Shown here in pieces: positions 1-39,570 of a DNA stretch of 39,570 nt (position 1 is its first letter; every line of letters starts with the position of its first letter). The translations under genes were made by a program, and so were the position numbers. The notes below the pieces were generated by a model. It saw only the letters and a list, made by a program, of their open reading frames with translations. It did no database searches and had not been told where the DNA came from. The stretch lies in contig DUBW01000089.1 of the NCBI GenBank assembly GCA_012960135.1, positions 1,000-40,569 of the forward strand. Direction: 5' to 3'. The stretch is from Methyloprofundus sp. (lineage in GTDB: Bacteria; Pseudomonadota; Gammaproteobacteria; Methylococcales; Methylomonadaceae).

Positions 1-192
1 TTCCGACAAAACAACGGCCCTACGCCTTCTGGGGACTACCAGCCCTCGCGTTCGCTCTCCATAGCTGGCAGCGATGGCACGCGTTAACTCATCAATAGTC
101 TGATCTTTCTCAAACAACAAAACAACGCTCTCCGGCAGTAAAGAACTGACTTTATCTTGTTGTTTTATATTTGAAATATCGGCTAAAATCAT
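1..192 (-). CDS. tnpC: IS66-type transposase TnpC, N-terminal fragment (runs off left edge)
   Basis: This is the third gene position of an IS66-type element, where the large DDE transposase starts. The 64 visible codons open with MILADISNIKQQDKV and contain FEKDQTIDELTR, which resembles the N-terminal leucine-zipper-like segment of IS66 transposases. The later visible residues (YGERTRGLVVPRRRRAVVLSE is read here only in part) match the family weakly, so a frameshift near the edge cannot be excluded. It lies 46 bases after tnpB on the same strand, the expected tnpA-tnpB-tnpC order. The catalytic domain is outside the window, so whether the copy is intact is unknown. Confidence 0.55.
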   Translation of the reverse strand, partial: MILADISNIKQQDKVSSLLPESVVLLFEKDQTIDELTRAIAASYGERTRGLVVPRRRRAVVLSE

Positions 193-238
193 GTTGCTAT
201 TATATCATTTTCAGAGGGAATAGTGGACATAAAAACGC

Positions 239-604
239 CTAAAAAACAGACTCGTACTGAAGTTTTTTATGGCCTTGCATCGCACTGATATCAAAGCCAT
301 CAAGCAACCAGTTTAATTGCTGGCCTGTTAGCGTTAATGTCTCTTCATCGCCTTTAGGCCACTTGAATTTTTCTTCTGCCAATGACTTGTAATAAAGGAC
401 AAAACCATTATCTTCCCAGAACAGACATTTAATCTTATTCCGCCCCTTGTTGGTAAATGCATAGAGACATCCCTCAAAAGGATTATGCTCTAACTCACAT
501 TCAACAATCGCTGATAGCCCTCGGTGTGACTTACGAAAATCAACGGGCTGGCGCTACAGATACACTTCAGTTAAAGACAGGGATGGACGCATAACAGCCG
601 TCAT
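239..604 (-). pseudogene. tnpB: IS66 accessory protein TnpB, interrupted by an in-frame TAG
   Basis: Read from the ATG at 604, the frame gives a 121-residue TnpB (IS66 Orf2) with the family landmarks: PVDFRKSHRGL near residue 20, NPFEGCLYAFTNKGRNKIKCL in the middle, and WEDNGFVLYYKSL followed by FKWP. The frame is open to the TAG at 239-241 except for one TAG at codon 17 (554-556), at VYL*RQPVD where family members usually have Tyr (IYLYREPVD-like). The ATG overlaps the tnpA stop as ATGA, suggesting translational coupling. Length and the rest of the sequence look normal, so the damage is recent or the codon is read through. TnpB is required with TnpA and TnpC for IS66 transposition, so the copy is probably immobile. 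Confidence 0.85.
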
Positions 605-915
605 CGCAACAACTCAAGCAAGGGCTGAATAAACTGTATATTACCCTGCGTAATACCTTCCAGTCGTGTGCCGTCATTAAATCGTAAGGATAATCTAATG
701 GCAGGGGAGGAAGAGATACCTTCGTCAACACGAATATGAGCAAATCCAGAAGGGTCAGTCGGTTTTGCTGTCGATTTGCGTTTCCAGTAATTGAACTTTT
801 GAGGGCATAAATCGTGTTGTCGACAATAAGCCGCCTGGGATTGCCCTGAGGCTTGCCAGTGCTCTATGTGAATAGGCCAGAAAGTTCTAACTTGTATTTT
901 TTCTAATGCCGTCAT
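601..915 (-). CDS. tnpA: IS66 accessory protein TnpA (Orf1, HTH)
   Basis: This 104-residue protein matches IS66 Orf1/TnpA. It starts with a segment of the type FWPIHIEHWQASGQSQAAYC, the helix-turn-helix part in which a short W...SG.S...YC motif precedes a basic FNYWKRK. The C-terminal half, RLSLRFNDGTRLEG, is the usual strand-rich tail. It lies just inside the element terminus at 1001 and is first in the tnpA-tnpB-tnpC order; its TGA stop is shared with the tnpB start (ATGA). The length is typical of the family and no lesion is seen. Without functional TnpB it is probably a passenger. Confidence 0.85.
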   Translation of the reverse strand: MTALEKIQVRTFWPIHIEHWQASGQSQAAYCRQHDLCPQKFNYWKRKSTAKPTDPSGFAHIRVDEGISSSPAIRLSLRFNDGTRLEGITQGNIQFIQPLLELLR

Positions 916-1001
916 TTAAAAATCCCCGTGGTATTTAACGATGGGAATAGTGTGGCATTGATGTGGGCTGCTGTGAATTACGCTGACAATTAATCGCTTA
1001 C

Positions 1002-1907
1002 ACTATTGCGTATTAGCAGCTGATGGATATTTTATTGATCATGCCTGTCACACAGAAAAAAGCAGCCATGAAAAAGTATATACAGCCGGATTTATCTACA
1101 CTTTAACCTTCAGAAATGGTTTTCTCTGTCCTTTTTCGCTTATTACGAATGGAACTCAATGGAATCAGGAAATTCCAGTGCTGCGTGATCAACTCAATAG
1201 ACAAAACAAAACAGAACAAAAAATAAGACTGAAAAATGCATCTATATCTATGATAAAGTGATCACTGATTATGATTTCTGAAATCAACAAGTACAGCATG
1301 GGAATTTGATGATTTCGGTTTTAAAGGAGAATTCAGCCGCTACCTTTGTTGAATCAATTCCCTACGTTACCAGTCATGTTGTAACACAGGGGTTGAAAGT
1401 TACAGCATTTATGAAAGCAATGGGATCAGATTTAGTATCATCAATTATCACGATCCCGAAACAAAAAAACTTCACCTCTTTGTCACCACCTTTAACAGGG
1501 GAAATCAACCTGGGAACGATTGCCATGCTGTACTACAAGCGTTGGACGATTGAGAAAGCATTCAATAACAATAACAGTAAAAGAAATTAAAAGAATCAGA
1601 TGCATCTGACAGCCATGAGCTACAACTTATTGCGCATAGTTGAAGAACTTTTTAAAACTCGAGACCCGGAGTTGAGTCATCCCACTGATATAAAGTACAC
1701 CGAAGCACTTGAGAAAAGACAGAAAGCTGCCAAAAACGAGGAGGGTTTGTGAATCCCTTATTTTTTAATAAAAGAATCGCACGTATAAACTCGTCTACTA
1801 TTCGGGCTGTTCAAAATGCAATAATGACCGAAAAGTCACTGAGTAGCTTTATCAATGAGCTTGTTGCCAAGTTAGTTCCAAGGGTAGGGTTCATAGGGGA
1901 ATGCTGA
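1002..1907 (+). pseudogene. Decayed IS4-like (DDE) transposase, 3' part
   Basis: Three frames together give a transposase C-terminal half. 1009-1257 reads VLAADGYFIDHAC through PVLRDQLNRQNK. After a frame change near 1190-1235, a frame starting CIYIYDKVITDYDF has TGA where Trp is expected, then NQQVQHGNLMISVLKEN and on to MLYYKRWTIEKAFNNN. A TAA at 1588-1590 and an apparent deletion follow, then in the same frame MHLTAMSYNLLRIVEELFKT to KRQKAAKNEEGL. A final frame change gives NPLFFNKRIARINSSTIRA and ends at TGA 1905-1907. The YKRWxIExxF block and the MHLTAMSYNLL helix are typical of IS4-group transposases. At least two frame changes and two stops make it dead. The 5' part is missing, displaced by the IS66 insertion at 1001. 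Confidence 0.8.
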
Positions 1908-1979
1908 TGACTGTAAAAACTATTTTGCCTGAATACCTTTGCCTTCACACTCTTCATGGCGAAAACAGTTACCAATAAA

Positions 1980-2019
1980 AAAGGGCCAGTTGCTTTATTA
2001 TAAAAGCAACTGGCCCTTT
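1980..2019 (-). terminator. Intrinsic terminator of rpiA
   Basis: A perfect 17-bp inverted repeat (AAAGGGCCAGTTGCTTT at 1980-1996, its complement at 2003-2019) has a 6-base loop. Read on the minus strand it is followed by a T-rich tract (complement of 1970-1983). It starts 25 bases after the rpiA stop, so it terminates rpiA and separates it from the insertion-sequence debris on the left. Confidence 0.92.
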
Positions 2020-2043
2020 CTTTAGATTGAGGAAACCCCAAAT

Positions 2044-2703
2044 TTACATAGTTTCTACACCAGACTCTGTAGCAATCAATACAACATCAGCAGGTCTTAC
2101 GCCGAAAATACCGACTGAGACCACACCGGCAATATTATTGACCAGTCTTTCCAGTGCTAGTGGCTCGGCGATTTCCATATTATGCACGTCGATAATTTCA
2201 CAGCCATTATCGGTAATATAGTTTTCACGCCAGATAGGTTGACCACCGAGTTTAACAATTTCACGGGCAACATAGCTACGCGCCATAGGGATCACTTCGA
2301 TGGGTAGCGGGAATTCACCTAATACTTTGACTGTTTTGCTTTCATCAACAATACAGACAAATTTTGCACTAGCTCCGGCAATGATTTTCTCGCGAGTCAA
2401 TGCGCCGCCACCGCCCTTAATGAGTTCTTTTAAGGGATTAACTTCATCAGCACCATCGACATAAACGTCTAAATTACCTGACTCACTTAATTCCATCACC
2501 GGAATACCGATTTTTTTCAGTCTTTCTGTGGTCGCAATAGAACTGGAAACTGCACCTTTAATATCATGGGTCAGGTTAAAGTCCGAAAGACAATCAATAA
2601 AATGATTAACAGTCGAACCGGTACCTACACCTAATATGGAAACACCTTTAATATAAGGTAATGCCGCTTCTGCTGCTTTACGTTTGCTTTCATCTTGTGT
2701 CAT
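2044..2703 (-). CDS. rpiA: Ribose-5-phosphate isomerase A
   Basis: RpiA interconverts ribose 5-phosphate and ribulose 5-phosphate in the cytosolic non-oxidative pentose phosphate pathway. The 219-residue protein has the family length. Visible landmarks are the phosphate loop [11 protein letters not shown] (residues 25-35), the catalytic block VDGADEV with Asp83 and Asp86, Lys96 in the glycine-rich loop [12 protein letters not shown], and Glu105. These are offset by two from the E. coli residues Asp81, Asp84, Lys94 and Glu103. VCIVDESK follows. The next gene upstream on the same strand is rpe, which acts on the same ribulose 5-phosphate pool, with a palindromic spacer between them. A strong terminator follows. 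Confidence 0.97.
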
Positions 2704-2758
2704 GCTTTTTCTTCCTAATTCTTGGTAACTTTAAAACAGGAAAAAACTGGGAGCAGGC

Positions 2759-2794
2759 TTTAGCCTAGCTATATAAGGGCTAGTGTAGGCTAAA
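2759..2794. repeat. REP-like imperfect hairpin between rpe and rpiA
   Basis: TTTAGCC plus TAGC on the left pairs with GCTA plus GGCTAAA on the right, with a small bulge (GTGTA) and an AT-rich loop. It lies in the 155-base rpe-rpiA spacer. It has no T tract on the minus strand directly after the stem, so I read it as a repetitive palindrome (REP type) that may also slow transcription rather than as a clear terminator. Confidence 0.5.
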
Positions 2795-2858
2795 ACCTAT
2801 TCCCCGCTATTGTATTAAACCAGTTTTTTCAATTATTTACTGTTCAGAACAATAGCTA

Positions 2859-3527
2859 CTATGCCTTTGCTAATTCTGCGCGCATTTCGTCGATAACCGT
2901 TTTATAATCCGGCTGGCTAAAAATAGCAGAACCTGCGACAAACATATCAGCGCCTGCTGCTTTAATCTCACGGATGTTATCAACTTTTACGCCGCCATCA
3001 ATTTCCAGACGTATATCATAGCCGCTGTCATCAATTCTTTTTCTTGCTTCACGTAATTTATCTAGCGTCGCAGGAATAAATGATTGACCACCGAACCCTG
3101 GATTAACTGACATTAATAAAATAATGTCTACTTTATCCATGACGTAGTCAAGATAGCTTAATGAAGTTGCCGGGTTAAATACCAGTCCTGACTTACAACC
3201 TAAGTCGCGCACCATCTGCAAAGATCTATCTATATGTCTTGATGCTTCCGGGTGAAAGGTAATCATGTTTGCGCCTGCTTTGGCGAAGTCAGGGATAATA
3301 CGATCCACAGGCTCTACCATTAAATGCACATCGATAGGTGCGGTTACGCCATGTTTTCTAAGAGCATCACAAACCAGAGGTCCAATCGTTAAATTTGGTA
3401 CAAAGTGATTGTCCATTACGTCAAAATGTATAACATCTGCGCCAGAAGCTAAAACATTGTCTACTTCTTCGCCTAATTTTGCGAAATCCGCAGAAAGAAT
3501 AGAGGGTGCAATCCAGTTATCAGTCAT
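2859..3527 (-). CDS. rpe: Ribulose-phosphate 3-epimerase
   Basis: Rpe interconverts D-ribulose 5-phosphate and D-xylulose 5-phosphate using a metal ion. The 222-residue TIM-barrel protein opens with [17 protein letters not shown]. Metal and catalytic residues are visible as His34 and Asp36 in [13 protein letters not shown], His68 in DVHLMVEP and Asp177 in LEIDGGV. The phosphate-binding loop [12 protein letters not shown] is at residues 141-152. It lies upstream of rpiA on the same strand; the pair would balance the three pentose phosphates. If the host is a methanotroph using the ribulose monophosphate cycle, both would help regenerate the formaldehyde acceptor; that is inference. A long palindromic element lies in the spacer on its 5' side. 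Confidence 0.97.
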
Positions 3528-3575
3528 ATCATTTCTCCAATTTAATTATTAATTGATTATTATACTTTGTGCTTT

Positions 3576-3732
3576 GGGCACCTGTATTAATTCTGTCTGA
3601 ACAGGTATGCGTTTAAAATGTTTGAGAACAAGGCGAAGATCTTGTTCATAGCTAGCTATTAACAAGATTTTCAACGCAGTTATCGAATATATTAAACGTA
3701 TAGATGTCAGTCATGAATTAATAGAGGCACCC
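3576..3732. repeat. Long palindromic (MITE-like) element, 157 bp
   Basis: Nearly the whole interval is an imperfect inverted repeat. The left arm begins GGGCACCTGTATTAATTC and the right arm, on the complementary strand, begins GGGTGCCTCTATTAATTC. The arms stay alignable inward (TATGCGTTT with TATACGTTT; GATCTTGTT with AATCTTGTT) to a centre of ATAGCTAGCTAT at 3648-3659. There is no coding potential. It fills the rpe-dsbC spacer. The structure is that of a non-autonomous palindromic element; no flanking duplication could be established. Confidence 0.75.
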
Positions 3733-3797
3733 TTCAGAGCTAAGTATTTGTTTTTATATAGATTTTAATAGTAGCATAGCTCTTTACTCCTTACCTA

Positions 3798-3816
3798 TAG
3801 CGGACTAAAGTCCGCT
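3798..3816. repeat. REP-like hairpin downstream of dsbC
   Basis: AGCGGACT-AA-AGTCCGCT forms a short perfect hairpin 14 bases beyond the dsbC stop. On the minus strand it is not followed by a U-rich tract, so it looks like a REP-type palindrome that may stabilise the transcript 3' end. Confidence 0.5.
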
Positions 3817-3829
3817 CTACGTTGTTTAT

Positions 3830-4549
3830 TTATTTTTCCTTGCTTAATGCTTCAGCTAACTGTTTGGCAGGCATATATCCAGGATAAATAGTTCCTTTAG
3901 GACTAATCATCATCGGCGTACCACGCACACCTAATTCATTACCTAGAGCCATATGTTCATCAACCGGATTGTCACAGGTTTTTTCCTGGGGCGGATTTTT
4001 ATTAGATTTAGCCGCTGTTAATGCAGCATTTCTATCATCTGCACACCAGACCGAAACAGCTTTTTTATACGAGTCCGAATCTTTCCCTGCCCTAGGGAAG
4101 AATAAATAGCGTACTGTAATACCTTCAGCCATGTATTGATCAATTTCTGAATGTAACTTACGGCAGTAACCACAATCGATATCAGTAAAAATATTGATCA
4201 CATATTTCTGCATCGGTGCCTGAAAAATAATCATTTCTTCAGGAGAAACCTTATTAATCAACGCCGCTTTAGCCACAGCCAGTTTTTCTTCAGTTAGGTC
4301 TTTCTTCTCTATCAGATCAAAAATTCGCCCCTGAATAAGGTACCTTCCATTTTCTGAAACATAAAAGATATTTGCACCCGCCATAACCTCATACAAACCT
4401 TTTATCTTAGAGGGGCTTATATCCCCGACAGTCAATGAGGGCATAGTCTCTTCCAGCTTTTTTTTCAGTGCCTCTTTATCCACATCTGCAGATGCAGCGG
4501 CAGATAAGCATAAGCTAACTGCTAATATAATCTGTATAATTTTATTCAT
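3830..4549 (-). CDS. dsbC: Periplasmic thiol:disulfide isomerase DsbC
   Basis: DsbC corrects wrongly paired disulfides in periplasmic proteins and is kept reduced by DsbD. The 239-residue precursor has a signal peptide (basic MNK, hydrophobic core, cleavage after ASA near residue 21). An N-terminal dimerisation domain follows (about 22-85), then a thioredoxin fold with the active site CGYC (Cys126, Cys129) in FTDIDCGYCRKLHSE. A second structural disulfide pair, Cys169 and Cys192, and the cis-proline loop RGTPMM (Thr211-Pro212) are present as in canonical DsbC. It follows rseP at 43 bases on the same strand, so the two envelope-quality genes are probably co-transcribed, which is not the E. coli arrangement. 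Confidence 0.95.
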   Translation of the reverse strand: MNKIIQIILAVSLCLSAAASADVDKEALKKKLEETMPSLTVGDISPSKIKGLYEVMAGANIFYVSENGRYLIQGRIFDLIEKKDLTEEKLAVAKAALINKVSPEEMIIFQAPMQKYVINIFTDIDCGYCRKLHSEIDQYMAEGITVRYLFFPRAGKDSDSYKKAVSVWCADDRNAALTAAKSNKNPPQEKTCDNPVDEHMALGNELGVRGTPMMISPKGTIYPGYMPAKQLAEALSKEK

Positions 4550-4592
4550 AATTAATCCCTAGAATTAAGAACATGACCTGAGAGTCTGTTCG

Positions 4593-5954
4593 TTACTGAA
4601 ATAAACGCTCAATATCCAAAAACATCGCCAAAGCCATTAATGCTAATAATATAGTCATACCAATTTGCTGAAAAAATATTTGTACTTTTTCAGTAACCGG
4701 GCTGCCTTTGATTGCTTCAATGGCAAACATCAGTAAATGCCCACCATCTAAAACCGGAATAGGTAATAAATTAAGAACACCTAAGCTGATACTGATAATT
4801 GCTAGAAATTTTAAAAATGCCACCAACCCCATTTCTGCTGATTTTCCCGCATATTGGGCAATACTAATCGGGCCGCTTAGGTTTTCCACCGAAGCTTTAC
4901 CGACAAACATATGGCCAATCATTTTTAAGGTTACACCGGAATAATACCAGGTCCGTTCAAATGCTGCTTTTAATGCTTCTACAGGCGGCAAGGAGTATTC
5001 TATCATTAGCGATTCACGGAAACCCTCAGGGATCTGTACGCCGACACCAATTTTTCCTACTATCTTCTCATTCTCAATAATGCTTGCTGGCGTTAACGCT
5101 ATCAACTGAGTTTGTCCATCACGCTCAATCAGGATTTCCATTGCTTGTCCTGCACGAGCCTGAACATAATCTACCCATACCATCCAGTCAGTAAATTCGA
5201 TACCATCCGCACTAATAATCAAGTCTCCTACTTGCAAACCAGACTTGGCAGCAACGCTACCTTCAATGATCCTGCCTATCATCGGTGGCACGGTCGGTTG
5301 CCAGGCTTTTAAGCCGAGCTTTTTAAATAATTGCTCAGGGTTCTGAGATGTTTCTACCGGTATTGATAATGTGCGCGTCAGTAGCACTCCATCAGCAGTC
5401 TTTACCTCTACTGGCATGCCATCTTCAGCGTCCATAGCTGAGGATAAAATTGTTTCAATGGTTTCGCGCCAGGTGACGGTTTTAATATTATTGACCGCAA
5501 TAATCTCTTCACCTTCTACAAAACCAGCTTGCGCTGCCAGAGTACTTGCTTCAACCTTGCCCACCATCGGGCGCATGCCCGAATCACCTATCATAAAGAC
5601 AGCCCAATACAGTAGCACTGCCAGTAATAAATTAAAAACTGGTCCTGCCGCGACTATCGCTGTGCGCGCCCATAAAGGTTTCTGGGTAAAAGCATAAGGC
5701 AGGTCTTCTACAGCGACATCGCCTTCACGCTCATCGACCATTTTTACATAGCCCCCTAAAGGGATTGCTGATAAAACATATTCAGTTGATGCCGCATCTT
5801 TCTGGTATTTCCAGATCACTTTGCCGAAGCCTATGGAAAAACGTAATACCTTTACCCCGGTTTTTCTGGCTACCCAAAAGTGCCCAAATTCATGAATCGC
5901 AACCAGTAAGGCAATAACAACAATAAAGTAAAACAGGGAATTTAAGGTTTCCAT
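4593..5954 (-). CDS. rseP: Site-2 zinc metalloprotease RseP
   Basis: RseP cuts the RseA anti-sigma factor inside the inner membrane to release sigma-E, and also removes leftover signal peptides. The 453-residue protein has the HEFGH zinc motif (His21, Glu22, His25) in the first membrane helix. A second helix begins near residue 95. Two PDZ domains follow (about 115-200 and 205-295), then NLLPIPVLDGGHLL with the third zinc ligand Asp403 near the C-terminus. Its ATG overlaps the dxr stop by one base (TAATG), the usual uppS-cdsA-dxr-rseP order. In most gammaproteobacteria bamA follows; here dsbC does. Confidence 0.97.
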   Translation of the reverse strand: METLNSLFYFIVVIALLVAIHEFGHFWVARKTGVKVLRFSIGFGKVIWKYQKDAASTEYVLSAIPLGGYVKMVDEREGDVAVEDLPYAFTQKPLWARTAIVAAGPVFNLLLAVLLYWAVFMIGDSGMRPMVGKVEASTLAAQAGFVEGEEIIAVNNIKTVTWRETIETILSSAMDAEDGMPVEVKTADGVLLTRTLSIPVETSQNPEQLFKKLGLKAWQPTVPPMIGRIIEGSVAAKSGLQVGDLIISADGIEFTDWMVWVDYVQARAGQAMEILIERDGQTQLIALTPASIIENEKIVGKIGVGVQIPEGFRESLMIEYSLPPVEALKAAFERTWYYSGVTLKMIGHMFVGKASVENLSGPISIAQYAGKSAEMGLVAFLKFLAIISISLGVLNLLPIPVLDGGHLLMFAIEAIKGSPVTEKVQIFFQQIGMTILLALMALAMFLDIERLFQ

Positions 5955-7138
5955 TAAGCGACTAAAGTCGTAATGATTAACTGTGCCTGTTCACGGGCTT
6001 GCTGGTCAGCTTCAAGAATATACTCTAATGTGTCGGCCACTGTTGCGCTGAATTTTTCCATGGCACGCTCTATAACGACCGGAATGTCGGTAAAGCGTAT
6101 TTTCTCATTCAAAAAAGCTTCAACAGCGATTTCATTGGCAGCATTTAATACTGTCGGCATAATACCGCCTGCTGAAATGGCTTCCATCGCAAGTCGTAAG
6201 CATGGAAAACGCTTTAAATCAGCCGGCTCAAAATCCATCTGTTTAACCGAAAAGATATCTAATGGAGCAACCCCTGAATCAAAGCGCTCCGGCCACGCCA
6301 TCGCATGGGCAATCGGTATTCGCATATCTGGATTACCCATTTGCGCCAGCACACTGCCATCAATATAATCTACCATCGAGTGGATAATGCTTTGCGGATG
6401 AATCACCACTTGAATTTGATCGGGCTGCATATTAAATAGCAGGCAGGCTTCAATAAGCTCCAGGCCTTTATTCATCATGGTCGCTGAATCTACAGAAATC
6501 TTTCTGCCCATATCCCATTTAGGATGCGCAACCGCCTGCTCTACCGTGACATCAGCTAGGTCTTTCAAAGGCGTAGTCCTAAACGGTCCACCGGATGCGG
6601 TTAACAGGATTCGTCTTGCAATAGGCGCATCATGCCCTGGCGTATAATTCGCCGGCATACACTGAAAAATTGCATTATGCTCACTATCAATCGGTAATAA
6701 TACAGCTCCGGAATCATGTACTGCCTGCATAAAGATGTCACCGGACATTACTAGTGATTCTTTATTGGCGAGTAGTACTGTTTTGCCCGCCTCTGCAGCA
6801 GCCAGTGCAGATAATAAACCTGCCGCGCCAACAATAGCCGCCATCACTGAATCGACAGGTTCCAGTGTCGCTACTGTCACTAGGGCTTCAGCACCAATCA
6901 AAACTGTCATATCAGCAATATCAGTACCGACAATCTGAGCTTTAAATTCTGCTCCCTTTGCTTCATTAACCACCACCGCATATTCAGGCTTAAATTCCAT
7001 ACACTGGTTAAATAAAGCATAAATATTGGTATTCGCAGTTAACGCAACCACCCGATATTGATCGGAATGACGCTTAACAACATCTAAAGTACTAACGCCG
7101 ATGGAGCCTGTTGCTCCTAATATGCATATACCCTTCAT
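5954..7138 (-). CDS. dxr: 1-deoxy-D-xylulose 5-phosphate reductoisomerase
   Basis: Dxr makes 2-C-methyl-D-erythritol 4-phosphate, the committed step of the MEP isoprenoid pathway, using NADPH and a divalent metal. I place the start at the ATG at 7136-7138. This gives 394 residues opening [20 protein letters not shown] (the NADPH loop) and forms an ATGA overlap with the cdsA stop. An upstream in-frame start eight codons earlier would overlap cdsA by 28 bases and adds non-conserved residues. Metal and substrate motifs are visible: [45 protein letters not shown]. It is followed by rseP with a one-base overlap. Confidence 0.96.
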
Positions 7139-8007
7139 GACCACATCCAGCGGATAAACCAAACACCCGAATAAAATATTGGGATTGCTGCAATGATACT
7201 ATCCAGACGATCTAGCAAGCCGCCATGACCCGGTAATAGTGTGCCGCTGTCCTTAACGCCACGAATACGTTTTGCTGCACTAAAAAATAAGTCACCGTAG
7301 ATTGAAACCAGCACAGTGATTAATGACAGCAAGATAAAATCTATAGTGATTAAAGGAGGATAACCATAATAAAAGGCTAACAACAGGCCCATAACTGCTG
7401 CTGCGCCTAGCGCACCATACATTCCTTCAAGTGTTTTACCAGGACTGATTTCTATCGCTAGTTTTGTTATGCCAAATCTTTTACCTGCAAAATAAGCCGC
7501 GATATCCGCGGCCCAGATTAGCAAGAATAAATACATAGTCATAGCAGGCTCTTCGAAAACCATCAATCTTGATAAAAAGAACCACGCCGAAACCAGTACA
7601 AACCCGCCTATAAATAACTTTTTGCCCGTGCTTTGCTTATTCTCTAATAACTCAGTTCCAGACTTACGAATTTTAAACATCATCCGAAACCAAAATAGCA
7701 CTATAGGAATCATTAGCACTTCTATAACACCCGAATATTTTCTTATTTCAGGGTAGTTGCTTAACTGGGTAACAACTTCAAGGAACTGCGTCCAGAAATG
7801 TAGAAATAGCATCGCAGGAAGTAAAGCCACCAAAAACAGAATCTTGCCAATGACCCACTTAACACCAGCCAGGTTTGACCACTCCCAGGCAGCCATCAGC
7901 ATAATAATGCCCCAGAGTAGAGAAAAATACACATGAGGTAAATAAAAGATAGCCACTACCACCAAAGGTGCTAGAACAGAAGCTGTAATTACGCGTTGAA
8001 GTAACAT
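7135..8007 (-). CDS. cdsA: Phosphatidate cytidylyltransferase
   Basis: CdsA converts phosphatidic acid and CTP to CDP-diacylglycerol, the precursor of all membrane phospholipids. The 290-residue protein is strongly hydrophobic with about eight membrane segments. The CdsA signature is intact near the C-terminus: [15 protein letters not shown], then [19 protein letters not shown] and [15 protein letters not shown], with the conserved Lys-Asp and His-Gly-Gly...Asp-Arg...Asp residues. It lies between uppS and dxr, with the stop shared as ATGA with dxr. Length is slightly above the E. coli protein, owing to a longer hydrophobic loop region around residues 70-130. Confidence 0.96.
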
Positions 8008-8062
8008 ATTTTTATTGTTTTTTCTAAAAGAAGTTATAAAAAGACAGGTAAAAAACTAAAGT

Positions 8063-8818
8063 CTAGCTAGACATCTTTTGAACCTGTTCGCTAGTGCGCC
8101 CAAAGCGACGTTCACGACTCAAAAAATCATCTATTGCATCCTGCATGATCCGAGCGTCAAAGTCAGGCCATAGTTTTTCAGTGAAATGAAATTCCGTATA
8201 GGCCAGTTGCCATAACAGAAAATTACTAATTCGTTGCTCTCCGCCTGAGCGAATAAACAAATCAGGATCTGTTAAATCTGGAATAGACAAGGCGCCGGCA
8301 ATCATGGTCTCGTCGATCTCGTCTGGCGCAACAATACCGTCTTTAACCTGCTGTGCAATATCTTGCATTGCTAGGGTCATATCTCTATGCCCACCATAAT
8401 TTGCAGCAATCACCAGGGTTAAGCCCGTATTATTTTCGGTCAGCCGCTCACTTTCGGCCATTTTCTGCTGAATTTTCTCAGAAAAAACTGCACGTTCACC
8501 GATAAAGCGCAAGCGAATATTGTTTTTATACAGGTGTTTAACTTCTGCTTGCATGGTCAGCATAAAAAGCCCCATCAATTTGGAAACTTCTTCTTTTGGA
8601 CGACGCCAGTTCTCACTACTAAAAGCAAAGAGTGTTAAAACCTGTATGTCTTGCTCGGCACAAAACGTGACCACACGCTTAACCGCCTTTACCCCCGCCG
8701 GGTGCCCCATAATTCGAGGCAAATGACGCTTTTGTGCCCAACGGCCATTGCCATCCATAATAATGGCTATATGCTTAGGATAACGTGACTTATCGGTATC
8801 GCCTGGTTCGACTTGCAT
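8063..8818 (-). CDS. uppS: Undecaprenyl (di-trans,poly-cis) diphosphate synthase
   Basis: This cis-prenyltransferase elongates farnesyl diphosphate with isopentenyl diphosphate to C55-PP, the carrier lipid for peptidoglycan and O-antigen. The 251-residue protein has the P-loop-like motif HIAIIMDGNGRWAQKR with catalytic Asp22, FSSENWRRP, and the C-terminal binding block RSGGEQRISNFLLWQLAYTE followed by FTEKLWPDF. It follows frr by 11 bases and precedes cdsA by 55 bases on the same strand, the normal gammaproteobacterial operon. With Dxr encoded two genes on, isoprenoid supply and use are linked in one transcript. Confidence 0.97.
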   Translation of the reverse strand: MQVEPGDTDKSRYPKHIAIIMDGNGRWAQKRHLPRIMGHPAGVKAVKRVVTFCAEQDIQVLTLFAFSSENWRRPKEEVSKLMGLFMLTMQAEVKHLYKNNIRLRFIGERAVFSEKIQQKMAESERLTENNTGLTLVIAANYGGHRDMTLAMQDIAQQVKDGIVAPDEIDETMIAGALSIPDLTDPDLFIRSGGEQRISNFLLWQLAYTEFHFTEKLWPDFDARIMQDAIDDFLSRERRFGRTSEQVQKMSS

Positions 8819-8829
8819 AATAATGCGCC

Positions 8830-9387
8830 TTATATCGACAGTAAATCAGCCTCTTTTTCTTCTAAAAGCCTTTCTACCTGTTTGATGTAATCATCAGTAA
8901 TTTTCTGCACTTTCTCTTCGCCTGCATGAGCATCATCTTTAGAAACCATTTTTTCTTTTAGTGCTTCTTTAATTTCTGAATTTGCATCACGACGAATACT
9001 ACGGATAGACACGCGTCCATTTTCAGCTTCTGCCTTGACAAGTTTAACCAAGTCGCGGCGACGCTCTTCCGTTAACATCGGTAATGGCACACGAATAATA
9101 TTCCCGTTTGTCACCGGGTTCAGACCTAAATCCGAAGACATAATTGCTTTCTCTATCGCCTGCATCATGCTTTTTTCCCACGGTGTTACCGATAAAGTAC
9201 GCGAATCATCAACTGCAACATTGGCAACCTGTGATAAGGGTGTATCAGCACCATAATAAGACACGACAACCTGGTCCAGTAAACTCGGGTGAGCACGACC
9301 TGTTCTTATCTTTGTAAAACTTTTTTTCAGAGCATCAATACTCTTACCCATCCGACCGGATGCGTCTTGCTGAATATCATCAATCAT
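8830..9387 (-). CDS. frr: Ribosome recycling factor
   Basis: RRF splits post-termination ribosomes with EF-G and tRNA-like mimicry. The 185-residue protein has the family length and motifs: [19 protein letters not shown]-like ([18 protein letters not shown], residues 25-42), [31 protein letters not shown]-like, and the C-terminal helix [18 protein letters not shown]. It lies 5 bases after pyrH on the same strand, as in E. coli, and 11 bases before uppS. Confidence 0.97.
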
Positions 9388-9392
9388 TATTA

Positions 9393-10112
9393 TTATCCTC
9401 GCTCTATCAAAGAGCCTATATCGTCACCTTGCATCAAGCGCATGACCGCACCTGGTTCAAAAATATTCATAACCCGCATGGGTAAATTATTATCCCGACA
9501 TAATACTAATGCCGTGGTATCCATAACATTGAGTCGCTGATCTAATGCCTCATCGTAAGTGAGTGCTGGATAAAAGATAGCGTCAGTTACCTTTTCAGGG
9601 TCAGCAGAATAGACACCCTTTACCTTAGTTGCTTTGATCATTAGCTGCGCATTAATTTCGATCGCTCTCAGACTGGCTGCTGAATCTGTGGTAAAAAATG
9701 GGTTGCCGGTCCCTGCTGCAAAAATAACCACGCGTCCTTTTTCTAAATGTCTGACTGCTTTTCTGCGTATATAATCTTCACAAACCTCATTAATTTGTAG
9801 CGCGCTCATCACTCTGACGGGCTGCCCTAAAAATTCCAGTGAGTCTTGCATCGCCAGGGCATTCATTACCGTGGCCAGCATTCCCATTTGATCGGCAGTA
9901 ACACGATTCAAGCCTTCCGTCGCTTGCTCTGCTCCGCGTAATATATTGCCACCACCTATAACTAAACCAACTTGTACACCTGCATCACAGAGATCTTTGA
10001 TTTCTGTCGCCAAGCGCTTTACGATCGTGGGATCAATATCCCCCCCCTCCTCGCTCATTAACGCTTCGCCACTTAATTTAAGCATAATTCTTTGGCAAAT
10101 GAGTTTAGTCAT
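9393..10112 (-). CDS. pyrH: UMP kinase
   Basis: PyrH phosphorylates UMP to UDP with ATP as a hexamer of the amino-acid kinase fold and is allosterically controlled by UTP and GTP. The 239-residue protein has [16 protein letters not shown] at the N-terminus, the nucleotide loop [14 protein letters not shown], the UMP region [20 protein letters not shown] and the [15 protein letters not shown] block. It is not directly joined to tsf: a terminator and 100 bases of spacer with an 18-bp palindrome lie upstream, so it probably has its own promoter. Confidence 0.97.
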
Positions 10113-10162
10113 AAAATCTCCCGTTTTGGTTAATGATTATTCTTAATCTATCGACCCTACTT

Positions 10163-10180
10163 TAATAAATCGATTTATTA
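10163..10180. promoter_or_regulatory. 18-bp perfect palindrome upstream of pyrH
   Basis: TAATAAATCGATTTATTA is fully self-complementary and lies 51 bases upstream of the pyrH start, in the only region where a pyrH promoter could sit. It could be an operator for a dimeric regulator or chance in AT-rich DNA. Confidence 0.35.
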
Positions 10181-10212
10181 TGTGCTCCTGTTCTTAGATC
10201 TGCATTAAAGAA

Positions 10213-10238
10213 CCTTCGGAGCTTGTAATCTCCGAAGG
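10213..10238 (-). terminator. Intrinsic terminator of tsf
   Basis: CCTTCGGAG at 10213-10221 pairs perfectly with CTCCGAAGG at 10230-10238 (8-base loop). Read on the minus strand the stem is followed by TTCTTTAAT. It begins 14 bases after the tsf stop and separates rpsB-tsf from pyrH-frr. Confidence 0.88.
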
Positions 10239-10251
10239 CCTATAATCAAAG

Positions 10252-11130
10252 TTAACCGCCGCGAACCTGCGCCATTACTTCAGCTGCAAAATCGCCTTCT
10301 GGCTTCTCTATACCTTCACCTACTTCCAGGTGGATAAAGCTAAGAACCTTGTTGTCTTTGCCTTTAACAAGCTGTGCAATAGTGACTTTATCATCTTTAA
10401 CAAACGCCTGACCTTCCAGTGTCACCTCAGCCAGAAATTTCTTAATACGCCCGCCAATCATTTTTTCAATAATTGCTGCTGGCTTACCACTCTCTTCCGC
10501 CTGCGCCACAAAAATCGCTTTTTCTTTTTCAACGGTTTCTGCAGGTACATCTGCTTCAGAAATACACATAGGCTTACTTGCTGCAATATGCATTGCAACA
10601 TCTTTCGCTAATTCGGCATCCGCTTTAGCTAATTCAACCAGTACACCAATTTTCTCACCATGCAGATAATAACCAGTACCACCTTCACTAGCCACTTTCT
10701 GGAAGCGTCTTAAAGTGATGTTTTCACCTAAGGTAGAAATCAACCCGCGACGCGCTTCATCAATGGTTTTACCATTGTCCAGCTTAAGTTCGTATGCTTC
10801 TTCTACCGTAGTAACATCGGCAACTAAAATCGCCGCAGCAATTGCATTAGCAAATTCTTTAAAAGTATCGCCTTTAGCAACAAAATCTGTCTCACTATTC
10901 ACATCGATAATAACGGCATTCTTAGTGTCTTCACTTTGTGCGACAGCGATACGACCTTCTGCAGCTATACGACTCGACTTTTTATCTGCTTTTGCCAAAC
11001 CTGCTTTACGCATGTTTTCAATCGCAAGCTCCATATCAGCATCGGCTTCAACCAATGCTCTTCTACATTCCATCATGCCAGAACCCGTTCTTTGACGCAG
11101 CTCTTTTACCATTGCAGCAGTAACACTCAT
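10252..11130 (-). CDS. tsf: Translation elongation factor Ts
   Basis: EF-Ts is the guanine-nucleotide exchange factor that reloads EF-Tu. The 292-residue protein has the family length. The N-terminal UBA-like domain reads VKELRQRTGSGMMECRRAL, and the Tu-contacting core contains DVNSETDFVAKGDTFKEF, the TDFV motif. Two core repeats and the C-terminal helix with LEVGEGIEKPEGDFAAEV follow. It is second in the rpsB-tsf operon, with an attenuator-like terminator in the 149-base spacer, as in E. coli, where S2 also controls tsf expression. Confidence 0.97.
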   Translation of the reverse strand: MSVTAAMVKELRQRTGSGMMECRRALVEADADMELAIENMRKAGLAKADKKSSRIAAEGRIAVAQSEDTKNAVIIDVNSETDFVAKGDTFKEFANAIAAAILVADVTTVEEAYELKLDNGKTIDEARRGLISTLGENITLRRFQKVASEGGTGYYLHGEKIGVLVELAKADAELAKDVAMHIAASKPMCISEADVPAETVEKEKAIFVAQAEESGKPAAIIEKMIGGRIKKFLAEVTLEGQAFVKDDKVTIAQLVKGKDNKVLSFIHLEVGEGIEKPEGDFAAEVMAQVRGG

Positions 11131-11202
11131 GCTTTTTAACCCTTAAATACTTTAACCCTTATCAGTGATTACACTGCTCACCAGACGTAGGTCTAATTCT
11201 AT

Positions 11203-11226
11203 AAAAACGCCCCCAAATGGAGGCGT
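11203..11226 (-). terminator. Attenuator/terminator between rpsB and tsf
   Basis: ACGCCCCC at 11207-11214 pairs with GGAGGCGT at 11219-11226 (4-base loop, one G-U or mismatch). On the minus strand the stem is followed by TTTTTAT. It is a compact intrinsic terminator 53 bases after the rpsB stop. Because tsf has no other evident promoter, it probably acts as a partial terminator that sets the S2 to EF-Ts ratio. Confidence 0.8.
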
Positions 11227-11279
11227 CCAAAAAAACAAACACACTCACAGCAAATCTGCTGCTGTGCTTATCGTCTGTT

Positions 11280-12023
11280 TTATTCCGCGCCTGCTGGTTG
11301 CTCAACAAACTCATCAGCCTTCGCTGCAACATCTAATCTAGCTGCTTTCGCTTCTAAAATAGCTGTTGCGATACTTTCCGTATATAACTTCACTGCACGG
11401 ATTGAATCGTCATTACCTGGAATGATGTAATCAACGTCTTTTGGTGAATTATTAGTATCAACAATACCAATAACTGGAATGCCTAGCTTTTTCGCCTCAC
11501 ACAGTGCATTCTTCTCATAGCCTACATCAAGTACAAAAATTGCATCAGGTGTACCGCGCATATCTTTGATACCACCTAAGCTACGCTCCAGCTTTTCCAT
11601 TTCCCGCTCCATACCCAACGCTTCTTTTTTGCTGAATCGTTGTAGCATAGTGCCATCAGCTTTCATTGCTTCCAGCTCTTTTAAACGGGCAATTGATTTT
11701 TTAATCGTTTTAAAGTTAGTCAGCATACCACCCAACCAACGATGGTTCACATAAGGCATACCACAACGAGCAGCTTGCTCGGCAACCGCTTTACGTGCAG
11801 ATTTTTTTGTACCAACAAACAGGATATTGCCTTTGTTTGCGGTCATCTGCCCAACATAGTTCATTGCATCATTAAACAAAGGAAGTGTTTTCTCTAAGTT
11901 AATGATATGAATTTTGCTACGTGCACCAAAAATATAAGGTGCCATTTGCGGGTTCCAGTAACGGGTCTGATGTCCAAAGTGAACACCTGCTTCTAACATT
12001 TGTCGCATTGATACTGCGGCCAT
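11280..12023 (-). CDS. rpsB: 30S ribosomal protein S2
   Basis: S2 binds the head-body hinge of the 30S subunit. I choose the ATG at 12021-12023 (247 residues, [20 protein letters not shown]), which matches the known S2 start. GGAG lies 6 bases upstream of it; an in-frame TTG four codons earlier would destroy that spacing. Family landmarks are [15 protein letters not shown], the Lys-rich [28 protein letters not shown] and [11 protein letters not shown]. It heads the rpsB-tsf operon and is preceded by a 170-base structured leader. Confidence 0.97.
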
Positions 12024-12196
12024 TCTTTTCTCCAAATTGTTTTCGGAATAATTCCGAAAGGGTTACGCCTCCACCTACCCCGATTGGAAACCAGTTTTTT
12101 TACAAAAACCAGCACCCTACCAATCGTGACGGTAGATGTGAGTTTTAATATGCTTCACGCAATCACTTAAAAGAGCTTGCACAAAACACCAATGAA
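12024..12196 (-). ncRNA. Structured 5' leader of rpsB (likely S2 autoregulatory region)
   Basis: Between the predicted start of transcription and rpsB the leader can form several helices. CGATTGG at 12081-12087 pairs perfectly with CCAATCG at 12120-12126, enclosing an inner CTGG/A-T-rich stem. GGGT...ACCC closes a small helix around GGTGGAGGCG (12060-12080). TTTCGGAAT-A-ATTCCGAAA at 12041-12059 sits just upstream of the Shine-Dalgarno. S2 is known to repress its own mRNA through a conserved leader in gammaproteobacteria; that this is the same element is inferred from position and folding, not from an alignment. Confidence 0.55.
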
Positions 12197-12202
12197 CTTA
12201 CC

Positions 12203-12231
12203 TTTATATCATATTTACTGTTTTACAACAA
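12203..12231 (-). promoter_or_regulatory. Predicted sigma-70 promoter of rpsB
   Basis: On the minus strand TTGTTG (12226-12231) and TATAAA (12203-12208) are 17 bases apart. The -10 is 5/6 to consensus and the -35 weaker. It would start a leader of about 175 bases before rpsB, in the divergent spacer shared with map. Confidence 0.5.
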
Positions 12232-12310
12232 TGATAAGCCTGTTAAAATTTACCATTTCCCAAAGTCTGATAACATAGGATTACAATCACACCCTTAAAA
12301 GCATAAAACC

Positions 12311-13075
12311 ATGACCATTACCATTAAAACTGCTGCGGAAATCGAAAAAATGCGCATCGCAGGTAAACTTGCTGCCGATGTGCTTGAGTTCATCGCACCT
12401 TATATAGTGCCTGGGGTCACTACCAATGAAATTGATCAACTGTGTCATGATTACATCATTACTCAACAAGACGCTATTCCGGCACCGCTTAATTACCGGG
12501 GCTTTCCTAAATCAATCTGCACCTCGGTCAATTACACAATTTGCCATGGCATTCCCAACGATAAAAAATTAAAAAACGGGGACATTCTTAATGTTGATAT
12601 CACGGTTATTAAAGATGACTATCATGGAGATACCAGCAAAATGTTTTACGTAGGCGATGTTACAACTCATGCCAAACGGCTATGTAAAATTACTCAGGAA
12701 TGTTTAATGCTGGCGATAGAGCAAGTCAAACCGGGATGCACTCTGGGCGATATAGGGTATGCCATACAAAAACATGCCGAATCCAATCGCTATTCAGTCG
12801 TGCGTGAGTTCTGCGGACATGGCATTGGAAAAAATTTCCATGAAGAGCCTCAGGTCTTGCATTACGGCAAACCCGGCGCCGGAATAGCCCTGCAAGAAAA
12901 CATGATACTCACCATTGAGCCAATGATCAATATAGGTAAGCGTCATGTCAAAGTACTCAAAGATGGCTGGACCGCCGTAACCAAAGACCGATCACTCTCG
13001 GCTCAGTGGGAACACACCATTCTGGTCACTCCTACAGGATATGAAGTCCTGACTTTGCGCAAAGAAGAACAGTGA
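12311..13075 (+). CDS. map: Methionine aminopeptidase, type I
   Basis: Map removes the initiator methionine from nascent proteins. The 254-residue protein is type Ia. All five metal ligands and the catalytic histidine are present: His79 in ICHGIPND, Asp96 and Asp107 in NVDITVIKDDYHGDTSK, His170 in CGHGIGKNFHEEP, Glu203 in TIEPMI and Glu234 in QWEHTI. It is divergent from rpsB, the usual gammaproteobacterial arrangement, and its TGA stop overlaps the glnD start as GTGA. No strong Shine-Dalgarno precedes the ATG. Confidence 0.97.
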   Translation: MTITIKTAAEIEKMRIAGKLAADVLEFIAPYIVPGVTTNEIDQLCHDYIITQQDAIPAPLNYRGFPKSICTSVNYTICHGIPNDKKLKNGDILNVDITVIKDDYHGDTSKMFYVGDVTTHAKRLCKITQECLMLAIEQVKPGCTLGDIGYAIQKHAESNRYSVVREFCGHGIGKNFHEEPQVLHYGKPGAGIALQENMILTIEPMINIGKRHVKVLKDGWTAVTKDRSLSAQWEHTILVTPTGYEVLTLRKEEQ

Positions 13076-15690
13076 ACAATCTTAGCAGCCAAAACCTGGT
13101 CAACGCAAAACAAATCAGGCAAGCTCTAAAACACTATAATAGCTATCTAAAGAAGACCTTTTCACCAGACAAGCCCATTCTGGATTTCTTACGCGCCAAA
13201 TCACTGTTTATAGATGAAGTACTGCGTATTCTATGGAATCGCTATATCACCCAAAATACTGAAAATTTTGCCCTGATCGCCGTTGGCGGTTATGGTCGCC
13301 AGGAGATGTTCCCCCATTCTGATATCGACATCCTGGTACTATTCGACGATGACACCAGCAAAAGGGACAAACAACAACTCAGCGAGCTCTGTACTTTTCT
13401 CTGGGATATCGGACTAAAACTAGGCTTAAGCGTACGCAGTACGACCGAGTGCATTCAAGCCTGTAGCGACGACCAGACCATTCTAACCAACCTGATGGAA
13501 TCCCGACACCTCGCGGGCAACCCTAAGCTAATCGCGGAACTGAATACCCGCCTAACAAACCCTAGTCCCTGGTCATCCAGTGACTTCTATGCTGCTAAAA
13601 TTGAAGAGCAGCAATTACGTTATGCCAAATTCGATAATACCGCCTACAACCTGGAACCCCATATAAAAGAAGGCCCCGGGGGCTTAAGAGATCTGCAAAT
13701 TTTAGCCTGGGTCTTTAAGCATCATTACCAGTGCGAAAGCCTGGAAGCATTAACCCAATACGCTTTTCTACCCATGGCCGAATATCAGGAATTATATTCA
13801 GCACAAGAGTTATTATGGAAAATTCGCTTTGCCCTGCACTTACAAACAGACCGCTGCGAAGACCGTTTACTATTTGATTACCAACGCGATATTGCCGCCC
13901 TTTTTGGATTTACCGAGCAACAGAATAATGCCGGCATAGAGCAGTTTATGCAACACTATTTTAAAACAGTGATGCAATTAGAGCGCCTTAACGAAACTCT
14001 ACTGCAATTATTTAATGAATACTGCCTGCCCCATGATGACAAAGCGTATCGACCTCAAATTATCAATGACAAGTTCGATAGTATATCGGGCTATATTGCC
14101 GCGCGTAGTGTCAATGTTTTTCAAACCCATCCACACGCATTATTTGAACTTTTCATCTTAATGCAAAAAATCCCTGCTTTAAAAGGGGTCAGAGCAACGA
14201 CTATTCGGCTGATCAGAAGTAATTTACATTTAATTGACGATGATTTCCGCAAAGATCCTGTCAACCGCCAGCTTTTCATCAAAATATTACGTGAGCCGTG
14301 CGCCATTACCACCGCCTTGCGGCGCATGAATCGTTATGGCTTATTAGCCGCCTACCTGCCAAGCTTTGGCAACATTGTCGCTCGGATGCAATACGACTTG
14401 TTCCATATTTATACTGTTGACGAACACACCATGTTCGTCATTCGTAATTTACGCCGCTTTGCTTTAGAAAAACACAATAACGAATTCCCCTTTTGCAACG
14501 ATATTTTTCTGTTAATCCATAAACCGCATATACTCTATATTGCGGGTTTATTTCACGACATTGCTAAAGGTCAAAAAGGCGATCATTCCGTATTAGGCCA
14601 AGAGATTGCCCGGCAATTTTGTCTAGATCACGCTGTCTCTGAGCACGACACCAAACTGATTTGCTGGCTAGTCAGAAACCATCTGATCATGTCTACTACA
14701 GCCCAGCGTAAAGACATTAGCGATCCTGATGTTATTAATGAATTTTCAGCAATCATCGGCAAAACCGAAAATCTAAACTATCTTTACCTGCTTACGGTTG
14801 CGGATATTCGCGCAACCAATCCCAAACTATGGACAGGATGGAAAGACTCTTTGCTTAAAGAGCTCTATATTACGACGCACAATGCTTTACGCCGCGGCCT
14901 GGAAAATCCGATTAATCAACAAGATACGATCAAGGAAACCAAAGCAGAAGCACGCAGGGAACTACTAAAAAAAGGACTTTCCAATAGCAGCATAGATACA
15001 GCATGGCAACACATCAACTCCGATTACTTTCTGCGCTATTACGCAGACGAAATCATCTGGCATACCATTGCCATTAAAAATTGTTCCGATCAGGACTTGC
15101 CTCTGGCTCTCTTGCGTCCGCAAAATCAACGCGGCAGTGCAGAACTATTTATCTATGCGCGCTATCAGCAAGAAAACTTCTTTTTCTCTAATACTACAGC
15201 AGCACTACATAAACTGGGCCTGACAATTCTGGATGCAAGAATTATCACCTCACACAACCACTACGCGCTTAATAGCTTTCAAGTATTAGAGCAATCTGGC
15301 GAACCGATCAACGATCTACGTAGAGAGCTACATATTTGCTCCACCGTGACCCGCCAACTACAGGACCAGTCCAGTACAACAAAACAAAACATCCATCTAC
15401 AGTCTCGCCAGGCGGAGTACTTTCCAATCACTACCAAGGCACATTTTCATCAAGATCCACAAGACTGTTACAACACTCTGGAGTTAATCACCACCGACCA
15501 TCCGGGACTACTATCAACATTAGGCCATCTTTTCCGCGAGCATCATTTTAATCTGCTGAATGCAAAAATCACCACCATCGGTAGCAGGGCTGAAGATATT
15601 TTTATCCTGAGCACACTGGATAAACAACTGATCAGCCTTGAAAAGCAACAGCGGTTTATTGATGAATTAAAGCAACTATTGGCTGCTTAA
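13072..15690 (+). CDS. glnD: [Protein-PII] uridylyltransferase / uridylyl-removing enzyme
   Basis: GlnD senses glutamine and adds or removes UMP on PII (GlnB/GlnK), controlling nitrogen assimilation. The 872-residue protein has the full domain set. The nucleotidyltransferase domain has VGGYGRQEMFPHSDIDILVL (residues 71-90, with Asp84 and Asp86). A PII-uridylyltransferase linker follows. The HD domain contains LFHDIAKGQKGDHS near residue 495, which carries the removing activity. Two C-terminal ACT domains (about 695-770 and 800-872, the second with TTDHPGLLSTLGHLF) bind glutamine. Translation starts at GTG 13072, overlapping the map stop by four bases, so the two are translationally coupled. 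Confidence 0.97.
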   Translation: MNNLSSQNLVNAKQIRQALKHYNSYLKKTFSPDKPILDFLRAKSLFIDEVLRILWNRYITQNTENFALIAVGGYGRQEMFPHSDIDILVLFDDDTSKRDKQQLSELCTFLWDIGLKLGLSVRSTTECIQACSDDQTILTNLMESRHLAGNPKLIAELNTRLTNPSPWSSSDFYAAKIEEQQLRYAKFDNTAYNLEPHIKEGPGGLRDLQILAWVFKHHYQCESLEALTQYAFLPMAEYQELYSAQELLWKIRFALHLQTDRCEDRLLFDYQRDIAALFGFTEQQNNAGIEQFMQHYFKTVMQLERLNETLLQLFNEYCLPHDDKAYRPQIINDKFDSISGYIAARSVNVFQTHPHALFELFILMQKIPALKGVRATTIRLIRSNLHLIDDDFRKDPVNRQLFIKILREPCAITTALRRMNRYGLLAAYLPSFGNIVARMQYDLFHIYTVDEHTMFVIRNLRRFALEKHNNEFPFCNDIFLLIHKPHILYIAGLFHDIAKGQKGDHSVLGQEIARQFCLDHAVSEHDTKLICWLVRNHLIMSTTAQRKDISDPDVINEFSAIIGKTENLNYLYLLTVADIRATNPKLWTGWKDSLLKELYITTHNALRRGLENPINQQDTIKETKAEARRELLKKGLSNSSIDTAWQHINSDYFLRYYADEIIWHTIAIKNCSDQDLPLALLRPQNQRGSAELFIYARYQQENFFFSNTTAALHKLGLTILDARIITSHNHYALNSFQVLEQSGEPINDLRRELHICSTVTRQLQDQSSTTKQNIHLQSRQAEYFPITTKAHFHQDPQDCYNTLELITTDHPGLLSTLGHLFREHHFNLLNAKITTIGSRAEDIFILSTLDKQLISLEKQQRFIDELKQLLAA

Positions 15691-16121
15691 CGCGCACCAA
15701 AATACCAGTGCAATCCGCCTAGCGAAAGACTTTATAGTGCATTCAACACTGACTAATTAACCATATGCGGCACATCCTCAGCACCGATTGGAGATAAGAA
15801 TATTATTCAGGTCATAGATTCAACCGGTGAGAAATTCTGGTATTCACCTGAACATTATATTTTATCTCCAGGCTTTGCATTTAAGAAGTGAACAAAAAAA
15901 CATTTGATAGGACTATTTAATAGCAGTTTAAACGCTAAAGACTGAAGGCAGGAATATTCAATAAAATCAATATATGCCAAACATTTAGAAAAAATAATCG
16001 GTGAGATTAGTGAATTGCTAAACACCATTCCAGGCGGATAACCACCTAAAACCTAACGCAGATAAATGCGGTAGTCCTAATTGCAAGAACTACCACATAA
16101 ACTTCAGGTGCGCTTTTTAAC
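15691..16121. other. Intergenic region glnD / PuuD-like gene, with possible gene debris
   Basis: No full gene is credible in these 431 bases. A short open stretch on the plus strand at about 15757-15891 reads GDKNIIQVIDSTGEKFWYSP and ends FAFKK at a TGA. A second, at about 15962-16040, reads YAKHLEKIIGEISELLNTI. Both look protein-like in composition but lack starts and could be remnants of lost genes. There is no clear terminator for glnD. Confidence 0.4.
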
Positions 16122-16820
16122 TTATAACAAATCCAAAATCAGAAACAAAATAGCCGTTAAACCCAGGCCACAATAGATAACACCATTGACGCTGGTATAA
16201 AGCTTCATATTCCCACCTTCTGGCAGCTTTTTAAATGCATCAATATGTTTAATAGCTGGGTAAGCACCATTAAACTCAAGCGCAACAATCGCAACAACTG
16301 CAACTATAAACGCCAGGGCGCTAAAACTATGCGGGTAGTGAGCAGATGCGCCCATAAAAAATAACATCGGAATCGAAAACAAGGTATTGGTTCTTGAAGC
16401 CAGACCTGCTGTTGCTAATGCTGCCGCAGCTTCTGGTATGGGCTCACCACCTTCCGCCAACTGGGTAGCCGATGCCATAACAATTTGCTGCTTAGGCCAG
16501 ATGATTAGCCAGACGTTTAAAAACATAAACAGCCCTAGTAATGCGCCTACATAAATATCCATAGACATGCCGCCACCACGAATCGCAAAAATGCCTAAGC
16601 CCGTAATTAAAGTGAACATCGCTCCCCAACGAAACCACCACAAAGCCTTGGGTACTAATTTTTGTATCGCATCAGATTTTGCTGCAGGGTCCGCTTCTTT
16701 AAAGTACTCCGTCTGCACGAAGTTAAAATAATAAAGTAAGCCTATCCAGGTAATACCTGCCATAAAGTGTCCCCAGCGCAAAAGCATTTCCACACCGAGA
16801 CTTGTAGTAATTAATTCCAT
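16122..16820 (-). CDS. PuuD-like membrane protein (urate hydroxylase N-terminal domain family), no cytochrome c domain
   Basis: The 232-residue protein is almost entirely membrane-embedded, with about seven hydrophobic segments. It matches the membrane domain of the urate hydroxylase PuuD family (Urate_ox_N): RWGHFMAGITWIGLLYYFNF near the N-terminus, KALWWFRWGAMFTLITGLG, and the central NTLFSIPMLFFMGASAHYPH. PuuD proper is longer, with a C-terminal c-type cytochrome (CxxCH); here the protein ends after the membrane part and has no CxxCH. No other purine-catabolism gene is nearby. Urate oxidation is therefore doubtful; histidines in the helices suggest a heme or metal, but the role is unknown. 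Confidence 0.75.
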   Translation of the reverse strand: MELITTSLGVEMLLRWGHFMAGITWIGLLYYFNFVQTEYFKEADPAAKSDAIQKLVPKALWWFRWGAMFTLITGLGIFAIRGGGMSMDIYVGALLGLFMFLNVWLIIWPKQQIVMASATQLAEGGEPIPEAAAALATAGLASRTNTLFSIPMLFFMGASAHYPHSFSALAFIVAVVAIVALEFNGAYPAIKHIDAFKKLPEGGNMKLYTSVNGVIYCGLGLTAILFLILDLL

Positions 16821-17462
16821 ACCAATTCCTCATTTATTATAATTATTTTAAAAACACACACTTCTACGAGCGTGCTCAGCCCAGTATAAGCACGACTAAG
16901 GCTTTTTCGTCAAATAATTATGCTAAATCAAAATGATACGATTCCTGGGGGTACTATGCGATGTGTTGCCAGCAAAGGCTTACTTACTAACACAAGACAA
17001 TAAATTAATTATTCCGGCACAGTCATCATTGCTCCATGTATTGTCAATGCCTAGCTATTCAGCGTAAAACTTCCAGATAAGTTATTGTGTTGATTGTCCT
17101 TATATTCTTCTACTGCAAGACTATCTTTATCTCCGGCAGTCAAACCATGCAACGCATAGACTAAATACTTGTTTAAGATTAAACAGATACCTCTTTTGTA
17201 TTTCAGCTTATACCTCACAGAGATTTTTATTACCAATAAGTCAGTCTATACGCCGTTGTTTGCATACCCTTAAGTAACGTATAATCTTAGGCATTCAGTG
17301 TAAATTATGCGCGTTGATCAGCAAAGTCGCCTGGCAGAGCATTCTTCCAGCACTTGCTGTTGCGATTCTTTAATCGAATCCTAAGATGTTAGTATCACCT
17401 ACCCTAGTAAAAACATCATCTAGCAAAGCATCACCTAACACTCGCATACAAGTCGATTAATA
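16821..17462. other. Long intergenic region between two divergent genes
   Basis: These 642 bases separate the PuuD-like gene (minus) from the DUF4912 gene (plus). One minus-strand ORF of 61 codons (17051-17236) ends in LHGLTAGDKDSLAVEEYKDN and might be the remnant of a C-terminus, but it has no ribosome binding site or recognisable family. The right half must contain the promoter of the glucan locus; TATAAT at about 17280-17284 is a possible -10. I see no tRNA, riboswitch or repeat. Confidence 0.4.
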
Positions 17463-18293
17463 ATGAAGCTTTGGCAATCAAGATATAACCCACAATGCAA
17501 AATTTCTCAACAGGGCTTATTAGATATTAGCGAAGAAATCACTCAATCCTATACTCCACATGATACTCATCATCGGCCAGAACTTGTGTTGATGCCTGTT
17601 GACCCGGTTAATCTTTACGCTTACTGGAACCTGAAAGACAGTGATACAGAAAATATAATCGAACATGTAGATAAACAATTGGCCTTAAGAATTTACTCTT
17701 TACCTAACCTCGGTAACGATCCCGCAGCCATTAAATTAAGCTTCGATATCAAGGTAGAGGACCTTCAGAATCAGCAACAGGTGCATTTGCCGCTTGCCGC
17801 TGCAGCCTATTCGGCCGTTATCGGCGAGATAAACGCTGACGATAGCTTTAGTCCACTGGTGGCTTCCGACACTATTCATGTGCCACGGAAAAACCCTATA
17901 CCTGAGGACACACTCAATAACCCTGAGCATGTGGTTCTCAGCGAGACAATACAGAAAGAAGCACTTGTCATGGATCATTTTCTACAGGAAAATCATGCAG
18001 TTGAAAACAATGAAAATACAACCTCTGTCTCCCCCGTACAAGAAGATCATTTTGTTGGCGAGGAAAATACCCAGAATCATTGGCCCGAAACAATCATTTT
18101 AAAAAACTATAATAACTATGGTTACGATTTAAAGGTTTATAAACACGAATCCACACCAGCAACCAATCCTGTTTTATCTCAATCCGAACTAGCAAAACTA
18201 ACAGGCAACACGGATACCCAAGCTAATTCAAGCAAGCCTGATACAAACAAGACTAATAGCAAACATATTTCTGGCCTAGGCCGTCTGTCATAG
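17463..18293 (+). CDS. DUF4912 domain protein
   Basis: This 276-residue cytosolic protein carries a DUF4912 domain at about residues 35-145: RPELVLMPVDPVNLYAYW, then LALRIYSLPN and FDIKVEDLQ. The second half (150-276) is low-complexity, polar and acidic, rich in Asn, Glu and Ser, and probably disordered. DUF4912 proteins commonly occur next to GH57 enzymes, and here the stop codon overlaps the next gene. The domain's His/Tyr/Trp pattern resembles small sugar-binding folds, so a role as a glucan-binding or enzyme-recruiting partner of the branching enzyme is plausible, but no activity is established. No signal peptide. Confidence 0.85.
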   Translation: MKLWQSRYNPQCKISQQGLLDISEEITQSYTPHDTHHRPELVLMPVDPVNLYAYWNLKDSDTENIIEHVDKQLALRIYSLPNLGNDPAAIKLSFDIKVEDLQNQQQVHLPLAAAAYSAVIGEINADDSFSPLVASDTIHVPRKNPIPEDTLNNPEHVVLSETIQKEALVMDHFLQENHAVENNENTTSVSPVQEDHFVGEENTQNHWPETIILKNYNNYGYDLKVYKHESTPATNPVLSQSELAKLTGNTDTQANSSKPDTNKTNSKHISGLGRLS

Positions 18294-19906
18294 TGCCGAT
18301 GAAAAAAGGCTTCCTTAGTCTCATTCTGCATGCGCACCTGCCTTTTGTACGCCACCCGGAATACGAAAGTTTTTTTGAAGAAATCTGGTTATTTGAAGCG
18401 ATTACTGAATGTTATGTGCCTCTTATTCGTTCACTTGAGCGCTTGCAGCAGGATCGGGTTAATTATAGATTAACCCTGTCGCTTTCACCTCCACTGATTT
18501 TAATGCTCAGCGACCCATTACTACAGTCGCGCTACCTAAACTATATTAACAATCTCCTGGAACTGGCAGAAAAGGAAATAATCAGAACCAGCAACACTCC
18601 CGAGTATCAAAAACTAGCCCGGCTATACCGGCGCTTATATCTGGATACACTAGATATTTTTGCCAATCAGTACGACTGTAACTTATTAACTGCTTTTCAG
18701 AAATTTCATGCCGCAGGAAATCTGGAGTTGATCACCTGTGCAGCGACGCACGGTTTTTTACCTTTACTGAATAAGAGCGATGCCGCAGTACGCAACCAAA
18801 TCAACACCGGCATAGAAACCTTTACAAGCCATATAGGCTTTCCTCCGACCGGCTTCTGGCTCCCTGAATGCGGCTATTATCCGGGGTTGGAAAAACACTT
18901 GGAAAATGCGGGTATCAATTATTTCTTTGTTGATTCACATGGTATCGATAATGCCAGTGTCACACCTCGAAACAGTGTCTATGCGCCATTAGATTGTGGC
19001 AATCATGTCATGGCTTTTGCCCGTGACCCCGAATCATCCCGCCAGGTATGGAGTTCTCATGACGGCTATCCTGGAGATTATGACTACCGGGAATATTATA
19101 GTGATATCGGCTTTGACCTAGAGATGGACTATATTGCCCCTTATATTCTTGACGAGCATATACGCATCAATACCGGCATTAAATATCATCGGGTAACAGG
19201 TGGTGATCTACCTAAAGAAATATACCAGCCACGACAGGCGATAGATAAGGCGCAACTGCATGCGCAGGATTTTATCAACAAGCGGCAGCAGCAAATCGAC
19301 CGACTAAGCATTAATATGGATCGTCCGCCGCATATCGTTTCGCCCTATGATGCTGAATTATTTGGCCACTGGTGGTTTGAAGGGCCGCACTGGCTGGAAT
19401 GGGTGCTACGCTTTGCAGATAAAAATTCTAATGGCATCAGAACCATCAGTTGCGCCGATTATTTAAAACAGGTCACAGTGCATCAAGTAGCGACTCCTTC
19501 TACATCAACCTGGGGGGATCAGGGCTATTCCAGCTTCTGGATTAATGAAACCAATGACTGGATTTACCCCTTATTACACAAGGCCGGGGCTGATATGGAA
19601 AAGCTAGCCACCACTTTTAAGGGGGTTAAAGCCAACCCGTTGCAAGAGAGAGCTTTGAATCAAGCAGTACGTTCATTATTATTGGCACAGGCATCCGACT
19701 GGCCTTTTATCATGAAAACCGGCACCACTGTTGAATATGCGACCAAACGCATCACCGATCATTTAGCGAGGTTTAATTACTTGCGTGATAGTATTCGTAA
19801 TAATGCGATTAATGAACGCTATTTAAGCGCTCTCGAAATTTTAGATGATGCTTTTCCCGCTGCTGATTTCCGTAATTTCCACACCACTAAACAAGATCCG
19901 AAATAA
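18293..19906 (+). CDS. GH57 1,4-alpha-glucan branching enzyme
   Basis: Family GH57 branching enzymes make alpha-1,6 branches in glycogen-like glucans. The 537-residue protein opens with the GH57 block HAHLPFVRHPE (residues 13-23). The nucleophile motif is FWLPECGYYPGLE (Glu192) and the acid/base motif is SPYDAELFGHWWFEGPHW (Asp353), followed by a helical C-terminal domain. Spacing agrees with bacterial GH57 branching enzymes of the Thermus type. The start could be the GTG at 18293 (overlapping the DUF4912 stop by one base) or the ATG at 18299; both leave the conserved start intact. No signal peptide, so it acts on intracellular glucan. It is unrelated in sequence to GH13 GlgB. Confidence 0.92.
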   Translation: MPMKKGFLSLILHAHLPFVRHPEYESFFEEIWLFEAITECYVPLIRSLERLQQDRVNYRLTLSLSPPLILMLSDPLLQSRYLNYINNLLELAEKEIIRTSNTPEYQKLARLYRRLYLDTLDIFANQYDCNLLTAFQKFHAAGNLELITCAATHGFLPLLNKSDAAVRNQINTGIETFTSHIGFPPTGFWLPECGYYPGLEKHLENAGINYFFVDSHGIDNASVTPRNSVYAPLDCGNHVMAFARDPESSRQVWSSHDGYPGDYDYREYYSDIGFDLEMDYIAPYILDEHIRINTGIKYHRVTGGDLPKEIYQPRQAIDKAQLHAQDFINKRQQQIDRLSINMDRPPHIVSPYDAELFGHWWFEGPHWLEWVLRFADKNSNGIRTISCADYLKQVTVHQVATPSTSTWGDQGYSSFWINETNDWIYPLLHKAGADMEKLATTFKGVKANPLQERALNQAVRSLLLAQASDWPFIMKTGTTVEYATKRITDHLARFNYLRDSIRNNAINERYLSALEILDDAFPAADFRNFHTTKQDPK

Positions 19907-19958
19907 TACTGCTAACAGTGCACGTAGTTTGTTAATATGCTTAGAATTAGACTTGTCC

Positions 19959-19992
19959 TTAGGCAAAAAACTCTGGCAGCAATAGTGCCTAA
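19959..19992 (+). promoter_or_regulatory. Hairpin directly upstream of the EEP gene ribosome binding site
   Basis: TTAGGCA at 19959-19965 pairs with TGCCTAA at 19986-19992. AAGGAG follows at 19994-19999, 11 bases before the ATG at 20011. The hairpin could affect access to the Shine-Dalgarno or mark a processing point between GH57 and the downstream pair. Confidence 0.35.
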
Positions 19993-20010
19993 CAAGGAGT
20001 ACTATTAAGC

Positions 20011-21516
20011 ATGAATAAAATTAAACTACTGTATGTAGAAAATGTCATCACCCGCAAGGCAAAACAGGTTCAACAGCAATTAACGTTTTTCCTGGCGCTG
20101 GAAAATATTGGCTATGATAAACAGGTTGATATTTTCTGGGCGGGAGAAGATAATGCCTGGCACGAATTAACCGCGCACTACCACAGCATGCTGGGCAATG
20201 CTCAGGAATACTGGTCTGCAAGTGTAATTATAAGCTTAACAGAGCAACAATCACTCCCCGGAAACATTACATTTAACATCCGCTATAGAGTTGCTAATAA
20301 CGAGTATTTTCTAGATAACGACCGACATAATTACCACAGCGAAGCCGATTCCGGTATTCAGCTATTAGGTAATCAAGCAATACAAAACGTTGCTTTTAGC
20401 AATCAGCTACTGAGCGGCCAGCATACTATTACTCTGACTGCCGCTGTCAACCAGTCTTTTGCTGCGAAAAAAGTCATCATTCATTGGACCACTAATGACT
20501 GGAAAACGACCAAAGAAACAGTCTGTGAATGTCAGTGTGCCTACTGGAATAAAGCACAGCACAGTAATGCCCGAAACCCGAATCAATATGGCACGCAACT
20601 CTGGACGGGGAAAATCCATCATACTGAGTTATTTAAAATAAAATATGCCATCAGTTGTGAAAACAGCCAGGGCATAGTCTGGGACAATAATAAATGGCAT
20701 AACTATTCCTTTCAACGAGAACAACTCAAAGTTCTGATACTGAACCTGCATTGCTATCAGGAAGAAAATCAGGATGCCAAGCTCACCACCATAGCGAATA
20801 CCATTAATGAACTGGATATAGACATTGTCTGCTTACAGGAAGTCGCTGAAGACTGGAACGATGGACAGGGTAACTGGCAATCCAATTCTGCCAGAATCAT
20901 TAATGAGCGCCTCACCGAGCCGTTTCACATTCACCATGACTGGTCACATTTAGGCTTTGACAAATATAGAGAGGGCGTAGCATTATTAAGTCGTTACCCC
21001 TTATCACATCAGGATTCGGGCTATGTCTCAGATAGTCATGATAGCTACGATATTAATTCAAGAAAAGTAGTCACAGCTCGAGTTTACGTCCCCTACATTG
21101 GGTTTATCAATGTTTTTTCTGCGCATTTAAGCTGGCTGGAAGGTGGTTTTCAGGAGCAATTTCAAAGATTACGTCTATGGGCTAGCAGCACTAACAGCCA
21201 TGAGATTAAAGCCACTCTATTATGTGGCGACTTTAATATTACAGCAGGCTCAAATGGCTATAAGCAAGTGGTAGCTTCTAAAGAATACGAGGATCAGTAT
21301 TTAGCAGTGAACAAACAGGGTGTATTTGATAAAATATTTAAGGTAAATGATGCCCACTGGCAAGACCTGCTCGCGGATGATTACCGCATAGATTATATTT
21401 TTATGAATAAAAATAGTCAGATACGTGCTACTTCCGCACGAGTCATTTTTACCGACCAGGATGTTGGGCGTGTCTCTGATCACTGTGGTTACTTAATGAC
21501 ATTTGAATCCCTTTAA
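20011..21516 (+). CDS. Two CBM21-like starch-binding domains fused to an EEP-family phosphodiesterase
   Basis: The 501-residue protein has no signal peptide. Residues about 15-115 and 125-235 are two similar beta-sandwich segments. Each has the CBM21 pattern of an aromatic/charged strand followed by W: KQVDIFWAGEDNAWHEL in the first, KKVIIHWTTNDWKTT in the second. From about 238 an endonuclease/exonuclease/phosphatase domain begins, with Asn245 in LILNLHC, Glu277 in VCLQEVAED, His372 in FSAHLSW, Asp407 and Asn409 in CGDFNIT, Asp461 in RIDYIF and Asp490-His491 in VSDHCGY. All catalytic positions of the fold are kept. EEP enzymes cut DNA, RNA, inositol or sphingolipid phosphates; the substrate is not evident here. 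The next gene follows after 21 bases. The CBM assignment is by motif only. Confidence 0.8.
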   Translation: MNKIKLLYVENVITRKAKQVQQQLTFFLALENIGYDKQVDIFWAGEDNAWHELTAHYHSMLGNAQEYWSASVIISLTEQQSLPGNITFNIRYRVANNEYFLDNDRHNYHSEADSGIQLLGNQAIQNVAFSNQLLSGQHTITLTAAVNQSFAAKKVIIHWTTNDWKTTKETVCECQCAYWNKAQHSNARNPNQYGTQLWTGKIHHTELFKIKYAISCENSQGIVWDNNKWHNYSFQREQLKVLILNLHCYQEENQDAKLTTIANTINELDIDIVCLQEVAEDWNDGQGNWQSNSARIINERLTEPFHIHHDWSHLGFDKYREGVALLSRYPLSHQDSGYVSDSHDSYDINSRKVVTARVYVPYIGFINVFSAHLSWLEGGFQEQFQRLRLWASSTNSHEIKATLLCGDFNITAGSNGYKQVVASKEYEDQYLAVNKQGVFDKIFKVNDAHWQDLLADDYRIDYIFMNKNSQIRATSARVIFTDQDVGRVSDHCGYLMTFESL

Positions 21517-21537
21517 AAATAATAACAAGGAAATGGT

Positions 21538-23139
21538 ATGCAACAAATAGCTGAACATTATGCCAAACCTATACACGGTGAACTGGGAGGATCATTTGCA
21601 AGAGTAAATGATTTTAATCATAAATTTTTTCTCCGCTGGGGGAAAATTGACTTTGAAATGTTTCATGGAGAACAGGTTAACCTGAAAGTCATACTCAAGG
21701 TCTACCGGCAGCATAATGTCTGCGAAACTTATGTCATCGATACTGATGCCTATGATATTAAATGGAATAGCCATAGACGCCGCACCCGGGATTTTTATAT
21801 CCACCCTTTTTCCAATTCATTTGGCATAATCAACTGCGTTAAGTTTTCCTTTCTTGTGCATAAAGATGAGCGCTCCATCGCATCGGAAAAAGACTATATT
21901 TTCATGGACTGGAGACAGTTGCATAGCGATGCGGACACCCCTCAATACCGGGAAATAAACGGTCTGCATTCCACACAGAACTACTATCGCACCTATGAGT
22001 TACAGGCTCATGAATTACAATCTGATGTGGACTGGATAAATCATCATTTTGAATCTTTACACCTGGTACCTAAATTTACTAAAGGTCAACCCAATCACCC
22101 CTATCATCCCAAGCGTTACATCCATGACCTGATAGATAAGGTCATTCATAATAAACATGAATTTCAGGATAAGCTATGTACCATTAAAGTCAGTGTTGAT
22201 TGTATTGATGATGCGGACTTTGCCAGTCACTTGATACATGCTAGCGAGCAGGGTGTGTTTGTACAATGTCTGGTCGACTGGCGCAAAATGACCATGACCA
22301 ATAGCGATAATTATGCACGCTTAAAACGTGCGGGAGTCGAATTGCTTGGTGTCGTCTGTAGTCCCGACCACCACTTGATTGAAGTAGAACCCGATATGCA
22401 TACCAAGTTCATTATTTTTAATGATGAAGATTGTATACTCGGCTCATTTAATATTACCTTTGATCGCTGGTGGGCCAACTGGGAATCCGGCATGACTTTC
22501 CATTCTCAAGGCATGTGCCGCTTACTGGATAATATTTTTCAGAGCCAGCGCGGCGGGGTAATTCAGCGTTATGGCGTAGACCCATTTAGCCAATTCAACT
22601 TACTGTATACCTTTGGCAGGCATACCATGCAGAGTGGTGAGAACTACCTGCCTCATCATGCGATTCTGGCTGAAATCAACCGCGCCAACCACTCAATTAA
22701 AATCAGCTTATTTCTGATTGGTGAATTGCTGGGTAACTATAATGACAGCGTTATTTGCGCTTTGATTAATGCAAAAAACAGAGGCGTGTATGTGCATATC
22801 CTATTTAATGGACATTTAGCCAGACAAGGTAAAATTGGTATTGAACGGTCTATGGAAGAAGAACTCAATCGCCCTCTGTTACCTGTTATTGAGCGTTTAA
22901 GAAACTCGGGCGTTATTGTCGGTCTGGTTTATGGCCAGGACGACCACGCAGTACCGTATTCTCCCATCCACTCTAAATACTGTGTTATTGATGATTATAT
23001 TGTTATCGACGGCAGTTTTAACTGGTATAACACATCAGTTTTTTCACATGACTTAGTCGTTATCGCAGCGAATCACGAAGTTGCAAAACCTTATCTCTAT
23101 GAATTTGAGCAAATACAGCAATCGTTCAGAATTTATTAA
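21538..23139 (+). CDS. Phospholipase-D-like protein with two HKD-type motifs and an N-terminal beta-rich domain
   Basis: The 533-residue cytosolic protein has an N-terminal domain (residues 1-130) with a beta-strand and tryptophan pattern, FFLRWGKIDFEMFHG and NSFGIINCVKFSFLV. It may bind carbohydrate but matches no family I recognise. Two PLD repeats follow. The first motif is MHTKFIIFNDEDCILGSFN (His288, Lys290, with Asn295 at the usual Asp position). The second, IHSKYCVIDDYIVIDGSFNW (His478, Lys480, Asp485), is canonical. A KKxxx-free linker between them is helical. PLD enzymes act on phosphodiesters of lipids or nucleic acids through a covalent phosphohistidine. A Shine-Dalgarno AAGGAA precedes the ATG, and the gene is 21 bases after the EEP gene, so they form an operon. 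Confidence 0.85.
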   Translation: MQQIAEHYAKPIHGELGGSFARVNDFNHKFFLRWGKIDFEMFHGEQVNLKVILKVYRQHNVCETYVIDTDAYDIKWNSHRRRTRDFYIHPFSNSFGIINCVKFSFLVHKDERSIASEKDYIFMDWRQLHSDADTPQYREINGLHSTQNYYRTYELQAHELQSDVDWINHHFESLHLVPKFTKGQPNHPYHPKRYIHDLIDKVIHNKHEFQDKLCTIKVSVDCIDDADFASHLIHASEQGVFVQCLVDWRKMTMTNSDNYARLKRAGVELLGVVCSPDHHLIEVEPDMHTKFIIFNDEDCILGSFNITFDRWWANWESGMTFHSQGMCRLLDNIFQSQRGGVIQRYGVDPFSQFNLLYTFGRHTMQSGENYLPHHAILAEINRANHSIKISLFLIGELLGNYNDSVICALINAKNRGVYVHILFNGHLARQGKIGIERSMEEELNRPLLPVIERLRNSGVIVGLVYGQDDHAVPYSPIHSKYCVIDDYIVIDGSFNWYNTSVFSHDLVVIAANHEVAKPYLYEFEQIQQSFRIY

Positions 23140-23171
23140 CGGTGATAAATCTGGAAAATAACATAAGCCGA

Positions 23172-23197
23172 CGTGCAATAACTTTAGCTATTGCACG
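23172..23197 (+). terminator. Probable terminator after the PLD gene
   Basis: CGTGCAATA at 23172-23180 pairs with TATTGCACG at 23189-23197 (9 bp, 8-base loop), 33 bases after the PLD stop. There is no U tract directly after it, but AAAAAAG...CTTTTTT follows at about 23202-23222. I read it as the end of the glucan locus transcript. Confidence 0.6.
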
Positions 23198-23412
23198 CCG
23201 CAAAAAAGCTAGAACTTTTTTACCCCTGATTATATAAAGTTGCTTAGTCGGAGAGCGAAGGTCTCTCTACCTGGCTGAATATCACCAAAATGACCGCCCT
23301 TCTGCATTCTGACCCTGGGTTATTCGAAAAGAAACTGCATAAAAACAAGTCTACTGAGTAGTTATGTCAGAGACCATGCACTTATTATAAGAATTCAGCG
23401 CTTTTAATTTAA

Positions 23413-23790
23413 TCAAATAAAAATATCTACATTTTCCAACGCCTCAGCCATTAATTTCTCGCCTGCCGAGAAGGAATAAAATGTATTGACATATTCCTGC
23501 CCTGCCTTGGAAATATTTAACCATAAAGCAGGGTCGTAATTTAACTTTTCTATTGCCTCTATCCATTAGTCTGGCGTTTTAGCAATCAAGGTTTCTACGC
23601 CATCTCTTAATCCAATACCCTCAGCAGCTTTGCCACGCACAGCATATTCAAACTCTCCCTCACCGACACAGTAAAAAGTAATATTGATATGCTTTAATTT
23701 ATCCATATCTGCCAGACCACCAAAACTGTCAGTACTAATATGCTAATCCTTTTGCATTAAAGCATCCATCTTAGGATGGCCATTTGCTAT
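23413..23790 (-). pseudogene. Glycosyltransferase (GT4-like) C-terminal remnant
   Basis: A minus-strand frame with two internal stops reads a glycosyltransferase-type C-terminus: EGEFEYAVRGKAAEGIGLRDG, then ETLIAKTPD, a TAA where a Trp-preceding residue is expected (PD*WIEAIEKL), and YDPALWLNISKAGQEYVNTF followed by SAGEKLMAEALENVDIFI. The N-terminal nucleotide-sugar-binding half is absent. A further TAG interrupts the upstream part (MDALMQKD*HIS). It lies between the glucan locus and rlmB and overlaps the rlmB stop by a few bases. It is dead; whether it belonged to the glucan locus is unknown. Confidence 0.7.
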
Positions 23791-24530
23791 GCACCCAACC
23801 GCTGTCTATAAATCTCATAAATCATTACGCCTGCTGCCACCGAAACATTCAGGCTTTCTACACTACCTTGCATAGGAATTTTCACTAAAAAATCGCACTG
23901 TTCACGGGTTAATCGACGCATACCCTTTTCTTCAGCCCCCATCACCAATGCCAGCGGCATATTAACATCGGTCGCATAAATAGTTTGCTCTGCTTCACCT
24001 GCTGCACCTGCAATCCAGATACCCTGCTCCTTTAACCAACTGATCGTCCGGCTTAAATTGGTTACTTGATACACAGGTACGGTTTCTGCAGCACCGCTAG
24101 CCACTTTGCATACCGTTGGTGTAATTCCCACCGCCTGATCTTTAGTAACAATAACTCCCTGTACTCCAGCGGCATCTGCTGTTCTTAAACAAGCGCCCAG
24201 GTTTTGCGGGTCTTGTACATGATCTAAAATCAACCAGAATGGTACCTGTTTGCCACTTTCAACCACTGCCTTTAAATCACTCTCAGAGCGCATCGCAGGC
24301 ATTTCAACTTCTAATATAATACCTTGATGATTGCCACCCTTGGATAGGTTATCCAGCTTTTTCCGATCTGCTTTTTCAGCTCTGATATTATGTTTTTGCA
24401 AACCCTTAACTAAAGACTGCACGCGCTCATCTTGCCTTTTCTGGTCTACCCAGGCTTGCTTGATCTTTTTAGGCGCATAATCAAGTGCTGCCTGGGCCGC
24501 GTGTACGCCAAATATTTTAGCTAGACTCAT
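23787..24530 (-). CDS. rlmB: 23S rRNA (guanosine(2251)-2'-O)-methyltransferase RlmB
   Basis: RlmB methylates the ribose of G2251 in the peptidyl-transferase loop. The 247-residue SpoU/TrmH-family (SPOUT) protein has an N-terminal substrate-binding domain with GGNHQGIILEV, and the three SPOUT motifs in order: DHVQDPQNLGACLRTADAAG (with Asn and Arg), LALVMGAEEKGMRRL, and IPMQGSVESLNVSVAAGVM. It follows rnr with no gap (TAA immediately followed by ATG), so translation is coupled, the normal rnr-rlmB pair. Confidence 0.96.
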   Translation of the reverse strand: MSLAKIFGVHAAQAALDYAPKKIKQAWVDQKRQDERVQSLVKGLQKHNIRAEKADRKKLDNLSKGGNHQGIILEVEMPAMRSESDLKAVVESGKQVPFWLILDHVQDPQNLGACLRTADAAGVQGVIVTKDQAVGITPTVCKVASGAAETVPVYQVTNLSRTISWLKEQGIWIAGAAGEAEQTIYATDVNMPLALVMGAEEKGMRRLTREQCDFLVKIPMQGSVESLNVSVAAGVMIYEIYRQRLGA

Positions 24531-26864
24531 TTAGACACCTTTTTTATGCGACTTGGCTTTACTTTTACTCTTTTTAAACTCAAAGTTCTTACCTTTCCTA
24601 CGCTTTTTCTTATCATCATGGCCGGATTTTTTGGGTCTTTTCTCGACAACCTGAGTGGCGCCTCTACGCTCCATTCCCAAAAGATCAAAATCAATTTTCT
24701 TATCATCCAGGTTAACGCTGGCAACGATCACATTGACACTATCACCCAGACGATAACGCACACCGCTACGCTCACCTTTGAGCTGATGACTGGTCGGATC
24801 AAACTTGAAGAAATCTTGACCTAAAGACGTCACATGCACTAAGCCTTCGACGTAAAGATCGGATAGCTCAACGAAAAATCCAAAACCGGTAACGGCGGAA
24901 ATAACCCCGGCAAAAGACTCACCTATTTTGTCCTGCATATATTCACACTTTAGCCAGCTAACGACATCCCGGGTTGCTTCATCCGCGCGTCGCTCATTTG
25001 CAGAACAATGCTCACCTAAAGTAGTTATCTCAGGAAAACCACAATAAAAGCTTTCTGGTGATTTACCCTGTAAACAATGGCGAATAGCACGATGTACCAT
25101 TAAATCGGGGTAACGTCGGATAGGTGAAGTAAAGTGCGTATAAGCCTCTAATGCCAGACCGAAATGGCCCTTTTTCTCAGGGCTATACACCGCCTGCGAC
25201 ATGGAGCGCAGTAACACTGTCTGGATTAAATGTGCATCCGGTCTATCCTTTATGCTGCTGGTCAAATGCATATAATCAACAGGCGTAGGCTTGTCTCCGC
25301 CGCCCATATGCAAACCGACTTCACCTAGAAAAGTTTTTAATGTACGAATTTTTTCTTCAGAAGGCCCTTCATGAATACGTAATAAGCGCGGCATTTTTTT
25401 ACGATTCAGGTACCTTGCTGCTGCACTATTGGCAGCAATCATAAATTCTTCGATCAGCTTATGCGCATCATTTCGTTGTACCGGAATAATCTTGTCAATT
25501 TTCCGGTCCTCAGCAAACACAATCTGTGTCTCCTGGGTATCAAAGTCCATTGCGCCACGAATTTCACGCTGTCCCCGCATAGCTTTATATAAAGCATACA
25601 TTTGCTCTAAATGCGGCAAAACAGCATTATATTTCTTACGTAGCTTTACGTTATTATGCTCTAACATTGCGGAGACCTTATCGTAGGTTAACCGCGCATG
25701 AGAGCGCATCACTGCCTCAAAAAACTTAGCCCGAGTTACTTGTCCCTGCTCATTAATAAGCATCTCACAGACCATGCACAAGCGCTCTTCATCGGGATTG
25801 ATCGAACATAAGCCATTGGAGAGTATTTCCGGCAACATCGGAATGACCTGCTCAGGAAAATAAACCGAGGTACTACGATTTTTGGCCTCGATATCCAGGG
25901 CGCTACCGGGCTGCACATAATGAGATACATCGGCAATAGCCACCAGCAGCTTCCAGCCATTGGGTGTTTTACTGCAAAATACCGCATCATCAAAGTCACG
26001 TGCATCCGCACCATCAATTGTAACTAATGGCACATTGCGTAAATCAACCCGGCCTTGCTTGGCATCCTCTGCAACCACCTTTTTAAAAGGTTTGATTTGC
26101 TCAGCAACCGCATCAGGCCAGACACTGGGTAAATCATAGGTACGAATTGCAACATCAATCTCCATACCTGGTGCCATATGCGCACCAAGCACCTCGGCAA
26201 TCTTACCGATGGGCTGGCTTTTCATAGTTGGCTGTTCGATAATCGTTGCAACAACCATTTCTCCTTTTTTAGCTCCGTTCCCTTTGCCTTTAGGAATTAA
26301 AATATTTTGCGTAATTTTTTTATTATCTGGCTGCACAAATTGCACGCCATGCTCTTTAATAAAACGCCCGACAACTTGCTGGGTATTACGTTCCAGCACT
26401 TCGACAATCTTGCCCTCTCTGCGCCCTTTTCTATCCACGCCAGAAACACGCACCAGCGCGCGGTCATTATGCAAGACACGGTTCATTTCCCGTGGCGATA
26501 AAAACAAATCTTCACCCGCATCATCTGGTTTCAAAAAGCCAAAGCCATCGGCATAACTTAAAATTCGTCCGGGAATTAAGTCGTGACTATCGACTAAACA
26601 ATATTGCTGGCGACGGTTAAACAATAACTGTCCATCTCTCTCCATTGCCCGTAAACGTCTACGCAAGGCTTCTAATTGATCATCAGACTCTAGTGCAAAA
26701 GCCTCAGCAATCTGCTTTCGCCCCGTTGGCCGCCCGCCTTTCTCGAGCAACTGTAAAATCAATTCTCGACTGGGAATCGGTTGTTCATATTTCTCAGCTT
26801 CCCGCTGAGCATAAGGGTCGGTTATGGTACTAAAATCTAAACCATTTTCTGAGTCTTCGCTCAT
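24531..26864 (-). CDS. rnr: Ribonuclease R
   Basis: RNase R degrades structured RNA 3' to 5' and matures rRNA and tmRNA. The 777-residue protein has an N-terminal HTH (about 25-85) and a cold-shock domain region with GFGFLKPDDAGEDLF (about 105-130). The RNB catalytic domain carries DGADARDFDDAVF near residue 284-296, with the Asp cluster that binds Mg2+. The S1 domain near 640-725 has GFGFFVELSDLYVEGLVHV. The C-terminal tail is lysine/arginine-rich (about 740-777), as in E. coli. A TATAAT -10-like sequence lies upstream, in the spacer on its 5' side. rlmB is directly downstream. Confidence 0.97.
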   Translation of the reverse strand: MSEDSENGLDFSTITDPYAQREAEKYEQPIPSRELILQLLEKGGRPTGRKQIAEAFALESDDQLEALRRRLRAMERDGQLLFNRRQQYCLVDSHDLIPGRILSYADGFGFLKPDDAGEDLFLSPREMNRVLHNDRALVRVSGVDRKGRREGKIVEVLERNTQQVVGRFIKEHGVQFVQPDNKKITQNILIPKGKGNGAKKGEMVVATIIEQPTMKSQPIGKIAEVLGAHMAPGMEIDVAIRTYDLPSVWPDAVAEQIKPFKKVVAEDAKQGRVDLRNVPLVTIDGADARDFDDAVFCSKTPNGWKLLVAIADVSHYVQPGSALDIEAKNRSTSVYFPEQVIPMLPEILSNGLCSINPDEERLCMVCEMLINEQGQVTRAKFFEAVMRSHARLTYDKVSAMLEHNNVKLRKKYNAVLPHLEQMYALYKAMRGQREIRGAMDFDTQETQIVFAEDRKIDKIIPVQRNDAHKLIEEFMIAANSAAARYLNRKKMPRLLRIHEGPSEEKIRTLKTFLGEVGLHMGGGDKPTPVDYMHLTSSIKDRPDAHLIQTVLLRSMSQAVYSPEKKGHFGLALEAYTHFTSPIRRYPDLMVHRAIRHCLQGKSPESFYCGFPEITTLGEHCSANERRADEATRDVVSWLKCEYMQDKIGESFAGVISAVTGFGFFVELSDLYVEGLVHVTSLGQDFFKFDPTSHQLKGERSGVRYRLGDSVNVIVASVNLDDKKIDFDLLGMERRGATQVVEKRPKKSGHDDKKKRRKGKNFEFKKSKSKAKSHKKGV

Positions 26865-27248
26865 AACATATCTTTATTTATTTATTCAAAGTTTTTTTGC
26901 ATTAGCAAAAAATTATATATGCCATCATAACCCAAGATACGTAGTACTGCGCAAAAGTTTTACGCGCTTTAGTACTATCTATTATCGCCATCCATCTTGA
27001 AATTACTTATTTTGGCATAATGACTGCTTCAATTGTGCTGGTTTTATATCTTTATTCCTTGGTTTGGGTGCTGCGTTATACAAAAGATAAGCTACGAAAA
27101 ATAGGCTAATTATCAGTTTTACTCCTACGCTACTGATGTAAGTTTATACATTTACTAAAACCCAAAGCAGCAAATTCTCCAAACCCCCTAAACTGACGTA
27201 TAATGATTTCATTATTTACTTTAACCAAACTATATTTAAGCAACCTAA
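26865..27248. other. Intergenic region rnr / grxC with an AT palindrome and a small ORF
   Basis: The 384 bases hold divergent promoters. TATAAT for rnr lies on the minus strand near 26912-26918. TATAAT for grxC lies on the plus strand at 27199-27204, 45 bases before its ATG; neither has a good -35. TTTTTTGC-ATTA-GCAAAAAA at 26893-26912 is a perfect AT hairpin. A 29-codon ORF at 27020-27109 (MTASIVLVLYLYSLVWVLRY then KDKLRKIG) would give a single-helix membrane peptide, but it has no Shine-Dalgarno and is only a weak candidate. Confidence 0.45.
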
Positions 27249-27506
27249 ATGCCTGAAATTATTATTTACACCAGTAACTTCTGTCCATACTGCACCATGG
27301 CAAAACGTCTGTTAACAGCCAAGGGCGCTAGTTACAAAGAACTCAATGTCGACACGACTCATGGGTTAAGAGAAGAAATGATGCAAAAAACCAAACGCAG
27401 AACTGTGCCGCAGATTTATATTAATAAACAGCATATAGGCGGCTTTGATGATTTGCGTGCTCTAGATTTAAAAAAGGGCTTAGACCCTCTACTCGTCGCA
27501 AGCTAG
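27249..27506 (+). CDS. grxC: Glutaredoxin 3 (GrxC)
   Basis: This 85-residue protein is a classical dithiol glutaredoxin. The active site is NFCPYC (Cys12-Pro-Tyr-Cys15), the cis-Pro loop is TVPQIYINKQHIGG with Pro55 region, and GGFDDLRALD completes the glutathione-binding edge. It reduces protein disulfides and mixed disulfides with glutathione; gshB elsewhere in the window makes glutathione. It probably has its own promoter (TATAAT at 27199). An intrinsic terminator lies downstream at 27686-27721. Confidence 0.95.
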   Translation: MPEIIIYTSNFCPYCTMAKRLLTAKGASYKELNVDTTHGLREEMMQKTKRRTVPQIYINKQHIGGFDDLRALDLKKGLDPLLVAS

Positions 27507-27685
27507 CCATTATTACGGTGATGAGAAAGATATTAATTTTGTCTTATAGTGTTTTAAAATCAGAGAAATCATTTGATGTTAATTATCCATCATAGATATT
27601 AAATGACCGGAACAAAGTGAAAATTAACGATCATTTAGGTTGCTTTTTAAGACAGTATCCGCTCCCTATTCTTCACAAACATTTT

Positions 27686-27721
27686 AAGTCAGACGCAATC
27701 AAGTCTGGCTTCTATTTTTTT
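27686..27721 (+). terminator. Intrinsic terminator downstream of grxC
   Basis: AAGTCAGAC at 27686-27694 pairs with GTCTGGCTT at 27703-27711 (one G-U), followed by CTATTTTTTT. It is a good plus-strand terminator, but 180 bases beyond the grxC stop. The intervening 180 bases hold no gene I can support. Confidence 0.75.
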
Positions 27722-27737
27722 CAAGTCAATTCAGTAT

Positions 27738-27753
27738 GGTTTTTTAAAAAACC
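27738..27753. promoter_or_regulatory. 16-bp perfect palindrome upstream of the TetR-like gene
   Basis: GGTTTTTTAAAAAACC is fully self-complementary and lies just upstream of the TetR-type operator at 27764-27779. It may be part of the promoter or a second operator half, or a hairpin by chance. Confidence 0.3.
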
Positions 27754-27763
27754 AGCTAATATT

Positions 27764-27779
27764 TGGACCGTTCGGCCTA
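27764..27779. promoter_or_regulatory. TetR-type operator candidate 1
   Basis: TGGACCGTTCGGCCTA has the dyad ACCGnTCGG and shares TGGACC--TCGG with the second site at 28361-28376. It lies immediately upstream of the TetR-like frame, where autoregulation would be expected. Confidence 0.5.
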
Positions 27780-27785
27780 CAATAG

Positions 27786-28344
27786 ACCGGAAGACCACGA
27801 GACTTTAATGCCGATAAGGCGCTAGCAACGAAACAGTTATAGCGCGACGTCATTACAGAATTTTCTCGATTGTATGCGGTTGTCTAAAAGCAGTCTTTAC
27901 CAAAGCTTTGGTAATAAAGAAGCATTACTTATCAGCTGTATTGATCATTACCAAACCGCTTTCAACCAAAAACTATCCGAACTGCTTAAAGCCTCGACTT
28001 CTGGTCTAGGCTTTATTGCGCAATTACTCGAATCCGTGATTCGAGAAGCCAATGGTCGCGAGCGTAAGGGCTGCCTGCTTGTCAATACCGTGAATGAGCT
28101 AGGCACTAACGAGCCAATTATTACGGCAGCGATAGATCGCGGCTTTAACGCAGTGCATGTCACCATCAATAAAGCCTTAGCCAAGGCAGTAGTGGAGGGT
28201 GACTTATCGAAAAATGCTAATCTGGATGATTTGACGGCTTATTTAATGGTGGGGATTAGCGGCTTACGCACCATGGTTAAAGCTGGAACAGAATATAACA
28301 AGCTACATCGAGTTGCCCAAATTTTGCTTACCGCATTGAAATAG
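27786..28344 (+). pseudogene. TetR/AcrR-family regulator, frameshifted in the HTH
   Basis: From 27789 one frame reads GRPRDFNADKALATKQL, a typical TetR N-terminus, and then stops at TAG 27840-27842. From 27838 another frame reads YSATSLQNFLDCMRLSKSSL and YQSFGNKEALL, the rest of the HTH and the ligand domain, through to residue end ILLTALK at 28344. Normal family members have about five residues (FW.xG) between these parts, so a deletion near 27838 of roughly 17 bases is inferred. No start codon precedes GRPR: the sequence is ATAGACC where ATGACC would fit. A 156-residue product could start at ATG 27874 but would lack helices 1 and 2, so it is almost certainly not DNA-binding. Confidence 0.75.
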
Positions 28345-28360
28345 TTTTTTTACCACAATA

Positions 28361-28376
28361 TGGACCAATCGGTTCA
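28361..28376. promoter_or_regulatory. TetR-type operator candidate 2
   Basis: TGGACCAATCGGTTCA is an imperfect dyad (TGGACC-AATC-GGTTCA) 51 bases before the next gene. It closely resembles the site in front of the regulator, suggesting one regulator once controlled both genes. Confidence 0.5.
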
Positions 28377-28427
28377 TTAGTGGTTTTTTAAGAGACAATC
28401 TAGTCCTATTATTTATAAATAAGGTGA

Positions 28428-28985
28428 ATGATGCAATCTGAATACAAAATGTTATTAAATCCTGTGGCCGATGACAGTCATGAAACGCTGGTAAAGGCTA
28501 AAAAGAACTTAGGGTTTATCCCCAAGATGTACCGAAACATGGCTACTGCGCCAGGGTTGCTGGAGTCTTATCTATACACTTATGATCAGTTTCGTGAAAA
28601 CGCTGACTTTACATCTATCGAACAAGAAGTTGTATTCTTAACCATTAGCCGAGAAAATGGCTGTAGCTATTGTATGTCAGCACACTCATTAATCGCAGAT
28701 AAAATGTCGAATGTGCCGACAGAAATCACCGATGCCATTCGGGGTGATCTCACCATTTCAGATAGCAAACTAGCGGCATTACATGCCTTTACTAAAGCGA
28801 TGCATGTCTCTCGTGGATTGCCGACTCAAGCAGACGTACAAGCCTTTTTGTCAGCAGGCTATTCTGAGCGACATATACTCGATATTGTGATGGCTATAGC
28901 GGTAAAAACAATGAGTAATTTCACAAATCACCTGTTTCATACAGAAGTGGATGAGACTTTTGCATCAAGGCAATGGCCAGATTAA
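28428..28985 (+). CDS. Carboxymuconolactone decarboxylase family / AhpD-like peroxidase
   Basis: The 185-residue protein belongs to the CMD/AhpD-like family (peroxidase-related type). Its signature is VVFLTISRENGCSYCMSAHS, with the redox pair Cys79-x-x-Cys82 and His86. It is fully helical and cytosolic. Members reduce peroxides or other electrophiles through the cysteine pair; without a characterised relative the substrate is unknown. Its Shine-Dalgarno AAGGTG suits the second ATG (28431) better than the first. It lies downstream of the broken TetR-like regulator, with a conserved operator between them, so control of it has probably been lost or taken over. Confidence 0.9.
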   Translation: MMQSEYKMLLNPVADDSHETLVKAKKNLGFIPKMYRNMATAPGLLESYLYTYDQFRENADFTSIEQEVVFLTISRENGCSYCMSAHSLIADKMSNVPTEITDAIRGDLTISDSKLAALHAFTKAMHVSRGLPTQADVQAFLSAGYSERHILDIVMAIAVKTMSNFTNHLFHTEVDETFASRQWPD

Positions 28986-29239
28986 TCAGGGAGAAAGAGA
29001 TGCCATCAAATAAGGCAGGAGGTCAGATACAAGATTCCTTTAATATGGCACAGCAAGTTGCGGATTAAATTCTGTCTCAATCGCAGGGCGTGCTATAAGG
29101 TTTTCAGTACTACCTGCCCCGACAGCTTTTTTATCTCGAACCGAGCCGCTGGATCTATTTAGCTTTTAGTCATCTGCTAGAGCACTGGAGCGTAGCTCAT
29201 TAGTAATGCATGAAATAATGGGGCGCGTCTGGTATAAAC
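28986..29239. other. Intergenic remnant downstream of the CMD gene
   Basis: A short plus-strand ORF (ATG at 29000, MPSNKAGGQIQDSFNMAQQV, TAA at 29066) follows the CMD gene by 14 bases with a GGGAG-like ribosome binding site, but is only 22 codons. The sequence after it (to 29180) has protein-like stretches in shifting frames. It reads like the 5' end of a truncated third gene of the same operon; I cannot name it. Confidence 0.4.
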
Positions 29240-29725
29240 TTAGGTATTAATTTTTTTATGGCCCGCAGGACGGATGGCAACCTGGGTCTGGATTAGTGTG
29301 CATAAAGTACCATCAGCCAGATAATAGCCATATTCAAATAAGGGTGTACTTCGGCCTTTGCATTCTAAATCAGCGCGGATTTGTTGCTCTAATTCTGCCG
29401 AGAACTGGAAACGTAATTCGATATCACTTAACCCTTGAGCCCTGAAGTCCAGGTTTAATGATCGCGTCCAGACGCTATAATCAGGGAATATTTTCATGCA
29501 TGCCATTGCCGCAATGGGGTCAGCTAGGCAGGCCTGAAACCCACCAAATAAACTCCCGCCTATATTAGTGGCAATCCAGCTATGCGGTAAGCTTATTTTA
29601 ATATGTCGCCAGTCGGGAGATAAATCCAGTACCTTGATCCGCATTAGCCAAAATGGGGGGAACCATTCGATTCTTTTTTTATTGGATATTAAGGAAGTAT
29701 TCCAGATAAACCGGCGTAAGTTCAT
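29240..29725 (-). CDS. DUF4442 hotdog-fold protein (putative thioesterase)
   Basis: The 161-residue protein has the DUF4442/PaaI-type hotdog pattern. An N-terminal helix WFPPFWLMRIKVLDLSPDW leads into HSWIATNIGGSLFGGFQACL, in which a Gly-rich turn precedes the central helix DPIAAMACM, and DFRAQGLSDIELRF forms a following strand. Hotdog proteins of this type hydrolyse acyl-CoA or acyl-carrier thioesters, but no catalytic Asp/Glu can be assigned with certainty. It lies downstream of pepN on the same strand with a 101-base gap and may be independent. It has no signal peptide. Confidence 0.75.
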   Translation of the reverse strand: MNLRRFIWNTSLISNKKRIEWFPPFWLMRIKVLDLSPDWRHIKISLPHSWIATNIGGSLFGGFQACLADPIAAMACMKIFPDYSVWTRSLNLDFRAQGLSDIELRFQFSAELEQQIRADLECKGRSTPLFEYGYYLADGTLCTLIQTQVAIRPAGHKKINT

Positions 29726-29826
29726 TAGTGTGTTGACTGTAAAAAAATATTTATTTCACCATGAAGGCATGAAGAAGGTGAAAAGAAGTTTATTGAACTA
29801 CTTCCACCGTGTGCATAAGATCAATA

Positions 29827-32481
29827 TTAAGCCAGACTTTTACTGGCAATTTCAAATACATCTTTGGAGACATTTTCCGTGTTAATAATGCGCTCCAGTT
29901 GTTGTTTCATCAAACCCTGCCGCTGTTTATCAAACCTACGCCACTGAGTTAAAGCACTGACCATACGCGAGGCTACTTGTGGGTTAAGACTATTTAAAGC
30001 TATCACCTGGTCGGCTAAAAGCTGATACCCCTGACCATTTTTCATATGATAATGGATTGGGTTTGCCTGGCTAAATGCACCCACCAGGGAACGTACCCGG
30101 TTGGGGTTTTTTAAATCAAATGCCGCATGTTGTAATAAAGATTGCACCACGGCAAAAGTATCTGGCAGTGGACTTGATGCCTGAAGACTAAACCATTTAT
30201 CGATAACTAGTGCCTCATCTTGCCATTGCTGATAAAACTGCTGTAAACAAGCCTTTTTTTCCGGATTTTCAGAATTCACAATAGCGCCTAATGCTACAAT
30301 TTGGTCGGTCATGGTTTTAGCACTGGAAAATTGCTCGTTTGCCAATTGATGGCTTGCATCTGTATCCAGCTGAGTTAAATAATCCAGACATAGGTTTTTT
30401 ATCCTACGCCTGCCTATTGCAGCTGAATTCAATTCTCCGGCTTCATCCTGGTGGTTTTTTATGTACAGGGCAGTGATCTGTTCGGTTAATTGTTCGGCTA
30501 GACTACGTTTGACCGTTTGTCTGGCAAGATGAATAGCATCTACATCGATAACAGTCATTTGCTCCGCGAGATAGCTCTCAGCTGGTAAAGAGAGTAAACA
30601 GGCTAGGTATGACAGGTCGGGCGCAGGTTGTTCGAGTAACACTTTAAAGCTATCGACGAGTGCGTCAGGAATAGTTAGGCTCTTTCCTTGCTTAATTGCG
30701 CTGATCAGTTCAAAAATGATGCTGGCGGTTAATTGCTGGCCTGCTTCCCAGCGATTAAAACTATCATTGTCATGCTGTAATAAAAAGGCAAGCTCTGTTA
30801 AAGGCCGTTGCATTTGTAATTTAACTGGCGCAGAAAAATCACGTAATATAGATAATACCGGTTGGCTAAGTATATTTTCAAAGACAAAGCTCTGAGTGCT
30901 TGCTGTTAATTCCAGAGTCAGTTCATTATTCTGGGTAACTGCATCTACCACGGAGGCATCCATAAGCATGCCATCAGCGGCAAATAAAGCGACTTTAACG
31001 GGAATATGCAATACCGCTGCATTTTTCTGACCAGGTATCGTCTGACTTAATGTTAGCGTATAGGATCGCTTATCGGCATCATAATCCTGCTCAACCTTAA
31101 GCATAGGTGTTCCTGCTTGGGCGTACCAGCGTCTAAATTGGCTTAAATCTTTATCACTTGCATCTTCCATTGCCTGCACAAAATGTTCACAGGTCACTGC
31201 CTGGCCGTCATGTCGTTGAAAATATAAATCAGCGCCTTTATGAAACAACTCGGTGCCTAACAAGGTGCGTATCATACGCACCACTTCAGCGCCTTTTTCA
31301 TACACGGTCAGGGTATAGAAGTTATTAATTTCGATATAGGCTTCCGGGCGTATAGGATGTGCCAAAGGGCCTATATCCTCTGCAAACTGGCGGGTGCGTA
31401 GGGCATTAACATCATTTATGCGCTTAACTGCTCTGGAAGTCTGGTCGGCGGTAAATTCCTGATCACGGAAAACGGTAAAACCTTCTTTTAAACTTAATTG
31501 AAACCAGTCACGACAGGTGATGCGATTACCACTCCAGTTATGAAAATACTCATGACCTATGACACCCTCTATATGCTCATAATCCATATCAGTAGCAGTG
31601 TCGGGACGAGCTAAGACAAATTTGGTATTGAAAATATTCAGTCCTTTATTTTCCATAGCCCCCATGTTGAAATGACCGACTGCAACAATCATATACAAAT
31701 CTAGATCGTACTCACGCCCGTAGACTTGCTCATCCCAGCGCATGGAATTTTTTAATGACTGCATGGCATGAGCGCATTTATCGATATCATGTGCTTCGAC
31801 AAAAATTTGTAGGGTAATATCCCGGCCGCTCATGGTGGTAAAGTGATCTTCGATACACTCTAACTGCCCGGCAACTAAAGCAAACAAATAACACGGCTTT
31901 TTAAACGGGTCTTCCCAGCTAACCCAGTGACGGTTATCAATTAACTCGCCATGCGCTACTTTATTACCATTGGATAATAAAACTGGATAGAGTGTTTTAT
32001 CGGCAATTAATGTCGTGGTAAAGCGCGCCATTACATCAGGTCTATCCAGGAAATAGGTTATTTTACGAAACCCTTGAGCCTCGCATTGAGAGCACAACAT
32101 ATGATTAGAAACAAACAAACCTTCTAATGCACTATTGGCTTTTGGATTAATGGTATTTTCTATTGCCAGAGTGAAAGTTGTATTTTGGGGTACATCGACA
32201 ATCGTTAATGATTCATCCGTTAGCTTGTACTGGCTATCGGTTAGTGCCACGCCATTTAATGCAACACTGATTAAAGTGAGTTCTTCACCCAATAGCTCTA
32301 ACGCGGCATGTCTGGTGTTATTATCCGGGTTATGGGTAATCTTTAACCGAGAGACCACTCGAGTATACTCTGCCTCAAGAATAAAATTTAAATCGACGGT
32401 TTCGATTAAATACTTAGGCTCTTGATAGTCCTTGAGATAAATGGTTTGTAGTTTGGCTTCTGATTTGTTTTTTTTGTTCAT
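29827..32481 (-). CDS. pepN: Aminopeptidase N
   Basis: PepN (M1 family) is the main cytosolic zinc aminopeptidase. With the ATG at 32479-32481 the product has 884 residues. It has the exopeptidase motif GAMEN (about 274-278), the zinc site HEYFHNWSGNR (310-320) with the third ligand in LKEGF (Glu333), and the C-terminal helical repeat domain. An upstream TTG would overlap the DUF423 stop as TTGA; neither start has a strong Shine-Dalgarno. The gene follows DUF423 and moaB on the same strand. Length is close to E. coli PepN (870). Confidence 0.96.
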   Translation of the reverse strand: MNKKNKSEAKLQTIYLKDYQEPKYLIETVDLNFILEAEYTRVVSRLKITHNPDNNTRHAALELLGEELTLISVALNGVALTDSQYKLTDESLTIVDVPQNTTFTLAIENTINPKANSALEGLFVSNHMLCSQCEAQGFRKITYFLDRPDVMARFTTTLIADKTLYPVLLSNGNKVAHGELIDNRHWVSWEDPFKKPCYLFALVAGQLECIEDHFTTMSGRDITLQIFVEAHDIDKCAHAMQSLKNSMRWDEQVYGREYDLDLYMIVAVGHFNMGAMENKGLNIFNTKFVLARPDTATDMDYEHIEGVIGHEYFHNWSGNRITCRDWFQLSLKEGFTVFRDQEFTADQTSRAVKRINDVNALRTRQFAEDIGPLAHPIRPEAYIEINNFYTLTVYEKGAEVVRMIRTLLGTELFHKGADLYFQRHDGQAVTCEHFVQAMEDASDKDLSQFRRWYAQAGTPMLKVEQDYDADKRSYTLTLSQTIPGQKNAAVLHIPVKVALFAADGMLMDASVVDAVTQNNELTLELTASTQSFVFENILSQPVLSILRDFSAPVKLQMQRPLTELAFLLQHDNDSFNRWEAGQQLTASIIFELISAIKQGKSLTIPDALVDSFKVLLEQPAPDLSYLACLLSLPAESYLAEQMTVIDVDAIHLARQTVKRSLAEQLTEQITALYIKNHQDEAGELNSAAIGRRRIKNLCLDYLTQLDTDASHQLANEQFSSAKTMTDQIVALGAIVNSENPEKKACLQQFYQQWQDEALVIDKWFSLQASSPLPDTFAVVQSLLQHAAFDLKNPNRVRSLVGAFSQANPIHYHMKNGQGYQLLADQVIALNSLNPQVASRMVSALTQWRRFDKQRQGLMKQQLERIINTENVSKDVFEIASKSLA

Positions 32482-32492
32482 GATGTTCTGTA

Positions 32493-32876
32493 TCAACTTA
32501 TTTTGCAGGCTTTAAACGAAAAAATAATTACTAATAGCCAAGCACTTAAAAAACAAAGCCCGCCAATGGGAGTAATCATTCCTAGCCATCTCACGCCGGA
32601 TAAGCTGAGTAAATATAAGCTTCCTGAAAATAATGTAATTCCGGCAAACATCAGCCACCCGGCATATATTATTAATCGAGCGTCTGGATTTTGTTGTCTA
32701 AGTATAGCCATAAGCCCTAAGCCCAAAGCGTGCCACATTTGATAAGTCACGGCTGTTTTATAAACAGTCAGCATCTCAGGTGACAGTATTGCTTTTAGAG
32801 CATGGGCGCCAAATGCGCCCATGGTAACAGCAAGAAAAGCGCTGACAGTGCTTAAAAAAAGAAAGATCGGGTGCAT
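32493..32876 (-). CDS. DUF423 membrane protein (YgdD-like)
   Basis: The 127-residue inner-membrane protein has four predicted helices and the DUF423 pattern: an AVTMGAFGAHALK N-terminal block, QMWHALGLGLMAIL in the second helix, and MITPIGGLCFLSAWL in the fourth. The family (E. coli YgdD) has no known function. Its ATG overlaps the moaB stop by one base (TAATG), and its stop runs directly into the pepN leader, so moaB-DUF423-pepN is one transcript. Confidence 0.9.
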   Translation of the reverse strand: MHPIFLFLSTVSAFLAVTMGAFGAHALKAILSPEMLTVYKTAVTYQMWHALGLGLMAILRQQNPDARLIIYAGWLMFAGITLFSGSLYLLSLSGVRWLGMITPIGGLCFLSAWLLVIIFSFKACKIS

Positions 32877-33400
32877 TATTTCTCCATTAGACGTGGCATT
32901 AACTGTACAAGATTACACGGTTTGGTGCTAAAGTCTAATTGTTCACTAATTAAACTGTCCCAGGCGGTACGGCAGGCTCCGGATGATCCGGGTAAACAAA
33001 AAATGTAAGTCGCATTTGCTACGCCAGCAATAGCACGGGACTGGATCGTAGAGGTTTTTATCTGCTCATAAGAGAGCATTCTAAAGACCTCGCCAAAGCC
33101 GTCGAGTTTTTTATCCAGTAAAGGAGAAAATGCCTCAGGGGTACCATCTCTGCCGGTAACACCCGTGCCACCGGTGCTGATAATAACATTCACCTGGTCA
33201 TCGGCTATCCAGGTAGAAGCGGCGGCTCGGATCTGATAGATATTATCAATAACAATCTTTTTAGCATGCAAATGATGTCCTGAATGCTCTAAGCCTTCAA
33301 CCAGTGTTGCTCCCGATATATCGTCTGCTTCGGTGCGCGTGTCGGAAACAGTTAGAATTGCAATATTGAGTGGAATAAATTGTTGCTCAGTCCGGGACAT
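32876..33400 (-). CDS. moaB: Molybdenum cofactor biosynthesis protein B
   Basis: MoaB belongs to the MogA/MoaB family, whose fold binds molybdopterin. The ATG at 33398-33400, with AGGTG six bases upstream, gives 174 residues; an upstream GTG would add three. The fold motifs are AILTVSDTRTEADD, the GGTGVTGRDGTPEAF loop (with the TGxTGxD nucleotide/molybdopterin signature) and CLPGSSGACRTAWDSL. It is the first gene of moaB-DUF423-pepN on the minus strand. No other Moa genes are in the window. In gammaproteobacteria MoaB often has little activity alone and MogA does the adenylation. Confidence 0.93.
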   Translation of the reverse strand: MSRTEQQFIPLNIAILTVSDTRTEADDISGATLVEGLEHSGHHLHAKKIVIDNIYQIRAAASTWIADDQVNVIISTGGTGVTGRDGTPEAFSPLLDKKLDGFGEVFRMLSYEQIKTSTIQSRAIAGVANATYIFCLPGSSGACRTAWDSLISEQLDFSTKPCNLVQLMPRLMEK

Positions 33401-33808
33401 AGTACACACCTGTTCGTATGGGAAAATAATCTTATGGTCTATTTTACATAAAAGAGTAGTCTATAGCAGTGCTTGATTCTGTATGGCGCTGTTGAATTGC
33501 TCCAGAGGGGTATTAAGAATAATCATATGGCTAGTGAGTGCATTCGATTATAATCAGCTTATATAAAAAATTCTTCAATGGGTTGACTAGATTTAACTAA
33601 GGAACGCGGATGAAATAAGTTAAGCACCTGGTGCAGGATTGTTATTCGTATTCAAAGCGTAGAAATAGGAGCATAGCTATGCTACATAATTGTTTCTGCA
33701 ACACAGAAGACGAATAAAAGACAAGTCAGTTGCTTAAATTATTTCGTGCACGCTCCTAAGATCACACTATTTTTAACATCATGCTGCAAGCATTATTAAA
33801 GAGTTTCT
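33401..33808. other. Intergenic region moaB / cNMP protein
   Basis: The 408 bases hold the 164-bp palindromic element at 33597-33760 and, to its left, about 190 bases of AT-rich DNA that must carry the moaB promoter. No gene is supported. The right-hand 48 bases should hold the promoter of the cNMP-rhodanese gene unless transcription starts inside the palindromic element. Confidence 0.55.
33597..33760. repeat. Long palindromic (MITE-like) element, 164 bp
   Basis: The left arm starts CTAAGGAACGCGGATGAAAT and the complement of the right arm starts CTTAGGAGCGTGCACGAAAT. Alignment continues (AAGTTAAGC with ATTTAAGC; TTATTCGT with TTATTCGT) to a perfect central GCATAGCTATGC at 33671-33682. It has no coding potential. 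It differs in end sequence from the element at 3576-3732, but the size, the nearly complete palindromy and a central block (AAAGCGTAGAAA... against AAGGCGAAGAT...) are alike. Confidence 0.78.
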
Positions 33809-35119
33809 ATGGCTGTCAATCCTAAATCAGAACAAGGTCAGGCTCTTCGTAAATTATTTCCGATGGCAACCATGCCAGCGCAACAATTTAAAGAGTTATG
33901 TGCTGACTGTGATATAAGCAATATGCCGAAGGGAAATTTTTTATTTAACAGAGGTGATCAGACAGACGCTTTTTTTTATCTTATCGAGGGGACAGTTTCC
34001 CTAGAAGCAAATGAATTCTTACTAGACGCCATCAAGGCAGGAACCGATGTAGCGAAATTTTCATTAGCCCACCAGTTTCCGCGTAAAGTATCTGCACGCG
34101 CACTTGATAATGTGCGTTTTATTAGTCTTGGTTTGAATGTGTTTGATAAGACAGATATAGACTATAACGAAATGAAAAATGCTTATTTAGTTGAAAATGA
34201 TGACTCTGAAGCAGATGCGTCAATTGACTGGTTGGCAGCATTATTACAATCACCTGTATTTCAACGTTTGCCTGCGGTAAATTTACAGAAGGTTTTAATG
34301 AGCCTGGAAGAGGTTAAGTTCGCTAAGGGAGAGATCATTTTACGCCAGGAAGATGAGGGAGATTATTGTTATTTGATTAAAAAAGGGAGCTGCTCCCTAA
34401 GTCGAAAAGCATCGAGCCGGGCAAAAGAAATAAAATATCTGGAACTTTCCGCCGGTGATATATTTGGCGAGCACGCGATACTAGCAGATGAGCGGAGAAG
34501 CATGACGGTAACAGCTGACACCGATATGTTGGCTTCGCGTATAGATGCTGAGCGCTTTATTAAGCTTATCAAAGAGCCTGCTGTAAAATATATCGATTAC
34601 AATGATTTAAAACACGAGCGCGAGCAAAATCCTGAGTTAGTGGTTTTAGATATGCGTTCCACTGAAGAATACAAAAAAAGCCATATAGACGGTAGTCGTA
34701 ATATCCCCTTTTTCACTTTGCGGAAGTCTATTCATGAATTAATGCAGGAACCAGGCAAGATTGTCGTGATTTGTGCTGACGGCCGGACCAGTGCTGCGGT
34801 AGCTTTTGAACTGATTAAGCACAATATGAATGCTGTCGTCTTAAATCGAGGCATGCAAAGCATACCCGATGAAGCTGTTAAAGTAATGGATGAAAATCAG
34901 CCTGCGCAAGATGTCGAGGAAATTGCAGGGCCACTAGTAGTTGAGGATGTGGATTCGAAGGATATAGAATCCAGCTTGCAACAGGAAAATCAACTATTAA
35001 AAGCAAACAATGAGCGATTGGCAACTGAATTGAATTTGTTTAAAAAGCAATACAAATTGCTGTATACGCAAACGGAGAAATTAAAAGCAGCGCTGGATAA
35101 ATTAAGAGCCGCTAAGTAA
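33809..35119 (+). CDS. Tandem cNMP-binding / rhodanese / coiled-coil signalling protein
   Basis: The 436-residue cytosolic protein contains two cyclic-nucleotide-binding-like domains, about 15-115 and 143-252. The second has a good phosphate-binding cassette, IFGEHAILADERRSMTVTA, with Arg230. A rhodanese domain follows (about 262-358), with the active-site loop VICADGRTSAAV (Cys322). A charged linker and a coiled coil (about 385-436) rich in Leu and Lys end the protein. There is no HTH, so it is not a Crp/Fnr activator. The first cNMP domain lacks the cassette and may be structural. It could couple cyclic-nucleotide binding to sulfur/persulfide sensing; that is inference. Confidence 0.9.
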   Translation: MAVNPKSEQGQALRKLFPMATMPAQQFKELCADCDISNMPKGNFLFNRGDQTDAFFYLIEGTVSLEANEFLLDAIKAGTDVAKFSLAHQFPRKVSARALDNVRFISLGLNVFDKTDIDYNEMKNAYLVENDDSEADASIDWLAALLQSPVFQRLPAVNLQKVLMSLEEVKFAKGEIILRQEDEGDYCYLIKKGSCSLSRKASSRAKEIKYLELSAGDIFGEHAILADERRSMTVTADTDMLASRIDAERFIKLIKEPAVKYIDYNDLKHEREQNPELVVLDMRSTEEYKKSHIDGSRNIPFFTLRKSIHELMQEPGKIVVICADGRTSAAVAFELIKHNMNAVVLNRGMQSIPDEAVKVMDENQPAQDVEEIAGPLVVEDVDSKDIESSLQQENQLLKANNERLATELNLFKKQYKLLYTQTEKLKAALDKLRAAK

Positions 35120-35161
35120 GAACATGACACTCCTTTGGTATTGTCATGTTCTTACTTAGCG
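35110..35161. terminator. 20-bp perfect inverted repeat overlapping the cNMP protein stop codon
   Basis: CGCTAAGTAAGAACATGACA at 35110-35129 has its exact complement at 35142-35161 (12-base loop). The left arm includes the last two codons and stop of the cNMP-rhodanese gene. No U tract follows on either strand, yet the stem is strong and lies between convergent genes, so a bidirectional termination or 3'-stabilising role is likely. Confidence 0.6.
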
Positions 35162-35226
35162 ATATAAAACCTAATGGGTTGGTAAAGATTACAGACTAAA
35201 CAATGTAATCAGGCAAACGAAAGGAA

Positions 35227-35382
35227 TTATTTGATTTTTGATTCTTTGTACATGACATGTTTACGAACAACAGGGTCAAATTTTTTGATTTCCATTTTTT
35301 CTGGCATAGTACGTTTATTTTTATCAGTTGTATAAAAATGACCTGTACCTGCTGAAGAAACTAATTTTATTTTATCGCGCAT
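35227..35382 (-). CDS. rpmG: 50S ribosomal protein L33
   Basis: L33 is a small protein of the 50S E-site region. With the ATG at 35380-35382 it has 51 residues, [20 protein letters not shown]..., matching E. coli L33 after its first four residues. GGAG stands seven bases upstream; an in-frame GTG ten codons earlier lies inside rpmB and is rejected. It lacks the CxxC zinc pairs of the zinc-binding form. It follows rpmB by 13 bases, the normal order. Confidence 0.96.
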
Positions 35383-35395
35383 TTTTCTTCTCCAA

Positions 35396-35632
35396 TTAAA
35401 CTTTTTCGCCACGTTGGCGTAATTCTGCTAAAACAGTATCGATCCCTTTTTTATCGATGATACGCATACCTTTTGCAGATAGTCTTAAACGTACCCATCT
35501 GTTTTCACTTTCAACCCAGAACTTATGGTGGTGCAAGTTAGGATTAAAGCGTCTTTTTGTTCTATTTTTCGCGTGCGATACATTGTTTCCTGAAACAGGA
35601 CGTTTACCTGTTACTTGACAAATTTTGGACAT
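35396..35632 (-). CDS. rpmB: 50S ribosomal protein L28
   Basis: L28 is a 78-residue 50S protein. The sequence opens [20 protein letters not shown] and carries [20 protein letters not shown], typical of the family. It lacks extra CxxC pairs. It is followed by rpmG at 13 bases. A promoter candidate lies 40-70 bases upstream. Confidence 0.97.
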
Positions 35633-35672
35633 GATTTACCTCTAATGTGCCTTTATTCAAAGTTAGCCAGAC

Positions 35673-35701
35673 TTTATACCAAATATTTTTACCCAGGTAA
35701 A
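35673..35701 (-). promoter_or_regulatory. Predicted sigma-70 promoter of rpmB-rpmG
   Basis: On the minus strand TTTACC (35696-35701) and TATAAA (35673-35678) are 17 bases apart, each close to consensus (4/6 and 5/6). Transcription would start about 33 bases before the rpmB ATG. Confidence 0.6.
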
Positions 35702-35874
35702 CAATAATATACAATTTAGATAAAATAATCACTCTCTTATCGCTAAAAACGCGCTATACTTTACACGATAATGCGCTCTCTCCGTTATTATAAGTTGCCG
35801 GAGTCGAAAGTATGGCACTGAACGATTATTTATATTTATAAATAGTTAAAACAATTTTCAAAGAGATCAATATT

Positions 35875-36828
35875 GTGAAAATTAAATTTGGCATGGTCAT
35901 GGATTCGATTGACCACATCAATATTCAGAAAGACACCAGTTTTGCAATGTTACTAGAAGCGCAAGCGCGTAACTGGGAATTGCATTACATACAATTAGGG
36001 GATTTGTTTTTACGTAAGGGTAAAGTCTATGCGCATAGCCTGCAAATTCAGGTGCAGCGTAATGCAAAAGCCTGGTATCAGGTGATAGCACGACAGACTA
36101 TCGCTCTGGAGTCATTAGACTCGATTATTATGCGTAAAGACCCGCCAGTTGATCAGGAGTATATCTATGCGACTTATCTATTGGAACAAGCTGAGCGGCA
36201 AGGTGTTTACGTTATTAACAAACCTCAGTCTTTGCGCGATGCCAATGAAAAACTGTTTACCGCGTGGTTTCCGCAGTGCTGTGCCGATACGCTGGTCACG
36301 CGAAATGCAGGTTTGATCCGTGAATTCCTTGCCGAGCATCAAGACATTATCTTAAAGCCTCTGGATGGTATGGGGGGCGCCTCCATTTTTCGTGTGCGCA
36401 GCAATGACCCAAATATTAGCGTAATAATTGAAACCATTACCGAGTATGGTAAAAAACATGTTATGGGGCAAAAATATTTACCGGAGATAAAACAAGGCGA
36501 TAAGCGTATATTAATCGTTAATGGCGAAGCTATCCCCTATGCGCTGGCGCGCATTCCGGCTCAGGGCGAAACGCGTGGTAACCTTGCTGCTGGTGGAGTT
36601 GCACAGGGGCAGCCATTAAGCGAGCGTGATAGCTGGATTGTGCAGCAAGTGGGTCCGACCTTAAAAGCAAAGGGGCTGGTTTTTGTCGGTATCGATGTGA
36701 TTGGCGATTATTTAACCGAAATAAATGTCACCAGTCCTACTTGTGTACAAGAGCTGGATAAGCAATTTGGCATTAATATCTGTGCAAAGTTAATGGACCA
36801 TATCGAGACAGTAATCGCTAAAGCCTAG
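35875..36828 (+). CDS. gshB: Glutathione synthetase
   Basis: GshB joins gamma-glutamylcysteine and glycine with ATP to make glutathione. The 317-residue ATP-grasp protein opens MKIKFGMVMDSIDHINIQKD and contains RKDPPVDQEYIYATYLLE, the ATP-grasp loop DIILKPLDGMGGASIF, and the metal/substrate blocks KRILIVNGE and LAAGGVAQG then FVGIDVIGDYLTEINVTSPT. It starts with GTG at 35875 after GAGATC; no better ATG is available. The next gene, tonB, follows by three bases. In many gammaproteobacteria gshB is beside yqgE; here it pairs with tonB. Confidence 0.97.
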   Translation: MKIKFGMVMDSIDHINIQKDTSFAMLLEAQARNWELHYIQLGDLFLRKGKVYAHSLQIQVQRNAKAWYQVIARQTIALESLDSIIMRKDPPVDQEYIYATYLLEQAERQGVYVINKPQSLRDANEKLFTAWFPQCCADTLVTRNAGLIREFLAEHQDIILKPLDGMGGASIFRVRSNDPNISVIIETITEYGKKHVMGQKYLPEIKQGDKRILIVNGEAIPYALARIPAQGETRGNLAAGGVAQGQPLSERDSWIVQQVGPTLKAKGLVFVGIDVIGDYLTEINVTSPTCVQELDKQFGINICAKLMDHIETVIAKA

Positions 36829-36831
36829 CAT

Positions 36832-37698
36832 ATGACTGAACAAGTTTTTCAACGTCCGTCGCCTCTATCAAACAATGATACCTTATTAGTTACCCTGTTT
36901 ATTGCAGCAGTCATTCATGCTCTGCTTATATTAGGTATTAATTTTAATAAACCCAAAGCCGACAAGAGCAGTAAATCCATAGAAATTACTCTAGTTACCC
37001 GGGAGACAAAAACCCCCCCTAAAAAAGCTGAGTTTTTAGCGCAGAATAATCAGATAGGCGCAGGCGAAAAGCGTGATAGGGTGAATCCTGCGGCAAGTAA
37101 ATCAAGAAGTGCAGCAACCAAACAGGATAAACCACCGGGTCAAAAATCCAGCCGACAGCAAAAAATAGTGCATAAACACGTAATAACCCGGAACCAGTCC
37201 GAGCAAAAGATCCAAAACACTAAACAAATCAAAAAGCCTGAGGAAGCGACACGCCCCAAATTATCGATGGATGCCTTGCGCCAGCAATTAAACCAGCTAG
37301 GGGAAAAAATTCGCTACCAAAAACCCAGTAGTGATCAAAAGCGCATAAAATTCATCAATTCAGTCAGCACCCATAAATATCTTGCCGCGCAATATATTAC
37401 CGATTGGCAGCGTAAAATAGAAAGCATGGGTAATCTTAATTATCCAGCTATCGCGAAACGGCCAGGCTTTTCTAGCACCCTTACGATGGATGTCGGTATC
37501 AAGCCAAATGGCAGTATCTATAGTATACGTATCAGCAAATCATCCGGTTACCCTGCTCTGGATCAAGCTGCCAAACGTATCGTAAAGTTAAGCGCTCCCT
37601 TCCCGCCTTTACCTAAAGCATTACTGCAAGAAGTCGATGTTTTGGTGATTACCCGCGTCTGGAAATTCTCTGACGAATCAGGTTTGTATACTCGCTAA
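36832..37698 (+). CDS. tonB: TonB family protein
   Basis: The 288-residue protein has the TonB layout. A short cytosolic N-terminus leads into a membrane helix (about 20-39, with His29 inside). A long polar periplasmic linker (40-180) rich in Lys, Gln and Pro follows. The C-terminal TonB domain reads YPAIAKRPGFSSTLTMDVGI, then SSGYPALDQAAKRIVKLSAP and DVLVITRVWKF. It would transmit proton-motive energy from an ExbBD complex to outer-membrane receptors, but no exbB or exbD lies here. It begins three bases after gshB, an arrangement common in Pseudomonas-like genomes. Confidence 0.92.
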   Translation: MTEQVFQRPSPLSNNDTLLVTLFIAAVIHALLILGINFNKPKADKSSKSIEITLVTRETKTPPKKAEFLAQNNQIGAGEKRDRVNPAASKSRSAATKQDKPPGQKSSRQQKIVHKHVITRNQSEQKIQNTKQIKKPEEATRPKLSMDALRQQLNQLGEKIRYQKPSSDQKRIKFINSVSTHKYLAAQYITDWQRKIESMGNLNYPAIAKRPGFSSTLTMDVGIKPNGSIYSIRISKSSGYPALDQAAKRIVKLSAPFPPLPKALLQEVDVLVITRVWKFSDESGLYTR

Positions 37699-38206
37699 AA
37701 AAGTACAGAACAAATGCACTGGAAGCAGGAGCCTCAGCCCCGCCACCTGCCAAGCCCAATCCCTTGCTTCCAGGTTCCATTATTGTATGAATCTCCCCTA
37801 ACACTGTGCATTTTCTCGCCTGTGAATATCAATAATCAACGCAATATATTTTCTGCAACCTCCACCGAACCAAGTGCAGCAGCGATCATCCTCTGGTGAA
37901 TAAGTCTCACGCAAGAGGACGCGGAATTCCGATGAAGAATGGTAGTCCTAATCAAGGATATTCCGGAGCAAAGCGTCAACGTTCAAAAAGTGATTACAGA
38001 AGATACCGGAGGAGTTCAACTGTACTGTAACTCCCAGTTCAGAAAAAAGAAAGATGGACTAAGCTCATGAAGAGCGTAGAGGGTGTGTTTTTCTTTTCTT
38101 CGTGCTCTTCGTGATAAAGCTTTTTTTGTTATGCGATATTTCTTCGTAGGTTACATACACAGAAAATGGTATATACTGAAAATATTAAAATTACAGGGAA
38201 ATCACT
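37699..38206. other. Intergenic region with two hairpins
   Basis: No gene is supported in these 508 bases. CTGGAAGCA at 37719-37727 pairs with TGCTTCCAG at 37765-37773, enclosing a GC-rich loop: a palindromic repeat just after tonB that may end its transcript. Further right TCATGAAGAGC at 38065-38075 pairs with GCTCTTCGTGA at 38104-38114, followed after six bases by TTTTTTT at 38121-38127, a probable terminator or a repeat. The rest contains no recognisable site. Confidence 0.55.
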
Positions 38207-39130
38207 ATGTTTAGCGTTTACTTCAAGTCTTTTTTCTATCATTGGCGAACAACATGTGCTCTGGCATTCGCTACTATTTTAATATCTGGCTGCGCCACCC
38301 CAGGTTTATCAACAGACTCCTCAGCAGCAGAACTATTAGTACCCGTCACTACTGCACCTACGCATCATTATCATCAAGGTAAGTTCGTCTGGCATGATTT
38401 ACTCACTCCTGATATTGCCGCCTCGCGAAACTTTTATGGAGGGCTATTTAACTGGACTTTTGAACAACATGGACGTTATACCGTGGTGCTAAATAATGAC
38501 TTACCCATAGGCGGTATGCTCGAGATCAAACCAGAGGCAGATAAGGGAGCGGAAGCACTATGGCTTGCCTATATGTCGGTGCCCAATGTTGAAAAAGCAA
38601 GTACTTACGTTGAAGAACAGGGGGGTGAGGTAATCAAAGGTCCGCTGGCTATGCAGCATCGAGGGACGGGGGCTTTAGTTAGTGATCCTTTAGGCGCTCA
38701 GTTCCTATTGCTAAATGCTTTGGGAGGCGATCCGGCAGATTCAGAACCTGAAGTCGGGAGTTGGCTATGGAACGAATTATGGAGTAATCAACCACAGGAT
38801 AGCTTTATCTTTTATCAAAATTTAGGTCGTTATGATTCTATATTCGGGCAAAAGGATTACCAGATTTTACAGAATGAGGGCAAGTGGCGCGCCGGGATCA
38901 GGCACGTACCTGAGGCAGAATTCAAAGTGCGCTGGGTGGCATCTATCCGGGTTGCCGATCCTGCTATATTACTAGATAAAGTAAAGCAACTAGGGGGAAA
39001 AGTCTGGGTTCGTCCAGGTGAATCTGTAAAAGATGATAATAAGAATATTGCAGTTATTTCCGATAATCTGGGCGCATTCTTGATATTGCATCGCTGGCTG
39101 CCCGAAGATAAAGATTTGGCAGAGGAGTAA
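38207..39130 (+). CDS. Putative lipoprotein with two VOC (glyoxalase-like) domains
   Basis: The 307-residue precursor has an N-terminal basic/hydrophobic segment ending in the lipobox ISGC (Cys29), so it is probably a lipoprotein. Two VOC domains follow. The first (about 55-170) has KFVWHDLLTPDIAASRNFYG and GLFNWTFEQ. The second (about 180-300) has GSWLWNELWSNQPQDSFIFY and ends ISDNLGAFLILH. VOC proteins bind metals or small ligands and catalyse diverse reactions (glyoxalase, dioxygenase, bleomycin binding). A periplasmic or membrane-anchored VOC protein is unusual, and no function can be given. The next gene, also a lipoprotein, follows by 10 bases. Confidence 0.85.
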   Translation: MFSVYFKSFFYHWRTTCALAFATILISGCATPGLSTDSSAAELLVPVTTAPTHHYHQGKFVWHDLLTPDIAASRNFYGGLFNWTFEQHGRYTVVLNNDLPIGGMLEIKPEADKGAEALWLAYMSVPNVEKASTYVEEQGGEVIKGPLAMQHRGTGALVSDPLGAQFLLLNALGGDPADSEPEVGSWLWNELWSNQPQDSFIFYQNLGRYDSIFGQKDYQILQNEGKWRAGIRHVPEAEFKVRWVASIRVADPAILLDKVKQLGGKVWVRPGESVKDDNKNIAVISDNLGAFLILHRWLPEDKDLAEE

Positions 39131-39140
39131 AGAGATAAAA

Positions 39141-39377
39141 ATGCTAAGCAGATTAATATTTATTACATCTTTGCTAACAGCAACGTGGTCTTTAACCGCG
39201 TGTAGCAGTGGAGGTCAAACCCGTGCCGGATATTCAGTTTATGAAGGTTATAATTACCCCTATTACGGAGGTTATTATGGTCGTGGACTTTACAACCGGC
39301 CTACCGGCTTTGGCGGAGGAGGCCCTACCGAACCACCTGACCCCAGGCCTGCGCTTCCCGTAAACAAGGCCAAGTAA
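39141..39377 (+). CDS. Small Gly/Tyr/Pro-rich lipoprotein
   Basis: The 78-residue precursor has a signal peptide ending in the lipobox LTAC (Cys21). The mature part is a tyrosine/glycine-rich run (YNYPYYGGYYGRGLYNR) followed by GFGGGGPTEPPDPRPALP. No domain is recognised. It is 10 bases after the VOC lipoprotein and likely in the same operon, so both may sit in the same membrane layer. Such low-complexity lipoproteins are common and usually uncharacterised. Confidence 0.8.
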   Translation: MLSRLIFITSLLTATWSLTACSSGGQTRAGYSVYEGYNYPYYGGYYGRGLYNRPTGFGGGGPTEPPDPRPALPVNKAK

Positions 39378-39388
39378 TAATTAGGTAC

Positions 39389-39440
39389 CTGGAAACAAAT
39401 AATCATCCTGCCCAAATATTGGACGGTTATTTATTTCCAG
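39389..39440. repeat. Palindrome downstream of the small lipoprotein gene
   Basis: CTGGAAACAAATAA at 39389-39402 pairs with TTATTTATTTCCAG at 39427-39440 (13 of 14), with TCC/GGA pairing further in. It begins 12 bases after the lipoprotein stop and may serve as a transcript end. A further hairpin (ACTCC at 39504-39508 with GGAGT at 39515-39519, then CGCTATTTTTG) lies nearer the right edge. Confidence 0.45.
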
Positions 39441-39570
39441 ATGCCTTATGGCAAAGGGTAGTCGTTTTACGATGTATGTAATTTTCCTGTTAAAAGAATA
39501 GGAACTCCAAACGGGGAGTCGCTATTTTTGCGAAAGCTTGTTTTGGGCATCCCAGCCCAAGCAAGTGGCA

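Follow-up and report, generated by a model that had tools for sequence, protein, structure and literature searches.

A predicted glycogen-bound phosphatase of the EEP fold and its PLD neighbour in Methylococcales

A protein of Methyloprofundus sp. that joins two CBM21 domains to an EEP domain (CBM21x2-EEP) is best read as a phosphatase that binds glycogen, in function the bacterial counterpart of laforin and SEX4 but with an unrelated fold. On this reading bacteria, too, may remove phosphate from their stored glycogen. We assign a probability of roughly 0.55 to the explanation as a whole, in which CBM21x2-EEP would dephosphorylate glycogen and the PLD-superfamily protein encoded next to it would work on the same polymer. 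Covalent glycogen phosphate matters in Lafora disease, and to our knowledge the removal of phosphate from glycogen or other glucans has so far been described in animals, plants and protists. A 2009 paper, in the part available, considered a glucan phosphatase in bacteria unlikely (PMC2714694).

Gene locus and domain architecture

The window, that is the whole stretch of 39,570 nucleotides analysed, carries four open reading frames on the + strand where the initial annotation had placed them, and Pfam agrees with the proposed order DUF4912, GH57, CBM21x2-EEP and PLD. The DUF4912 protein (276 aa, 17463..18293; PF16258, E 2e-16) shares one base of its reading frame with that of a GH57 protein of the alpha-glucan branching enzyme type (537 aa, 18293..19906). 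Both the catalytic domain (PF03065, E 3e-39) and the BE_C domain (PF09210, E 1e-32) of the latter score above the Pfam cut-offs, and branching activity is predicted. Its score of about 330 bits is below the equivalog cut-offs for Thermococcales (1000) and Thermus (920), and its best PDB match is 2b5d, listed as an alpha-amylase (E 6e-146). The genes for CBM21x2-EEP (501 aa, 20011..21516) and the PLD protein (533 aa, 21538..23139) follow, 21 bases apart. Signal peptides, as judged by eye, are absent from the N-termini of all four proteins. A terminator-like hairpin of 14 pairs (23169..23200, - strand) lies between the PLD gene (+) and a SpoU methylase gene (-); it stems from a consensus scan only, which found 10 such sites in the region where 5.3 were expected. 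The genome itself holds one GlgA-type gene.

The two starch-binding-like domains that had been noticed on the EEP protein are recovered as CBM_21 (PF03370) at aa 18-109 (20062..20337, +) and aa 125-234 (20383..20712, +). The score for the protein as a whole, 51.3 bits over two stretches, exceeds the Pfam cut-off; taken alone, the second domain, with its WDNN...NY motif, passes (35.3 bits) and the first does not (E 1e-5, 26.9 vs 28.9 bits). CBM_21 and Exo_endo_phos (E 6e-19 in the window protein) are both matched in 19/19 orthologues of alignment A1. Profile searches matched the first domain to the glucoamylase starch-binding domain 2djm, and the second to the glycogen-targeting protein phosphatase 1 subunits R3B and R3C. 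We posit that CBM21x2-EEP would dock on glycogen via these two domains. PPP1R3B and PPP1R3C also use a CBM21 to bring a phosphatase to glycogen, but the phosphatase in their case is a distinct catalytic subunit whose substrates are proteins.

Laforin (CBM20-DSP) and SEX4 (DSP-CBM21) likewise unite a binding module and a phosphatase domain in one polypeptide, as far as the accessible part of the source describes them (PMC2714694), and the predicted job is the same, the EEP domain being a putative phosphatase by its kinship with MapP. They differ from the protein described here in their catalytic fold, which is that of a dual-specificity Cys phosphatase rather than EEP, whereas ours is bacterial and carries two N-terminal CBM21 domains. 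Only Exo_endo_phos and CBM families were found by Pfam in CBM21x2-EEP, and no dual-specificity phosphatase domain. The known glucan phosphatases are all DSPs according to the available sections of another paper (PMC13011383).

Kinship of the EEP domain with MapP

The EEP domain (aa 238-499, 20722..21507, +) is MapP-like, with conserved residues N245, E277, D407, N409, D461, D490 and H491; the EEP fold is metal-dependent. In our tree the EEPs of this family share one group (96/91) with MapP-like proteins and MapP of E. faecalis, while 15 other EEPs fall outside it; an earlier tree without E. faecalis MapP gave the same grouping (98/91) against 17 others. The domain is also set apart from the remaining EEPs encoded in its own genomes. 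Among 19 subfamily positions, chosen before E. faecalis MapP was included, 17 are kept in E. faecalis MapP, 17 in the Leclercia protein, 15 in that of Cetobacterium and 19 in that of L. lactis (nearly identical to one of the sequences from which the positions were picked), compared with 4-8 in the 15 other EEPs. E. faecalis MapP is furthermore equal at 12/13 general EEP positions; it shares 28% identity with the window domain and departs from it at D271, L244 and F408. BLAST E-values for the window domain lie between 3e-17 and 2e-27 with MapP and MapP-like proteins, and are 2e-5 at best with other EEPs. The best PDB match by profile is 3TEB (E 1e-30), an EEP protein from Leptotrichia, a solved structure with no function in its listing, whose chain of 266 residues leaves no room for CBMs. 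An ExoIII-type EEP nuclease was rejected as a candidate (23.5 bits vs a cut-off of 182.55), the ExoIII-type rows, assigned by eye, forming a separate branch in the trees.

We therefore consider the EEP domain a probable phosphoglucan phosphatase, which as a member of the MapP lineage would cleave phosphate monoesters from glucan, most likely at C6. The initial annotation had offered removal of phosphate or phospholipid groups from storage glucan as one hypothesis. Phosphate removal is favoured because the domain is MapP-like and separate from the other EEPs that these genomes encode, while the phospholipid version, with a weak match of the PLD protein to mitochondrial cardiolipin hydrolase in its favour, is poorly supported.

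MapP itself belongs to the EEP family, its gene follows malT, and it acts on a disaccharide phosphate (PMC3737437). The window domain has most MapP-group residues. Its substrate might be a small phosphorylated sugar (maltose- or maltodextrin-phosphate) rather than the polymer, with the CBMs doing no more than anchoring the phosphatase to glycogen. We regard this as rather unlikely. A soluble substrate would make two CBM21 domains needless, and a Pfam scan of 16 window ORFs showed no PTS family, which leaves maltose phosphate without an evident source nearby. MapP and our protein share an alpha-glucoside setting, but MapP lacks a CBM and follows a PTS gene, whereas CBM21x2-EEP has a PLD partner and lies among glycogen-synthesis genes, its neighbours in the window being GH57 and PLD. 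In all seven plasmid relatives of the EEP that were opened (7/7), the gene comes immediately behind one for PTS IIBC, and the vicinity includes GH65 and pgmB in four, pgmB in one and an alpha-glucosidase in two; the PTS family is TIGR02003 in the 3/7 scanned, a model that names no sugar. In two genomes of the same class, an EEP relative sits between glycogen phosphorylase and PTS EIIC. Many genomes also encode a second, CBM-free EEP, which lies away from glycogen genes in the loci read.

Co-occurrence and gene order

The CBM21x2-EEP gene was found in 93/201 genomes of the order (two as fragments). The PLD gene is present in 93/93 of these and begins within 716 bases after it in 83. In 56/93, the 5 kb upstream contain a GH57 branching-enzyme gene; simple arithmetic puts the chance that a random gene of a 4-Mb genome falls in the 5 kb downstream of a given gene, on its strand, at about 0.06%. 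The 93 cases share ancestry and are therefore not independent. The linkage proposed in the initial annotation holds across genomes. A pair found often without GH57/DUF4912 would have counted against it, and this is partly the case: 37 of the 93 EEP genomes have no GH57 branching-enzyme gene within 5 kb upstream, yet in 18 of the 36 examined a glgA gene precedes the pair on its strand, accompanied by glgB in 17. Because of these 18, the tie of EEP and PLD is to glycogen synthesis in general and not to GH57 alone, rather than a product of chance. Altogether, GH57-BE or glgA/glgB is near the pair in 74/92 examined genomes.

A chance neighbourhood, with EEP and PLD unrelated to glycogen, could draw on the other 18/36, where no recognised glycogen gene occurs in the stretch read (in some because the contig ends), and on the inflation of gene-order counts by shared ancestry. 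It is already hard to hold, and we find it scarcely credible, given the CBM21 fusion and the two distinct glycogen contexts, GH57-BE and glgBA. Moreover, EEP, PLD and BE_C are jointly missing in eight genomes (G458, G461, G528, G546, G547, G554, G016 and G017) of genera whose other members have all three. Exceptions to the association are the lack of a BE_C gene in 7/93 EEP genomes, 14 genomes with BE_C and no CBM-EEP, and two with PLD and no CBM-EEP (G005, G598). A search of 397 other Pseudomonadota genomes for the PLD protein gave no match at E<=1e-20.

The PLD protein and glucan phosphodiesters

The PLD protein (PLDc_2, PF13091, two stretches, E 2e-32) has two HKD half-sites and is 71-96% identical to 18 aligned orthologues, with PLDc_2 matched in 19/19 by Pfam. 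The HKD consensus is HxK(x)4D(x)6GSxN. Motif 2 (aa 478-495, 22969..23022, +) is canonical, while in motif 1 (aa 288-305, 22399..22452, +) Asn replaces Asp, giving HxK(x)4N(x)6GSxN; read by eye in alignment A2, both motifs are invariant in 19/19, the Asn included. The N-terminal domain (aa 1-177, 21538..22068, +), earlier described as beta-rich, comprises some 180 aa and is conserved, though its beta character comes from a low-confidence model (mean pLDDT 48). It gave no match in Pfam (window copy) or in the PDB (profile, E<=10).

Among solved structures the PLD protein comes closest to mitochondrial cardiolipin hydrolase (E 5e-5 across about 60 residues), and weak matches link it to DISARM DrmC (E 3e-9) and NucT (E 2e-6). 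HKD motifs and PLDc_2 domains are common to all of these; the window protein differs in its two half-sites per chain and in an N-terminal domain without known relatives. Identity as DrmC was rejected (32.4 bits vs a family cut-off of 133). The initial annotation had also considered that the two might be nucleases tethered to glycogen granules, perhaps with a defensive role, to which nucleic-acid turnover may be added. Nucleases exist in both folds, and the DrmC and NucT matches point the same way, but they are far under the NCBIfam cut-offs, and the EEP clusters with MapP and not with other EEPs of these genomes, which speaks against the EEP part in particular. Glycogen genes usually adjoin the pair, and the plasmid collection held 0 PLD records and no EEP match covering 80% of the protein. 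We consider a nuclease pair highly improbable.

The PLD fold and the cardiolipin hydrolase match would also suit a pair whose substrates, in the vicinity of glycogen, are phosphodiesters of lipids or linked to lipids (phospholipid, glycerophosphodiester). GPCPD1/GDE5 is a glycerophosphodiesterase with a starch-binding domain (CBM20) and, in the portion of the source available, is described as hydrolysing glycerophosphocholine. Two points argue against this: the EEP relatives opened have sugar-gene settings, and in the window neither gene bordering the four is a lipid gene by Pfam. We judge it distinctly unlikely.

Returning to glycogen dephosphorylation, the PLD protein may handle a linked phosphodiester, and a phosphodiester-linked glucan, whose release or recycling was the third hypothesis of the initial annotation, would give it a role; that it acts on a glucan phosphodiester is a tentative proposal. 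On the same polymer it would probably open the phosphodiester-linked group, with EEP completing the removal, and the branching enzyme, like the other glycogen enzymes encoded alongside, could go on using the chains. Equally tentatively, Methylomonadaceae might possess a two-enzyme system in which PLD cuts a phosphodiester side group (e.g. glucose-1-phosphate on C6) and the CBM21-tethered MapP-type EEP takes the remaining monoester. Animal glycogen is reported to bear both phosphodiesters and monoesters, and under such a system the glycogen of these bacteria would as well; our literature search found no measurement of phosphate on methanotroph glycogen. Glucan phosphatases would then have arisen twice, in unrelated folds, and a bacterial enzyme of another fold would show that the problem of glycogen phosphate is a general one, not confined to eukaryotes. 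In its available sections, one paper describes how phosphate gets onto glycogen as unknown and reports that glucan phosphate reduces the affinity of branching enzymes, a Deinococcus enzyme included (PMC13011383). If our reading is true, tractable bacteria would be at hand for asking about the origin of the phosphate and its effect on branching, and the EEP domain would serve well as a tool enzyme for taking phosphate off glucans. The carriers of the pair are methane-eating bacteria, in which it usually adjoins glycogen-making genes.

Gene context of the EEP-PLD pair

ORF calling and Pfam place four plus-strand genes at positions 17463-23139, encoding a DUF4912 protein, a GH57 protein with a BE_C domain (18293-19906), a CBM21-CBM21-EEP protein (20011-21516; hereafter CBM-EEP) and a PLD-like protein (21538-23139). 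They bear out the arrangement read in the initial annotation, including the 21 bases between the EEP and PLD genes. The DUF4912 and GH57 ORFs share one base, and 104 bases separate the GH57 from the EEP gene. According to Pfam, both flanking genes lie on the opposite strand: upstream a protein with a partial Urate_ox_N match (16122-16820, minus strand, E 7e-18), and downstream of PLD a minus-strand SpoU rRNA methylase. A terminator-like hairpin, judged by consensus match only, is found 3' of the PLD gene. The source genome of the window is 2.5 Mb in size and 90% complete.

Several minor features were recorded in and around the window. The Urate_ox_N-match protein adjoins GlnD also in two relatives (L058 and L081), and in another compared locus (L060:12226-13802) the SpoU/RlmB methylase gene was matched twice side by side, one match being partial. 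A t44 RNA (Rfam RF00127, 67 bits) lies at 12062-12159 on the minus strand, just upstream of the minus-strand ORF 11280-12035, and the protein encoded at 33809-35119 carries a rhodanese domain besides two cyclic-nucleotide-binding stretches.

In order to follow the pair across the order, 201 genomes (own genome included) were surveyed with thresholds of E<=1e-20 for EEP and PLD and E<=0.001 for BE_C; these genomes are mutually related and the counts are not independent events. CBM-EEP was found in 93 genomes and PLD in 95. The former number excludes EEP-only matches in G583 and G598 and includes fragments in G571 and G602, with 91 of the 93 being long matches. PLD was present in every CBM-EEP genome (93/93), which speaks for the two proteins having a substrate or a pathway in common, and occurred without CBM-EEP in G005 and G598. 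A smaller sample of 61 genomes, own genome included, contained EEP in 22 and PLD in 26, two of the latter weak. Taking "downstream" as same strand with a gap below 2 kb, PLD followed EEP at 14-716 bases in 83 of the 93 genomes, while the two genes were on separate contigs in six and on one contig but apart in four.

The GH57 BE_C gene was found in 100 of the 201 genomes, 14 of them lacking CBM-EEP. Of the 93 CBM-EEP genomes, 56 have it nearby, taken as less than 5 kb upstream of the EEP gene, 30 have it elsewhere, and in 7 it was not found. We looked for glgA in 36 of the 37 CBM-EEP genomes that lack nearby GH57 (G556 was left out), counting glycogen genes as nearby within 8 kb. It lay 36-1438 bases upstream of EEP-PLD on the same strand in 18 of these, accompanied by glgB in 17, and often also by glgC, a GH57 amylase-type gene and malQ on the other strand (families checked in one cluster). 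In the remaining 18, the stretch read contained no recognised glycogen gene, and several of these stretches end early. Strict dependence of the pair on GH57 is therefore rejected. Combining the 56 genomes with nearby GH57 branching enzyme and the 18 with upstream glgA, the EEP-PLD pair is placed with glycogen synthesis in 74 of 92 genomes, in two different gene contexts. EEP, PLD and BE_C are all missing from some genomes of genera in which others have all three (G016 and G017 of genus g1; G554 of g12; G458, G461 and G528 of g243; G546 and G547 of g246).

The EEP domain and its relatives

The EEP protein was at first considered a possible nuclease held on glycogen granules, and its relatives do not bear this out. 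Phylogenetic trees were built with 9 of the 19 rows of our EEP orthologue alignment, and from 30 PF03372 loci 17 served as "other" EEPs and 4 as CBM-free EEPs. Left out were loci duplicating genes or gene groups that the trees already contained (L177-L180, L182, L187, L188), a broken reading frame (L186), a 1200-aa protein (L194) and three places without a locus. In the first tree, CBM-EEPs and their relatives were grouped (98/91) against 17 other EEPs. The second tree took in the maltose 6'-phosphate phosphatase MapP of Enterococcus faecalis and omitted the long-branched L191 and L193; a single group (96/91) again united the CBM-EEPs and the CBM-free EEPs of their family with MapP and MapP-like proteins, to the exclusion of 15 other EEPs. 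Long branches were flagged by the tree program, so that the branching order within the group is unsure. Judged by eye, the outsiders resemble ExoIII or members of other small EEP families.

Residue patterns point in the same direction. Thirteen positions did not vary among the 18 group members of the initial comparison and are also common in other EEPs; they include N245, E277, D407, N409, D461, D490 and H491, which we take to be the metal/catalytic set. One of the 13, D271, is Glu in E. faecalis MapP and Cetobacterium. A further 19 positions were invariant in the same 18 members and not common in other EEPs, including H247, N292, S312, H313, G315, E321, R351, H372 and SDHxG493. Of these 19, the later-added E. 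faecalis MapP and Leclercia sequences keep 17 each and Cetobacterium 15; that of L. lactis, which is almost identical to a row from which the positions were picked, keeps all 19. The 15 outsiders keep 4-8, and every one of them has SDHxP where those 18 members have SDHxG. By sequence, MapP clearly stands with this group; E. faecalis MapP and the window's EEP domain share only 28% identity. On tree grouping and subfamily residues we reject the nuclease reading of the EEP. A defence reading was set aside as well, the PADLOC hits being generic PLD similarities. The best PDB relative is 3TEB, itself an EEP protein; an AlphaFold model from a 7-sequence alignment was poor (mean pLDDT 47.6).

The EEP query matched 62 records of a plasmid collection, none covering 80% of the protein; in the 60 matches listed, coverage was 50-52%, corresponding to the EEP part. 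With no PLD match in this collection and no full-length EEP match, a plasmid origin of the pair is rejected. In all seven plasmid relatives opened, the EEP gene directly follows a PTS IIBC gene; four of them also have GH65 and pgmB close by, two have an alpha-glucosidase, and the Priestia relative has pgmB near EEP and no GH65 in the stretch shown. Three of the seven IIBC proteins, the three that were scanned, belong to TIGR02003, a model that does not name the sugar. The E. faecalis relative in the plasmid set is annotated as maltose 6'-phosphate phosphatase, and mapP is described as lying downstream of malT and as formerly annotated as an EEP-family protein (PMC3737437).

Further EEP genes were seen in related genomes. 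Two genomes of the same class (L117, L118) show the order glycogen phosphorylase, EEP, PTS EIIC (families checked for one), and their EEP is possibly a further glucan-linked MapP-like phosphatase. Many genomes of the family carry a second, CBM-free MapP-like EEP (~280 aa, containing a His-rich insert), beside which no glycogen gene was labelled in the loci read (L024-L029, L147-L151). On contig C53 of G606 (L146:9207-11555) a CBM-free MapP-like EEP gene stands in tandem with a CBM21-EEP gene, with PLD on another contig, an arrangement suggestive of a duplication in which a CBM was gained or lost.

A putative role in glycogen phosphate removal

Profile matches of the N-terminal half of the EEP protein are to subunits that target protein phosphatase 1 to glycogen (E 1e-7) and to the Rhizopus glucoamylase starch-binding domain 2djm (E 9e-7). 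In the WDNN...NY region of this half, W224, N227 and Y232 are invariant in all 19 orthologues. We posit that the two CBM21 domains would hold EEP on glycogen, where it would remove putative phosphomonoesters.

Of the two HKD half-sites in the PLD protein, the first has Asn instead of Asp in 19/19 aligned sequences. The protein is more conserved than EEP (71-96% versus 51-83% identity of orthologues to the window protein). Its N-terminal domain (first ~180 residues) had no match in the PDB at E up to 10, and none in Pfam at E up to 10 for the window protein; among 11 members of this domain, two Pfam families were each matched by one member (E 0.014 and 0.088). The N-terminus may be beta-rich, as modelled, in a poor AlphaFold prediction from a 6-sequence alignment (mean pLDDT 48.0). 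Because animal glycogen reportedly holds phosphodiester groups, as Lomako is said to have described in 1993, we conjecture by analogy a two-step process in which PLD would open phosphodiesters before EEP acts.

Glucan phosphate lowers the affinity of branching enzymes, one Deinococcus enzyme included (PMC13011383), which would explain the neighbourhood of the pair with branching enzyme; the word "GH57" is absent from that text, and inclusion of a GH57-type enzyme is not evident there. The same 2025 paper states that known glucan phosphatases are all dual-specificity phosphatases. By word search, the first 300,000 of the 445,374 characters of a review of prokaryotic alpha-glucan enzymes do not mention CBM21 or laforin (PMC11046441), and we recognised no description of the CBM-EEP protein or the EEP-PLD pair in the open-licence literature searched.

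Taxonomic range

The census spans a single order, supplemented by a sparse sampling of one phylum. Among 398 Pseudomonadota genomes, the own genome was the sole match of the PLD profile at E<=1e-20, and the CBM-EEP profile retrieved it at full length together with two EEP-only proteins. Pfam CBM_21 was found in one of 388 Pseudomonadota genomes, again the own genome. All EEP and PLD matches of the 201-genome sample fall in one family, which we take to be Methylomonadaceae. Two Bathymodiolus methanotroph symbionts and one Methyloprofundus MAG figure among six named EEP-protein relatives.
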